The position numbers and the translations under genes were made by a program. Source: Acidimicrobiales bacterium (GTDB taxonomy: Bacteria > Actinomycetota > Acidimicrobiia > Acidimicrobiales > SZUA-35). From it: DNA of 52,477 nt. The stretch lies in NCBI GenBank assembly GCA_020629695.1, contig JAHDCV010000026.1:1-52477 (forward strand). Direction: 5' to 3'. Position 1 is the stretch's first letter; each line of letters begins with the position of its first letter. Shown piece after piece: positions 1-52,477 of this stretch. The notes beneath the pieces were generated by a model that was not told the origin of the DNA, searched no databases, and saw nothing but the letters and a program-made list of their open reading frames with translations.

Positions 1-239
1 GTGGCGATGGTCAGGGTGTCGGCGCGGCCGTCGTCGGCGCGGATCTCGTAGGTGTAGGTCGTCCCGGCAGCCAGGCCGAGATCGGTGAACCAACCGTCGG
101 CATCACTGCCGATCTCGACTCCGTCCCGCAGGATCGTGATCGGTGTGGCTTCCCAGCGGAGCACGATCCGCTCCCGTGTCTGCAACGTCGACCGCAGATC
201 CTGATCTGCCGCCTGGGCGCCCTGTGTGGCGATGGCGGC
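1..239 (-). CDS. Fibronectin type III-like domain fragment, cut by window edge
   Basis: An open frame runs on the minus strand from just after a stop at 240-242 to the left edge. Its product reads like one FN3/Ig-like beta-sandwich of an extracellular protein: a short polar lead (AAIATQGAQAADQ), then VLRWEATPITILRDG, then WFTDLGLAAGTTYTYEIRA, the usual end of such domains. No ATG occurs in the visible part; possible starts are TTG at 185 or GTG at 164, and neither would leave room for a signal peptide. It lies about 20 bases downstream of soxG on the same strand but has no obvious link to sarcosine oxidation. It may be the start of a longer gene continuing left, or the remnant of one with a disrupted 5' end. 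The domain call is fairly safe; the gene's integrity is not. Confidence 0.4.
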
Positions 240-259
240 TCAGTACCTCGAACGTTTCC

Positions 260-799
260 TCAGTCGAACTCTCGGCAGGCGTCCGCGATCGCATCGAACA
301 GGTACTGCCCGAAGGAGCGGTCGGCCATGACCCACGCACTCCACGAACCGCCCTCGTCCTGGCGGCTGAGGTCACAGGTGACCTTCGCGACCGATCCGCC
401 GGTGACGGCGCCGTCGGGCATCATGGCGTCGGACCAATCGAGTCCGTTCACCTTCTCCATCACGCGGGCACCGTCGGCTCCACGCAGCGCGAACAGCGAG
501 CGGCTGTGCGTGATGTCGATCACCGAGGTGTGGCCGGATGTGTCGAGTTCGTCGACCACCGCACCGACCTCGAGCGCCGGGCCGATCACGAGCCATTCGG
601 TGGGTCGTTGGCCCAGGACCACGACCGGACCGATTCGTCGACTCCGCCCGTGCGGACATCCCAACTGGCCGGCCGCGGCCGAGGCCGGGTCGGTCCGCAC
701 CACGATCTTGGTGAGGTCGGAGCGGTCGTCCAAGGCGAGCGAGCCCGATGGGGCGGAGGCGGTGGAGACCACCGAGGAGGCGAACTTGGGATCAGACAC
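260..799 (-). CDS. soxG: Sarcosine oxidase gamma subunit (heterotetrameric)
   Basis: This is the smallest folate-binding-fold subunit of heterotetrameric sarcosine oxidase, which oxidises sarcosine to glycine and, with tetrahydrofolate, makes 5,10-methylene-THF plus H2O2. The product is 179 residues, close to the usual size of about 200. It has the typical central part (LFALRGADGARVMEKVNGLDW) and a C-terminal half ending SFGQYLFDAIADACREFD. I chose the GTG at 799 because it overlaps the end of soxA (GTGTCTGA: soxA's last codon and stop lie inside the new gene's start), which indicates translational coupling. An in-frame ATG about 20 codons upstream lies inside soxA and is less likely. It is the last gene of soxBDAG. 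Family assignment rests on synteny plus these motifs. Confidence 0.88.
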   Translation of the reverse strand: MSDPKFASSVVSTASAPSGSLALDDRSDLTKIVVRTDPASAAAGQLGCPHGRSRRIGPVVVLGQRPTEWLVIGPALEVGAVVDELDTSGHTSVIDITHSRSLFALRGADGARVMEKVNGLDWSDAMMPDGAVTGGSVAKVTCDLSRQDEGGSWSAWVMADRSFGQYLFDAIADACREFD

Positions 800-3689
800 G
801 GGCCCGCTCCCCTTCCGGGTCGTAATGAGCGTGATGTTCCTGCACGGTGCCGGCGACACGTCGTCCGTCGACGAGCAGGATGGTGATCTTCGTGCCGGGC
901 AGAGCGAGCGACGGGACGACTTGGCCGAGGCAGATCGAGCGCCCGAGTGTGGGCGACATCCGGGAGCTCGTGATCCGGCCGAGGATCTCGTTGGTCTCGC
1001 CCGCCAGGATCTGGCAGGCCTCCTCCGGCACGATCGTCGGGTCGTCGGGCTGGATCGCCACGATGCGTGGGAGGATCTGTGCCTGCTCCGGCTCGAGTGC
1101 CCAGGCGAGTTCGGGTTTCCCGGCGAAATCGGGCTTGTCGAGCTTGATCAGGTTCTCCAGGCCGGTGGTCGGCGCCTTCGAGAGCCCGTCGGTGTCCTGT
1201 CCGACGATGAAGTGGCCCTTCTCGAGGCGCATGATGCGCTGCGCCTCCAGGCCGAACGGTTGGATGCCGAGATCCGCACCGTCGGCCATCAGGCGCTCCC
1301 ACACGTGGAGCCCGTGGCCGGACGGCACGTGGAGCTCGAAGGAGAGCTCGCCAGTGAACCCGATGCGCCACATGATGCAATCGGGAACGCCGGCGATCGT
1401 GCCACGTCGTACCTGCATGTAGCCGAACGCCTCGTTCGAGAGATCGACGTCGTCGCACAGCCGTGCGACGAGTTCTCGGCTCCGGGGCCCGGCGACGTTG
1501 ATCGAGGTGTACCCCGTGGTCACCGGCGTCACGTGGACCTGCCATTCCGGGTGTTCGGTCTGGAGCCACATCTCGGCCCATTCCCAGATCGTTCCGGCGC
1601 CCGACGAGGTCGTGGTCATGAGGTAGTGGTCGTCGGCCAGCCGGCCGGTGACGCCGTCGTCGAGCACGACGCCGTCCTCGGCACACATCAGGCCGTATCG
1701 CACCCCGCCGACGGGGAGCTTCCGCCACTTGTTCGTGTACATCTGTTCCAGCAGGGCCGGCACGTCGGGACCTCGGAGATCGAGCTTGCCCAGAGGCGTC
1801 ACATCGATGATGCCGACATTCGTCCTGGTGTTGCGCACCTCGGCCGCCGGGTCGCCGTAGTGCTCCGGTCGGATCCACTGCCCCGCGAGGATCGGCGTGG
1901 CGCCCCGGGCCTCGTGCCACGGCTGGATCGAGGACACCCGAGTCGGTTCGAAGATCCGTCCGCCCAGTGCCCCCAGGGTGATCGGGACGAACGGTGGCCG
2001 CCACACCGTCGTGCCGACATCCGCGATCGTCTCGCCCCGGGCCTCGGCGAGCACGGCGGCGGTGTTCACCGTCTCGAGCTTGCCCTGTGCCGGGCCCATC
2101 GTCGCGGTCGTGTATCGCTTGAGGAGCTCGATGGAGTCATAGCCCTCCTTCGCCGCGGCGACGAGGTCCTTCGAGCCGACGTCCTCGGAGTAGTCGACGA
2201 TGCCGTGGGTCGAGGCCCGATACAGCTCCGGATGGGCGTGCCGCTCCAGCGCGGTCCGATCATCGGCCGGGAACGCGGGTGCGTCCGTCGTGGTCTCGGT
2301 GGCCCAGACCGTCGCCGACCGGAGCGCGTGGGCGATGGACGCCGCCCGAGCGGCGGCGAGGCGCCCCGTCGCTTCGCCGTGCTGGATCAACTCTTCGACC
2401 GTGCCGTCCCCTGCGATGCCCCCCGTCGTGAGCACGTTGTCGATCTGCACGGAACCGAAGAACCGGGCGGCGTTTGCGTCGTAGACCGGACGGTCGCCCG
2501 CCATGTTCAGCAGCGAGGTGGGTGCGGTCCAGCCGATGGCCGTCACGAGCAGATCGGCGTCGACGGTGGTTCCATCGGTCAGCACCACGCCGGTCAGGCC
2601 GGACGCCGGACCGGTGGCCTCGACGATCCCTTCACCGGCTCGGGCGTCGACACGGTGGACCGGGACGCCGATGGCCTCGAGGTCATCGGCCGCCGCGTCG
2701 CCGTCGGCATTCGCCGTGAACACGACCGCGCGGTCGCCCGGCTGCACCCCGTAGAGGTTGATCATGCGCCGCACGGCGCCGGAGGTCATGACCCCCGGCT
2801 TGTCGTTGCCGGCGAACACGTAGGGCCGCTCGATCAGCCCTGGCGCGACGACGAGCGTCTTGGCCCGTGCCTTGATGAGGCGCTCCGACACCGTCGGATG
2901 CGAGCGCTGCACGATGGAGCACCAGTTGTCCTCGTAGCGTCCGGTCACCGTCGAGTCGGTCAGCACCTCGATGCCGGGACGTCGTCCGACCTCGTCCCGC
3001 AGTGTTCCGGCGGCCGCCCGGTCTGCGTCCGAGCCGAACCGGAGGTGCCCTCCGAGCTGATGCTCCTGTTCGACGAGCAGCACGCTGGCTCCCGCATCGG
3101 CGGCCGCGATGGCCGCCGCCATGCCAGCCGGGCCACCACCGGCGATCAACACGTCGGGATGGGCGTATCGCTTGTCGAACTCACCGTGCGGCGTGTCGAG
3201 GTCGACGGTGCCACCCGGAGCGAAGGTGGCCAGCACCTTCTCGTAGTACGGCCACAACGAAGCCGGCTTCATGAAGGTCTTGTAGTAGAAGCCGGCGGTG
3301 AGGAAGCGGGACACGAGTCCGTTGGCCGCCTTGACGTCGTGGTCCAATGAGGGCCACACATTCTGGGACGACACCGACATGCCGGCCGTGAGCTTGCGAT
3401 GACCGGAGCGGACGTTCGGCTCGTCGCCGACCTGGAGCGCGCCGTTCGGGTCCCAGAAGTCGCCCGTGAGGTAGCCGCGTGGCCGGTGGTACTTCATCGA
3501 CCGCGAGACGATCCGGATGCCGTTGCCCATCAACGCCGACGCGATGGTGTCACCTTCGTGACCGGTGAACCTCTTGCCGTTGAACGTGAACGGCACGCTG
3601 GTGGAGCGATCGATCACCTCTCCGGGACGTTCGGTGTCGAGCCGACGGACGCCCGTGGTCGACGTCCTGCCGGGAAGTCGGAGTTCCAT
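792..3689 (-). CDS. soxA: Sarcosine oxidase alpha subunit (heterotetrameric)
   Basis: The large subunit has 965 residues, normal for the family. Residues about 25-110 form the ferredoxin-like N-terminal domain (PFTFNGKRFTGHEGDTIASAL). A dinucleotide-binding fold starts near 179 (DVLIAGGGPAGMAAAIAAADAG) and carries the NAD+/FAD-type pyridine nucleotide oxidoreductase region. From about residue 600 to the end lies an aminomethyltransferase (GCV_T) domain that binds tetrahydrofolate and captures the methyl-derived C1 unit. The ATG at 3689 overlaps the soxD stop (TGATG), which decides the start over an upstream in-frame ATG at 3812 lying inside soxD. Its 3' end overlaps the soxG start. The alpha subunit works in the cytosol with beta, which holds the FAD/FMN chemistry. 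Assignment is clear from length, domain order and operon. Confidence 0.95.
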   Translation of the reverse strand: MELRLPGRTSTTGVRRLDTERPGEVIDRSTSVPFTFNGKRFTGHEGDTIASALMGNGIRIVSRSMKYHRPRGYLTGDFWDPNGALQVGDEPNVRSGHRKLTAGMSVSSQNVWPSLDHDVKAANGLVSRFLTAGFYYKTFMKPASLWPYYEKVLATFAPGGTVDLDTPHGEFDKRYAHPDVLIAGGGPAGMAAAIAAADAGASVLLVEQEHQLGGHLRFGSDADRAAAGTLRDEVGRRPGIEVLTDSTVTGRYEDNWCSIVQRSHPTVSERLIKARAKTLVVAPGLIERPYVFAGNDKPGVMTSGAVRRMINLYGVQPGDRAVVFTANADGDAAADDLEAIGVPVHRVDARAGEGIVEATGPASGLTGVVLTDGTTVDADLLVTAIGWTAPTSLLNMAGDRPVYDANAARFFGSVQIDNVLTTGGIAGDGTVEELIQHGEATGRLAAARAASIAHALRSATVWATETTTDAPAFPADDRTALERHAHPELYRASTHGIVDYSEDVGSKDLVAAAKEGYDSIELLKRYTTATMGPAQGKLETVNTAAVLAEARGETIADVGTTVWRPPFVPITLGALGGRIFEPTRVSSIQPWHEARGATPILAGQWIRPEHYGDPAAEVRNTRTNVGIIDVTPLGKLDLRGPDVPALLEQMYTNKWRKLPVGGVRYGLMCAEDGVVLDDGVTGRLADDHYLMTTTSSGAGTIWEWAEMWLQTEHPEWQVHVTPVTTGYTSINVAGPRSRELVARLCDDVDLSNEAFGYMQVRRGTIAGVPDCIMWRIGFTGELSFELHVPSGHGLHVWERLMADGADLGIQPFGLEAQRIMRLEKGHFIVGQDTDGLSKAPTTGLENLIKLDKPDFAGKPELAWALEPEQAQILPRIVAIQPDDPTIVPEEACQILAGETNEILGRITSSRMSPTLGRSICLGQVVPSLALPGTKITILLVDGRRVAGTVQEHHAHYDPEGERARV

Positions 3690-3955
3690 CAGGCCTGCTT
3701 TCCGTGCTTCGTGACGGGCATCGTCGGGTTGCGGAACTCGTTGGTGGCGGTGTTGCGCTCCACCTGGAAGTAGACCCGGTTGATCCGGTCGTACCAGGTC
3801 TCCCGCATCCAACCGGCCGGGTTGTGTTCCAGGTAGAGGTAGTCACGCCAGGCTTCGGGCGTGGCCGTGTCGGGGTCGGGCCGGGAGGTGGCTTCTCCGA
3901 CGTAGCGGAGGTCGCTCGCGTTCCGGGGACCGAAGGGTGTGGGGACCAGCAGCAT
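3689..3955 (-). CDS. soxD: Sarcosine oxidase delta subunit lacking zinc ligands
   Basis: This 88-residue protein sits between soxB and soxA, as in known soxBDAG operons, and keeps the family framework: MLLVPTPFGPR at the N-terminus, DYLYLEHNPAGW in the middle and FQVERNTATNEF after it. Family delta subunits bind one Zn through a CPxC pair near residue 6 and a later His/Cys pair in a W-x-H-x(3)-C stretch. Here the first motif reads PTPF with one residue missing, and the later one reads WYDRINRVYF, again one shorter and without His or Cys. The protein has no cysteine at all and only two histidines outside these positions. It starts 39 bases after soxB; a GAGAG stretch lies upstream of the ATG. 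It probably keeps a structural role without metal. Confidence 0.88.
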   Translation of the reverse strand: MLLVPTPFGPRNASDLRYVGEATSRPDPDTATPEAWRDYLYLEHNPAGWMRETWYDRINRVYFQVERNTATNEFRNPTMPVTKHGKQA

Positions 3956-3994
3956 CGTGATTCGTCTCTCTCGATCGTTTCGTGGGCGGGCGGC

Positions 3995-5338
3995 TCAGTG
4001 ACCGACGGCCGCCGCACCCTTCTCGCCGACCAGCGCACCGGAGGCGAACCGGGACAGGCCGAACGGGGCGATGATCTTCGGGGTCTGGCGGGTGGCGATG
4101 GCCTCGGCCATCGCTTCGCCCGACACCGGGCCCGCCTTGAAGCCGTAGGTGCCCCAGCCGACGTCCACGTAGAACCCGTCCACGGGCGTCGTGCCCATCA
4201 CCGGCGAGTAGTCCGGTGTCATGTCGCACAGTCCGGCCCACTGGCGGAGCAGGCGCATCTTGGAGATGCCGGGCATCAACTCCAGCACGTGCCCGGCCAG
4301 TTCCTCGGTGAATTCGAGTGAACCGCCCACGTTGTAGTTGTTGAACGGATCCACCGACGCACCGAACACGAGCTCACCACGGTCGGTCTGCGAGACGTAC
4401 ACGTGCAGCGACCCGGACACGACGACGGTCGGCAGGAAGACCTTCACCGGTTCGGTCACGGCCGCTTGCAGCGGGCGGGTGTGGATGGGCAGCTTCACGC
4501 CGGCCATGTCCGAGATGAGCGACGCCCAGCCGGCCGTGCAGTTGACGACGATGGGAGCCGAGATGTCGCCCCTGCTCGTCCGCACGCCCGTCACGCGGCC
4601 GCCGGCGCCCTTGCCGTCCGGCCCCTCGCCGCCTTCACAGAGGATGTCGAGAACCTCGGTCTTCTGGTGCATCTCGACACCCCGATGGTCCGCTCCCCTG
4701 GCGTATCCCCAGACGACGGCGTCGTGGCGGATCGTGCCGCCGGGCGGGTGGTACAGCGCGCCGAGGATCGGATAGCGACTGTCCGTGCCGACGTCGAGCG
4801 AAGGAGCGAGCTTCTTGACCTCGGCGGGGGTGATCACCGAGCTGTTGATGCCCTGGAGTTTGTTGACCTCCGCTCGCCAGTTCATGGTCCGCAGTGCCCC
4901 GTCGGTGTGGGCGAGCGTCATGTGCCCACGCTCGGAGAACATGACGTTGAGATTCAGATCGGTGGACATCGTGTTGTAGAGCGACAGCGAGCGGTCGTAG
5001 AACGCGACGCCCTCGGGCGTCAGGTAGTTCGAACGCACGATGGCGGTGTTCCGACCTGAACCGCCCGAGCCGAGATAGGCCTTGTCGAGCACGGCCACGT
5101 TGGTGATGCCGTGGTTGGTGGCGAGGTAGTAAGCCGTCGCGAGACCGTGGACACCACCACCGATGATGACGACGTCGTAGGAGGACTTGAGATCGACGTC
5201 ACGCCAGACCCGGGGCCACGGGTCGCCGCTCAACCCTCGCCGGACGAGGCCGGCGGCGGAGTACCGGGGCGGCCCGCCTCCGAGCTTCGCTTTGGTCTTG
5301 CGGATGAGTGCTGTCGGCGAACCGGCCATGCCCGGCAC
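3995..5338 (-). CDS. soxB: Sarcosine oxidase beta subunit (heterotetrameric, covalent flavin)
   Basis: First gene of the soxBDAG operon and catalytic flavoprotein of the complex: it oxidises the N-methyl group of sarcosine, with FAD at the active site and FMN in the electron path to oxygen. The 447-residue product carries the DAO-family FAD fold at about 55-86 (YDVVIIGGGVHGLATAYYL). The segment IRHDAVVWGYARGAD around His205 matches the place of the His that holds covalent FMN in characterised enzymes (His173 there; this protein has a longer N-terminus). The C-terminal flavin-contact region is GFYVDVGWGTYGFKAGP. Roughly 24 residues before PRYSAAGLVRRG are an extension compared with typical SoxB; the start could also be Met4. 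It is divergent from a LysR gene across an 81-base gap. Confidence 0.94.
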   Translation of the reverse strand: MPGMAGSPTALIRKTKAKLGGGPPRYSAAGLVRRGLSGDPWPRVWRDVDLKSSYDVVIIGGGVHGLATAYYLATNHGITNVAVLDKAYLGSGGSGRNTAIVRSNYLTPEGVAFYDRSLSLYNTMSTDLNLNVMFSERGHMTLAHTDGALRTMNWRAEVNKLQGINSSVITPAEVKKLAPSLDVGTDSRYPILGALYHPPGGTIRHDAVVWGYARGADHRGVEMHQKTEVLDILCEGGEGPDGKGAGGRVTGVRTSRGDISAPIVVNCTAGWASLISDMAGVKLPIHTRPLQAAVTEPVKVFLPTVVVSGSLHVYVSQTDRGELVFGASVDPFNNYNVGGSLEFTEELAGHVLELMPGISKMRLLRQWAGLCDMTPDYSPVMGTTPVDGFYVDVGWGTYGFKAGPVSGEAMAEAIATRQTPKIIAPFGLSRFASGALVGEKGAAAVGH

Positions 5339-5382
5339 GCTAGGACGAACGTCACGGCGAGTGAAATATCAATCTCGGTCGC

Positions 5383-5405
5383 ATTGAGATGATCGGCGTC
5401 TCAAT
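5383..5405. promoter_or_regulatory. Inverted repeat, probable LysR operator between soxB and lysR
   Basis: A perfect 7-bp inverted repeat with a 9-base spacer, ATTGAGA-N9-TCTCAAT, lies 14 bases before the lysR start and 44 bases before soxB. An extra partial half site (TCAATCTC, 5369-5376) lies next to it on the soxB side. LysR-type regulators bind interrupted dyads of this form (T-N11-A core) in divergent promoters, so this is the expected place for autoregulation and for sox control. Binding is inferred from symmetry and position only. Confidence 0.7.
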
Positions 5406-5419
5406 CTAGGCTCCCGGAT

Positions 5420-6307
5420 GTGCAGCTCCGACGCCTCGAGTGTTTCCTCGCCGTCGCCGATGAGCTGCACTTCGGCCGAGCCGCCGATCGCCTCGACATG
5501 GCGCAGCCACCGCTGTCCCAACAGATCCGTGCGCTCGAGGCCGAGCTCGGGCTCCGCCTGTTCGAACGCACCACTCGACGCGTCTCGCTGACCGAGGCCG
5601 GGCGAGCCCTCGTCGACCACGCCCGGGAGGTCGTTCGAGCCTCCGACGAACTCGTGCGATCCATGGCCGGCGTTCGTGACGGCTCCGGAGGAGTCCTGCG
5701 CCTCGGGTTCGTCGACTCGGCCTCGTACGACCTGCTCCCCCGATTCCTGCAGGGCGTCGGCGTGCTGGCCCCGGAGGTGCGTTTCGAACTCCGATCGATG
5801 AGTTCCGACCAACAGCGCCTCGCGATCCACGCCGGCGAGCTCGACCTCGGCATCGCCCGCACCCCAGGACCCGTCGCCGATCTCGAGATCACGATGCTGC
5901 GACCCGAACCACTGATCGTCGCCCTGGCGGCCGACCATCACCTGGCGTCGGCCGAGCGACTCGCCTTGGACGACCTGGAGGGTGTCACGTTCCTCGGGTT
6001 CGATCGGCGCGCATCGCCGTCGCTCTTCGCCGAGACCGCCTCGTTGTTCGCTCGTCGCTCCATGTCCTACGACCCCGCCATCGAGGCGGGCGAGTACACG
6101 ACCGTCTTGGGGCTGGCGGCGGCCGGTCTCGGTGTGGCGCTCGCCCCCGCATCGGTCCGGAGCTTCGCTCCCGCCGGCCTGCGCTATGTGGACCTGACCG
6201 ACGCCGACGCGGTGAGTCGGGTGCTCCTGCTCTCCCGACCGGACCCGTCACCCCTGGTGGCTGCGGCGATCGACGTCGCCGTCCGGGCCGTGGCCTTCTC
6301 CGGCTGA
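5420..6307 (+). CDS. LysR family transcriptional regulator (BenM/CatM-like), probable sox regulator
   Basis: The product is 295 residues, the usual LysR length. An N-terminal winged helix-turn-helix covers about residues 1-60 (RRLECFLAVADELHFGRAADRL, then PPLSQQIRALEAELGLRLFER), the form seen in aromatic-catabolism regulators such as BenM/CatM. The rest is a two-lobe effector-binding domain (LRLGFVDSASYDLLPRFL onward). The start is GTG at 5420; an overlapping ATG two bases earlier is in another frame. The gene is divergent from soxBDAG with an inverted repeat between them, so I infer it regulates that operon; the inducer is unknown. Its 3' end overlaps the convergent ACT-domain gene by 60 bases. 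Confidence 0.9.
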   Translation: MQLRRLECFLAVADELHFGRAADRLDMAQPPLSQQIRALEAELGLRLFERTTRRVSLTEAGRALVDHAREVVRASDELVRSMAGVRDGSGGVLRLGFVDSASYDLLPRFLQGVGVLAPEVRFELRSMSSDQQRLAIHAGELDLGIARTPGPVADLEITMLRPEPLIVALAADHHLASAERLALDDLEGVTFLGFDRRASPSLFAETASLFARRSMSYDPAIEAGEYTTVLGLAAAGLGVALAPASVRSFAPAGLRYVDLTDADAVSRVLLLSRPDPSPLVAAAIDVAVRAVAFSG

Positions 6308-6697
6308 CTCGCGCAGCGCACGGAGTGCGGACACGGCATCGTCGACCCGGTCACTCGGGATCAGCAGATGGTCGTGGTGGAACCCCGCCAGGACGTTGCA
6401 CGGCACACCCCGATCGGCGAGGGCGCGGGAGAACGCCGCGGTGAGTCCGACCGCATCGAGGGCCGAGTGCACGGTGAGCGACAGCCATCGTGCCGCGAAG
6501 TCGACGGGAAGACCGAGTGACGTCGCCAGCTCGATCGGCACCACGTAGGTGCGACCCTCGCGCTCGTCGACGGTCGCCGCTGCCGCCGCGGCGAGCGCAC
6601 CGGTCCGATCGTCTCCGGGCTCGAGGCCCACGAAGCACCAGAGCCCCTCCCGGATCTCGACGTCGAGTGTCGCGAGCATCGTTTGCAGATCACGCAT
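6248..6697 (-). CDS. ACT domain-containing protein (COG3602/DUF2241-like)
   Basis: A 149-residue protein that begins MRDLQTMLATLDVEIREGLWCFVG, typical of the small family of paired ACT-like domains thought to bind amino acids or other small ligands. The second domain contains WLSLTVHSALDAVGLTAAFSRALADRGVPCNVLAGFHHDHLLIP, a pattern shared across the family. The ATG at 6697 is preferred over an in-frame GTG two codons earlier. The final 20 codons, after the recognisable domain, overlap the 3' end of the convergent LysR gene; such tails are often poorly conserved. No enzyme activity is known for this family, and the neighbours do not point to one. It may sense an amino acid. Confidence 0.78.
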   Translation of the reverse strand: MRDLQTMLATLDVEIREGLWCFVGLEPGDDRTGALAAAAAATVDEREGRTYVVPIELATSLGLPVDFAARWLSLTVHSALDAVGLTAAFSRALADRGVPCNVLAGFHHDHLLIPSDRVDDAVSALRALRESAGEGHGPDGDVDRRSHQG

Positions 6698-6764
6698 GGC
6701 CACGGTCGCCCTCCCGGGTCGCCTTCGACGACGTGCCGTGCGACGCTGACCTCAGGAGGAGCCC

Positions 6765-7334
6765 ATGTCGACCACCATCGAAGTCCTCGAACCCTATGTG
6801 GAGCGGTGCCGCGCCGCAGCCGTTTCGGACGATCCGCGCCGCGCTGTCATCGCCGTGCTCGAGTCCTTCCTCGCCGACCGGGAGCGTCACGCGGTTCTCC
6901 CGATACCCGATCCCGGGGCGGGCCATCCGATCACGGGCTACGACGAGACCCTCTTCGAGGACGACTCGGTCACGGTCATCGTGGTCCACACCCGGCCCGG
7001 GTTCGACCAGCCGGCACACGATCATCAGATCGACGCGCTGATCGCCACCTACGCCGGCGCCGAGATCCACCGCTTCTTCCGACGGACGGGCAACGACGCG
7101 GCGATCGCTCCGGCCGGCACGCGTCGTCTCGGCGTGGATGACGGGGTGCTGGCCCTCACCCCCGACGCCGTGCACGCCATCAGCGCCGCCGACGGCGCGT
7201 GGACGCGGGCACTCCACGTCTACCTCGGTGGGCTCACGAACGTCCGGAGGAGCATCTTCCACCCCGAGACGCTCGCCGAGCAGCCCCTCAGCCTGGGCCG
7301 GTATGTGGCCTGGTGTCGCCCGTCGCCGAGCTGA
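6765..7334 (+). CDS. Cysteine dioxygenase-like cupin protein
   Basis: A 189-residue single-domain cupin resembling the cysteine-dioxygenase superfamily (COG5553-type predicted metal-dependent enzymes). Possible metal ligands are His85 and His87 in QPAHDHQIDALIATYAG and His137 in DAVHAIS, followed by LHVYLGGL, which matches the second cupin motif. Such proteins use mononuclear Fe(II) and O2, but the substrate cannot be told from sequence. The start is well supported by a strong Shine-Dalgarno (AGGAGG) six bases before the ATG, one of the few strong ones here. It stands alone between the ACT-domain gene (opposite strand) and a secreted hydrolase gene that converges on it; the 27-base gap holds no clear terminator. 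Confidence 0.78.
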   Translation: MSTTIEVLEPYVERCRAAAVSDDPRRAVIAVLESFLADRERHAVLPIPDPGAGHPITGYDETLFEDDSVTVIVVHTRPGFDQPAHDHQIDALIATYAGAEIHRFFRRTGNDAAIAPAGTRRLGVDDGVLALTPDAVHAISAADGAWTRALHVYLGGLTNVRRSIFHPETLAEQPLSLGRYVAWCRPSPS

Positions 7335-7361
7335 CCCGGGCGACGGCATCGACGACGATGA

Positions 7362-8540
7362 TCAGCCGAGTTGCATGCCGCTCGGGCCGGCACCGGGCGT
7401 CGGCGAGCACCGGTTGGTCGTGGCCGAGGTGGCGACGTGGAGCGCCAGGCACCGCCCCATGGCCTGCTGACCGAGGGCATTCGGGTGCATGGACTCCTGC
7501 GCCTCGCCCTGGGTGAGACCGGTCACCAGGAACCGGCCCCACTCGGCGTTGGTTCCCGAGCCCTGCCCGGTCGTGACCGAGCAGACCTCGCGTCCCTCGA
7601 GTGCGTCGGACAGATCGAGGAACTCCGCACCTGCCGTGGCGGCCACGGCGGCGAGGTTCGACGAGATCTGCGGGACCAGGGCGTCGCGTGCCCAGGTGGC
7701 ATCGCTGTTCCAGAAGGGGCAACCGCCGGTGTTCGTGCGGCTCCAGCCGGACTCGCTGTAGCGGAAGGCCGAACCACGCGGGATCGGTGACGGGTAGCTC
7801 TGCACCACGATCCGAGCACCGCTGTCGCCGCCGGCATCGAGTGCGGCACGGATGTCCGCGATCGCCGTGGCGACACCGGCCATCGCGGCGGGCATGGCCG
7901 CGTCCACGTTGGCCTGCTGGGGCCCGGCGCAGGTGTTCTGCCACCACGACGGGCTCGTGTTGTACCGGATCGTGCAGTCGATGATGGCATCGGCGAACCC
8001 GAGGTCGTTGCCGCCGATGGACAGTACAACGACGGTCACATCGTGTGAGGCGGCGATCGCCGCCAGTTGATCCGCCTGGGGGGCCTCGCCCTTGAACCCC
8101 TGTCCTCCGGATCCGGCACTGATCACGTTGGCCGTCGTCGCACCACTGCAGGCGAGGTTGAAGGTGGCGTCCGCGGTCAGGCCGGCGGACAGGATCGGGG
8201 CGACATCGCTGCGATGACAGCCCGAGGCGTCGGTCGCTCCGTACACCCGGCTCGCGTCCCAGTACCACGTCCCACGTCGCTTGTAGGCGGCGCGATCGGT
8301 GCCCCCGCGGTCGCCTTCGGCGGTGGCCCAGTTGCCGGCCCAACGGCCGCCCTCGCCGGAGATGTAGCTGTCTCCCAGCGACACGACTGCGGTCGGCTCG
8401 GATCCTTCCCCGCCTCCGCCGCCTCCGCCGCCACCGCCCTTGTCCGGCTTGCCACCCTTGCCCGCGGACGCCGGTGTCGCCGCCAGCAAGACGACGACCA
8501 CGGCGATCAAGAGCGAACGGAACAACGGGGTGAGACGCAT
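7362..8540 (-). CDS. Secreted SGNH/GDSL hydrolase (lipase/esterase)
   Basis: A 392-residue exported esterase-type hydrolase. The N-terminus has a Sec signal peptide (RLTPLFRSLLIAVVVVLLAATPASA) followed by a Gly-rich linker with a run of nine or more glycines. Block I is VSLGDSYISGEG with the nucleophilic Ser, a block III-like motif is LSIGGNDLGFADA, and the C-terminal block V is ESMHPNALGQQAM with the catalytic His. The usual acidic residue three positions before this His is Glu instead of Asp. Several Cys residues (CHRSD, CSG, CTI, CAG, CPF, CSV, CLA) suggest disulphides. GGAGGG lies five bases before the ATG. The 48 residues after the HPN motif are short and low in pattern. Substrate unknown; a lipid or polysaccharide ester is likely. 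Confidence 0.88.
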   Translation of the reverse strand: MRLTPLFRSLLIAVVVVLLAATPASAGKGGKPDKGGGGGGGGGGEGSEPTAVVSLGDSYISGEGGRWAGNWATAEGDRGGTDRAAYKRRGTWYWDASRVYGATDASGCHRSDVAPILSAGLTADATFNLACSGATTANVISAGSGGQGFKGEAPQADQLAAIAASHDVTVVVLSIGGNDLGFADAIIDCTIRYNTSPSWWQNTCAGPQQANVDAAMPAAMAGVATAIADIRAALDAGGDSGARIVVQSYPSPIPRGSAFRYSESGWSRTNTGGCPFWNSDATWARDALVPQISSNLAAVAATAGAEFLDLSDALEGREVCSVTTGQGSGTNAEWGRFLVTGLTQGEAQESMHPNALGQQAMGRCLALHVATSATTNRCSPTPGAGPSGMQLG

Positions 8541-8667
8541 CGGGCCCTCCAGGTGAGACGGCGGTCACAGTAGTCGGAGGTCAGAACCGCGTCAGCGACG
8601 GCCCCCAATGCGGGTGGGTCCGAGCGACGTGTCGGCGATGACGCGACGCGGTCCTAATGTCTTCGGG

Positions 8668-9996
8668 ATGCACGACTCCTCGGACGTCATCGTGATCGGT
8701 GCCGGCATCTTCGGCTGCGGGATCAGCTTCGAGTTGGCCCGCCGAGGCCACCGTGTGACGACCGTCGAGATGCTTCCCGGCCCCGGTCAGGGCTCCACGT
8801 CGAGCTCCGGGGCCATCGTCCGATTCATGTATTCCACCGTCGACGGCGTCCGGCTGGCGTGGGAGGGGAATCGGTATTGGGAGGCGTTCGCCGACTACCT
8901 CGAGGTGCCGGAGGAGGCTCATGAATCCGGGGTCGCCCGGAAGGTCACCACCGGACTGTGGTTCCTGCGTCTCGACGACGACTTGCATGCTCGTTATGTC
9001 CACAACCTGTCCGAGGCGGGGGTCGAGTTCGAGGACTGCACGCCCGACGAGGTCCTGGAGCGCTTCCCGTTCATGACGCTCGACACCTACGGCGGCCCGG
9101 CTTCACCCGACGACGAGCGGTTCTTCGGTCCGGCGACGGGGTCGTATGGCGGCGCGTTGTACACGCCGGATGCGGGCTACGTGAACGACCCGATGCTCGC
9201 GGCCAGGAATCTGGCGACCGCCGCCGAGGCGAAAGGAGCGTGTTTTCGATACGGCTGCCGTGTCGAGAGCATCCGCACCGAGGCCGATGGTGCGAGTCGC
9301 CGGGTGCGGGGCGTCGAATTGACGACGGGTGAGACGATCGACGCGCCGATCGTCGTCGCCGTGGGCGGGCCGTGGTCATCGCGTCTGGTCGACATGGCCG
9401 GACTGACGGGCACGATGAACATCACGACGGCCCCGATGCGCCACGAAGCCCACGTCGCTCCGGCGCCGCCCGGTGTCGACTTCGATGCCGAGGGAGCGAT
9501 CATCGCCGACCTCGACGTGGGCACCTACTACCGACCCGAGGCGGGCAACCAGATCTTCGTCGGCTCCACCGATCCCGAGGTCGACGGCCATGACTGGGTC
9601 GACGACCTCGACGTCATGAACCGCGAGATCACCCGGCCGATCGCCGAGCGACAGATGATGCGGACCGCCCGACGTTTCCCCGACTTCGGTGTGCCCCACA
9701 CACCGAAGGGCGTCGCCGAGGCCTATGACGTCTCGACCGATTGGGGGCCGGTCTACGACCGCACCGATGTCGATGGGCTCTATGTCGCGATGGGCACGAG
9801 CGGGAACCAGTTCAAGAACGCCTGTGTGGCCTCCCACCTCATGGCCGAGCTCGTCGAGGCGGTCGAGGGTGGACTCGATCACGATCGGACGCCACTGGTC
9901 GTGGAGGGGCGCTACACGGGCGTACCGATCGACATGGGGTCCTTCTCCCGGAACCGCAGCGTGAACACCGACTCGACCGGATCCGTGCTCGGCTGA
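8668..9996 (+). CDS. FAD-dependent oxidoreductase of the DAO/sarcosine oxidase beta family
   Basis: A 442-residue flavoenzyme with the N-terminal FAD fold SDVIVIGAGIFGCGISFELARRGHRVTTVE and the DAO-family end (GLYVAMGTSGNQFKNACVASHLMAELV). It resembles the beta-subunit group of sarcosine/dimethylglycine oxidases more than amino acid oxidases, and likely oxidises a secondary or tertiary amine. I start it at ATG 8668, whose product begins directly before the FAD fold; an in-frame ATG at 8608 adds 20 basic residues lying within the region next to the SGNH gene. The following gene, 134 bases on, encodes an M19 dipeptidase homologue, so the pair may act on one substrate class. No covalent-flavin His motif like the one in soxB is evident to me. 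Confidence 0.85.
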   Translation: MHDSSDVIVIGAGIFGCGISFELARRGHRVTTVEMLPGPGQGSTSSSGAIVRFMYSTVDGVRLAWEGNRYWEAFADYLEVPEEAHESGVARKVTTGLWFLRLDDDLHARYVHNLSEAGVEFEDCTPDEVLERFPFMTLDTYGGPASPDDERFFGPATGSYGGALYTPDAGYVNDPMLAARNLATAAEAKGACFRYGCRVESIRTEADGASRRVRGVELTTGETIDAPIVVAVGGPWSSRLVDMAGLTGTMNITTAPMRHEAHVAPAPPGVDFDAEGAIIADLDVGTYYRPEAGNQIFVGSTDPEVDGHDWVDDLDVMNREITRPIAERQMMRTARRFPDFGVPHTPKGVAEAYDVSTDWGPVYDRTDVDGLYVAMGTSGNQFKNACVASHLMAELVEAVEGGLDHDRTPLVVEGRYTGVPIDMGSFSRNRSVNTDSTGSVLG

Positions 9997-10130
9997 GACA
10001 TCGTCGACCGTGGAAGTGGCGTTGACCGACGACGCACTGCACCCGTAGCGTCCGCGCCCATGACCACACCCAGCGGGCTCAGGATCGTCGGAGGCGCGAG
10101 CTTCCGTGAGCGTCGACAGGACGCTCGCTC

Positions 10131-11096
10131 ATGAACCGGTCGCTGGTGGTCGACGGCCTCGAGATCAACAACTGGACCCGGCCGGTCATCGACGAGGTCC
10201 GATCGGGGGGCGTGGACGTCGTGCACGCCACGGTCGGAGTCTGGGAGGACCTCGCCGGGGCGATGACCCGGATCGGCGCCTTCCGCCATCTCGTCCGCAA
10301 CAACGCCGACGCGATCCGCATCGTCCGCTCCGTCGAGGAGATGTACACCGCAGCCGATGACGGTGTGCTCGCCGTCGTGCTGGGATTCCAGAACGCGAGC
10401 ATGCTCGGCGACGATCCCGAGATGGCGGGCATCTTCGCCGACGTCGGCATCCGGGTCGTGCAGCTGACCTACAACATCGCGAACCACCTCGGTTCGAGCT
10501 GCTACGAACCGGTCGACGCCGGTCTGACGCGGGCCGGGCATCGCATGGTCGCGGCCCTCAACGATGCGGGCGTGCTGATCGACATCTCGCATGTCGGCAA
10601 CGTCACGGGTCGTCATGCCGTCGACGCATCCGCCCATCCGATCGCGATCACCCATGGGAATCCGGCGTCGTTCTGCGACAAGGCGCGCAACAAACCCGAC
10701 GACCTGATCCATGCCGTGGCGGCACGTGGCGGCATGATCGGCTGCACGCTCTACCCACTGTTCATCGGCGGCTCGGAGATCACCCGGCGCCAGTACTGCG
10801 AGATGTTGGCCGACCTCGCCGAGGCGGTCGGGGTCGCTCACGTCGGCATCGGCTCCGACGCCGTGCTCGGATGGGCACCCGACGCACTCGGCTGGATGCG
10901 GAGCGGCCGATGGGACCGACCGGTCGACTCGTCGGAGATCCCGGACTTCCCACCCTGGCCCGACTGGTTCGATGGCCCGAAGGACTTCCCCAGCCTCGCC
11001 GAGGGCCTCACCGAGGTCGGCTTCTCCGACGCCGACCGGGCGGCCGTGCTCGGCGGCAACTGGCTCCGGCTCTACCGCGAGGTCTTCGGGGCATGA
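10131..11096 (+). CDS. Membrane dipeptidase family (peptidase M19) homologue with altered metal site
   Basis: A 321-residue TIM-barrel amidohydrolase of the renal-dipeptidase family. Family landmarks include IDISHVG with His154, ITHGNPAS with His175 and GIGSDAVLG with Asp243. The N-terminal zinc motif HxD, normally in VDGHxD, reads VDGLEI, and the bridging Glu (usually GxEG) is Gln87 in GFQNAS. Two of the three ligand groups of the first metal and the carboxylate bridge are therefore missing, so the enzyme may bind one metal, or act on a different substrate, or not catalyse. There is no signal peptide. AGGA lies about ten bases before the ATG, and a weak TTGACC/TAGCGT promoter-like pair is at 10022-10051. 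Its stop codon abuts that of the convergent MFS gene without a spare base. Confidence 0.85.
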   Translation: MNRSLVVDGLEINNWTRPVIDEVRSGGVDVVHATVGVWEDLAGAMTRIGAFRHLVRNNADAIRIVRSVEEMYTAADDGVLAVVLGFQNASMLGDDPEMAGIFADVGIRVVQLTYNIANHLGSSCYEPVDAGLTRAGHRMVAALNDAGVLIDISHVGNVTGRHAVDASAHPIAITHGNPASFCDKARNKPDDLIHAVAARGGMIGCTLYPLFIGGSEITRRQYCEMLADLAEAVGVAHVGIGSDAVLGWAPDALGWMRSGRWDRPVDSSEIPDFPPWPDWFDGPKDFPSLAEGLTEVGFSDADRAAVLGGNWLRLYREVFGA

Positions 11097-12371
11097 TCAG
11101 CTGAGCTCGCGGAGTTCCCGACCCGTCAGGTAGACGGTCAGGACCACCACGAACGAGACGGCCGCGGCCAACGAGATCATCGTGCCGATGCCGATCACCG
11201 AGGCGATCATCCCGGCGAACAGCGCGCCGAGCGGCAACAGTCCGGCACTCGCCAGCGTGTAGAGCCCCATGACCCGTCCCATCAGCGGCTCGGGCGTGTT
11301 CCCCTGGATGAGTCCCTGGTTCATGTTGATGTAGGCGCCACCCGCGAGCCCCATCACGAAGGTGAGCGGGAGCAGTTGCCAGTACGCGTCGGTCTGGCCC
11401 ATCAGGAACGTCATCGTCGAGCCCACCAGCATGGCGCGCTGGAACCACATGCCCTTCCGGGGCAGATCGCCAAGGCGCATGATCACGATCGACGAGATCG
11501 CGATCCCGAGGCCCATGAGTGCGAACGGCAACGCGGCATCGGCGGCATCCCGATCGAGCTCTTCCTTGACGTAGGCCTGGAGCGAGACCATGACCGCCGG
11601 GTTCACGGTGAGCCCGGCGACCGTCAGCAACAGGAAGAGTCGATTCAGGCGTTGATCGGCCACGACGAATCGCACGGCTTCCATCGTGCCCGACCACAAC
11701 GACGTGCTCCCTGCGTCGACCGAGGCGTGCGCCGGCACACGGAGCGGCACCAGCGCGAGGCAACCGACGGCGAGCAGCGCGGTGAGGAACCAGAAGCCGG
11801 CGGCGAATCCCCACCGGTCTCCGACGAGTTGCACGAGAAGCGGGCCCAGGATCATCGACGCGGTCATCGCGAGCGCGGTGACGCCGATCGCGTTGAAGAG
11901 CCGATCCCGGTCCACGAGGGCGGGAACGAGTGCCTGGCGAACCGGCTGGCCCACCGCGCCGGCGGCACCCGCCAACAACGCCAGCACCATCGCCATCGGC
12001 ATGTCGATCCGATCGAGCTGGATCGCGAACGAGAGGGCCGCCATGACCACGAGCGAGCCGAGCTGGGAGCCGATCAGCAGACGTCGGCGCTCGACGCGAT
12101 CCGCCCAGGCCCCGGCCTGGAGAACGAGGAACAGCGACGGGATGCCGAGGGCGAACACGACGAGTCCCTGATCCCGCTCGTCGCCACCGAGGCCGTCGAG
12201 CACCAGCCATCCGAGGGCGAACCGCTGAGCGTTCATCACCAGGAAGAAGAAGACGCTGTTGATCCAGAGGTTGCGGAAGCCCGGAAGCGCGAGCGCCGAG
12301 CCACCCCGTGCCACCGGGCGCTCGGAGCGACCGTCGGACGAGGTCTCGGCGGTGGGGTCGGTCATCGACAT
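11097..12371 (-). CDS. MFS transporter (EntS/MFS_3-like exporter)
   Basis: A 424-residue inner-membrane transporter with about 12 hydrophobic segments, starting with NLWINSVFFFLVMNAQRFALGWLVL and ending with SLAAAVSFVVVLTVYLTGRELREL. The loop between helices 2 and 3 reads GAWADRVERRRLL, the MFS signature region (D-R-x-x-R-R). The arrangement resembles the MFS_3 group, which includes the enterobactin exporter EntS and macrolide efflux proteins. The N-terminal 28 residues are polar and cytosolic. It is divergent from the PhnD-like gene across 85 bases and convergent with the dipeptidase homologue. The substrate is unknown. Confidence 0.85.
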   Translation of the reverse strand: MSMTDPTAETSSDGRSERPVARGGSALALPGFRNLWINSVFFFLVMNAQRFALGWLVLDGLGGDERDQGLVVFALGIPSLFLVLQAGAWADRVERRRLLIGSQLGSLVVMAALSFAIQLDRIDMPMAMVLALLAGAAGAVGQPVRQALVPALVDRDRLFNAIGVTALAMTASMILGPLLVQLVGDRWGFAAGFWFLTALLAVGCLALVPLRVPAHASVDAGSTSLWSGTMEAVRFVVADQRLNRLFLLLTVAGLTVNPAVMVSLQAYVKEELDRDAADAALPFALMGLGIAISSIVIMRLGDLPRKGMWFQRAMLVGSTMTFLMGQTDAYWQLLPLTFVMGLAGGAYINMNQGLIQGNTPEPLMGRVMGLYTLASAGLLPLGALFAGMIASVIGIGTMISLAAAVSFVVVLTVYLTGRELRELS

Positions 12372-12456
12372 CGGGTCACTCTCGCAGTGAACGTGGCCGA
12401 AACTCCAACCTGCGTCCCGCCGAGGACCCCGTGCCCCGACGATACGGTCCGCACCG

Positions 12457-13248
12457 ATGCGGATGTGGACCTACCTCGCTCCGGCCTACCCGACCGAGCT
12501 GTTCCAGCTCATGGCTGACCGGATCGGGGCCGAACTCGTGGTCGGGCAGGGTGGATCGGGCCCACATCCCGACGACGACCCGTTCCGGGACGGACGGGCC
12601 GATCTCGGCTGGATCTGCTCCACGAGTTTCGCCGAGCTCGCTGCTCGGCCGGCACCGTCCGTGCGAGAGGTCGGCCTCGCCTGGGTCCCCGACGGTGAAC
12701 CCGACGCCCGTTATCACGGCGTCCTCGTCGTGCGCAGGGGTTCGATCGCCGCCACACTCCGCGACCTGGAGGGCGCGGTCGTCGCCGGCAACGACCGCGC
12801 GTCGCTCTCGGGCAACCATGCGTATCGCTTCGCCGTGCGTGGGCTCGGCGCCGATCCGGACCGTTTCGCCGAGCACCGGCTGACGGGCAGTCACCGCCGA
12901 TCGCTCGATCTGCTGCTCGCCGGGAGCGTCGACGCCGCCGTGATCGATTCCGTCGTTCTCGCCAGGCAACGTTCGCTCGACGCCCGCGTCGCCACCGAGT
13001 TGGCCCCGATCGAGCACCTCGGCCCGTGGCCGACGCAACCGCTCGTCGCCGGCCCGACGGTCTCGGACATCGAGCTCGCCGCGGTGCGTGCACGACTGCT
13101 GGCGCCGCCCGACCGGGCGTTGCGCGATGCGCTGACCGACGCCGGTCTCACACGACTCGAAGCGACCCCACCCGGCCACTGCGACACGGTGATCGCGGCG
13201 CTCGCCGCCGACGTCGGTCACGACACCGCCACCGGCGCTTCTCAGTAG
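12457..13248 (+). CDS. PhnD-like phosphate/phosphonate-type substrate-binding protein, no signal peptide
   Basis: A 263-residue protein with the fold pattern of type 2 periplasmic binding proteins of the PhnD group: MWTYLAPAYPTELFQLMADRIGAELVV at the start, FRDGRADLGWICSTSFAELA for the ligand pocket strand, a hinge region with VVRRGS and LRDLEGAVVAGNDRASLSGN, and SLDLLLAGSVDAAVIDSVVL. Members usually deliver phosphonate, phosphite or a similar anion to an ABC transporter. Here there is no signal peptide or lipobox and no ABC transporter gene nearby, so it may be a cytosolic sensor or enzyme-like derivative. The start could be Met1 or Met3. Its last seven bases overlap the convergent LysR gene. 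Confidence 0.7.
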   Translation: MRMWTYLAPAYPTELFQLMADRIGAELVVGQGGSGPHPDDDPFRDGRADLGWICSTSFAELAARPAPSVREVGLAWVPDGEPDARYHGVLVVRRGSIAATLRDLEGAVVAGNDRASLSGNHAYRFAVRGLGADPDRFAEHRLTGSHRRSLDLLLAGSVDAAVIDSVVLARQRSLDARVATELAPIEHLGPWPTQPLVAGPTVSDIELAAVRARLLAPPDRALRDALTDAGLTRLEATPPGHCDTVIAALAADVGHDTATGASQ

Positions 13249-14177
13249 CGCGTGGCGATCACCGGCTCGGGGAGCGGTACACCGTGCCCGAACACCGGCT
13301 CACGCAGCTCGGCGTCGATCGCATCCATGAGCGCGGCCATCAGCGGCGAGGCCTCACCCGGGACCTGGCGAGCGATCTGATGCACCACCGGGAGGGGCGC
13401 GAGTTCGACCGCACCGGGCCACTCCACCACGGTGTCACTCAGGAATCGGTCCGACAGCACGGCGACCCCGAGCCCGGCGGCGACCGCCGCGTGCACGCCG
13501 ATCGAGGACGGGCCGGAGAACGCGATGTGGTAGTCGATGCCGGCTTCGCGGAGAAGTGGTTCGCTGAGTGGTCGATAGACGCATCGGGCACCGAAGGTGA
13601 TCAGCGGAACGGGACCGTCGTCGAAGGGACAGTCCCGGTAGGTGATCCACTTGAGCTGATCCGTCCACAGGATCAGATCAGCGGGCCGCAACTCGGCCTC
13701 GCTGACCTGGATCACGGCGACGTCCAGTTCTCCTCGCTCGACGCCGTCCGACAGGTCGCGGGAGTTGCCGACGTGGAACTCGATGTGCACGTCCGGATGG
13801 GTTCGTGAGAAACGCCCGAGCAGCGCCGCCATGTTCGACGCCGCGACTTCCTCGTTCGAGCCGAGATGCACGGTGCCGGCCAACTCGGACGAGACGAGAC
13901 GGCCGACGGCTCGATCGTGCAGTGTCACCATGGCCCGGGCATCGGGGAGCAGTTCCCGGCACTCCCGAGAGGGCAGCACGGTGTGCCCGTCACGGATGAG
14001 CAGGGGCCGACCGATCTTCGCCTCGAGGCGTTTGATCTTCCAGCTCACCGCCGACTGGCTCATCCCGAGGTGCTCGGCGGCGCGGGTCATCCCACCGTGT
14101 TCGAGCACGGCGAGCAGCGTGCGCAGCGATTCGACGTCGAGCTGGAGCGCCGGAGGTTGCGTCATGGGAACGATCAT
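13242..14177 (-). CDS. LysR family transcriptional regulator, paralogue of the regulator near 45 kb
   Basis: A 311-residue LysR protein with an N-terminal helix-turn-helix (LDVESLRTLLAVLEHGGMTRAAEHLGMSQSAVSWKIKRLEAKIG) and an effector domain (GTVHLGSNEEVAASNMAALLGRFSRTHPDVHIEFH). It shares unusual stretches with the LysR at 44835-45728: LDVESLR, NEEVAA, RTHP-V, PVPLI-FG and GVHAAV/GVCAAV, so the two are paralogues. The start may be ATG 14177 or the in-frame ATG 14165; neither has a ribosome-binding site. The upstream side holds a dyad. It converges on the PhnD-like gene with a seven-base overlap. Its target could be the flanking genes; nothing in the sequence decides this. Confidence 0.88.
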   Translation of the reverse strand: MIVPMTQPPALQLDVESLRTLLAVLEHGGMTRAAEHLGMSQSAVSWKIKRLEAKIGRPLLIRDGHTVLPSRECRELLPDARAMVTLHDRAVGRLVSSELAGTVHLGSNEEVAASNMAALLGRFSRTHPDVHIEFHVGNSRDLSDGVERGELDVAVIQVSEAELRPADLILWTDQLKWITYRDCPFDDGPVPLITFGARCVYRPLSEPLLREAGIDYHIAFSGPSSIGVHAAVAAGLGVAVLSDRFLSDTVVEWPGAVELAPLPVVHQIARQVPGEASPLMAALMDAIDAELREPVFGHGVPLPEPVIATRY

Positions 14178-14182
14178 GACGG

Positions 14183-14206
14183 CGTGTCATCAAAAGCACA
14201 AGATGA
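14183..14206. promoter_or_regulatory. Candidate LysR operator (TCATC-N10-GATGA) upstream of lysR
   Basis: A dyad TCATC-N10-GATGA at 14187-14206 sits ten bases before the lysR start. The octamer CGTGTCAT at 14183-14190 also occurs at 45766-45773 in front of the paralogous LysR gene, followed in both cases by an ACAAG a little downstream. The shared octamer in front of two related regulators is the main support for calling this an autoregulatory site. Confidence 0.5.
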
Positions 14207-14247
14207 TGTTGGTTGTCTCTGACTCGCCGCGCGCCGACACTTGTTGC

Positions 14248-14385
14248 ATGACCCCCACCACCTGCACTCACTCCCACTGCCACGCCCGGCTCGACGCCCG
14301 CCAGTTCCGGAACGCCATGGGCCCCGGCCTCCAGGTGTCCGCCGTGACCGAAGCGATCCTCCGGGCGACCTCACCCGTTCGCTGA
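14248..14385 (+). CDS. Possible 45-residue His/Cys-rich small protein
   Basis: A short open frame divergent from the LysR gene encodes 45 residues. It begins MTPTTCTHSHCHARLDARQFRNAMG, a cluster of Cys and His (C-x-H-x-H-C-H) that could bind metal, and ends with an ordinary amphipathic tail. No ribosome-binding site is visible, and I do not recognise the family. The middle (DARQFRNAMG) faintly resembles the start of flavin-reductase proteins, but what follows does not. The 283-base gap between the LysR gene and the methyltransferase otherwise holds only the candidate operator. Treat as a weak prediction. Confidence 0.25.
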   Translation: MTPTTCTHSHCHARLDARQFRNAMGPGLQVSAVTEAILRATSPVR

Positions 14386-14460
14386 ATCCAGCGTCGGCAC
14401 GCCGATGACCCGCCGCTCGTGGCCGGGCGCGGCTCGTCACCACATGCCAACATCGACCCC

Positions 14461-15087
14461 ATGGGTCGAGACCCCGCGGATCTGAGTCAGGCGTTCAGCA
14501 CCCCGACCGATGCACTCGTCGTGATCTACGACGAGTGGTCGGACACCTACGACGCCGATGTGGCGTCGTGGGGCTATGAGGTGCCGGACCGCCTGGCCAT
14601 CCGTCTGGCAACCCATCGGACACCGGCCTCGGCGCCCCTCGTGTTCGATGCGGGTTGCGGCACGGGGCAATCGGGCCTCGCCTTGGCCGCCGCCGGCTTC
14701 GATCGACTCGTCGGCGCCGACGTGTCGCCGGCCTCGCTGGAGCGTGCCCGCTCACACCGGGTCCACGAGCGACTCGAGCTCGCCGATCTGACACGAACGC
14801 TGCCATTCGACACCGCCTCGTTCGACGCCACGGTCTCGGCCGGGGTGTTCACCTACCTGCCGGATCCGGCCCGGACGATCCGTGAACTGCTGCGGGTGAC
14901 CGCCGGTCCGGTGATCTTCAGCCAGCGGACCGACCTGTGGGAGCCGCGCTCGATGGACCAGATCGTGGCGCACCTGCGATCGGACGGGTGCTCCGTCGAG
15001 GTGAGCGAGCCCCTCCCCTATCTGCCCGGCCATCCGGAGTACGGCGAGTCGATTCGCGTCCGGGAGGTCACGGTGTGCGCGCCGTGA
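14461..15087 (+). CDS. Class I SAM-dependent methyltransferase
   Basis: A 208-residue methyltransferase. Motif I, binding S-adenosylmethionine, is LVFDAGCGTGQSGLALAAAGF, followed by the acidic strand end LVGADVSPASLERAR, and motif IV is in FDATVSAGVFTYLPD. The N-terminal IYDEWSDTYDADVASWGYEVP matches the lead-in of the small-molecule methyltransferases related to WBSCR27 proteins. I use ATG 14461, immediately before the recognisable domain; an in-frame ATG 14 codons earlier has no better signal. Substrate unknown. It ends seven bases from the end of the convergent acyl-CoA synthetase gene. Confidence 0.82.
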   Translation: MGRDPADLSQAFSTPTDALVVIYDEWSDTYDADVASWGYEVPDRLAIRLATHRTPASAPLVFDAGCGTGQSGLALAAAGFDRLVGADVSPASLERARSHRVHERLELADLTRTLPFDTASFDATVSAGVFTYLPDPARTIRELLRVTAGPVIFSQRTDLWEPRSMDQIVAHLRSDGCSVEVSEPLPYLPGHPEYGESIRVREVTVCAP

Positions 15088-15094
15088 GTGGCAC

Positions 15095-16714
15095 TCAGTC
15101 CGAGAACTGCTCGCGGGCCCAGGCGTAGTCGGGCTTGCCCGGACCCGTGTACTGCACGGCGTCGACGAACACCGCCTCCTTCGGGAGCTTGTATCCGGCG
15201 AGCCGTCCCCGACAGAACGCACGGATCTCTTCGAGCGATGCCGTCGAGCCGGAGCGACGAGCGATGACCGCGGCGACGCGTTGTCCGAAGCGCTCGTCAG
15301 CCCGCCCGAGCACGAAGACGTTGTCGACCTCCGGGTGTGCCTTCACGACCGCCTCGACCTCTTCCGGGAACACCTTCTCCCCGCCGGTGTTGATGCAATT
15401 GGAACCCCGACCGAAGACCGCGATCGTGCCATCGGCCTCCCAACGCGCGGCATCACCCGGAATGGCCCAACGTCGGCCGTCCGGGCCGGTCGGAAAGGTG
15501 GCCGCGGTCTTCTCGGGGTCCTTGTAGTACCCCAGCGGAATGTGCCCGGTGCGACCCAATCGCCCCATGACCCCGTCGCCCGGTGTCGTCGGCAGGAGGT
15601 CGTCATCCAGCACGGCCGTGTCGGCGTTCATCTGAAAACGGGGGGCACCCTCGGCCGTCGGCCCGATCAGTGCACCGTTGCCGCCGGACTCCGATGCACC
15701 GAAGCCGTCGACGATGCGGACGTCGGGCAGCAGACGCTGCAGTTCGGCCTTGACGACCGGCGAGAGGATCGCACCACCCGACGCCAGGGCACCGACGCTC
15801 GAGAGGTCCGGTTGCTCGCCCCGATCGTGCCGGGCCGCGAGCGCGTCGGCGAACGGCCGAGCCATGCCGTCACCGACCAGGACGATCAGGAACACCGCAT
15901 CGCGTTCCGCCTGATCGATCACGCCGTCCGCGTCGAAGCCGCGCTCGGTCCAGAGTGAGACGCCGGCCCCTTCGATGAGGGGACGGATCGAGTTCCATTG
16001 TCCGTTGCCGTGCATGAACGGCGAGGTCACGAGCCAGGGGGCTCGGCCGGCGAGCCGCTCGAGGATCCCCTCCGGCGTGTCGGGTGCGCGCCCCCCGCTG
16101 ATGGCACCGAGGTAGATGTCCTCGGAACGCCACATGACCCCCTTCGGCATGCCGGTCGTTCCGCCGGTGTAGAGCACGTACGGGTCGTCCGGGCTGCGCT
16201 GCTCGGGTTCGACACCGTCGCCGGCACGACGGAGGTCCGCCCAGGAGCACTCACCGTTTGCCGGGTCGAGATCGAGCTGGCCGCTCCGGCTCGGATCGGC
16301 CTCGTCCAGGACGACGACACGACCGAGGCGGGGAAGTCGGTCCCGCAGCCGACGGATCATCGGGAGGAACTCCGGCTCGGCGATGACGGCAACGGCGTCC
16401 GCATTGTCCAGGAGGTACTGGACCTCGTCGTCGACGTACCGGTAGTTCACGTTGATCGGCGCCAGCCGAGCCGAGAAGCAGCCGAGCATCGCCTGGAGCC
16501 ATTCGATCCGGTTCCAGCTGAGAACGGCCACGTGATCCCCGGCGGCGGCGGGATCACCCGGCAACCCGTCCGAGCGCAGGCCGCTGCCAACGGCGCGGCT
16601 CGTCGCCTTCAGTTCGGCGTAGCGACACGATCCGCCAGGCCACGTGGCGGCGATTCGCTCCGGAAGGGCATCCGCGGTTTGCTCGAACAGGTCGGCGAGG
16701 TTCCAGGAGGTCAC
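15095..16714 (-). CDS. Acyl-CoA synthetase (FadD-type, ANL superfamily)
   Basis: A 539-residue adenylate-forming enzyme that activates a carboxylic acid to acyl-AMP and then acyl-CoA. Signatures include the phosphate loop YVLYTGGTTGMPKGV, the adenine-binding VDGFGASESGGNG, GHIPLGYYKDPEKTAATF, the hinge region DAARWEADGTIAVFGRGSNCINTGGEKVFPEEVE, and the C-terminal catalytic Lys in YTGPGKPDYAW. The GTG at 16714 gives the typical start (VTSWNLADLFEQTADALPERIA); upstream codons in the same frame run into the end of the giant gene. The set resembles actinobacterial long-chain or steroid-side-chain FadD enzymes, but the acyl substrate is not visible. It is the first gene downstream of the giant surface protein gene, 88 bases away, on the same strand. 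Confidence 0.9.
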   Translation of the reverse strand: MTSWNLADLFEQTADALPERIAATWPGGSCRYAELKATSRAVGSGLRSDGLPGDPAAAGDHVAVLSWNRIEWLQAMLGCFSARLAPINVNYRYVDDEVQYLLDNADAVAVIAEPEFLPMIRRLRDRLPRLGRVVVLDEADPSRSGQLDLDPANGECSWADLRRAGDGVEPEQRSPDDPYVLYTGGTTGMPKGVMWRSEDIYLGAISGGRAPDTPEGILERLAGRAPWLVTSPFMHGNGQWNSIRPLIEGAGVSLWTERGFDADGVIDQAERDAVFLIVLVGDGMARPFADALAARHDRGEQPDLSSVGALASGGAILSPVVKAELQRLLPDVRIVDGFGASESGGNGALIGPTAEGAPRFQMNADTAVLDDDLLPTTPGDGVMGRLGRTGHIPLGYYKDPEKTAATFPTGPDGRRWAIPGDAARWEADGTIAVFGRGSNCINTGGEKVFPEEVEAVVKAHPEVDNVFVLGRADERFGQRVAAVIARRSGSTASLEEIRAFCRGRLAGYKLPKEAVFVDAVQYTGPGKPDYAWAREQFSD

Positions 16715-16741
16715 GGGATCGACGCTACGTCGCCCGGACCG

Positions 16742-16765
16742 GCCCGGCCAAGCGCCCAGCCGGGC
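16742..16765 (-). terminator. GC-rich hairpin between the giant gene and acyl-CoA synthetase gene
   Basis: A perfect 7-bp stem, GCCCGGC-N10-GCCGGGC, lies in the 88-base gap after the stop codon of the giant gene. There is no U-tract on either strand. It could help end the long transcript or separate expression of the two genes. Only the symmetry supports it. Confidence 0.35.
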
Positions 16766-16802
16766 GTCGCCGCCCGGCTCGCCACGCCCGTCGTGGCCGT
16801 CG

Positions 16803-19800
16803 TCAGACCAGTTCGGGCGAGACCTGGGACGCGTCCACCGTTCGCATCCGTTCGACGTTCGCCTTCGGCACCCAGGCCGGCCCGGCGGGTGTCTCGATCT
16901 GGACGAGTCCCTTGCTCCGCCGTCGCTTCCCAGTGGCGACGATCTGCTCCGCATCCGAACGGAACGCGAAGCGGACCTCGCCGCCTCCCGGCTCGGTCGT
17001 TGCGCCGAGCAGGTCCCCGGTCGGAACGCCGCGGACTCGCAGTACCGGTCGCAGACGGCGGCGCCAGACGATGAACCAGGTGACACCGATGAACCAGGCG
17101 GCGCCAGCGGAGAACGTGCGCCGAGGCACGGCGGGATCGGAGATGAGCTCGAGAATCGCGACAGCAAGCGCTCGGGTGACCGACGGCAGTGCCTGGAGCG
17201 TGCCGGTCTCGATCGACACCGAGGCCAGCGCGTCCGGAGGCTCGTCACCCGGACCCCGACCCGTCGAGATCACGTCCTGGATGAGCTGTTCCTCCGGCTC
17301 GGCTGGTTCGTTCGGCGTGACGGACACGGGGAGATCGACCACCAGACTCCGCGGCGGCAACTCGCCGCCGTCGGGCCCCACTTCGACCATCGTGATGATC
17401 GCGACGGCACCGGGTTCGACCTCGCCGACGATGTCGAGTGTCCGGATCCATCGTTGGAGTGCGTCCCGCGTCCCGCTGGCGGTGACCTGCCCGGACCGGC
17501 CGGACTCGATCGACACGCCCACGATGTCGTCCCAGCCCATCTCGGCGCCGACCACGTCGATCGTGAGTCGATAGGAGCCGTCGTCGACATCGACGATCCG
17601 GACCGATCGCAGCGCGTCGTCCGCTTGTTCGGGTGCCGTCGCGCCCTCGAGCGCCGCCGGGTCGTTCACCGCCACGACCTCGAGATCCACCGTCGCCGAG
17701 GCTCCGCCCGACGTGACGTAGGAGAAGCGGGTCGAGCCGAACCAGTCCGGCAGCGGCACGAACTCGAGGGCACCATCGGGATCGAGCCGGAGGGTGCCGC
17801 CGGGCAGCGCGACGGTGTCCTGGCCGCCGAGCAGCGCCACGGGGCCGGAACCGTCCGGATCGTTGGCGAGCACGCCGGGGGCATCGACGCGGAGCACGCC
17901 GTCCTCCAGCAGCCGGTAAGCGTCGTCGACCGGGTCGCCGATCGGATCCTGGGGTTCGACCGGATCCGGGGGCTCGATCGGTGGCGAGCTGACGTCCACG
18001 GTGACCGCCGTCGAGGGTCCGTGTCGGGTGCCGTCGTCCTCGATGGCCCAGATGCGAATCGCACGAGCGCCGGCCGTCGTCCACGTCTGGGTGACGGTCG
18101 CCGTGCCGTCACCGTCCGGGTCCTCGACTCGCTGGATGTCGCCGTCGAGGCCCTCGATCTCCCAGGCGACCACACGATCGTCGCCGGGGTCGGTCGCGCT
18201 CAGCACGAAGGTCGCCGGGTTGCCGGCGACGACCGAGACCGGCCCGGTCAACCCGAGCGTCGGCGCCGTGTCGGCCACCGTGAGCGCGCCGGTCCCCGTC
18301 GTCACGAGCTCACCGTCGTCGACCCGCACCCCGATCGGGTAGGTGCCGTCATCGGAGATCCCGAGTGCGAGGAGCTGCGCCCAGGGGATGCTGAGGGCCG
18401 GTCCGGTGGCGTCATCGTGGAGACCGTCGCCGTCGAGATCCCATCGGATCGTCAGTGGATCACCGTCGGGGTCGTTCGCCGTCACGGTCACGACCGTGTC
18501 GCCGCCTTCCGCCGTCGGTGTCGCGACGATCGCTGCGATGTCCGGCGATCGATTCGCCGTCCCCGCGACGAAGACGGGCGAGACCTCCGAGGTGGCCGGC
18601 GCCGCCGTCGTGTTCGTCGCGATGGCGACGAAGCGTTCGCCCGCCGAGCCGGGAAGGTCGAGTTGGACGACGGCGGGTGTGGATCCGACGGTTGCCGAGA
18701 GGGTGCTGGCCAGCACGGCCGGATGGTTCCCGAGCGAGGCTCGCCAGATCTCGATCTCGTACTGACCGGGCGGGAGATCGAGGGTCACGGTCGTGTCGAG
18801 TGTGCCGGCGGCTTCTTCGAGGACCAGGACGGGGTGGTTGAGCCGGCCGTTGGGGCCGGTGTCGGCGTCGCCGACGTCATTCGCATCCGGACCATCGGCA
18901 CCGAGGTCGATCGGTGTTGCGCCGGGCTCGCCGGCCCGGGCCTCGATCGAGGTCCGTCGGACGACGACCGATCCCGTGGCCGCGGCGTCGTGGACCACAC
19001 CGGCGATCCGATGACCCCCGAGCTGCACACCCTCGCCCGTACCGGTGCCGCCGATCGTGGCATCGGCGGCGCCCCGAACGGACACGACGACATCGGCCGA
19101 GGCATCGGGGGTCCCGTCCGCTCGGACGCCGAGGCGGCCACCCCGCACCATGGTCGACGTGACGCCGTCCAGATCCAGCACGACCGAAGATGCGTGGAAC
19201 ACGGGGTCCGTGATCGTGACACTCGCACCGGACCCGGCGACCGAGAGCGCGGTCGCCGGGCGATCCAGCACATCGGTGCCGATCTCGACCCCGGAGAGAT
19301 TGACCGCACCCGAGGCGCCCTCGACGACGATCGACTGGACACCGCCGTGCAGGACCACGGGGCTGGCGCCGTCGCCGACGGCGATGTTCGACCCGTTCCG
19401 GACCCGGATGCCGACGGGTGCGGTCGGGACGACCGCACCGTCGGGCAGGCGGCCCACGAGGAGGTCCGAGAGAACGACCCCGTCGACGCCGTCCACGAGC
19501 ACGATCTCCGCGCCGGCTCCGATGAGTGCCACACCACGAACGGTGGTGCGTGAGCCCGTGACCAGGCTGCCGGTCGCCCCGAGGTCGAGACCGACCACGG
19601 GCGTGCCGGGGACTGCACCGACCTGAGTCGAGCCGTCGAGGGCCGCGTCGTCGATGAGCGATGGCAGCGGGGTCGCGGCAGCGATGCTCCAGCCCCACGC
19701 CGTCCGACCGGGCTCGCTCACCGGGAGGTCGAACACCACCGTCGCCGCGCCGGAGACCGCCATCTCGGCGAGCGCTGCCCGGAGGGTGCATGCCGGGGCA

Positions 19801-22800
19801 CCGGTCGAGTTGAGCAGGCCGGTGCCACACGATCCGTCGCCGGGACTGGAATCCGTCTGGTCACCGGTGCTGTTCACCGTGATCGTGGCCGGCGCCACGG
19901 CGACGATCGCGGGCGAGATCTCCGACGTGGACCCGAACGCACCGCCACCGAGGTCCTCGGTCACCGTGGCGGTGAAGGTCTCCCCGGGGTCTCCCGGCAC
20001 GGCGATCTCCACCGTCATCACACCCGAGACGACGACGTCGGCCGACCCGCGGAACTCCTCGGCCGGACCGGTACCCGCCGGGCCGGGGCCAGACGGATTG
20101 GCGAAGATCTCGACCCGGTGGGCTCCGGGCTGCAGATCGAGGCGTACCGAGACGCGGGCGGTTCCGGCCGCGGCCTCGACCGCGAGCAGATCCGGATGGT
20201 TGATGCCGCCGTTCGTCCCGCCGTCGAGGTCGCCGGGGTCGTTCGCATCGAGGCCGTTCGCTGCGTTGATGGTGCTGAGATCGATTGCGGCACCGCCGGT
20301 GCTGGTGACCGAGGACCCGAGAATGCTGTTGTCGTCGCCGCCGTCGACGTGCACTCCGACAGGGCCGCCGGCGATCACGTTGCCCTCCCCGGGTCCGGTG
20401 CCGCCGATCCGGTTACGGCTGCCCCGGATCGTCACGACTCTGCTGTCCCCGGTCGGCACCACCGAGCCGGACGCGTCCACGCCGAAGTAGCTGCCTTGCA
20501 CCAGCGCGCCCGTGCCCGGCAGGAAGAGCGACGAACCGTGGCCGGCGATGACCACTCGATCCGCCGGATCAGCGCCGCCGATCCGGGCGTCGCTGCCCCA
20601 GACGGTCATGACGTTGTTGGTTCCGTTGATCGTGCTCACGCCGTCGGCGCGGGTCCCGATGAACATCGCCGTCAGCTGTGCACGGGCACCGGTGATGCTG
20701 AAACCTTCGTGGCCAGCGACCGCGAACCCGCGGATGGCGACATCCGCCGCGTTCACGTCGAACACGTCGACGTTGGGAGCCGACGGCAGGATCTCCACGC
20801 TCGGTCGGCCGTCGAAGGGATCGGGATGGGTGGTCGTGTTCGCCGTCCAGCCGGTCTGCGTCGAGCCGTCGATCGTGAGCGCCGTGTCGATGTTGGGGAA
20901 CGAGGACGCCGGAGCGATCGTCCAGACGCCTCCGCTGTGGCCGGGTTCGGTGGCGGGCATCTGGAATTCGATCCGACCGATCGACGGCGTCGCCGCTGCT
21001 TGCGCCAGTGCGGCCCGCAGGGTGCAGGCGGGAACCCCAGCGGAGTTCAGGGCCCCGGTGTCGCACCAGCCGTCGGTGGTGTCGGCGTCGACCGCGTCGC
21101 CGGTGTCGTTGACCACGAGAGTGGGAACGATCACGCCGATGCCGTCGGAGAACTCGGAGGTCCGCATTGGTGTCCCGACGCCGGAGAGCTCGGTGGCCGT
21201 GACGGTGAGTTGATCGAAGGGCACGGCCGGGACCGTGATGGTGAACGTCTGACGGCCGGCGCCGGCATGGGCGACGGTGGCGCTCGTGAGGAGCGCCTCG
21301 CCTTCACCTGCGCCTGACGGATCCAGGCCGTTCGGATTGACGAAGACCTCGAGCCGGACGTCGCTCGCTGGCACGTCCAGATCGACCGTGAGCTCGGTCG
21401 ATGCCCCGGTGAACAACGCCAGCGTGGGTTCCGGGCGGTTCAGGAGTCGATTGGGCCCGATGTCGCCGTCACCGACATCGTTCGCCGTCACGCCGTCGGC
21501 CCCGAGATCGATGCCGAGTGCTCCGCTGGTGGCGATCGAGTTGCCGACGATCGACACCGCGCCATCGGCGGTGCCCGACAGCACGACACCGCCACCGCCG
21601 GTGTTGCGGATCACGTTGCCGTCCGCGCTGGTGAGGCCGCCGACGAGAGCGTTCAACGCTCCGTTGTCGAACAGCACACCGTCGAGCGCCACCGGATGAG
21701 GGTTGCTCGCGCCATCGAGGCCGATCCGGTTCGCCTGGATCGTGGTGTTCGTGGCGCCGTCCACGACGACGCCGGCGCCTGCGGTGTTCCCGATGACGTT
21801 CGCGTCGACGGTGGTGAGGTCGGCACTCGCGATCCGGATGCCGTCGGCGCCGATGACCCCGGCGGTGCTCGCATCGAGTCGGAAGCCGATGAGGTTGCCG
21901 ACGATCGCCGTCGTCGACGTGGTCGCGCCGTCGACGACCACCCCGTTGCCTGCGGCGTCGAGGATGATGTTCCGCTCACCGGGACCGGAGCCACCGATCA
22001 CCGTGCCGGCTGACCCGCCCTCGACGGAGATCGCGTCCCCGAGGCGATCGGGCGCCGGCAGACCGGGGCGTCCGAACTCGTTGCCCTGCACGGTCGTCCC
22101 GCTCGACGCTCGCACGGTCAGGCCGTCGGAGCCGGGGGCGCCGATGAACACGTTGCCGTCGCCGGCCGACGCACCGCCGACCGTCGTCCCACTCGACCCG
22201 TCGATCACGACCAGACCGGCGCCGACGGGGTTCGACGAGCCGTCAGCGTCCATGCCGAACCAGTTGCCGCGCACCGTGATGGCGTCGGCGCCGTCGATCC
22301 GGAGCGCCTCGGCGGCGAAGTCACCGATCGACAGACTCGTCACCGACGAGCCGCTCGACGTCGCCCCGAGGACCAGGCCCGGATGACTGCCCAGTCGGTC
22401 GCCGTCGAGAACCACCACAGGAGTGCCGGCGAATCCCGGCTGGGTCGAACCGTCGATGTCGACGGGCGAGGTGATGTCGGGCAGCGCAGTCGCCGTCTGG
22501 ATGCGCCACCTGCCGGCGAGCTGTCCCGGGTCGCTCACCGGAAGGGCGAAGCTGATGGCATCCACGGCGGGCGAGGCGTTCGCCTCGATGATGGCCGCAC
22601 GGAACGTGCAGGCAGGGTCACCCTCACTGTTGAGGTTCCCGGTGTCGCAGATCCCGTCGCCGGGCGTCGCATCCACCTCGTCGCCCGAGTCGTTCACGAT
22701 CGCACCCACGTTGGGGGTGATGGTGATCCGTCGGTGTGGAACGAGCGTGTGATGGAACGGTCCGGAGGCACCGCCGGTCAACGGGTTCAGAGAGACCAGC

Positions 22801-25800
22801 TGAGCGAGGTGTGTTCCGGTGTCGACGTCGTAGACCTCGAGCTCGTCGTTGGCGAAGTCGGACACGATCAGTCGACGGTCCGGCAGGATCGTCAGTCCGT
22901 TGGGCGAGAAGGTGCCGGCGGAGCCATCCGGCACGAGCACGCCGAGGAGTGCGCCGGTCGCGGGATCGAGCCGGACGACGGACGAGTCGTCCCATCGGCT
23001 GACCAGGACCTCCCCGGCGGGTGAGAACTCCAGCGCCACCGGCATGGCGGCGGGTGCTCCGGTGCCGGTGCTCCACGCGACCACACCGGAGTCGATGTCG
23101 ATGCGCGACACCCGGTTGTTTTGCTGATCGGTGACATACAACTCCCCCTCCGGCCCGACGTGCAGGGCACTCGGGCTCCCGAGCGCCGCCACCGTGCCGA
23201 GCGCCGCGCCCGTACTCCGATCGAACCGTTCGACCTGACCCGTTCCCGCCGACGCCACGAGGAGGTCTCCGTTGCCGGCGAAGGCCAACCCCTTCGGATC
23301 GACGATCCCCGTGTCGACCAGGACGTCGAGGAAGCTGCCGTCGCTGTTGAACCGCAGCACGCGATCGTTCCCGAAGTCCGACACGTAGGTCCGCCCGTCC
23401 GGTCCGACCTCGATGGCGTAGGGGGACGACATGCCCTGACCGGCGCCGAAGACTCCCGACAGCGCGCCCGTGTCCACGTCGATGGCGGCATAGGTCGTCT
23501 GGTCGTACAGAGGAACCAGGAGATCGGTGTCGACGAACGTGCCGTCTTCGTTGGTGACCGACGCCGTGACCGACCGGACACCTGCGTTCGCTCCGTAGGT
23601 GTGGGAGATCGTCGCCGGCAGACCGACCCGATCGTCGATCGTGCCGTCACCCCACGCAATGGACCACGACGTGACGGTGTCGTTGCCCGGGTCTGAGGCG
23701 AAGACGGTCACGGTGACGGTCTGGCCGACCGCCGCGGTGGTGGGGCCGCTGATCGAGATCGAGGGCGGGGTGTCGAGGATCACGAGGGCGAACGAGTCGG
23801 TCGCCCTGCCACCGCGACCGTCGTCGACCTCCAGGCCGATCGTGTGGGTGCCGTCATCGCCGAGGCCGGCCAGCTGGAGCGTCGACCAGGCGATCGTCGG
23901 GCCGACACCGACGGCATCGTCGTGGAAACCATCACCATCGAGATCCCAGGCGTAGGTGAGTGGGTCGGTGTCGGGGTCGGAGGATCCCGAGGCGTCGAGC
24001 GTCACCGCATCGCCTTCGGCGATCGGACCGACGACCGAGGCCACGGCGATCGGATCCGTGTTCGAGGAGGCGACGACGACCGCGTTGGAGAACTCCGACG
24101 AGGCACCCATGTCGCCGAGCGGGTTCTCGGTGAGTACGGCGGTGATCACATCACCGGCAAGGGCCGCGACGGTGACGGTCCGGCTGGCCACGCCGCCCGG
24201 GTGATCGAACCAGATCCTGTCGAGCGGGACCTCACCCTCGCCGAAGCCCGACGCGTCCGCACCCGACGGGTTCGCGTAGAGGTCGATCCGATAGCGCTCG
24301 GCCGGGACGTCGAGATCGACGGCGAGATCCACGTTGCCACCGCCGACCTCGGTGGCCGAGACCAATACGGGATGATTCAACAGACCGTTGGGGCCCGTGT
24401 CGACGTCGCCGGCGTCGTTCGTGTCCACGCCGACGCTGCCGAGATCGATGCCGATTCCGGCATTGCCGAAGATCCGGTTCGTCACGATCGCCGCCTCGGT
24501 CGCCGCGCTTCCGTTCACGGCGACGCCGGCTTCGAAGACCCCGCCGGCACCCGCATTGGTGATCACGTTGGGTGCGGCATCGCCCACCTCGACACCGGTC
24601 GCGCCGTTCTGGATCAGCACACCGTTCTCGATCAGCGGATGCGCACGATCCTCGGCGCGGTTGGTCCCGATCGTGTTGCCGTCGACGAAGACGTTGGTCG
24701 CCGCACCATCGACTTCGACACCGACGAGTGCGTTGCCGATCATGTTGTTCTCGATCGTCGTGAGATCCACCCCGCCGGTGACGCGGATCGCGGACCCGCC
24801 GATCGGCACGGCAGCGGTCCCGTCGGGCGAGATCCCGAGCGTGTTCGATCGAACGACCGTGCTGAACGTGCCGACGTCGTGGATGGCGACACCGGAGACG
24901 CCCCATCCTCCGATCACGTTGCCTTCGGGCAGGGTGAAGCCACCGATCGTGGTCGACTGCGCCGCACCCTGCACCCGGATGCCGTCCCCGGTGCCGGCGA
25001 CGTCGCTCGAGCCGTCGAGACCGACGCCGATGAAGTTCCCGATGATGGTCGTGTCGAGCGCCCCGGTCTGCACCACGATGCCGGCGTCACCGCCGATGAG
25101 ATTCCGGTCCGCTGCCGTCGTGCCGCCGATCACGGCACGGTCTCCCTCGTCGACGAGGACCGACACGTCGCCGAACGCTCCGGAGGCCAGACCGCTCGGG
25201 TCCACCCCGATGTGGTTCCCGACGATCACGGCGTCATCGCCGTCGAGCTCGATCCCGTTCGCATTCGGCCCCGAATAGTTGGCGATGGCCAGTCCGCGGA
25301 TCGTGACCCCGTTTGCGCCCACGTCGATGCGGATCGCGTCGTCGATCCCGGCGCTCGCACCATCGAGTGCGATCACCGGCGTGCCGGCATAACCGGGCTG
25401 GCTCGAGGCGTCGACGGTCATCGTCGTGTCCAGCAGCAGCACGCCCGTCGGCTGGATGGTCCACACACCCCCGCTGTGACCGGCATCCGCAGTCGGAATG
25501 TCGAAGTGGATGGTGTCGACGAGCACCGAGGCGTCGGCTTCCATCTCGGCGGCACGCAGGGTGCACTCCGCGACGCCGAGGGCGTTGAGGCCACCGGTGT
25601 CGCAGATGTCATCGCCGGGGTTGGTGTCGACGGCGGTTCCGGTCGAATTGACCACCACCGTGTTCGTCGGGGTCGTTCGGGCGAACGAGAACTCCGAGGT
25701 CGACCCGAAGGCGCTCGGCGTGAACTGCTCGGTCGTCGTGAGAGTGATGAGATCACCGGGGCTTGCCGACACGCTGACCACGTACGACGCCGCACCACCC

Positions 25801-28800
25801 GGGTGGGTGATGCTCGTCGTACCGGCGAAGATCTCGCCCTCGCCGAAGCCGAGGGACCCGACCGCCGTGTTCCGGAAGCCCTCGAAGCGGTACTCCCCGG
25901 CCGCGAGGTCGACGTCGAAGGAGACCTGGAGCGTGCCGCCGCCGAGATCGGTGACCGAACGAATGACGGGGTGGTTGAGCAGGTCGTTGGCCCCGAGACC
26001 GCTGTCGGGTGAGTCGTTGACGTCGAGTCCGTTGCTCCCGAGATCGATGCCGAGGTCGCCGGTCCCGCTTCCGGAGCTGTGGATCGAGTTGCCGAGGATG
26101 AGTGTGTTCGATCCTCCGGCGATGGTGACGTTGTCCCGGGCGCTGTGGGCGATGAGGTTGCCCTCGCCGGGGCCGATGCCGCCGATCTGGTGGGAGCTCG
26201 AGTTCACCCACACACCGACGTTGTTCGGCAGCGGCGTGGTGCCGTCGGCCGCGACGCCGATGGAGTTGCCGACCACGGTCGCGATGGTGGCCGTCGGAGC
26301 GAGCGTGATCCCGTTCCCGGTGTTGCCTGCGATGAGATTCCCGCCGCCCGGCGTCGACGAGCCGATGTGGACGAGGTCGGCGTTGACGTTGATCCCGGTC
26401 GTGTTCGGGATCGCGCCGAGCCCGTCCAACGTGGTCCCGATGCGATTGCCCTCGATCCGGATGCCGACCGGGGACGAATTGGTCCAGATACCCGAGTTCG
26501 TGTTGCCGCTGACGAGGTTGCCCTCACCGGTGCCGGAGCCACCGATCAACGTGTTTCCGCCCGTGAACACGCCGATGCCGCTCGCACCGACGGACACGGC
26601 CGCGGTTCCCGAACGGTTCGTACCGACGAGGTTGCCCTGCACGGTCACGTCGGGGGCGTCGACCCGGATCGCGTACAGACCGGCGAGTTGGTTCCCTTCG
26701 CCCGGGGCACTGCCACCGACCACGCCGCGGAGCGACCCGACGTCGACGCCAGCGGACGCGTTGGCACGCAGCGTCGTGCCGGTGATGTCGAGCCCGATGA
26801 TCGAGCCCTCGACCCGCTGGTCATCACCGTTCAGCACGATCGCCGCGGCACCCGCGCCGACGAAGTCGTTGACCGCCAGGCCGCGCACGACCGACCCGGC
26901 ACCGTCGAGCTGGAGGCCGTCGCCGGCCACGCCGGACTGGCCGGAGAGTTCGATGGTGACAACGCCATCGGGCGCCGCCGGGAAGACGGTCGTGCCGATG
27001 CTCGCGCCGGATTGGCTGAACCCGTCGATCGTCACGGGCACGGTGATCGCCGGCAGCGGCGTCGCCGGACGGATCGACCAGTACTCCATCGGTGTCGGGA
27101 GTCGAGAGGGGTCGCTGGCCGGAATGTCGAACAGGATGCGGTCGAGCAGCCCTCCGGACGCATTGATCTCCTGGATCGCGGCGCGCAGGGTGCAGGCCGG
27201 TGTTCCCGTCGAGTTGAGTGCGCCGGTGTCGCAGACACCGTCGCCTGGGCTCGCATCGCCCGTGTCACCGCCGTCGTTCACGATGGCCGGGGCGGCGAGC
27301 AGCACCGCCGACGAGAACTCCGAGGTCGAGCCGAAGTTGCCGCCACCGAGGTCCTCGGTGGCCGTCGCGGATGCCCAGACCGTTCCGGGATCGCTCACCG
27401 TCACGGAGAACGTCTCGACGCCACCGCCTGTGTGAACGAGATCGACCGACTGGAGGAAGGTGTCACCGGCACCGACCCCCATGGGCGGCGCCGAGGAGCC
27501 CGCGAACAGCTCGACCCGGTAGCTCCCGGCAGGAACGTCGAGCGAGACGTCGATCTCGTGGTCGAGCCCCGTCGACGTGATCGCACCCATGACCGGATGG
27601 TTCAGCAGACCGTTCGGCCCGACATCGACGTCTCCGGGGTCGTTCGGCGTCACGCCGTCCTCGGCGAGGTCGATCGGCAACCCGCCGTTGTCCCGGATGA
27701 AGTTGCCGATGATCGCGACGTCGTTGGACGCCACGTTGCGGAGCACGATGCCAGACCCGGTGTTGTGTGCGATGACGTTGCCCTCGCCGGGCCCGATTCC
27801 GCCAACAGTCGTGTTCGCGGCGTTGAACGCCCGGATACCGATCGCGTTCGGGATCGACAGGTTGCCGGATGGGTCCACGCCGACGTGGTTCGCCTGCAAG
27901 ATGGTCCCGCCACCAACCTCGACACCGATGGCGTAGTGCCCGACGGTGTTGTCCCGGATCAGCGTTGAATCCCCGGCCCGGATGCCGTCGACGGTGCCGC
28001 CGAGGTCACGGCTGAACGTCGGATCGGTGCCGACGATGTTGCCCTCCACGACGAATCCGGTGGAAACCGAGATCCCGGTCGAACCACCGCCGACGATGTT
28101 CGGAGTCGCCGTCGTCCCGATCTGACCCGGGCCGATCCCGGTCTCGATGCCGAATGACGTCCCGACGGTGTCCAGCACTGCGTCGAGGGTGGCAGTGAGT
28201 CCGATGACGTTGCCGAGCACGGAGGCGTTCGGGGCGTTCCACAGAGCGAAGCCGTGGTTCTCGTTGCTGTTGGTCAGGTTCCGATCGGCCGGATCCTCCG
28301 TGCCGATCACCATGCGATCGCTGGCCGAGGCCACGAGGAGGCTGTAGTTGACCTGATCGGGCGCGGTGCCCGTCGGATCCGTGCCGAAGTAGTTCCCGAC
28401 GACGACGAGGTCGTCGGCCCCCTCGACGGTGATCGCGGTGGCGGAGCCGCCGGGGGTGCCCGAGACGACGAGCCCGCGCAGCGTCGTGTTGTCGGCGGTC
28501 GCCTCGATCGTGAGCAGATGGCTTCCGACCGGCGTCGACGTGTGGTCGAGTTCGATCACCAAGCGGCCATCGAGGGCACCGGGCGCAGGGGTCGTGTTGG
28601 GACGTGCGCCGAGCTGCGTGGTGGCGTCGATCGTGACACCCGAGGTGAGACCCGGGAGCGGTGTGGTGGGCGTGATCCGCCACCACGTGTGGCCACCATT
28701 CGGATAGTCCGGATCGAAGTCGACGATCGACGCCTCATCGAGCGCAGTCGTCACCGGGGTGCCGAGCGATCCTGCGTTGGCGTCGTCGCGGTAGTAGAGA

Positions 28801-30719
28801 CGGTTCGGGTCCGAGGCGGCGATGTCGAAGACCACCTCGTCGATGCCGATACTCGCATTCGCCTCGGTGAGGGCTGCCCGGAGGGTGCACTCGGGATCTC
28901 CGTCCGCCGTCTTGACACCCGTGTAGCAGACCCCGTCGCCAGCGAGGGTGTCGTCGCCGTCGCCGGTGGAGTTCACCGTCGCCACGTCGCCGGACAGGGT
29001 CAGCAGGAAGACGCCGCCGTGATCGGCGGGACCCCGCTGTTCCAGCCCGCCCGCCACGCGAGGTCTGCCGAGTCGGTCGGCACCCATGCCCGCCACGGCC
29101 GCTCCGAGACGGTCACCCGCATCGAGGGTCTCCAAGAGGCCCGTCGTGGCATCCACGATCAACGTCGAGCTCGCCGCGGCGCCGGACGCATCGAGTTCGA
29201 TCACGGCCAGGGCACCCGCATCGAAGGCGGCGGTGTCCTCACCGGGCAGACCGACGACGATGTCGGGGACACCGTCGCCGCCGAGGTCGCCGATGCCGGC
29301 GATGTCGGCGCCGAACGCGTCGCCGGTCGAGAGCGCGATGCCGAGACCTCCGGTCGAGGAGGAGATCTTCGTGTGCCCGCTCGCCGAGCCGTCCGGATTC
29401 AGGAACACGACGTAGACGGCGCCGCGGTTGACGCCGCCGTCGTCGTCGTTGGCCGCCCCGACGACGACGTCCGGCGTTCCGTCACCATCGACGTCACCCA
29501 CCGCACCGACGCGGCCGAACTGATCGTCGTCGTCGAGGAGTGCGGTGAAACCCCCGGCGATGTCCGACAGCTTCTGCTCGGCTTTCACCGCCCCATCGAG
29601 TCCGAGCTGGAGAACGTGCACGGCGCCGCGGTCGGTACCACCGTCATCGTCGTTGGGAGCGCCGACCGCGAGGTCGTTGATGCCGTCACCGTCGATGTCG
29701 CCGATCGCGGCGACCGCACGGCCGAAGAGGTCGCCGTCGCTCAGCGGTGCGACGAGTCCGCCGGTGACGTCTGAGATCTTCGTCTCGGCGACGACCGAGC
29801 CAGCGGCGTCGATCGACAGGATGTGCACCGCTCCCCGGTTCGTCCCGCCGTCGTCGTCGAACGGCGCGGCCACCGCGATCTCGATGGTGCCGTCGCCCTG
29901 GAGGTCGCCGAGACCGGCAATCGAGTCGCCGAAGGCATCGCCGGCGTCGATCGTCGCAGCAAGTCCGCCCAGTCCCGAGCCGATCACTCGATCGCTCGCG
30001 ACCGAGCCGTCCTCGGCCAGGAACAGGATTCGGATCTGTTCGGCTTGGGTGACACCGACGGCGAGGTCGTCGACCCCGTTGCCATCGACATCGCCGATGC
30101 CCGCCAACCCGTCTCCGAACTCGTCGCCGGCGTTGATCGTCGTCAGATTCGGCGTGGTCTCGTCGAACAGATCGACCGCCGCGACCTGTGCCCGTGAGGT
30201 GCGCGTCGGCATGTCCAGATGGTTCGGCTGCCCATCGCGGTCGTCATCGGCCGCGTCCCGGTCGAAACCGTCGCCGTTCGGGTCGGCCTGCTCCGTTGCG
30301 GTCGGCCTGCCATCGCCGTCGTCGTCGGGGTCCAGGTAGTCCGGAGTGCCGTCGCCGTCGGTGTCGACGGCGTCGTCGGGATGGCCGTCACCGTCGGGGT
30401 CAGCCCCCTCGGCGACGGTGAGAACGCCGTCGCCGTCATCATCGACGTCGTTGACGTCATCGGTGAGATCACCGTCGGTGTCGCCGACCTCGAACTCATC
30501 ACAGACGCCGTCGCCATCGGTGTCGATCAGACAGTGGGCGAATGCGAGGGGTCGCGGCGTCGCTGTCGCCGACCCGGCAACGGTGGGCAGCACCATGATG
30601 AGACCGGCGAGCGCAGCCACCGAGGCGGTGAAGAGCGCCCCTCGGACGCGACGGTGCCGCCCGAACCCGATGTGGGTCGAGCGGCACCGGCGCAGCGCCA
30701 GGCCCGGCACCGCCCTCAC
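16803..30719 (-). CDS. Giant (4638-residue) membrane-anchored CSLREA/beta-helix surface protein
   Basis: A very large surface protein. Order: a basic N-terminus with a signal-type helix (about 27-50, [25 protein letters not shown]); thrombospondin-3-like Ca-binding repeats (about 60-170, [12 protein letters not shown] and similar); FG-GAP repeats; six CSLREA/parallel beta-helix modules; PKD-like domains with an NHL propeller between modules three and four; more PKD- and cadherin-like domains ([19 protein letters not shown]); and one transmembrane helix ([15 protein letters not shown], about 4537-4552) followed by RRRLR and an 80-residue cytoplasmic tail ending in a small SH3-like stretch ([21 protein letters not shown]). 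This looks like an adhesin or matrix protein. The GTG at 30719 overlaps the stop of the upstream kinase-like gene (GTGA). No frameshift is seen across 13.9 kb. Confidence 0.92.
   Translation of the reverse strand: [4638 protein letters not shown]
18560..28990 (-). repeat. Six CSLREA plus beta-helix modules within the giant protein
   Basis: Six related modules, each about 400-560 residues, begin with VN(S/D)-G-x-D... GDG-CDTG...CT(L/F)RAA. Their CTLRAA motifs lie near 28880, 27190, 25560, 22600, 21020 and 19780. Each continues with beta-helix coils ([22 protein letters not shown] and variants) and ends with [16 protein letters not shown] and [15 protein letters not shown]. Modules one to three are adjacent; four follows the NHL region. 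Their order and shared ends indicate tandem duplication, with enough divergence to suggest the copies are old. Confidence 0.85.
22710..23490 (-). other. NHL-type six-bladed propeller inside the giant protein
   Basis: About 260 residues between the third and fourth CSLREA modules read as NHL/SMP-30-like blades: [75 protein letters not shown] and [25 protein letters not shown]. Such propellers are usually protein- or ligand-binding platforms. Immediately before it, PKD-like domains are visible ([33 protein letters not shown] type). This insert interrupts the otherwise regular module series. Confidence 0.75.
28990..30150 (-). other. FG-GAP (integrin-like) repeats near the N-terminus of the giant protein
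   Basis: Roughly seven repeats of the form GDxFG-x-x-AGIGDLDGDGIxDLAVGAPxDDDGG-x-RGAVHVL occur between the Ca-binding N-terminus and the first CSLREA module. FG-GAP repeats make a beta-propeller with Ca-binding DxDGD loops, as in integrin alpha chains and bacterial adhesins. Seven blades would make one closed propeller. Confidence 0.8.
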
Positions 30720-32050
30720 GTGGGCAGCCTCGGTTCGGCTCCCGCTCGCTCCGGCGTCGCGGATCCGGCCGCTCGGTGCAGCGGTTGGACGATCGAGAAC
30801 CTGGTCTCGTCCGCCTCCCGCTCGTACTGGAGCGAGCCGCCGAGGCGTTGGACGATCGCGCTCACGAGGAGCAGGCCGGTGGCGGACTCACCCCGCCGCG
30901 CCCTTCGCTTCGCATCCGTTTCGCGTCGGCCGAACACCAGCCCGATCACGTCGTTCGGCAGACCCGGTCCCCGGTCGACCACACGGATTCTGATCCCCTC
31001 GGCCGCCGGGGAGAGATCGAGCTGCGGCGACTGTCCGTGGCGCTGGGCGTTCTGGATCAGCTCGTCGAGGCACCACGTCAGCAGTTCCGGATCGGTGTCG
31101 GCCGGCACGGACTGGGCCATCAGATTCCGCAGGGGCAGCTCGAGCTCGGTCGCGATGTCTTCGAGCAGTCGACCGAGGTCGACCGCCGTCGGCGCCACTT
31201 CGAGCGAGCCGTTCCCCACGCGGAGCAGCAGGAGCACCCGCTCGGCACCGGCCTCGGCCGCTCGGATCCCCGGGTGAACGGTCCGCGGATCCCGGCCCGC
31301 CGTCGCTTCGTGGATCGGTTCGACGATCCGGTGCTGGACGAGATCCTCGGTCCCACGGGTCAGGTCGGTCAGCTTGTCCTCCAGGGCACCGACGCCGGCG
31401 CGGAGCACCGCCTCGTCACGTCCGGGACGGGTCGCCACGCGGTGCACCACCACGGCGACCGTGGGAACCACGAAGGCCACGATGAATCCGACGAAGGTCG
31501 CGACGGAGCGAAGCGTGCCGGCCGTGCTGTCGAGTGCATCGAGCAGGCGGTCACGGTCGGTGGCCACCTCGGACGATGCGTCGCTCAGCGGGGTGAGGAC
31601 CTCCAGCCGGACCGTGGTCAACGCCGAGATGTCACGCGAATCATCGAGACGGGCGTCGACGCCCTCGAGCCCGATGGACGCCTGGGTGAGCGCATCCAGC
31701 GCGGCGTCGTCGTCGATGATCCCGACGATCTGCAGTGCCTCGATACCCGAGCGAGCGTCCGCGATCGCCGAGTCGAACTCGGCGCGGCTCTCCGACTGCG
31801 CAGCGGCCGTCTCGATGCCGTCACGTTCGAGCAGGGCGAGCATGACGAGCTGGCGTGCGCGGGCATCAGCGATCTCGATCGTCCGGATCGTCTCGTCGGC
31901 CAGATAGAGACCGGCGGACTGTTCGTTGGCCTCCGCCGCACGCGCCGCCATCGTGTAGACGCCGATCGCGAGCAACAGGACGGTCGCCCCGGCTGCCACC
32001 GAGATCAAGACCGTCCACCGACGATCGAGAAGGAAGCGCCAACGGGACAT
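30716..32050 (-). CDS. Membrane histidine-kinase-like protein with no clear phospho-acceptor His
   Basis: A 444-residue protein. Transmembrane helices lie at about 13-34 and 183-203, flanking a 150-residue mostly helical extracytoplasmic sensor (four-helix-bundle type). The cytoplasmic part ends in an HATPase_c domain: N box DELIQNAQRHG (329-339), G1 DRGPGLPND (359-367), G2 GESATGLLLV (387-396). Between helix 2 and the N box I find no canonical H box; the nearest histidines are at 240 and 259 in non-matching contexts. I use ATG 32050, preceded by AGGGAGTGG, over an in-frame ATG 18 codons upstream. Its stop overlaps the start of the giant surface protein (GTGA), so the two are probably co-translated. 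It has no adjacent response regulator, so it may be a non-canonical sensor. Confidence 0.8.
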   Translation of the reverse strand: MSRWRFLLDRRWTVLISVAAGATVLLLAIGVYTMAARAAEANEQSAGLYLADETIRTIEIADARARQLVMLALLERDGIETAAAQSESRAEFDSAIADARSGIEALQIVGIIDDDAALDALTQASIGLEGVDARLDDSRDISALTTVRLEVLTPLSDASSEVATDRDRLLDALDSTAGTLRSVATFVGFIVAFVVPTVAVVVHRVATRPGRDEAVLRAGVGALEDKLTDLTRGTEDLVQHRIVEPIHEATAGRDPRTVHPGIRAAEAGAERVLLLLRVGNGSLEVAPTAVDLGRLLEDIATELELPLRNLMAQSVPADTDPELLTWCLDELIQNAQRHGQSPQLDLSPAAEGIRIRVVDRGPGLPNDVIGLVFGRRETDAKRRARRGESATGLLLVSAIVQRLGGSLQYEREADETRFSIVQPLHRAAGSATPERAGAEPRLPT

Positions 32051-32152
32051 CCACTCCCTATCGGCAGTTCGTGACGCGATCGTGAACCCCCTGGGCTGGG
32101 TCACTCAGAGAGCCCTGGATTAGCGTCCGACCGAGCCGAGGGAGGGCCATCC

Positions 32153-33691
32153 ATGACCACCACCGAGAGCACGGAGATCGCCGGGTCGGGCACCGAACAC
32201 GTCGATGTGATCGTCGTCGGCGCCGGCATCTCGGGAATCGGGGCCGGCTATCACCTCCAGCAGGACTGCCCCGATCGCTCCTACGTGATCCTCGAGGGCC
32301 GAGAAAACCTCGGCGGGACGTGGGACCTGTTCCGCTATCCCGGCGTGCGGTCCGACTCCGACATGCACACGCTCGGGTATTCGTTCAAACCCTGGACGGC
32401 CGAGAAGAGCATCGCCGACGGCCCGTCGATCCTCGCCTACCTGGAGGAGACCGCGGCGGAGTTCGGGATCGACCAGCACATCCGGTACCGGCAGATGGTG
32501 CGGACGGCCTCCTGGTCGAGCGAAGACGCACGTTGGCGGCTCCGGATCGACGACGAGGCCACCGGCCGCCCGGTCGAGATGACCTGCCAGTTCCTCTTCA
32601 TGTGCGCCGGCTACTACTCCTATCGGGGCGGCCACACACCCGACATTCCCGGTCTCGAGACCTTCGACGGGCCGGTCATCCACCCGCAGGCGTGGCCCGA
32701 AGACCTCGACTACTCGGGTCGACGAGTGGCCGTGATCGGATCGGGCGCCACCGCCATGACGCTCGTGCCGGCCATGGCCGGCACGGCAGCTCACGTGACG
32801 ATGGTCCAACGCTCGCCCACCTACGTGGTCTCCCGTCCCGACGTCGACCCGATCGATCGCCGATTGCGCTCGTTCCTGCCCGCCGAGCTGGCCTACCGGA
32901 TCGTGCGGAAGAAGAACATCGCCATGGGGCAGTTCTTCTACGGCCAAACCCGCAAGAAGCCCGAGAAGGTCGCCGAGAAACTCCTGGACGAGGCGAGGAA
33001 ACACCTGCCCGACGAGATGGTCGAGCAACACTTCACGCCGTCGTACGGACCCTGGGACCAGCGACTCTGCCTGGTTCCCAACGGCGACCTGTTCGAGTCA
33101 CTCACCAACGGGACCGCATCGGTCGTCACCGGCACGATCGACACGGTCACCCCCGGGGGAATCCGGATGGACGACGGCAACCACGTCGACGCCGACGTCA
33201 TCATCACCGCCACCGGCCTGCAGCTGGTTTCACTCGGCCACGTCGAGCTCTCCGTCGACGGCGAGACGATCGACTTCGCTGAGACCTGGAGCTACAAGGG
33301 GCTGGCCTATTCCGACGTCCCGAACCTCGTGTCGTCGTTCGGCTACATCAACGCATCGTGGACCCTGCGCGCCGACATCACCTGCGGCTTCGTGACCCGC
33401 CTCCTGAACCATCTCCGCGACACCGGCACCTCCACCGCGACGCCCCGGCTCCGGCCGAGCGATCGATCGATGACCCCCCGCCCATGGATCGATGACTTCT
33501 CTGCCGGCTACATCCAGCGCATGCTCCCGATGTTGCCGAAGCAGGGAGATCGAGCCCCATGGCTCAATCCGCAGCGCTACGACGCCGATCGCCGCCTCAT
33601 CGTCGACGAGCCGGTCGACGACGGTGTCATGATCTTCAGTGGAACCGCGTCGGCCCGGTCGGCGCGGTCGGTTGCCACGGCGGACGTGTGA
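32153..33691 (+). CDS. Baeyer-Villiger monooxygenase, EthA-like, FAD/NADPH
   Basis: A 512-residue flavin monooxygenase that would insert oxygen next to a carbonyl (or oxidise a sulphur or nitrogen) using NADPH and O2. The FAD fold is VDVIVVGAGISGIGAGYHLQ (about 17-36), the family fingerprint FxGxxxHxxxWP is exact at 171-182 (FDGPVIHPQAWP), and the NADPH fold is RRVAVIGSGATAMTLVPA (about 190-207). The middle region RKPEKVAEKLLDEARKHLPDEM... and GPWDQRLCLVPNGDLF follow the EthA-type sequences. It is divergent from the kinase-like gene by 102 bases. Its stop overlaps the start of the MFS gene (GTGA), so the two form an operon; the exporter may handle the product or substrate. Confidence 0.92.
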   Translation: MTTTESTEIAGSGTEHVDVIVVGAGISGIGAGYHLQQDCPDRSYVILEGRENLGGTWDLFRYPGVRSDSDMHTLGYSFKPWTAEKSIADGPSILAYLEETAAEFGIDQHIRYRQMVRTASWSSEDARWRLRIDDEATGRPVEMTCQFLFMCAGYYSYRGGHTPDIPGLETFDGPVIHPQAWPEDLDYSGRRVAVIGSGATAMTLVPAMAGTAAHVTMVQRSPTYVVSRPDVDPIDRRLRSFLPAELAYRIVRKKNIAMGQFFYGQTRKKPEKVAEKLLDEARKHLPDEMVEQHFTPSYGPWDQRLCLVPNGDLFESLTNGTASVVTGTIDTVTPGGIRMDDGNHVDADVIITATGLQLVSLGHVELSVDGETIDFAETWSYKGLAYSDVPNLVSSFGYINASWTLRADITCGFVTRLLNHLRDTGTSTATPRLRPSDRSMTPRPWIDDFSAGYIQRMLPMLPKQGDRAPWLNPQRYDADRRLIVDEPVDDGVMIFSGTASARSARSVATADV

Positions 33692-35094
33692 CGGCGGCAC
33701 AACAGGCCACAGCGCCGGAGATTCCTCGGCGGTCCTGGCAGACCCTCGCCATCACCTCGATGGTGGGCTTCATGGTCTCGATGGAGATCACGATCATCGC
33801 GTTGGCATTGCCCGACATCCGCGATGCGTTCCCGGATGCGACCGAATCGCTGCTGTCCTGGGTCATCACGACCTACAACATCGGCGTCGCCTCGCTCCTC
33901 CTGCTCGCCGGGTGGGCGGCGGATCGCTACGGACGCAAGAAGATCTTCCTGTGGGGCCTGCTCATCTTCCTGGTCGGCTCGACGCTGTCGGGTCTGTCGC
34001 AGAGCGCCACGCAGCTCATCGTCGCGCGGGGCATCCAGTCGGTGGGCGGGGCGCTCCAGTTCCCTGCCGGTCTCGCCCTGCTCCTGCCGGCCTTCCCGAT
34101 CGAACGCCGCGGCATGGCGATCGGTATCTGGGGGGCGATGGGTGGACTCGCCGCAGCCCTCGGACCTCCCCTCGGTGGTCTGCTGGTGGGTGCGTTCAAC
34201 TGGCGGGCGGTCTTCCTCGTCAACGTGCCGGTCGCGGCATTCGCCGTGATCGCCGGGCGCTCGTGGCTCACCGAGTCCACCTCGGATGACGTTCCCGATC
34301 GGGTCGATCCGATCTCGGTGCCCTTGGCGTCGCTCGGCGTCGGCGCCATCATCTTCGGCATCGTGCAGAGCGAGAGCTGGGGACTCGCCGACGTCCGAAT
34401 CCTGGGCGCCTTCGTGCTGGGACTCGTCCTGATCGCCGTGTTCGTGCACCGATCCCGAACCCACCCCCGGCCGCTGTTCGACCTCGGGCTCTTCCGCTTG
34501 CCGAGCTACGCCCTCGGCAATCTCGGCACGATCTTCTTCGTCGTTGCGTTCTTCTCGTTCTTCGTCCCGTTCCCCACGTTCGTTCAGGGCACGTGGGACT
34601 ACTCGGTGATCCGCACCGGCCTGGCGATCGCGCCCGGCCCACTGCTGGCCACAGTGCTCTCCCCCGTGCTCGGGAACCTGGCCGACCGCGTCGGTCCCGG
34701 CGTCATCCTGGCGGTCGGCGGCGTGGCGGGTGCCGCCTCGATGGCCTGGCATCTCGCCTTCATCGGGACCGACCCCGACTGGCTCGTCGGTCTGCTCCCC
34801 GGTGCACTCCTCCTCGGCGTCGCCGCCGGAGCGTCCTTCGCGATGTCGGTCTCGGCGGTGATGCGCGACGTCGGTCCGACGCGGTTCGGCATGGCGGGCG
34901 CGGCCCGGACCACGATCTTCCAGCTCGGAGTCGCGCTCGCCATCGCGCTCGCCGTGGCCATCGTCGGCCGGCCCGAGGCGGGTCGGGTCGCGTTGGAGGC
35001 GTCGCGACGCGGGTGGTGGCTCGCACTCGGCTGCTTCGCCGCGCAGGCGCTGATCTTCGGGGTCTTCTTCCCCCGGGGCAACGCAGAACGCTGA
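33688..35094 (+). CDS. MFS drug-exporter-like transporter (DHA2/EmrB type)
   Basis: A 468-residue membrane transporter. It has many hydrophobic helices (14 would fit the length), beginning with LAITSMVGFMVSMEITIIALALPDIRDAF and WVITTYNIGVASLLLLAGWAADRYGRKKIFL, the DHA2-family signature with GxLaDRxGrkk. The start is the GTG at 33688, which forms a four-base overlap with the monooxygenase stop; a longer in-frame ATG upstream would lie within that gene. It ends fourteen bases from the convergent glutathione peroxidase gene. Export of a hydrophobic compound modified by the monooxygenase is a reasonable inference, not shown. Confidence 0.88.
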   Translation: MTAAQQATAPEIPRRSWQTLAITSMVGFMVSMEITIIALALPDIRDAFPDATESLLSWVITTYNIGVASLLLLAGWAADRYGRKKIFLWGLLIFLVGSTLSGLSQSATQLIVARGIQSVGGALQFPAGLALLLPAFPIERRGMAIGIWGAMGGLAAALGPPLGGLLVGAFNWRAVFLVNVPVAAFAVIAGRSWLTESTSDDVPDRVDPISVPLASLGVGAIIFGIVQSESWGLADVRILGAFVLGLVLIAVFVHRSRTHPRPLFDLGLFRLPSYALGNLGTIFFVVAFFSFFVPFPTFVQGTWDYSVIRTGLAIAPGPLLATVLSPVLGNLADRVGPGVILAVGGVAGAASMAWHLAFIGTDPDWLVGLLPGALLLGVAAGASFAMSVSAVMRDVGPTRFGMAGAARTTIFQLGVALAIALAVAIVGRPEAGRVALEASRRGWWLALGCFAAQALIFGVFFPRGNAER

Positions 35095-35108
35095 CCCGGG
35101 GGAACGAC

Positions 35109-35585
35109 TCAGCCGAGCAGCGTGGGAATCTGCTCGGCGATGTCTTCGGGTGAGGTCATCGGCTCGAAGCGTGCGAGCACCTCGCCGTCGCCGGACACCA
35201 GGAACTTGGTGAAGTTCCAGGCGATGTCGCTCGACTCGCCCTCACCGGGCTGTTCGGACTTGAGCCACTGGTACAGCTCGCAGGCGCCGTCTCCGTTCAC
35301 CTCGATCTTCGAGAACATCGGGAAGTCGATGTCGAAGTTGTCGGTGACGAACGCCTTGATCTCGGCCTCGGGCTTCGGCTCCTGCTCACCGAACTGGTTG
35401 CAGGGGAAACCGAGCACCGTGACGCCGTTGTCGTCGTGATGAAGCGTACGCAGACCTGCGTACTGGGGCGTGAGGCCTCAATAGGAGGCGACGTTGACGA
35501 CGAGGCAGGCGGCCCCCGCATACTGCGAGAACGCGATCGGATCGCCGTCGATGGAGGTCATCGTCAGATCGTGGAATCGGGTCAT
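35109..35585 (-). CDS. Glutathione peroxidase family selenoprotein (UGA read as selenocysteine)
   Basis: The reading frame is 158 residues, the usual GPx size, only if a TGA at codon 36 is read as an amino acid. Its translation runs VNVASY-U-GLTPQYAGL, exactly the place of the catalytic Cys/Sec in the family (VNVASxC/U-G). Further conserved motifs are GFPCNQFGEQEP (Gln68) and IAWNFTKF (Trp123, Asn124), completing the catalytic tetrad Sec36-Gln68-Trp123-Asn124. A hairpin like known bacterial SECIS elements lies just downstream of the TGA. The gene starts at ATG 35585 (MTRFHDLTMTSIDGDP). It reduces peroxides using thiols, probably thioredoxin or mycothiol-linked in an actinobacterium. Gene callers would split it into two pieces. 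It needs selA, selB, selC and selD elsewhere. Confidence 0.88.
35446..35463 (-). promoter_or_regulatory. Bacterial SECIS-type hairpin for the glutathione peroxidase
   Basis: On the mRNA strand a perfect stem GTACGCA-GGTC-TGCGTAC starts 15 bases after the UGA (35478-35480). The loop is GGUC, and its inner part GCAGGUCUGC matches what I recall of the apical part of the E. coli fdhF SECIS. The codons across it (GCA, GGT, CGT, CTT) are rarer than this GC-rich gene would normally use, suggesting selection on RNA structure. Bacterial SECIS elements lie within the coding region directly after the Sec codon and recruit SelB, as here. Confidence 0.8.
35478..35480 (-). other. In-frame UGA, selenocysteine codon 36 of glutathione peroxidase
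   Basis: TGA stands exactly where the family has its catalytic Cys or Sec, with the reading frame continuing 122 codons beyond it to the normal stop. One base change (TGC to TGA) would also explain it, but the downstream hairpin makes recoding the better reading. The same TGA serves as stop for the upstream 35 codons if not recoded. Confidence 0.85.
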
Positions 35586-35682
35586 GTCGGCGCACCGTAC
35601 CCCACCGGCGAAATCCTCAGCGCGACCGACGTCCAGCGACTCGCCTTCGAGCGAATTCGAGCATGCACCCGAGACCGCTACC

Positions 35683-36504
35683 GTGCCGCCGGTGCCCTCC
35701 ACCTCACGCGACTTCCTCGGACTCGTCGACACCGCCGACGATCGCACCGAGATGCTGCTCACCTCGGCCAACACCGGCGGAGGTGAGTCGCTGTTCGGTG
35801 GCGCCGGGCTGGGAGCCGCCGTTCTCCTCGCCGAGGAACGGGCCGGCCGGCCGGCCATCTGGATGACGACGCAGTTCATCTCGCTCACCCGACGGAACGA
35901 GGTGATGCGGTTCCGGTGTGACACGCCGGCGACCGGTCGCACCATGACGCAGGTCCAGGTGCACGCCGAGGTCGACGGGCGGCTCGTGATGTCCGGCATG
36001 GGCGCATGTGGAGAGCGGCCCGAACATCATCGGACCGCCCAGCTCCGCCCACCGGACGCGCCGGGCCCCGAAGCGTCCGAAGCCGTCGTGCGGGATCCCG
36101 ACGACACGTCCGCCCTGCACCACCTCGTCGACACCCGGGTCGCCCGAGGCATGTTCGGGTTCACCGAGACCGGCACGCCGTCGGGCGACGAACGTTCGTG
36201 GATCTGGTGCCGCATGCCCACGGTCGACCTCGACGCCGCCGTACTGGCGATGCTCGCCGACTACATGCCCTCGGTGCTCGGCAACGCCGTGGCGGATCGC
36301 GTGTGGTGCTCCTCGATCGACAACACCATCCGCTTCGCCGATCCGGTCGATGATCCGGCGGGCTGGGTGTTGCTCGAGAACTCGGCGGAGTTCGTCGGCA
36401 ACGGATTCGGCATCGGCCGGTGCCGGATGTGGAGCGAGTCGGGACGACTGCTCGCCACCGCTTCGCAGTCGATGTCCGTCCGCCTGCCGCCACCCGGCGC
36501 CTGA
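35683..36504 (+). CDS. Acyl-CoA thioesterase, TesB-like double hotdog protein
   Basis: A 273-residue product with two hotdog halves. The first contains GGESLFGGAGLGAAVLLAEERAGRPAIWMTTQFISLTRRNEVMRFRCDTPATGRTMTQVQVHAEVDGR and the second ADRVWCSSIDNTIRFADPVDDPAGWVLLENSAEFVGNGFGIGRCRMWSESGRLLATASQSMSVRL, the TesB-type arrangement with thioesterase activity toward acyl-CoA. The start is uncertain: GTG 35683 or GTG 35692 (VPSTSRDFL); neither has a ribosome-binding site. The gene is divergent from the glutathione peroxidase and precedes the DUF3179 gene by 37 bases, so it may be co-transcribed with it. Substrate unknown. Confidence 0.8.
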   Translation: MPPVPSTSRDFLGLVDTADDRTEMLLTSANTGGGESLFGGAGLGAAVLLAEERAGRPAIWMTTQFISLTRRNEVMRFRCDTPATGRTMTQVQVHAEVDGRLVMSGMGACGERPEHHRTAQLRPPDAPGPEASEAVVRDPDDTSALHHLVDTRVARGMFGFTETGTPSGDERSWIWCRMPTVDLDAAVLAMLADYMPSVLGNAVADRVWCSSIDNTIRFADPVDDPAGWVLLENSAEFVGNGFGIGRCRMWSESGRLLATASQSMSVRLPPPGA

Positions 36505-36541
36505 TCGGGAAGACCACCGTCGTGTCGGCGGTTCCGAGCGG

Positions 36542-37756
36542 GTGACTGCTCGGATCGCTGCGCTCGCCATCGGTACCGCTCTGCTGGCGACCGCGTGCGC
36601 GGACGCGGGCGACCCGTTGCAGACCACGCAGCCGACCACTCCCCTCGAGTACCTGGACGGCCCGACACGGGCCTTCCTCCGCCAGATGAACGAGCCCCGC
36701 CCGGTGGACAACTCCGCGATGCCGCCGCGGCACTGGGACCCGGAACGCTTCCCCGAGACGCTCGTCGTCCGCACCGAGATCGTGCCGGGCGGTCCGCCAC
36801 CTGACGGGATCCCACCGATCGACGAGCCGGTCCATCTCGGCCAGGACTCGATCGACTGGCTCGACGAGCGGGAGGCGGTCATCGTCGTCTCCGCCGGTGG
36901 GGAGACCCGGATCTATCCCGTCCAGGTGCTGATCTGGCACGAGATCGTGAACGACGAGCTCGGCGGTCGACCCGTCACCGTCACCTACTGCCCACTCTGC
37001 AACTCGGCGGTGGTCTTCGATCGTGAGATCGACGGCGACGTCCTGGACTTCGGCACGTCGGGTTACCTCTACCAGTCCTCGCTCGTGATGTACGACCGCC
37101 AGACCGAGTCCCTCTGGACCCACTTCGACGGGCGTGCCGTCGTCGGGACACGGATCGGCGACGAGCTCGACCTGCTCCCTGCGACCACGATGTCGTGGGC
37201 GGACGCCCGTGGGGCGTTTCCGAACGCGACCGTGCTGGGCCGCGATGTCGTCGACCCGAAGCCGTACGGACAGAACCGGTATGCCGGCTACGACCAGAGC
37301 GAGCGGCCCCTGTCGGGCTGGTTCACGAACCGCGAGGTCTCCGAGGACCTCCCGCTCATGGGTCGGGTCGTGGGCGTGCGACGCGGCGACCCCGTGGCGA
37401 TCCCGCTCGATCTCCTCCGGCCCGCACGAGTCCTGATGGTGGACGACGGCCGGCCGCTGGTGGTCTTCTGGCAGCCCGGCACGAACTCACCCCTGCAGGA
37501 CGACGAGATCGCCGGCGGCGACGACATCGGATCGACGGGCGTCTACGTCCCGCAGCACGAGGGGTCGACACTCACCTTCGTGGCGACGGCCGATGCGATC
37601 GTCGACGAGCAGACCGGGTCGAGCTGGACAGCGGCGGGCGTCGCGGTCGACGGCCCGCTGGTCGGGTCCCGACTCGAGCCGGTCGAGCACCTCGACACCT
37701 TCTGGTTCGCCTGGGCGACGTTCGAACCGGCGACGCAGGTGGTCACCGGTCCTTGA
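36542..37756 (+). CDS. DUF3179 domain-containing lipoprotein
   Basis: A 404-residue protein. It starts with a signal peptide ending in a lipobox-like LLATACADAG, so it is probably anchored to the outer face of the membrane. The body shows the DUF3179 family: YPVQVLIWHEIVNDELGGRPVTVTYCPLCNSAVVFDR, then SLWTHFDGRAVVGTRIGDELDLLPATTMSWADARGAFPNATVL. The paired cysteines in CPLC are the family's most conserved residues and suggest metal or redox chemistry, but the function of DUF3179 proteins is not established. The start is GTG 36542, preceded by GAGCGG. The later part (SPLQDDEIAGGDDIGSTGVYVPQ) is also family-typical. It ends 13 bases from the convergent crotonase gene. Confidence 0.85.
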   Translation: MTARIAALAIGTALLATACADAGDPLQTTQPTTPLEYLDGPTRAFLRQMNEPRPVDNSAMPPRHWDPERFPETLVVRTEIVPGGPPPDGIPPIDEPVHLGQDSIDWLDEREAVIVVSAGGETRIYPVQVLIWHEIVNDELGGRPVTVTYCPLCNSAVVFDREIDGDVLDFGTSGYLYQSSLVMYDRQTESLWTHFDGRAVVGTRIGDELDLLPATTMSWADARGAFPNATVLGRDVVDPKPYGQNRYAGYDQSERPLSGWFTNREVSEDLPLMGRVVGVRRGDPVAIPLDLLRPARVLMVDDGRPLVVFWQPGTNSPLQDDEIAGGDDIGSTGVYVPQHEGSTLTFVATADAIVDEQTGSSWTAAGVAVDGPLVGSRLEPVEHLDTFWFAWATFEPATQVVTGP

Positions 37757-37769
37757 GCCGGGGCGCCGC

Positions 37770-38612
37770 TCAGAGACCGTCGGAGAGCGGCCAGAGGTCG
37801 GGGAAGTCGGGCTGGCGTTTCTCCATCTGGGAGGCGAACGCCTCCGCCATGTCGTCCGTGTCGAAGTGTGCGGCGTTCCAGTTGGCGATGAACTCGAGAC
37901 CGTCGGCGACCGTGTGGTCGCGGGTGTAGTGCATCGTCTGCTTCGTTCCCCAGATCGCCATCGGCGACTTGGCCGCGATCTCGGTCGCGATCTCCATCAC
38001 GCCGTCGAGAAGCGCGTCTCGATCGTGAAAGATCTTGTTGACGAACCCCGCCGCCATCGCTTCCTCTGCGCTCCAGCGGCGCCCGGTGTAGGCGAGCTCG
38101 CGCACAACACCCTCGGGCACGAGCTTCGGCATCCGCTGGAGAGTTCCGACATCGGCGGTCATCCCGATGTTGATCTCGGCGATCGAGAAGTAGGCGTCCT
38201 CGGTGGCGTACCGCATGTCTGCCGCCGAGACCATGTCGATCGCGCCACCGACGCACGCGCCCTGGATCGCACAGAGAACCGGGACCCGGGCCCGCTCGAG
38301 CGAGGTGAAGGTGTCCTGCAGCTTCATCGCCGTCGAGCGGAACCGCTCGTTCCGACGGCTGCGGTGACCGGACGCACCGGGCCGGATGTCGTCATTGCCG
38401 GCGAAGACCGACAGGTCCATCCCCGAGCAGTAGTGCCGCCCCTCGGCCTCGAGCACGATCACCCGGACGTCGCCGGAGGCCGACATGCCGTCCACGATCT
38501 CGGGTAGCTCCCGCCAGAACGAGGCGATCATGGAGTTGGCCTTCTCGGGGCGGTTCATCCGGATGCGGCCGATCTTGTCGACGACCGTCACGTCGAAACA
38601 CTCGTATCCCAT
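37770..38612 (-). CDS. Enoyl-CoA hydratase/isomerase family, probable dienoyl-CoA isomerase
   Basis: A 280-residue crotonase-fold protein. The oxyanion-hole region is CSGMDLSVF and GACVGGAIDM. Acidic residues at D126, E146 and D154 (in GAIDMV, IAEINIG and TADVGTLQR) have the same spacing as the three catalytic acids of mammalian delta3,5-delta2,4-dienoyl-CoA isomerase (ECH1; D176, E196, D204), and the stretch DMRYATEDAYFSIAEINIGMTADVGTLQRMPK parallels it closely. I therefore favour that activity, acting in degradation of odd-position unsaturated fatty acids, over hydratase activity. ATG 38612 begins the usual start (MGYECFDVTVVDKIGRIRMNRPEKANSM); the longer in-frame ATG upstream adds a non-conserved, Arg-rich part. 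It is divergent from the nitroreductase gene across 110 bases. Confidence 0.87.
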   Translation of the reverse strand: MGYECFDVTVVDKIGRIRMNRPEKANSMIASFWRELPEIVDGMSASGDVRVIVLEAEGRHYCSGMDLSVFAGNDDIRPGASGHRSRRNERFRSTAMKLQDTFTSLERARVPVLCAIQGACVGGAIDMVSAADMRYATEDAYFSIAEINIGMTADVGTLQRMPKLVPEGVVRELAYTGRRWSAEEAMAAGFVNKIFHDRDALLDGVMEIATEIAAKSPMAIWGTKQTMHYTRDHTVADGLEFIANWNAAHFDTDDMAEAFASQMEKRQPDFPDLWPLSDGL

Positions 38613-38722
38613 GCGTGCTGCTCCTCGATCGATCATCGACGCCGTGGTCTCGGCGAGCGCCGACAGTGTCGCCCCCCGGCCGCAACTTGAGCAAGCACGC
38701 CGACACTGCGAGGCTCGGCGCC

Positions 38723-39385
38723 ATGGAGTTCGACCACGCACAGACCGACGCCCTGCTCTCGACGACGAGGGCGGTCCGAAAGCGGCTCGACTTCGAGCGG
38801 GAGGTCCCGGACGACGTCCTGCTCGAGTGTCTCCAGCTCGCCGTGCAGGCCCCGACGGGCTCGAACCGCCAGGGCTGGCGGTGGCTGGTGATCCGGGACG
38901 CCGAGAAGAAGGCGGCGCTCGCCGACCTCTACCGGCAGGCCGGCGGCGAGTATCTCGCCGCTGCAGCCGCGGACGCCGCCGATGGCTCGCAGACCGGCCG
39001 GGTCCTCGACTCGGCGAACTTCCTGGCCCAGAACCTCGAGAACGTGCCGGTCTTCGTCATCCCGATGATCATCGGACGCCTCGACGACGCCGTCGAGCAG
39101 GGGGCGAACATCACCAACGCCGCGGCCGGCCTGATGGGTTCGATCATCCCGGCCATGTGGTCGTTCCAGCTGGCGCTCCGCAGCCGTGGGCTCGGGTCGT
39201 GCTACACGACCCTGCATCTCGGGCTCGAGAAGCAGGCTGCCGACATCCTCGGGATCCCCGACCACATGTCGCAGGCCGGGCTGCTCCCGGTCGCCTACAC
39301 CAAGGGAACCGACTTCAAGCCGGCGAAGCGGCCGCCGGTCTCCGAGATCACCTACCTCGACAGCTACAAGAACCCGATCGTCTGA
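38723..39385 (+). CDS. Nitroreductase family FMN oxidoreductase
   Basis: A 220-residue NAD(P)H-dependent flavoprotein of the nitroreductase family. FMN-binding landmarks are TTRAVRKRLDFEREVPDDVLLECLQLAVQAPTGSNRQGWRWLV at the N-terminus and LRSRGLGSCYTTLHLGLEKQAADILGIPDHMSQAGLLPVAYT for the C-terminal half. The substrate (nitroaromatic, quinone or a flavin-bound intermediate) is not evident. It starts at ATG 38723; upstream codons of the frame are not family-like. The gene converges on the FAD oxidoreductase gene with a strong hairpin between them, and its divergent neighbour is the dienoyl-CoA isomerase gene. Confidence 0.88.
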   Translation: MEFDHAQTDALLSTTRAVRKRLDFEREVPDDVLLECLQLAVQAPTGSNRQGWRWLVIRDAEKKAALADLYRQAGGEYLAAAAADAADGSQTGRVLDSANFLAQNLENVPVFVIPMIIGRLDDAVEQGANITNAAAGLMGSIIPAMWSFQLALRSRGLGSCYTTLHLGLEKQAADILGIPDHMSQAGLLPVAYTKGTDFKPAKRPPVSEITYLDSYKNPIV

Positions 39386-39423
39386 CCGACCGACGCCGGT
39401 GCTCGCCGGACCTCGCGCACATC

Positions 39424-39442
39424 GCTGACGCGCCGCGTCAGC
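39424..39442. terminator. Strong hairpin between two convergent genes, probable bidirectional terminator
   Basis: A perfect 8-bp stem with a 3-base loop, GCTGACGC-GCC-GCGTCAGC, lies in the 73-base gap between the ends of the nitroreductase and FAD oxidoreductase genes. It is symmetrical, so it forms in RNA of either direction. No U-tract follows on either strand, so this may be a high-GC terminator or a 3'-end stabiliser. Confidence 0.6.
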
Positions 39443-39458
39443 TCGGCCGCGGAGTTCG

Positions 39459-40784
39459 CTACTCCTCGATGCCGGCGCGGTAGCGGCGCCAGCGGAGATT
39501 GGCCCGCACCCCGAGGGAGTTGAACGGCTCGGGGAAGTTCCGGCTGGGCCGGCCCTTGGCGAGCATGAGGTCGAGGTGTTCCGACGGGGCGCCGTGCATC
39601 GAGTCGGCGAGCAACATGCCACAGACGGTGCCCCGCACGATCCCGACCCCGTTGTGCACGATCGAGCCCTGTACGCCCGGCCGGAGCTCGCCGAACGCCG
39701 GTTGGCCGTTCCGACTCAGGCTCACCGGCCCGCCCCAGGTGAACTCGAACGGCGTGCCGGCGACGCTCGGGAAACGACGATCGAATGACCGGCGGTGTGT
39801 CCGCTCCGCCGTGGCGAGCCAGCGGCCGTCGTGGCGCGAGCGTCGGCTGAACGAGAAGATGTTCCGTACGACGATCCGACGCTCCCGGCCGAGCTTCCGG
39901 ACGGTCGTGCCGGCCCCCTCCGCAGCGATGAGCCCCCAGGTGTCGTCGCCGCCGATCGTCGCCCACTCGTCGTCGTCGAGTTGGCGCGTCATCGACCCCC
40001 ACGTCATCAAGGGAATGGTGTGCTTGCGGTAGAAGCCGAAACCGGGGCCGTACCCGTTCGTGGCCAGGACGAGACTGGGCGTGCGAACGGTCCCCTGCGT
40101 GGTGCGGACCGTGTGGGGTGGTCCGTAGTCCACGTCCATCACTGCCGATCGCTCATGCACCGCGACGTTCCCGGGCAACGCCGCGGCGATCCCCCGCAAC
40201 AGACCCGCCGGCTGCACGAGCACGGTGCCCGGCGTGTGCAACGCCCGGGTCCAGAAGTCGGTCCCGAGGTGCTCGACGGTCGCCGACCGGTCCCACGACG
40301 TGTGCGGCTGGCCCATGGTGTCGAGCATCGAGGCGAACTCGTCGAGATGGTGCTCACCTCTCGGGGTCGCCGCACCGTGGACCTTGCCGACGTCGTCCCA
40401 GAAGTCACCGAGGTCGTGCTCCTCGACGAGCCGCTGCAGCGCACGTTGACCGTGGGTGTTCATGGCCATCTGACGGAGCTCCCGCTCGACGTCCTCCGGA
40501 GCGAACGAACCAGCCCGGATGTCGTGGGTCATGTCGATGGCGAAGCCCGAGGAGCGGCCGCCGGCGGAGTTCCCGACGAGGTCGGCGTCGAGCACGACGA
40601 TCGTCGCCGCCGGGTCGAGCTCGGCGAGCCGACGAGCCGCGGCGAGGCCGGTCCACGACGCACCGACCACCACGTGATCGACGGTCTCCTCGCCCCGGAA
40701 CACGTCCGGCTCGGGAAGCGGACCGAGGATCTCCAACCAGCCGTTGCGACGATCGGTCCGGGGCTGATGATCGACGGTGGGCAT
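39459..40784 (-). CDS. FAD-dependent oxidoreductase of the DAO family (PuuB/OrdL-like)
   Basis: A 441-residue flavoenzyme, last gene of the five-gene minus-strand operon. The FAD fold is VDHVVVGASWTGLAAARRLAELDPAATIVVLDADLVGNSAGGRSSGF near the start; NSAGGRSSGF is similar to the N-(S/A)-GR-SGF motif of gamma-glutamylputrescine oxidase-type enzymes. The flavin-facing C-terminal part contains FTWGGPVSLSRNGQPAFGEL and GSIVHNGVGIVRGTVCGMLLADS. It probably oxidises an amine or imino acid, feeding the aldehyde dehydrogenase encoded just upstream. ATG 40784 follows the stop of that gene by four bases, so the two are coupled. The exact substrate is unknown. Confidence 0.85.
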   Translation of the reverse strand: MPTVDHQPRTDRRNGWLEILGPLPEPDVFRGEETVDHVVVGASWTGLAAARRLAELDPAATIVVLDADLVGNSAGGRSSGFAIDMTHDIRAGSFAPEDVERELRQMAMNTHGQRALQRLVEEHDLGDFWDDVGKVHGAATPRGEHHLDEFASMLDTMGQPHTSWDRSATVEHLGTDFWTRALHTPGTVLVQPAGLLRGIAAALPGNVAVHERSAVMDVDYGPPHTVRTTQGTVRTPSLVLATNGYGPGFGFYRKHTIPLMTWGSMTRQLDDDEWATIGGDDTWGLIAAEGAGTTVRKLGRERRIVVRNIFSFSRRSRHDGRWLATAERTHRRSFDRRFPSVAGTPFEFTWGGPVSLSRNGQPAFGELRPGVQGSIVHNGVGIVRGTVCGMLLADSMHGAPSEHLDLMLAKGRPSRNFPEPFNSLGVRANLRWRRYRAGIEE

Positions 40785-40788
40785 CAGG

Positions 40789-42282
40789 TCACGACGCCCC
40801 GAGATCGAGCCACACCGTCTTGGTCTCGGTGTACTGCTCGTGGCTGGCGAGCCCGTTGTCCCGTCCCCCGAAGCCCGAGAGACCGTACCCACCGAACGGT
40901 GTGGCGGCGTTGCCCTCGGAGTAGCTGTTCACGCTGACGGTGCCGGCGCGGAGTCGAGCAGCAGCGAGATGGGCGGTACGGACGTTCGAGGTGAAGACCG
41001 AGGCGTGCAGCCCGTAGGGCGTGGCGTTGGCCAGCGCGATCGCTTCGTCGGCGTGATCGAAGCGGGTGACGGCGAGGATCGGTCCGAAGACCTCGTCGCG
41101 GGCCAGCTCGTCGTCGGGCGCGACCTCATCGAAGACGGTCGGCTCCATGAACCAACCACCGCTCGCTTCCCGGAGCCGCCGTCCGCCGCGTCGCAGCACG
41201 GCTCCCCCGGCGACCGCTCGTTCGACATAGCCGAGCATCCGTTCGAGCTGGGCCTCGGAGATGATGGCGCCCACTCGTGTCTCGGGATCGAGCGGATCGC
41301 CGACAACCCATTCGTGCAGGACCTCGTCCATGCGTGACAGCAGGTCGTCGGCCAACGAGCGATGCACCAGCAGACGGGAGTTGGCGGAACAGTTCTGACC
41401 GGCGTTCCAGACGATCGCCTCACACGCAGCCGCGGCCACGGCGTCGAGGTCCTCGGCGTCGGGCATCACGACCATCGGCGACTTGCCACCACACTCCAGC
41501 AGCACGCGCTTCAGGTTCGAGTCGGCCGAGTAGCGGAGGAACATGCGGCCCACATCGGTCGATCCGGTGAACGCGACGCAGTCGACGTCGGGGTGTTCAC
41601 CGAGGGCTCGGCCCGTGATCTCGCCCGGGCCGCTCACGATGTTGAGCACACCATCGGGGATGCCGGCCTCGGATGCGAGCTCGCCCAGCCGGAGCGTCGA
41701 CATCGAGGTCTCCTCGGCCGGCTTCAGCACGAGCGCGTTGCCGGTGGCCAGCGCCGGCCCGATCTTCCAGGCCGCCATCATGAGCGGATAGTTCCAGGGC
41801 AACACCGCTCCGACCACGCCGATCGGCTCCCGCACGATCATGGCGACGGTGCCGGGACCCGATGGCGCCACCTGGTCGTGCCACTTGTCGGCCATCTCGG
41901 CGTGCCAGCGGAGACAGGCCACCGTCTCCGGCAGATCGATCGTGGAGGTGTCGTGGATCGGCTTGCCGGACTCGAGCGTCTCGAGCAGCGCGAGCTCGTC
42001 CGCATGGGCCTCGACGAGTGAGGCGAATCGGAGGAGGAGGCGCCGTCGTTCGGTCGGGTCGAGGCTCGTCCACGGCCCATCGGTGCATGCCCGCCGGGCG
42101 GCGCGAACCGCGGCGTCGACATCGGCGGGACCGGCGACGGCGACCTCGGCCAGTGTCTGGCCGGTCGCCGGGTCGACGGTCGGCATGGTCGCGCCATCGG
42201 CGGCCGGCACTGCGGACCCGCCGATCCACAACGTCGTCGGGCCACCGATGGCGGCGAACAGTGCCTGCGGGTCGTGGTTCAT
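40789..42282 (-). CDS. Aldehyde dehydrogenase (NAD(P)+-dependent)
   Basis: A 497-residue aldehyde dehydrogenase with all key residues: Asn164 in LPWNYP, Lys187 in LKPAE, the NAD-binding FTGSTDVGR at 238-246, the general base Glu263 in LLECGGKSP and the catalytic Cys298 in NAGQNCSANS. It oxidises an aldehyde to the acid. The ATG at 42282 overlaps the upstream gene's stop (ATGA). A longer in-frame ATG lies within that gene and lacks support. It is the fourth of five genes (LysR, MttB, DapA family, ALDH, FAD oxidoreductase). A substrate such as 2-oxoglutarate semialdehyde would fit a betaine or hydroxyproline type of pathway, but sequence alone does not fix it. Confidence 0.93.
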   Translation of the reverse strand: MNHDPQALFAAIGGPTTLWIGGSAVPAADGATMPTVDPATGQTLAEVAVAGPADVDAAVRAARRACTDGPWTSLDPTERRRLLLRFASLVEAHADELALLETLESGKPIHDTSTIDLPETVACLRWHAEMADKWHDQVAPSGPGTVAMIVREPIGVVGAVLPWNYPLMMAAWKIGPALATGNALVLKPAEETSMSTLRLGELASEAGIPDGVLNIVSGPGEITGRALGEHPDVDCVAFTGSTDVGRMFLRYSADSNLKRVLLECGGKSPMVVMPDAEDLDAVAAAACEAIVWNAGQNCSANSRLLVHRSLADDLLSRMDEVLHEWVVGDPLDPETRVGAIISEAQLERMLGYVERAVAGGAVLRRGGRRLREASGGWFMEPTVFDEVAPDDELARDEVFGPILAVTRFDHADEAIALANATPYGLHASVFTSNVRTAHLAAARLRAGTVSVNSYSEGNAATPFGGYGLSGFGGRDNGLASHEQYTETKTVWLDLGAS

Positions 42283-43289
42283 GACGCGGCTCCAGAGGTG
42301 CGGGAGGTTCGGCTCGCCATCTGGACGAGCCAGTCTCGTTCGTCCTCCCATTCGCGATGCACGAGGGAGGAGCGGTCGACGGTGTTGTCCGGCAGGGTGG
42401 ACAACGCGGTCATGAGCGCCAGCCGACCCTGCCGGGTCATCGGCATCACGGGCCGGCGACACGGGCCGACGGCGCGACCGACCATCGTGGTGGCGGTCTT
42501 GACGGCCGAGTTGTACTCGGCGTCGACGCTGTTCTCCCAGAAGAACATGTTCGCCGGCAGCATCCGCGCCCAGAGGTCCAGGGCGTCATCGTGTCGGCCC
42601 GCCGTGATCAGGTCCCACAGGCGAACACACTCGTGGGGCATCACGTTGGCCGCACCCCAGATCCATCCGGCTGCACCGGCCATGGCGGCATACGGCGCGA
42701 GCGGATCGGCGCCGGCGAGCACGTGACCACCGATCCCGATCAGCTTCTGGAGCCGGATCGCGTCGCCCGTCGAGTCCTTGATGTACTCGATGTTGTCGAT
42801 GGCGACGAGGCGTCGGTACAGGTCGGCGTGGATGTCGAAGCCGGAGTTGACCGGGATGTTGTAGAGCACGATCGGGAGGTCGACCGCGTTGGCGAGCGTC
42901 TCGTAGTGGAAGAGCACACCACGCTCGAACGGCCCCTCGAAGTAGGGCGGCAGCACCATCGCCGCCGAGGCGCCGGCGTCGGCGGCCCGACGGGTCCGCT
43001 CGATGGCGTCGGTCGTCGTGATCGCAGAGGTCTGCGCGACGACCGGGACGCGGCCGTCGACGATCTCGCAGCCGAGCGAGATGATGCGGGTCTTCTCCTC
43101 GTCCGACAGGAAGGCGAACTCGCCCGTACCGGCGCACAACACGAGTCCGTGCACCCCGGCATCGAGCAACGACTCGATGTGGTCCCGGAGACGTCCCTCG
43201 TCGAGATGCTCGCCGGTGTCGTCGAAGGGTGTGCACATCGCCGCGCACACCCCGTGCAGCAGCGGCCGGTTCTCGGTGGTCGTGGTCAC
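42279..43289 (-). CDS. Dihydrodipicolinate synthase/N-acetylneuraminate lyase (DapA) family enzyme
   Basis: A 336-residue TIM-barrel class I aldolase or dehydratase. The Schiff-base Lys171 is in IEYIKDSTGD, Tyr143 in VLYNIP, and the phosphate/carboxylate-binding motif reads CAGTGEF at 52-58 in place of the usual GTTGE. Members of this group outside lysine biosynthesis include dehydratases and deaminases that yield 2-oxoglutarate semialdehyde, which an ALDH next door would oxidise. The GTG at 43289 is supported by GAGGA five bases upstream; it starts seven bases after the MttB stop. Residues after about 300 are family-divergent. The reaction is inferred from context. Confidence 0.85.
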   Translation of the reverse strand: MTTTTENRPLLHGVCAAMCTPFDDTGEHLDEGRLRDHIESLLDAGVHGLVLCAGTGEFAFLSDEEKTRIISLGCEIVDGRVPVVAQTSAITTTDAIERTRRAADAGASAAMVLPPYFEGPFERGVLFHYETLANAVDLPIVLYNIPVNSGFDIHADLYRRLVAIDNIEYIKDSTGDAIRLQKLIGIGGHVLAGADPLAPYAAMAGAAGWIWGAANVMPHECVRLWDLITAGRHDDALDLWARMLPANMFFWENSVDAEYNSAVKTATTMVGRAVGPCRRPVMPMTRQGRLALMTALSTLPDNTVDRSSLVHREWEDERDWLVQMASRTSRTSGAAS

Positions 43290-43296
43290 GTCGTCC

Positions 43297-44838
43297 TCAC
43301 AGCACGTTCGGGTCGATCTCCGCGACTCGTCGATCGACGAACTCGCGGAGTTCGGCGTCGACCGCGGCGTCGAGGGCAGGCAGTTCGTAGTTGTCGAGCA
43401 GCTCCCGGGCCGTCTGGTTGGCCCGCGCCTCGGCATCCATGCCTCCGGCGGCGAGCCACTGTTCGTAGCCGTCGGAGTCCATCAGTTCGGGGGTGGCGAA
43501 GGCCGTCTGGAAGTTCGCGAGCGTGTGCGCGGTGCCCAGGTAGTGACCACCCGGGTCGACATCGGCCATCGAGGCGACGGCGTCGTCCAGTTCGCCGAAG
43601 CGGACACCCTCGGCGAACCGGCGGAACATCGCTGCCTGCTCCCCGTCGATGACCGCCTTCGCGTAACTCTGGCACATGGCCGACTCGAGGTAGCCGGTCG
43701 TCGAGAGCACGAAGTTCGCCCCCGCGAGCACGACCCCGAACATGTTCCTCGCCGCTTCGTAGCCCGCCTGGGCGTCCACCAGCTTCGACGACGAGCACAT
43801 GCCCGAACAGCGCCAGGGCAGTCCGTAGTACCGAGCCATCTGCCCGTGGAGCAGGTTCATGTGATCGATGTCCGGCGTGCCTGCCATCGGAGCACCCGAC
43901 TTCATCGAGACCGTCGCGAGCCACTGGCCGTAGACGGCCGGTGCACCCGCTCGCACGAGTTGCGAGAAGGCAACGCCGGCCAGCGCCTCGGCGTTGATCT
44001 GGACGATCGAGCCGATCACCGATGCCGGCGTCGAGGCCCCACCGAGCACGAACGGCGAGAACAGCATCGCCTGGTTCGATCGGCTGTAGACCTTCACCGC
44101 GTCGAGCATCGTGGCGTCCCACACGAGCGGGCTGTTGCCGTTCGCCAGGCTCGTCATCACCGTCGTGTCGGCAACGACGTCGGCCCCGAACGTGATCCGC
44201 GCCATCTCGAGAGAGTCCTCGGCGCGCTCTTTCGAGGTGACCGCCCCCATGAACGGCTTGGTCGAGTGACGGATGAGTGAGTCCGTCATCCGCAGATGAC
44301 GATGCGGCACCGCGACATCCATGGGCTCACAGACGACTCCTCCGGTCATCTGCATGGACGGCGTGAGATAGGCGAGCTTCGCGAAGTTGTCGAAGTCGTC
44401 CAGCGTCGCGGCGCGACGCTGCCCGTCGAGGTCACGCACGTAGGGCGCCCCGTACGAGGGGGTGAAGATCGACTTCGATCCACCGAGGCGCACCGAACGC
44501 TCGGGATCGCGGGCCAACATCGAGTACTCCGACGGGGCGGTCGAGATCAGGTCCATCAGAAGCGCCCGGTCGATCCGGACCCGGTGGCCGTCCACGTCCG
44601 CGCCGGCCACACGCCACATCTCCGCCGACTCGTCGTCGCGGAACTCGATGCCCGTCCTCTCCAACAGACCCATCGTCGTGTCGTGCACGACCTCGACCTG
44701 CTCCGGCATGAGCATGTCCAGGTACGGGATCCCCCGGTCGAGTTCGGGCAGGAACTCGAGGGTGAAGGCGGTGCGGCGGTCGACGCGGGCTTGGCGACCC
44801 CGGCCGGCACGGCGCCGCCCGGTCGTGGGTGCGGTCAT
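43297..44838 (-). CDS. Trimethylamine methyltransferase (MttB) family protein, non-pyrrolysine
   Basis: A 513-residue protein of the MttB family, which demethylates quaternary or tertiary amines and passes the methyl to a corrinoid protein. Family regions include FTPSYGAPYVRDLDGQRRAATLDDFDNFAKLAYLTP, GAVTSKERAEDSLEMARI, NSPLVWDATMLDAV, NQAMLFSPFVLGGASTPASV and GAPAVYGQWLATVSMKSGAPMAG. There is no in-frame UAG, so it is of the non-pyrrolysine type (like glycine betaine methyltransferase MtgB), expected to use a quaternary amine such as a betaine. Its ATG overlaps the LysR stop (ATGA). No corrinoid protein or MtrH-type methyltransferase gene is in the window. Confidence 0.88.
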   Translation of the reverse strand: MTAPTTGRRRAGRGRQARVDRRTAFTLEFLPELDRGIPYLDMLMPEQVEVVHDTTMGLLERTGIEFRDDESAEMWRVAGADVDGHRVRIDRALLMDLISTAPSEYSMLARDPERSVRLGGSKSIFTPSYGAPYVRDLDGQRRAATLDDFDNFAKLAYLTPSMQMTGGVVCEPMDVAVPHRHLRMTDSLIRHSTKPFMGAVTSKERAEDSLEMARITFGADVVADTTVMTSLANGNSPLVWDATMLDAVKVYSRSNQAMLFSPFVLGGASTPASVIGSIVQINAEALAGVAFSQLVRAGAPAVYGQWLATVSMKSGAPMAGTPDIDHMNLLHGQMARYYGLPWRCSGMCSSSKLVDAQAGYEAARNMFGVVLAGANFVLSTTGYLESAMCQSYAKAVIDGEQAAMFRRFAEGVRFGELDDAVASMADVDPGGHYLGTAHTLANFQTAFATPELMDSDGYEQWLAAGGMDAEARANQTARELLDNYELPALDAAVDAELREFVDRRVAEIDPNVL

Positions 44839-45728
44839 GCGGCCAACCTCTCTCGATGGGCCAGGAGGTGATCGCGCAGTGCGACCGCCGGCGAACTCGT
44901 GAGCGCGGGTGTCGAACGCAGGACGAACGCGACCTCGGGAAGATCGATCGGCTCACCCCATGGACGCATCGCCTCATCGACATGAGGCGTGTTCAGCACC
45001 GCCACGCCGACCCCGGCTCGGACGGCGGCACAAACACCGTGGATACTCGGGCACTCGAGCATCCGTCGGTGACGGCGGCCCGCACGGTCGAGGGCTTCGG
45101 TCAGGAAGGGCTCATAGAGACAGTCGGGGCCGAACGAGATCAGCGGCACGGGATCGAGCTCACCCAGATCCACCTCGGCGCCCTGCACGACGTGCAACCG
45201 ATCACGACGACGCACGACGTCGTCGGGTCGCAACCGATCGTCGACGTCCATCACCTGGATCAGCGCGAGGTCCACGTGCTGATCGTCCAGCCACTGCGAG
45301 ACCACGGCCGACGCGTTGACCCGGATCGAGAGTTCGACGCCGGGGTGTGTCCGCCGGAAGTGGCTCACGATCTCGGCCAGTTCGGTCGCGGCGACCTCCT
45401 CGTTCACCCCCAGTCGAACGACGCCGGTCACCTCCGGTCGCCGGCGGAGACGATCGACGGCGTCGTCATGCGCCCGGATCATCACCTCGGCGTACTCCAG
45501 TAGCTCCCGCCCATCGGCGGTCGTGACGACCTCGGCCCCGTCGCGAAGCAGCACGCTGGCGCCGATCCGCTCCTCGAGTCGACGGATCTTGTGGCTGACC
45601 GCGGACTGGGTCAACCCGAGTTCGTCCCCGGCTTCGGTGAAGCTGCCACTGTGAGCAACGGAACGCAGGACACGAAGCGACTCGACATCCAACCGCATTC
45701 CGGTTCCACGCAGTGCACGATCGGGCAT
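44835..45728 (-). CDS. LysR family transcriptional regulator, first gene of the MttB operon
   Basis: A LysR protein of about 297 residues: helix-turn-helix LDVESLRVLRSVAHSGSFTEAGDELGLTQSAVSHKIRRLEERIG, then the effector domain GVVRLGVNEEVAATELAEIVSHFRRTHPGVELSI. It is a paralogue of the LysR at 13242-14177. The start is uncertain: ATG 45728, 45740 or 45698 (MRLDVESL); I use 45728. It lies in front of mttB in the same direction with a four-base overlap, unusual since LysR genes are mostly divergent from their targets; the divergent SDR genes may also be regulated by it. Its role as regulator of this catabolic operon is inferred from position. Confidence 0.88.
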   Translation of the reverse strand: MPDRALRGTGMRLDVESLRVLRSVAHSGSFTEAGDELGLTQSAVSHKIRRLEERIGASVLLRDGAEVVTTADGRELLEYAEVMIRAHDDAVDRLRRRPEVTGVVRLGVNEEVAATELAEIVSHFRRTHPGVELSIRVNASAVVSQWLDDQHVDLALIQVMDVDDRLRPDDVVRRRDRLHVVQGAEVDLGELDPVPLISFGPDCLYEPFLTEALDRAGRRHRRMLECPSIHGVCAAVRAGVGVAVLNTPHVDEAMRPWGEPIDLPEVAFVLRSTPALTSSPAVALRDHLLAHRERLAA

Positions 45729-45765
45729 GGCCGCCGACATTACACAGCGTCGCGCTGGATTACAT

Positions 45766-45794
45766 CGTGTCATGCCGACAAGCCATCGCATGAC
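45766..45794. promoter_or_regulatory. Candidate LysR operator between the MttB operon and the SDR genes
   Basis: An inverted repeat GTCATG-N14-CATGAC at 45769-45794 overlaps the octamer CGTGTCAT (45766-45773), which also precedes the paralogous LysR near 14.2 kb. A second dyad, CAGCG-TCG-CGCTG at 45745-45757, and two ATTACA direct repeats (45739, 45759) are next to it. The 100-base divergent gap would hold both promoters. Support is symmetry and the shared octamer. Confidence 0.55.
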
Positions 45795-45839
45795 GGGAGC
45801 GGTCGGACCCTGGCCTCTGCGTGTGCTAGACGACCTGGC

Positions 45840-46601
45840 ATGCAGACCTCTCAGCCGCCGGTCGCGATCGTCACGGGGGCGACCTCGGGCATCGGGAGAG
45901 CGACCGCACTCGCGCTCGCCGCGGACGGACACGACATCGTGGTCCACGGACGCCGCAGCGCAGTCGCCGCTGCGGTCGCCGATCTCGTCCGTGCCGACGG
46001 GCGATCCGCTGCGGTGGTGCTCGGAGATGTCGCCGACCCGGCCGTCGCCGATGAACTCGTCCACGCTGCAGCAGGGCTCGGCACGCTCCGGACCGTGGTG
46101 AACGCCGCGGGTGTCATCGTGCGAGCCGACGCCGAGCACACCAGCGATGCGGACTGGCGACGGGTCATGGCGACGAACGTCGACGGCACGTTCTTCGTGA
46201 GCCGTGCCGCCATCCCGGCGCTCCGCATCGCCGGCGGGTCGATCGTGAACGTCGCTTCCAACGTCGGTCTCGTCGGCTCCCCCGGGCTCGCGGCCTACTG
46301 CGCGTCCAAAGGTGCCGTCGTGACCCTGACGAAGGCGATGGCGCTCGACCACGCGGCCGAGGGCATTCGCATCAACTGTGTCTGTCCCGGCGCGGTCGAC
46401 ACCGACATGCTGCGATCGGGTCGGGAACGTGATCCGCTCAGTGACGAGGAGATCTTCGAGATGAACCTCGCGGGGATCCCGCAGGGTCGGGTGCCGGCAC
46501 CGGTCGAGATCGCCTCGACGATCCGGTTCCTCGCCAGCGATGCAGCGGCGCACGTCGTGGGTGTTGCACTCGCCGTCGACGGTGGATTCCTCGCCCGATG
46601 A
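45840..46601 (+). CDS. Short-chain dehydrogenase/reductase (SDR), first of a coupled pair
   Basis: A 253-residue SDR enzyme with the NAD(P)-binding TGATSGIG at the N-terminus, the NAAG motif (TVVNAAGVIV), and the catalytic Ser in NVASNVGLVG followed by YCASKG. The C-terminal INCVCPGAVDTDM region matches this family. It starts at ATG 45840. The stop overlaps the next gene's start (ATGA), so the two SDRs are made together. It is divergent from the LysR-MttB operon and may oxidise an alcohol or keto intermediate of the same pathway, although the substrate cannot be read from sequence. Confidence 0.9.
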   Translation: MQTSQPPVAIVTGATSGIGRATALALAADGHDIVVHGRRSAVAAAVADLVRADGRSAAVVLGDVADPAVADELVHAAAGLGTLRTVVNAAGVIVRADAEHTSDADWRRVMATNVDGTFFVSRAAIPALRIAGGSIVNVASNVGLVGSPGLAAYCASKGAVVTLTKAMALDHAAEGIRINCVCPGAVDTDMLRSGRERDPLSDEEIFEMNLAGIPQGRVPAPVEIASTIRFLASDAAAHVVGVALAVDGGFLAR

Positions 46602-47380
46602 ACGAAGCTGCCGCACCAGCAGCCGGCGACCTCGCCGGTCGGGTCGCGCTCGTCACGGGCGGGCGCCAGGGCATCGGCGCCGGGATCGCCCGACGCCTCG
46701 CTCATGCCGGTGCCGTCGTTGTCATCGGCGATCTGCGCGCCCCGGACGCATCCGACAGCGTCGGTCGGTGGGTCGGTCTCGACGTCACCGACCCCGACTC
46801 CGTCGGTGACGCCATGGCATCCATCGAGGAGGTCGAGGGCCGCCTCGACATCGTGGTCAACAACGCGGGGATCATGTTCGAACAGGACTTCGAGACCCAT
46901 CCGCTCGAGTCGTGGTCGGCCATGGTCGCCGTCAATCTGACGGGGCCGTTTCTCGTCAGCCGGGCCGCCACACCGCTGCTGAAGCGTCGAGGTGGCTCCA
47001 TCGTGAACATCGGATCGATCGAGGGGTTCAGCGCGAACCCGAACCACGTCGCCTACGGGGCGACGAAAGGCGGGGTCCACGGCATGACCAATGCGCTCGC
47101 CGTCGACCTCGGTCCGTACGGCATCCGGTGCAACGCCGTGGCTCCGGGCTGGATCGACACCGAGCTGAATGCCGCCTACGTCGACGCACACCCGGACCGC
47201 GACGAGGTCGTCCGTCAGCTCGCCCGACTCCACCCGGTCGGCCACATCGGCGCACCCGAGGACATCGGCGATGTCGTCGTGTGGTTGGCCTCCGACCGGT
47301 CGGGATTCGTGACGGGCCAGGTGATCACCGTCGACGGCGGACGTCTGTCTCGGCCGCCGTTGCCACCGATCATGGGCTGA
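46598..47380 (+). CDS. Short-chain dehydrogenase/reductase (SDR), second of a coupled pair
   Basis: A 260-residue SDR with TGGRQGIG near residue 21, VVNNAGIMF, the catalytic Ser in NIGSIEGFS and Tyr-Lys in YGATKGG. It shares the start-stop overlap with the first SDR gene (four bases) but differs from it throughout, so it is not a simple duplicate. The tail (VDGGRLSRPPLPP) is normal for the family. Its 3' end overlaps the convergent methyltransferase gene by 11 bases. Together with the first SDR it forms a two-enzyme unit, perhaps acting sequentially or as a heteromer. Confidence 0.9.
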   Translation: MNEAAAPAAGDLAGRVALVTGGRQGIGAGIARRLAHAGAVVVIGDLRAPDASDSVGRWVGLDVTDPDSVGDAMASIEEVEGRLDIVVNNAGIMFEQDFETHPLESWSAMVAVNLTGPFLVSRAATPLLKRRGGSIVNIGSIEGFSANPNHVAYGATKGGVHGMTNALAVDLGPYGIRCNAVAPGWIDTELNAAYVDAHPDRDEVVRQLARLHPVGHIGAPEDIGDVVVWLASDRSGFVTGQVITVDGGRLSRPPLPPIMG

Positions 47381-48260
47381 CGCCGCCCTCGCCCGTCACG
47401 ACGTGGGCCGCCGCCCACCAGAATTCGTCGTACACGAGCTCGGAGCGAACCCCCGTGTACCCCGCTGCCAGCAGGTCCTGCTCCCACGAGGCGATGGGTT
47501 GTTCGTGCGTGTGTCGGACCGCGCCGGGCAGGAACTGCCCGATCAATACGGGCATGAGGAAGCCCTCGATCACGACCGGATCGGGGTGTTGCCTGATCCC
47601 GAGGCGGTACGCCGCTGCGCAGTACGCAGCGTGTGCATGCGAACGATCGTCCATCTGCGGCACGTCGAACTCCACGATGGCGAGCCGTCCGACTCGCTCG
47701 TTCAACGCCCGGAGAACCTCCCGTCGCGTCGCGGGATCGAGATTGTGAAGGGCGAAGGTCGAGGTCGCGAACGCCCAGACCGCACCCGGCACCGATCCAC
47801 CGACGATCTCCTGCACCGGGTCCGACCAGGAACGTCCGAGCGACGCTCCGGTCGAGCGGACCGCCTGCTCCGCATCGCCGAGCAGGGCCGACGACGGCTC
47901 GATGAGATCGACGATGTCGCCGGGGCCGACGATCTCCCCGGTCACCCGACCGTCACCGCACCCGATGTCGACCACGGCACTCGATCCCGCGGGGCGGAGG
48001 GAGCGGAGCATCCGGTTGGTGGCCCGATAGAGCGCCGGGTTCCGACCCGACTCGATGAAGCGCCGGAACGCATCGGGATCGACATAGACCTCCATCGCCG
48101 AGCCCGCCCGTTGACGCATCAGCGCCGCCCACAGCGCTCGCTCCAACGGCGCTGGCTCGCCGGCCAGCACAGCGATCGCCTTCACCGGCTCACCGGCGGC
48201 GAGGTCGAGCAAGGCTCGAACCACCGGATCGTCGGTCTCGGACACATCACTCGGACCCAC
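47370..48260 (-). CDS. Class I SAM-dependent methyltransferase
   Basis: A 296-residue protein with the SAM motif AVVDIGCGDGRVTGEI, a strand end DLIEPSSALL, and a later FATSTFALHNLDPATRREVLRALNERV, typical of class I methyltransferases. The N-terminal 75 residues are helical and carry no recognisable domain. The start may be GTG 48260 or GTG 48245 (VSETDD). It is divergent from the MFS-cyclic-nucleotide gene, with an inverted repeat between them. Substrate unknown. The C-terminal WEQDLLAAGYTGVRSELVYDEFWWAAAHV resembles small-molecule methyltransferases. Confidence 0.8.
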   Translation of the reverse strand: MGPSDVSETDDPVVRALLDLAAGEPVKAIAVLAGEPAPLERALWAALMRQRAGSAMEVYVDPDAFRRFIESGRNPALYRATNRMLRSLRPAGSSAVVDIGCGDGRVTGEIVGPGDIVDLIEPSSALLGDAEQAVRSTGASLGRSWSDPVQEIVGGSVPGAVWAFATSTFALHNLDPATRREVLRALNERVGRLAIVEFDVPQMDDRSHAHAAYCAAAYRLGIRQHPDPVVIEGFLMPVLIGQFLPGAVRHTHEQPIASWEQDLLAAGYTGVRSELVYDEFWWAAAHVVTGEGGVSP

Positions 48261-48283
48261 CCGGTCACCCTACCGACGGCGGT

Positions 48284-48308
48284 CCTGCCGGTGGCCGGAA
48301 CCGGCAGG
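48284..48308. promoter_or_regulatory. Inverted repeats in the divergent promoter before the MFS fusion gene
   Basis: A perfect 9-bp inverted repeat with a 7-base spacer, CCTGCCGGT-N7-ACCGGCAGG, lies midway in the 94-base divergent region. A second dyad, ACGTT-N7-AACGT, is at 48313-48329, 25 bases before the MFS-CNB start. Two such dyads close together in a promoter look like regulator binding sites. No regulator gene lies adjacent, so the binding factor is unknown. Confidence 0.5.
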
Positions 48309-48354
48309 TGGCACGTTTCGGACGAACGTTCAGTGCATTGACTACATTGCCGCC

Positions 48355-49971
48355 GTGCACCGCCGAGCAGCCACGAATCGCCAGCTCGTGGCGCTCATCG
48401 TGAGCTACTTCCTGGCGCTGATGGCGGACAAGGCGGCCTACATCGGGTATCTCGTGTACGCCTACGACCAGGGCGGGTCCGGCGCGACGGCGCTCACCAG
48501 CATCATCACCATCACCCCACTGTTCGTGCTCGGCCCGATCGTCACGCGGGCCCTCGCGAAAGAGCGACCGAATCAGATGCGAGGGTGGTGGCACATGGCC
48601 CAGGCGATCGCCCTGGGCGCCGCCGCGTACGCTGCGGCCTCCGAGTCACACCTCGCAGTCGTGATCGCCGCGTCCACCGTCGCCGTCGGCGCCTCGGCGA
48701 TCATGCTGCCGGGCGTCGCCATGCTGTCGCCGGCGGTCTGTCGCACCGCCGACGAACTCGTTGCAGCCAATCTCTGGATCTCCTACGTGAACAGCATCGG
48801 CGCACTCGCCGCACCGTTCGGCGCCGCCATCCTCCTCGCCACCGGCGGTTCGCCGGCAGTGTTGTTCGGAACGGCGGCCGCCGCGGGGCTGAGCGCGATC
48901 ATCACCCTCGGCATGACGCCCCTCACGCTGCCGTCCGCTCCCGTCGAGGTCGCAGCGCGACGGGCCGGTCTCACGACGGTGCGCGAGCTGCCCGGGGGAA
49001 CGGCGATCCTGCTCGCCGGCGCCACCCACTACGCGCTGCTCACGATGGTCGGCATCGTGGCGGTCGTGCTCGCCCGCAGCACCCTCCAGCTCGGTGAGAG
49101 CGGCCCGGGCATGCTCAACCTGGCCTACGGCGTGGGGGCGTTCGCCTCATCACTCCTCGTCGGTCGAGCGCTCCGACGACGTGCGCTCACGCCGGTGGTG
49201 GTCGCCTCCGTCGCAGCCAGCGGTCTCGCCTACGTGGCCGTCGCCGCCGTGCCGGAGCTGGCGGTCGCGCTCGTCGGCTACGTCGTGTTGGGCATCGGGC
49301 GGGTCACCGCCGAGTCCACGACCAGGGTCATGCTGCAGCGCATCTCGACGCCGGCGGCGATGGCGGGAGCCTTCGCCGTGCTCCAGGCGGCACTCGGACT
49401 GGGCGGCATCGTGGGCTCCGGACTCGTGCAGCTCCTGCTGTCGATCGCCACCGAGCGGGTCGCGTTGACGGCTCTGGGTGTGCTGCTGCTCGTCCTCGCC
49501 GTCGCACTCTGGACCATGTTGCGCCGAGCGGACGCCGCCGGAGAACTGCCGCTCGTCGAGATGACGCTCCTCCGACGGATCCCGCTGCTGTCGTCGATGC
49601 CGGACGCCGAGCTCGAGGTCCTCGCTCGACACGGGCAGCACGTCGACGTGGAGGCGGGCGACGTGGTGATCGCCGAGGGCGAGGCGGGCGACACGTTCTA
49701 CGCCATCGTCGACGGCGCGCTCGACGTGTCCATCGACGATGCGCCGATCCGTTGTCTGCGACGCGGCCAGGGCTTCGGTGAGGTCGCGCTGCTCGCCAAC
49801 GTGAATCGGACGGCCACGATCACGGCGCAGCGCCCGTCGACCCTGCTCGCCATCGGTCGCAGCGAGTTCCTCGCCGCGCTGACCGGCAGTCCGTTCGCCG
49901 AACGAGCCGCGTGGTCCGGGATGGCGGAGCTGCACTTCGCCGAGGGCACGCGTCCGGACGAACACAACTGA
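48355..49971 (+). CDS. MFS transporter fused to a C-terminal cyclic-nucleotide-binding domain
   Basis: A 538-residue protein. Residues about 1-395 form the transporter, with about 12 hydrophobic segments (LVALIVSYFLALMADKAAYIGYLVYAY to LGVLLLVLAVALWTML). Residues about 400-510 are a cNMP-binding domain: RRIPLLSSMPDAELEVLARHG, VEAGDVVIAEGEAGDTFYAIVDGALDVSI, and the phosphate-binding cassette GFGEVALLANVNRTATITA, where Glu and Arg that contact cyclic phosphate are present. This suggests transport controlled by cAMP or cGMP binding on the cytosolic side. GTG 48355 is the start. The transported substrate is not recognisable. The two-domain arrangement is intact with no frameshift at the joint. 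Confidence 0.88.
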   Translation: MHRRAATNRQLVALIVSYFLALMADKAAYIGYLVYAYDQGGSGATALTSIITITPLFVLGPIVTRALAKERPNQMRGWWHMAQAIALGAAAYAAASESHLAVVIAASTVAVGASAIMLPGVAMLSPAVCRTADELVAANLWISYVNSIGALAAPFGAAILLATGGSPAVLFGTAAAAGLSAIITLGMTPLTLPSAPVEVAARRAGLTTVRELPGGTAILLAGATHYALLTMVGIVAVVLARSTLQLGESGPGMLNLAYGVGAFASSLLVGRALRRRALTPVVVASVAASGLAYVAVAAVPELAVALVGYVVLGIGRVTAESTTRVMLQRISTPAAMAGAFAVLQAALGLGGIVGSGLVQLLLSIATERVALTALGVLLLVLAVALWTMLRRADAAGELPLVEMTLLRRIPLLSSMPDAELEVLARHGQHVDVEAGDVVIAEGEAGDTFYAIVDGALDVSIDDAPIRCLRRGQGFGEVALLANVNRTATITAQRPSTLLAIGRSEFLAALTGSPFAERAAWSGMAELHFAEGTRPDEHN

Positions 49972-50020
49972 CGGTGCGGCGCAACACGGAGCCGGGTTCG
50001 GCACGACCGTGCGGGCAGCG

Positions 50021-50683
50021 TCAGCCGAGCCCCTCGAGGAATCGTGCCACCTCGGCCTCGGGGAGTTCGCCGCGATAGTCGAAGCGGTCGCGGCATCGCT
50101 CGACGATGGCCTCGTCGATCTCGTGATGAGCGTCGTAGCCGCCGAGCGCCGACTCGTCGCCTCGACGTTCGCTCACGAAGGCGACTTCGACGCCCACCGG
50201 TCGACCGGTACACCGGTCCCCGATCTCGTGGGCGATCTCCATCAGGTCCCGATCTCGTGACACGACGATCACGACGTCGCACTCGTCGGTGAGCGCCGCT
50301 CCGACCGCGTCGAGGGCGAGCGCCACGTCGATGCCCTTCTCCCGAGCGCCGCGATGTTTCCTGACCGACGCCGTCGCCCGGTCCGGTGCGTCATCCCACC
50401 ACGGCTTGCCGAGGTCACGATCCTGGACCCGCCACTCCCAGTGGTACCGCAGCGTTCGCTCGGTCACGACGACCCCCGTGCGTCGCATCAGGGCGTGGCG
50501 TCGACTCACGAGAGCGTGCATGTCCCCGTTCTCCTCGGGGTCGTGCACGCCGGAGTAGTAGCGAACGCCGACAAGAGAACGACCACCGGCGAGCTCGCGA
50601 CCGAGAAGGATCGGGTGGAGCCGCGCTCGGAAGCGGCGGTTGACACCCTTGAAGAGGTTCTGTCCGTCGATGAAGACGATCAC
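50021..50683 (-). CDS. NYN domain (PIN-like) nuclease
   Basis: A 220-residue protein starting VIVFIDGQNLFKGVNRRF, where the first acidic residue (Asp6) of the PIN/NYN active site lies. Further acidic clusters are in KGIDVALALDAVGAALTDECDVVIVVSRDRDL (SxDxD). These acids bind a metal and cut RNA; NYN proteins occur in RNA turnover and in defence or toxin systems. The start is GTG 50683, giving the family N-terminus; upstream residues in the same frame do not match. It lies 35 bases downstream of a 98-residue gene on the same strand and may be co-transcribed with it. Confidence 0.82.
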   Translation of the reverse strand: MIVFIDGQNLFKGVNRRFRARLHPILLGRELAGGRSLVGVRYYSGVHDPEENGDMHALVSRRHALMRRTGVVVTERTLRYHWEWRVQDRDLGKPWWDDAPDRATASVRKHRGAREKGIDVALALDAVGAALTDECDVVIVVSRDRDLMEIAHEIGDRCTGRPVGVEVAFVSERRGDESALGGYDAHHEIDEAIVERCRDRFDYRGELPEAEVARFLEGLG

Positions 50684-50718
50684 ACGATCGCCCGGATCTC
50701 CGGCGCAGGGATCGAGCG

Positions 50719-51015
50719 TCAGGGTGCAGGCTCCTGCCGTGACCCCTCGATGCAGCGCTCCCGGAGCGGGATCGCCTGACCGTGCCGGACCCGATCGCGC
50801 TCGCTCACGTGCAGCGACGGCGGCAGGTGACGGTCGAACGACTGGTTGTAGGTGTCCATGTTGTCCGCCAGACGCTGCCACGCGGAGGAGCTGACCCATC
50901 CGAGCGGGCCCACGATGTCCCTCGTCGCACGCGCCACATGGCTTCCCCCGGTCCGGCTGGCGCGACGCTCCTCGCCCCAGACCCGCAGGACTCGCTTCCA
51001 ACGACCCGTCGACAT
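50719..51015 (-). CDS. Small hypothetical protein upstream of the NYN nuclease
   Basis: A 98-residue, Arg-rich protein (MSTGRWKRVLRVWGEERRASRTGG...). I see no known domain. The middle (TRDIVGPLGWVSSSAWQRLADNMDTYNQSFDRHLPPSLH) is more structured-looking than the charged ends. It sits in front of the NYN nuclease gene with a 36-base gap and could be its partner, for example an inhibitor, but sequence gives no evidence of antitoxin type. ATG 51015 is likely leaderless or weakly translated, as no Shine-Dalgarno is visible. The 110-base gap to the next gene holds both divergent starts. Confidence 0.55.
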   Translation of the reverse strand: MSTGRWKRVLRVWGEERRASRTGGSHVARATRDIVGPLGWVSSSAWQRLADNMDTYNQSFDRHLPPSLHVSERDRVRHGQAIPLRERCIEGSRQEPAP

Positions 51016-51125
51016 GGCCGAACACTAGGCCATTCGATCCGATTCGGCCGATCGGGCCCGCTCCATGGGTCGAATGGGTCGGACAACCCGTCAAGCGCCG
51101 TGGCGTTCACGCCGATGATGCGGAC

Positions 51126-52477
51126 ATGTCTCCGACGACCAGCGCGACCGGCGGCTCCGCCGCGTCCCAGGCGTCGGACCGGACGACCGAGTCCTCATGG
51201 ACCGCCAACGTCTGGCTCGCCTGGACGGTTCGCATCGTCTCGATCTGCCTGCCCTTCGTGACCGGGTACGCGGCCGGCACGGTGCTGTCGTCGACCGTAC
51301 CGAGACCGGCGGGTTGGGCCATGACCATCGCATGGTGGGCGGTCGTGCTGCTCGGATCCGCCCTGGGCGTCTTCGCCGGACGGCGGGTGGCGGAGCGGCT
51401 CACTCCCCTCGTCGCCCTCTACCGGATGTCGTTGGTCTTCCCCGACGAAGCGCCGAGTCGCTACCGGGTCGCCCTGAAACGGAGCAAAGCACGCGAACTC
51501 GAACGTCGCCTCGAAGAGGGACGTTCCTTGGGCGACACCCCTGCCGACGCGGCGGCGAACGTCCTGGTGCTACTCCACCGGCTGAACGACCACGACCGGC
51601 GCACTCGGGGGCATTCCGAGCGGGTCCGGGCGTACAGCGACATGATCGCCGAGGAGATCGGCATGCCGGAGGCCGACCGGCAGAAACTGCACTGGGCGGC
51701 CCTGATCCACGATGTCGGCAAACTCGACGTCTCCGGCGAGATCCTGCGGAAGGAAGGGCGTCCGACGGACGCGGAGTGGGAGGAGCTCCGGGGCCATCCC
51801 GCTGCCTCCGCCCGATACCTCGCACCGCTGTATCCGTGGCTCGGGTCCTGGCTCTCCGCGGCGACACAACACCACGAGCGCTATGACGGCGGTGGGTACC
51901 CCCGCGGCATCGCCGGTCGCGACATCTCGCTCCCAGGCCGGATCGTCGCCGTCGCCGACGCCTACGACACGATGACCTCCGCCCGCAGCTACAAGAAGGC
52001 CTGGACCGCCGAGCAGGCCCGTGCCGAACTGGTGGCGTGTGCCGGCACCCAGTTCGATCCGGAGATCGTGCGAGCCTTCCTGACGGTGTCGGTGAAGCGC
52101 ACCAAGAAGGTCGCCGGCGGCCTCACCTGGCTCACCCAGCTCCCGCAGCTCGCCGAGGTCGTCTCGACAGCCAGCTCCGCGACCGGTCAGGTGGCGGTCC
52201 GTGTGGGTACGGTCGCCGCGACCTCCGCCGTGGCGGCTCCGGTCGCCGTGGCCGTGACGCCGCCGTCGATCCTCGTCGAGGAACCGGAGCAACTGGCGCT
52301 GGTCGCGGAGTCGACCACGACGACGACGCAACTGCCGGCGCCGACGTCGACCAGCATCGTCATCAGCACCACCGAGGCGCCCCAGCTCGTCGTGGCCCCC
52401 ACCCCCGAGACCTCCCCGACGACCGAGGCCCCGACGACCAGCACGACCGCGGCGCCCACCACCACCACGACCACCAC
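51126..52477 (+). CDS. Membrane HD-GYP phosphodiesterase with Thr/Pro-rich external tail, partial
   Basis: The gene runs off the right edge; 450 codons are visible. Transmembrane segments lie at about 29-52 and 65-86, then an HD-GYP domain with HDRRTRGHSERV (about 156-167), LIHDVGKLD (193-201) and HHERYDGGGYPRG (249-261), the cyclic-di-GMP phosphodiesterase signature. After about residue 334 a more hydrophobic stretch (VAATSAVAAPVAVAVTPP, about 363-380) could be a third membrane helix. What follows is a Thr/Pro-rich linker (from about 395) typical of an extracellular stalk. The domain should lower c-di-GMP in the cytosol while the tail faces out, perhaps connecting to a sensor domain outside the window. 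Confidence 0.85.
   Translation, partial: MSPTTSATGGSAASQASDRTTESSWTANVWLAWTVRIVSICLPFVTGYAAGTVLSSTVPRPAGWAMTIAWWAVVLLGSALGVFAGRRVAERLTPLVALYRMSLVFPDEAPSRYRVALKRSKARELERRLEEGRSLGDTPADAAANVLVLLHRLNDHDRRTRGHSERVRAYSDMIAEEIGMPEADRQKLHWAALIHDVGKLDVSGEILRKEGRPTDAEWEELRGHPAASARYLAPLYPWLGSWLSAATQHHERYDGGGYPRGIAGRDISLPGRIVAVADAYDTMTSARSYKKAWTAEQARAELVACAGTQFDPEIVRAFLTVSVKRTKKVAGGLTWLTQLPQLAEVVSTASSATGQVAVRVGTVAATSAVAAPVAVAVTPPSILVEEPEQLALVAESTTTTTQLPAPTSTSIVISTTEAPQLVVAPTPETSPTTEAPTTSTTAAPTTTTTT

Follow-up and report, generated by a model that had tools for sequence, protein, structure and literature searches.

A putative selenocysteine-containing glutathione peroxidase gene and its conserved SECIS hairpin in Acidimicrobiales

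The gene and its in-frame TGA

The window, the whole 52,477-nt stretch of DNA analysed here, carries on its minus strand (35585-35109) a 158-residue open reading frame of the glutathione peroxidase (GPx) family. The frame holds exactly one in-frame stop before its end. From the ATG (35585-35583) 35 codons lead to a TGA at codon 36 (35478-35480, minus strand), and another 122 codons lead to a second TGA, the ordinary stop of the gene (35111-35109). In a Pfam profile search the protein scores 130.1 bits against PF00255 (GSHPx), for which the gathering threshold is 27, and the match spans profile positions 1-108, covering both flanks of the internal TGA. A search of the PDB with the 158-residue protein finds solved GPx structures, including GPX4. 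All four residues of the catalytic tetrad (U36, Q68, W123, and N124) lie in the same frame. The initial annotation had proposed a normal 158-residue GPx once the TGA is read through, and both the single internal stop and the full-length PF00255 match (130 bits) bear this out. It had also expected automatic annotation to give a truncated gene from an internal ATG; the longest open reading frame after the TGA in the standard code starts instead at a GTG (35417-35109) and encodes 102 amino acids.

Homologues place the TGA at the catalytic Cys/Sec position of the family, as had been suggested from this sequence. At this codon, 109 homologues have TGA and 41 have TGC or TGT, which encode the redox-active Cys. 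The tetrad, whose Gln68, Trp123, and Asn124 the initial annotation had already recognized, is invariant in 109 of the 109 TGA homologues.

This is the only GPx gene found in the source genome, and it appears to stand alone. Both of its neighbours are on the plus strand: an MFS transporter gene ending at 35094, with which it is convergent, and a gene for a DUF3179 protein (frame 36008-37756), from which it is divergent. Elsewhere in the window, a minus-strand frame of 4638 residues (16803-30719) contains PKD, FG-GAP, beta-helix, and NHL/Vgb-lyase-like repeats; the product is probably a very large protein, either secreted or located at the cell surface.

The SECIS hairpin and the sel genes

The UGA is followed in the mRNA by GGCCUCACGCCCCA and then by the hairpin GUACGCA-GGUC-UGCGUAC (35446-35463, minus strand). 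Its 7-bp stem pairs 35463-35457 with 35452-35446, and its four-base loop GGUC lies at 35456-35453. The stem begins 14 nt and the loop 21 nt after the UGA. The gene therefore has a hairpin close on the 3' side of the UGA with a G in the apical loop, as in bacterial selenoprotein genes. The initial annotation did not mention a SECIS element, yet it is present and conserved. The top of the hairpin, GCAGGUCUGC, is identical to that of the SECIS of E. coli fdhF (formate dehydrogenase H), GGUC loop included. The two elements differ in the lower stem, in the protein encoded, and in spacing, as the loop of fdhF starts 18 nt after the UGA and not 21.

Among the 109 Sec homologues, all seven pairs can form in 96 and six of the seven in the other 13, while the 41 Cys homologues (TGC/TGT) retain only 0-5 of the seven. 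When synonymous codons are resampled, the mean is 4.57 pairs and the maximum 4.96 in 300 trials; the observed value is 6.86 (85 distinct sequences). The Ala codon within the hairpin is GCA in 78 of these 85 sequences although GCA is the least-used Ala codon elsewhere in these genes, implying that rare codons are retained at the hairpin. Two compensatory double changes are also found: C20-G31 becomes U-A in L081 and L106, and G21-C30 becomes A-U in L093 and L096, where Ala is replaced by Thr and Arg by Cys with the pair retained. It is this conservation on which the SECIS assignment rests, rather than a match in Rfam or the folding energy by itself. The Rfam covariance search gives no match to a SECIS family at E values up to 10, and the folding energy of the 54-nt segment is within one standard deviation of dinucleotide shuffles (z = -0.96). 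A genome-wide search for GCAGGTCTGC, aimed at further selenoproteins, gives three additional sites, and at none of them does a long frame run through a suitably placed TGA. Note that GCAGGTCTGC occurs four times in the source genome and the same letters reversed occur 32 times; this scarcity may reflect composition, or avoidance of SECIS-like tops.

The source genome (4.17 Mb in 121 contigs, 97% complete) encodes the machinery for selenocysteine. A search for selA, selB, selC (tRNA-Sec), and selD had been proposed as a check of the initial annotation, and all four are present; their absence, which the annotation had named as grounds for refutation, is not observed. There is one tRNA-Sec gene (C25:81981-82072), which scores 67 bits, above the Rfam cut-off, and is likewise called tRNA-Sec by ARAGORN with the anticodon tca. 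On the same contig selA (400 bits) adjoins selB (263 bits), and the SelB frame comprises the GTPase, the SelB beta-barrel, and the SelB winged-helix (SelB-wing_3) domains. selD (L020, G000:C48:57425-58348) scores 351 bits in the genome search and 357 as translated. It has its own in-frame TGA at LTQFSHGAG-U-ACKLS, the position at which selenoprotein forms of SelD have Sec. Thus selD is likely to encode a second selenoprotein of this genome.

Predicted decoding, catalysis, and reductant

Together with the sel genes, the conserved SECIS supports the Sec-decoding interpretation of the initial annotation, and we regard it as very probable that the gene encodes a GPx-family selenoprotein in which UGA codon 36 is read as Sec. 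In the predicted course of events, a ribosome would arrive at this codon while the mRNA hairpin 14 nt downstream is bound by the C-terminal winged-helix part of SelB. SelB would deliver Sec-tRNA, which SelA would make on the tRNA-Sec of this genome using selenophosphate supplied by SelD, and Sec would be inserted. Translation would then continue and terminate at the TGA at 35111-35109. In the enzyme, Gln68, Trp123, and Asn124 would hold the selenolate, which would reduce hydroperoxides. An outside thiol would then regenerate the enzyme, and mycothiol or a protein thiol is a more probable candidate for this role than glutathione.

Other explanations of the TGA can be weighed against this. The source assembly is in 121 contigs, and a TGC or TGT could have become TGA through an error of sequencing or assembly; such an error is extremely improbable, as the same codon is TGA in 109 separate homologues, some of them from single-contig genomes (G006, G134, and G321). 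A pseudogene cut by a nonsense mutation would formally look the same, with one in-frame stop. It would not be expected to keep an invariant tetrad and an intact frame past the stop, to share its TGA across phyla, or to retain a hairpin beyond what protein coding demands in a genome with sel genes, and we consider this very unlikely. Genome-wide reassignment of TGA to an amino acid, as in codes 4 or 25, can be practically dismissed: no support for it was found, the gene's own stop is TGA, and tRNA-Sec, SelB, and the hairpin account for the recoding.

Thioredoxin-type GPx enzymes have a resolving Cys at the place equivalent to residue 80 of the present protein, which is Val (codon at 35346-35348, minus strand). 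Of the 41 Cys homologues, 34 have Cys at this position; the 109 Sec homologues all have Ala, Val, or Ile there. The thioredoxin-type Cys-GPx of other Acidimicrobiales belongs to the same family, with about 50% identity, but differs in its catalytic TGC/TGT codon, its resolving Cys, and its lack of the hairpin. Vertebrate GPX4, on the other hand, has Sec and the tetrad without a resolving Cys, as does the present protein. The two differ in the position of the SECIS, which is in the 3' UTR of the eukaryotic gene and within the coding region here. Because the resolving Cys is absent, the sequence fits a one-Sec, GPX4-like peroxidase turned over by an outside thiol.

For the nature of this thiol, the biosynthetic genes of the source genome were searched. 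The sole GshB-like match is RimK and was rejected as a glutathione synthase. An MshC-like ligase has the best score, 434 bits, under its cut-off of 485 bits. With only RimK for GshB and an MshC-like gene under the cut-off, mycothiol or a protein thiol would be the likelier reductant. The family name and the closeness to GPX4 would favour a Sec-decoded but classical glutathione-using peroxidase, a rival for the reductant step only. We consider it unlikely given the same two search results, of which the first concerns GshB and would be compatible with import of glutathione.

Distribution and Sec/Cys evolution

In a sample of 397 genomes of Acidimicrobiales, a GPx match is found in 207 and the form with exactly one in-frame stop, TGA, in 54. 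The TGA is at the same codon in all 50 of these 54 genomes that were read and in separately fetched loci. tRNA-Sec is found in 51 of the 54 genomes with TGA-GPx and in 217 of the 343 others (Fisher p = 5e-7 with shared ancestry ignored), in a list that extends to E values of 5e-8 and includes a few matches below the Rfam cut-off. The three genomes where it was not found (G178, G392, and G170) are 83-88% complete, and the hairpin is intact at their loci (L163, L167, and L175). Across the phylum-wide sample, with matches at E values up to 1e-44, TGA forms are found within Acidimicrobiales only, a threshold and sample that leave room for others. The nearest named relative (L052), from an Acidimicrobiales bin, is 82% identical. 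Other relatives with nearly the same hairpin come from Myxococcota, Pseudomonadales, and other gammaproteobacterial bins; most relatives are from metagenome bins, and single odd placements may be due to misbinning. One Cys-GPx of Acidimicrobiales (L158, G008:C188:5662-6099) has an in-frame TAG and is probably a pseudogene or an error.

Bacterial Sec-GPx itself is already known. Five Sec-GPx sequences are reported from the Sargasso Sea (PMC1088965) and 40 from the Global Ocean Sampling data (PMC2398784), and Sec-GPx is also reported from Treponema denticola (PMC1794560). A single Sec-GPx appears in a 2006 survey, and a 2026 review lists bacterial Sec-GPx (COG0386/PF00255) with the motif UxxT (PMC13188914). 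The UGLT of the Acidimicrobiales gene fits this motif, and family, catalytic Sec, and a bacterial SECIS with G in the small apical loop are shared with the known examples. In searches of these papers, no Acidimicrobiia are named in connection with GPx. A literature search for selenoproteins or selenocysteine in Acidimicrobi- found no paper on the subject, judged by titles and abstracts, which is weak evidence given that most subscription journals were outside the search. The breadth of Sec-GPx across Acidimicrobiales thus seems undescribed in the papers searched. The initial annotation had called Sec-GPx uncommon in bacteria; older surveys agree, but the statement fails for Acidimicrobiales, where the TGA form is in about a quarter of the GPx-positive genomes (54 of 207). 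What is new is the distribution and the evolutionary detail, not the idea of a bacterial Sec-GPx. A whole, little-studied actinobacterial order would join the users of a GPX4-type selenium-dependent peroxidase, providing a large collection of natural Sec enzymes and their Cys sisters for testing the price and gain of selenium and pointing to genes that standard annotation tends to cut at the TGA.

In a tree of 110 proteins, all Sec forms and seven Cys forms are on one side of a branch with support of 100/95. The Sec and Cys states on this tree need four changes, three of which are forced by supported branches. If the tree is rooted among the outer Cys forms, the pattern corresponds to Sec being gained once and lost three times: in L061, in L071, and in L104 with L110-L113. 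The seven Cys forms within the Sec clade are those that lack the resolving Cys, which fits inheritance of its absence by Cys revertants. One of them, L071 (TGT), still has the hairpin in degraded form, CAATACGCAGGTCTTTGTAC. Some rows of Acidimicrobiales and Myxococcota interleave in the tree (L068 and L051), which suggests transfer, with several of such forks weakly supported. A single Sec-GPx lineage with its near-invariant SECIS (CAGTACGCAGGTCTGCGTRC) may have been passed between Acidimicrobiia, Myxococcota, and gammaproteobacteria as a complete recoding unit, with at least three reversions to Cys, a possibility to which we give slightly less than an even chance. As part of the same tentative scenario, five of the seven Cys forms (the clade of L104 and L110-L113) would be rebuilding a two-Cys mechanism after the loss of selenium: in them a Cys that occurs in no Sec form has arisen three residues ahead of the resolving position (EICxFA/QICEFA).

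Follow-up and report, generated by a model that had tools for sequence, protein, structure and literature searches.

Predicted selenocysteine (Sec) recoding and the GPx gene

An in-frame UGA interrupts a glutathione peroxidase (GPx) gene in a 52,477-nt stretch of an Acidimicrobiales genome (GCA_020629695.1, contig JAHDCV010000026.1; hereafter the window), and a hairpin with the GGUC loop of the Escherichia coli fdhF selenocysteine insertion sequence (SECIS) follows it. This raises the question whether the hairpin directs Sec insertion at the UGA, and whether its likeness to fdhF reflects a common element. The features are listed in Table 1.

Table 1 Features of the GPx locus and of other UGA-containing genes of the same genome (G000).
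Feature	Position	Strand	Basis and remarks
Sec-containing GPx gene, 158 residues, Sec36	35109..35585	minus	Translation with TGA read as U; Pfam
In-frame UGA, predicted Sec36 codon, motif NVASY-U-GLTPQY	35478..35480 (35480-35478)	minus	TGA in 72/124 and Cys codon in 52/124 distinct GPx genes
Putative bacterial SECIS hairpin GUACGCA-GGUC-UGCGUAC, 7-bp stem without bulge	35446..35463	minus	Sequence, folding, homologue pairing, covariation
Apical GGUC tetraloop; GGU is an in-frame Gly codon, +8 from Sec	35453..35456	minus	GGT in 68/72 Sec genes, GGG in the other 4
14-nt spacer from UGA to stem, outside any conserved helix	35464..35477	minus	RNAalifold
selD with in-frame TGA (GAG-U-ACK)	G000:C48:57425-58348 (L215)		Best hairpin under the loop-G rule UGACGCA-CGUGU-UGCGUCG, loop 32 nt downstream
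Formate dehydrogenase alpha-like fdhA with in-frame TGA	G000:C16:259-2127 (L235)		616 bits, under the cut-off of 666; UGUCGUC-GGUCU-GGCGACA, loop at 18 nt
ResA/AhpC-like WAxxUGC gene with TGA	G000:C65:43162-43710 (L191)		Hairpin UCUGCC-AGGUU-GGCAGG, loop at 20 nt

The translated gene scored 130.1 bits against the Pfam model GSHPx (PF00255; curated cut-off, 27), which places it in this family, and it was the sole GSHPx-family match in its genome, with one TGA inside. The UGA sits at the catalytic position of the family, in the fuller context NVASY-U-GLTPQYAGLRT, and distant GPx have Cys there. The neighbouring genes at positions 32153-40892 of the window encode a flavin monooxygenase, an MFS transporter, a DUF3179 protein, an enoyl-CoA hydratase, a nitroreductase and an FAD oxidoreductase, with no selenium gene among them. 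An acyl-CoA thioesterase frame on the opposite strand overlaps the start of the GPx gene.

Structure and uniqueness of the hairpin

A first-pass annotation of the sequence had proposed a SECIS-like hairpin with a perfect 7-bp stem and a GGUC loop, and its coordinates, sequence, stem and loop were all confirmed. Its distance of 15 bases after the UGA is correct when counted to the first stem base, which is the 15th after the UGA, whereas 14 bases lie between the two; the loop lies 21 nt downstream of the UGA. Folded alone, the 18-nt hairpin had an energy of -8.5 kcal/mol, matched by 1 of 200 shuffled sequences, and in a 42-nt context the z-score was -2.3, with 7 of 200 shuffles as good. Folding of the 60 bases after the UGA, the check suggested in that annotation, yielded the hairpin within the minimum free energy (MFE) structure but an ordinary overall energy (z = -0.33). 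Folding energy alone would therefore be weak evidence for the hairpin. RNAalifold predicted the apical hairpin only and no conserved lower stem, both for 39–60 nt after the UGA and with 30 nt upstream included, and Rfam gave no match for the window or for a 141-nt stretch at any threshold tried.

On both strands of the window this is the only GGTC loop closed by a 7-bp Watson–Crick stem, and 10 of the 1,104 TGA triplets (555 + 549) have a 7-bp/4-nt hairpin with G in the first two loop bases 16–37 nt downstream. Although GCAGGTCTGC occurs at four places in the genome, the GPx copy alone is a hairpin after an in-frame UGA. Of 396 Actinomycetota genomes, five contain the 18-mer GTACGCAGGTCTGCGTRC (one R allowed), in every case within a Sec-GPx gene found independently; it was absent from viral contigs, whose 13 GPx relatives each had TGT at the active site.

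The bSECIS limits given in PMC13188914 (Fig. 2A legend) are an apical loop of 3–9 nt, an upper stem of 4–16 bp, G in the first two loop positions (mostly as GG or GU), 16–37 nt from UGA to apical loop and an MFE of at most -7.5 kcal/mol. The hairpin falls within every one of these numerical limits: its 4-nt loop, 7-bp stem and 21-nt distance fall within the ranges, G occupies both loop positions here and in 72/72 Sec genes, and its -8.5 kcal/mol lies below the energy limit, as do 57/72 homologues on the bare 18-mer.

Comparison of Sec- and Cys-encoding homologues

A genome scan with search peptides that do not span the stem gave 80 GPx loci; one of these peptides started with a Cys codon at the active site, so that it could favour Cys genes only. 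A Pfam-model search of 296 genomes of the class added TGA matches, of which all 16 above the cut-off were read (our own and 15 fetched, two of the latter being dropped as duplicates of L020 and L073), and 30 Cys genes (L133-L162), which are the best-scoring ones fetched, all Cys, and not a random draw. Among its five TGA matches below the cut-off, four belonged to the WAxxUGC family and the remaining one was L182. The active-site motif was located in all 126 rows, leaving 124 distinct GPx genes after removal of two duplicates.

The hairpin followed the UGA strictly. All seven pairs can form in 62 of the 72 UGA genes and six in the other 10, with none below six; the best of the 52 Cys genes forms five and all others four or fewer. 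Sec homologues without a hairpin, or Cys homologues keeping it, had been named in the first-pass annotation as the observations that would speak against its proposal, and none of either kind was found among the 72 and the 52 genes, respectively. When each gene's own 42-nt MFE structure was considered, at least five hairpin pairs were present in 69/72 Sec and 0/52 Cys genes. Four of the 72 carry GGGU for GGUC plus a C-U mismatch, and six have a mismatch at the third pair. Going by record titles, Sec genes with a named source belong to Actinomycetota, Pseudomonadota and Myxococcota, and a further one is from a draft labelled Spirochaeta. In the last case (L044, on a contig labelled Spirochaeta sp.) the Sec-GPx groups with Myxococcota sequences, through misbinning or transfer.

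The UGA–hairpin association strongly supports the SECIS proposal. Perfect GC-rich stems are in general capable of other roles, such as terminator or ribosome pause, but this one lies mid-gene with no T-run after it, is tied strictly to the UGA and is lost with Sec-to-Cys change, so that such a role is extremely improbable.

Selection on codons and base pairs

Codons +5 to +10 after the Sec codon, which form the stem and loop, had relative codon entropies of 0–0.20 in Sec genes, against 0.73–0.92 in Cys genes; at all other listed columns with synonymous choice, the value in Sec genes was at least 0.39. Synonymous choice is hence frozen exactly beneath the stem, and in Sec genes only, in agreement with the RNA-level selection suggested earlier. 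The suggestion had been based on rare codons, which was borne out in part: across five genes of this genome (2,450 codons), the shares are 7.5% for GCA among Ala codons, 11% for CGT among Arg codons and 19% for GGT among Gly codons, but CAG, TAC, CTG and ACG are common. At +10, Arg is encoded in 67/72 Sec genes and Glu is the commonest residue in Cys genes (37/52), which suggests that a residue is dictated by the hairpin.

Stem positions were paired in 97.7% of cells over 61 distinct rows, compared with 33.6% in Cys genes. Compensatory changes, which were to be sought among Sec-GPx relatives, were found at two stem pairs, with both sides changed in four cells against a shuffled mean of 0.2. 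In L057 and L062 a G-C pair is replaced by A-U, which turns YAGLR into YTGLC (Ala to Thr, Arg to Cys), and L174 carries the G-U intermediate of this change; the other pair-keeping double change also alters a residue (R to H).

These data bear on a protein-level explanation, in which a QYAGLR motif needed for Sec catalysis holds the codons and the hairpin is a by-product. The Gly and Leu under the hairpin are indeed nearly fixed in Cys-GPx as well (51/52 each). Selection on the protein, however, is at odds with a synonymous freeze confined to the stem of Sec genes, and with double changes that retain a pair yet alter the residues, and we consider this explanation highly unlikely.

Phylogeny of Sec/Cys conversions

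In a quick tree, for which the Sec/Cys column and the residues encoded by the hairpin were masked, the 72 Sec genes formed one group (starred branch, 99) in which seven Cys genes were nested at three places: L027; L070 with L076-L079; and L040. A careful tree gave the same four Sec/Cys changes, at least three of them forced by starred branches, with a bootstrap that is not fully settled, and hairpin presence likewise required four changes on it. The hairpin is missing from all seven nested Cys genes. A remnant with 5/7 pairs (AUACGCAGGUCUUUGUAC, L040 1606-1644) persists in L040, whose genome still has SelB, and this gene is evidently a recent Sec-to-Cys conversion with a decaying hairpin; SelB is also retained in the L027 genome. 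Three independent Sec/Cys contrasts are too few for a sign test to be significant (p = 0.25). The nesting within an unrooted tree suggests one gain of Sec followed by three losses.

Selenium machinery and other UGA genes of the genome

The components that a bacterial SECIS requires, SelA, SelB, SelD and tRNA-Sec, are all encoded in the genome: a tRNA-Sec (67 bits, anticodon TCA), SelB (263 bits; cut-off, 242) with a SelB-wing_3 domain, SelD (351 bits), and a SelA frame directly upstream of selB that was read by eye and is unscored. Three more genes with selenoprotein-type UGA codons were found, namely selD itself, fdhA and a WAxxUGC gene (Table 1), a relative of the last scoring 252 bits with NCBIfam NF041054, under the cut-off of 300. 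WAxxUGC genes are common in the order, with matches in 46/118 genomes and a TGA in most matches.

Could the UGA simply be a true stop or a sequencing error that breaks the GPx gene? Standard gene calling would stop the frame at 35478, and ordinary gene callers likely truncate the GPx genes of the whole Sec clade at this codon. The same-codon UGA in 72 distinct genes, a frame conserved beyond it, and selA-D together with the three further UGA genes in this genome leave a broken gene with almost no probability.

Each of the four genes carries a different hairpin. For fdhA, eight TGA genes out of 27 matches were compared, and our own and the seven others that were read share a GGUCU pentaloop; for selD, hairpins were obtained for five of 11 TGA genes, the motif having missed the other six. 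Three of the four hairpins of this genome have in common an in-frame Gly codon GGU at +7 or +8. A single predicted SelB must read all four candidate elements.

Of the 30 Sec-GPx genomes searched, 27 had a SelB above the cut-off and the other three, without one, are drafts; neither of the two distant-Cys genomes searched had it. The complex of Moorella SelB with its SECIS is known. The C-terminal domain of SelB from the Sec-GPx genomes keeps the pattern of the E. coli and Moorella proteins (related structures 1wsu, 2ply and 1lva), and residues Arg580, Asp591, Thr596 and Arg598 of E. coli SelB were identical in all 30 aligned tails.

Relation to known SECIS elements

The first-pass annotation had also noted that the core matches fdhF, which held against E. 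coli MG1655, where fdhF reads UGA...GGUU-GCAGGUCUGC-ACC (GGU-U-GCA-GGUC-UGC-ACC) with its loop 18 nt after the UGA; E. coli fdnG and fdoG carry AGUC at the loop. The ten-base core GCAGGUCUGC with its GGUC tetraloop is identical in the GPx hairpin, both elements lie inside the coding region downstream of the UGA, and both are in the same register, GCA-GGU-CUG encoding Ala-Gly-Leu. In the GPx gene, however, the loop is one codon farther away (21 versus 18 nt), the stem beyond the core is different, the protein is unrelated, and the lower stem that fdhF has near its UGA lacks a conserved counterpart. According to an excerpt of PMC8659212, E. coli SelB contacts U17 and G23, and changing either is reported to abolish readthrough. 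No bulge equivalent to U17, which sits on the 5' side of the upper stem (PMC8659212, same excerpt), exists in any of the 72 GPx elements; the apical G23 and U24 in that numbering are present in the identical loop, with U24 changed to G in 4/72 homologues. The claim that formate dehydrogenase and GPx share a conserved fdhF-type element was consequently not upheld, with the bulge missing, the spacing one codon off and the other selenoprotein genes of the same genome carrying different hairpins. The nearest of these, in fdhA (G000:C16), shares with the GPx hairpin the GGUC loop bases and the in-frame Gly GGU, but has a pentaloop, a loop at 18 nt and another stem.

True kinship, in which the GPx element was copied from, or descended together with, an fdh SECIS, would account for the identical core in the same frame and for the GGUCU loop of the genome's own FdhA element. 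The divergent outer stem, the missing bulge, the one-codon offset and the unrelated flanking proteins count against such descent, as does the Gly-Leu that Cys-GPx already encode at the spot, and it appears very improbable to us. We favour instead convergence, with GGU reached separately as an in-frame Gly codon, because Ala-Gly-Leu is encoded in frame in both proteins, SelB requires a G and a U at the loop, and 51 of 52 Cys-GPx already have the Gly and the Leu. With GG in the loop and an Ala codon pairing with the Leu codon and the next base, the core GCA-GGU-CUG-C is nearly forced.

The element agrees with the bacterial SECIS consensus in section 5 of PMC13188914 in loop, stem, G positions, GG then U, spacing and energy, and is far more uniform across phyla than that review would suggest. 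The protein belongs to the same family as the Sec-containing bacterial GPx on record in a table of PMC13188914, in PMC2398784 (40 GOS sequences) and in PMC1794560 (Treponema denticola). In the excerpts of PMC1794560, PMC13188914, PMC2398784, PMC12013277, PMC8659212 and PMC10778597, we found no family-wide, near-invariant GPx hairpin and no description of the bulge-less core, the codon and residue imprint or the actinobacterial members, an absence that is no proof.

Proposed function and evolution

With the hairpin, its strict association with the UGA, the stem-preserving changes, its disappearance where Cys replaces Sec and the machinery genes of this genome all observed, we are highly confident that it is a bacterial SECIS element directing readthrough of the UGA to Sec36. 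As far as sequence can tell, this is a clearly documented new case of a known kind of signal. SelB loaded with GTP and Sec-tRNASec would use its C-terminal winged helix to bind the stem and its apical GGUC loop, and would deliver Sec to the ribosome once the UGA, which precedes the loop by 21 bases, occupies the A site, giving the full-length Sec36 protein; SelB binding, recoding in the cell and peroxidase activity are predicted on this basis. Lying within the coding sequence, the stem would fix codons and even residues (Arg at +10).

The element may have arisen through a single Sec gain in a Cys-GPx whose conserved Gly-Leu already provided GGN-CTN at the right distance. The Sec-GPx would then have spread while its element stayed almost unchanged, and reversion to Cys with decay of the hairpin would have followed in at least three lineages. 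We lean neither for nor against the broader reading that the Sec-GPx clade carries one inherited, near-frozen, bulge-less SECIS class born from Gly-Leu codons and dictating Ala at +7 and Arg at +10, with SelB reading mainly an in-frame GGU at +7/+8 without U17.

The clade offers a natural experiment on bacterial SECIS evolution, with one apparent origin, three independent losses and protein-altering compensatory changes, and the genome itself sets one SelB against four different hairpins. It becomes testable whether the U17 bulge is a general or a local (E. coli) rule of SelB recognition, and in what way codons already needed by the protein can give rise to an RNA signal.

A different SelB was considered as the cause of the GGGU loop variant and rejected, since the variant arose three times on the tree and the available SelB tails differ in no obvious way (that of L068 being cut at a contig end). 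The variant form, GUACGC-CGGGUU-GCGUAC, is carried by L019, L063, L068 and L075; its GGGU is similar to the CGGGU loops that WAxxUGC genes have in other genomes of this class.
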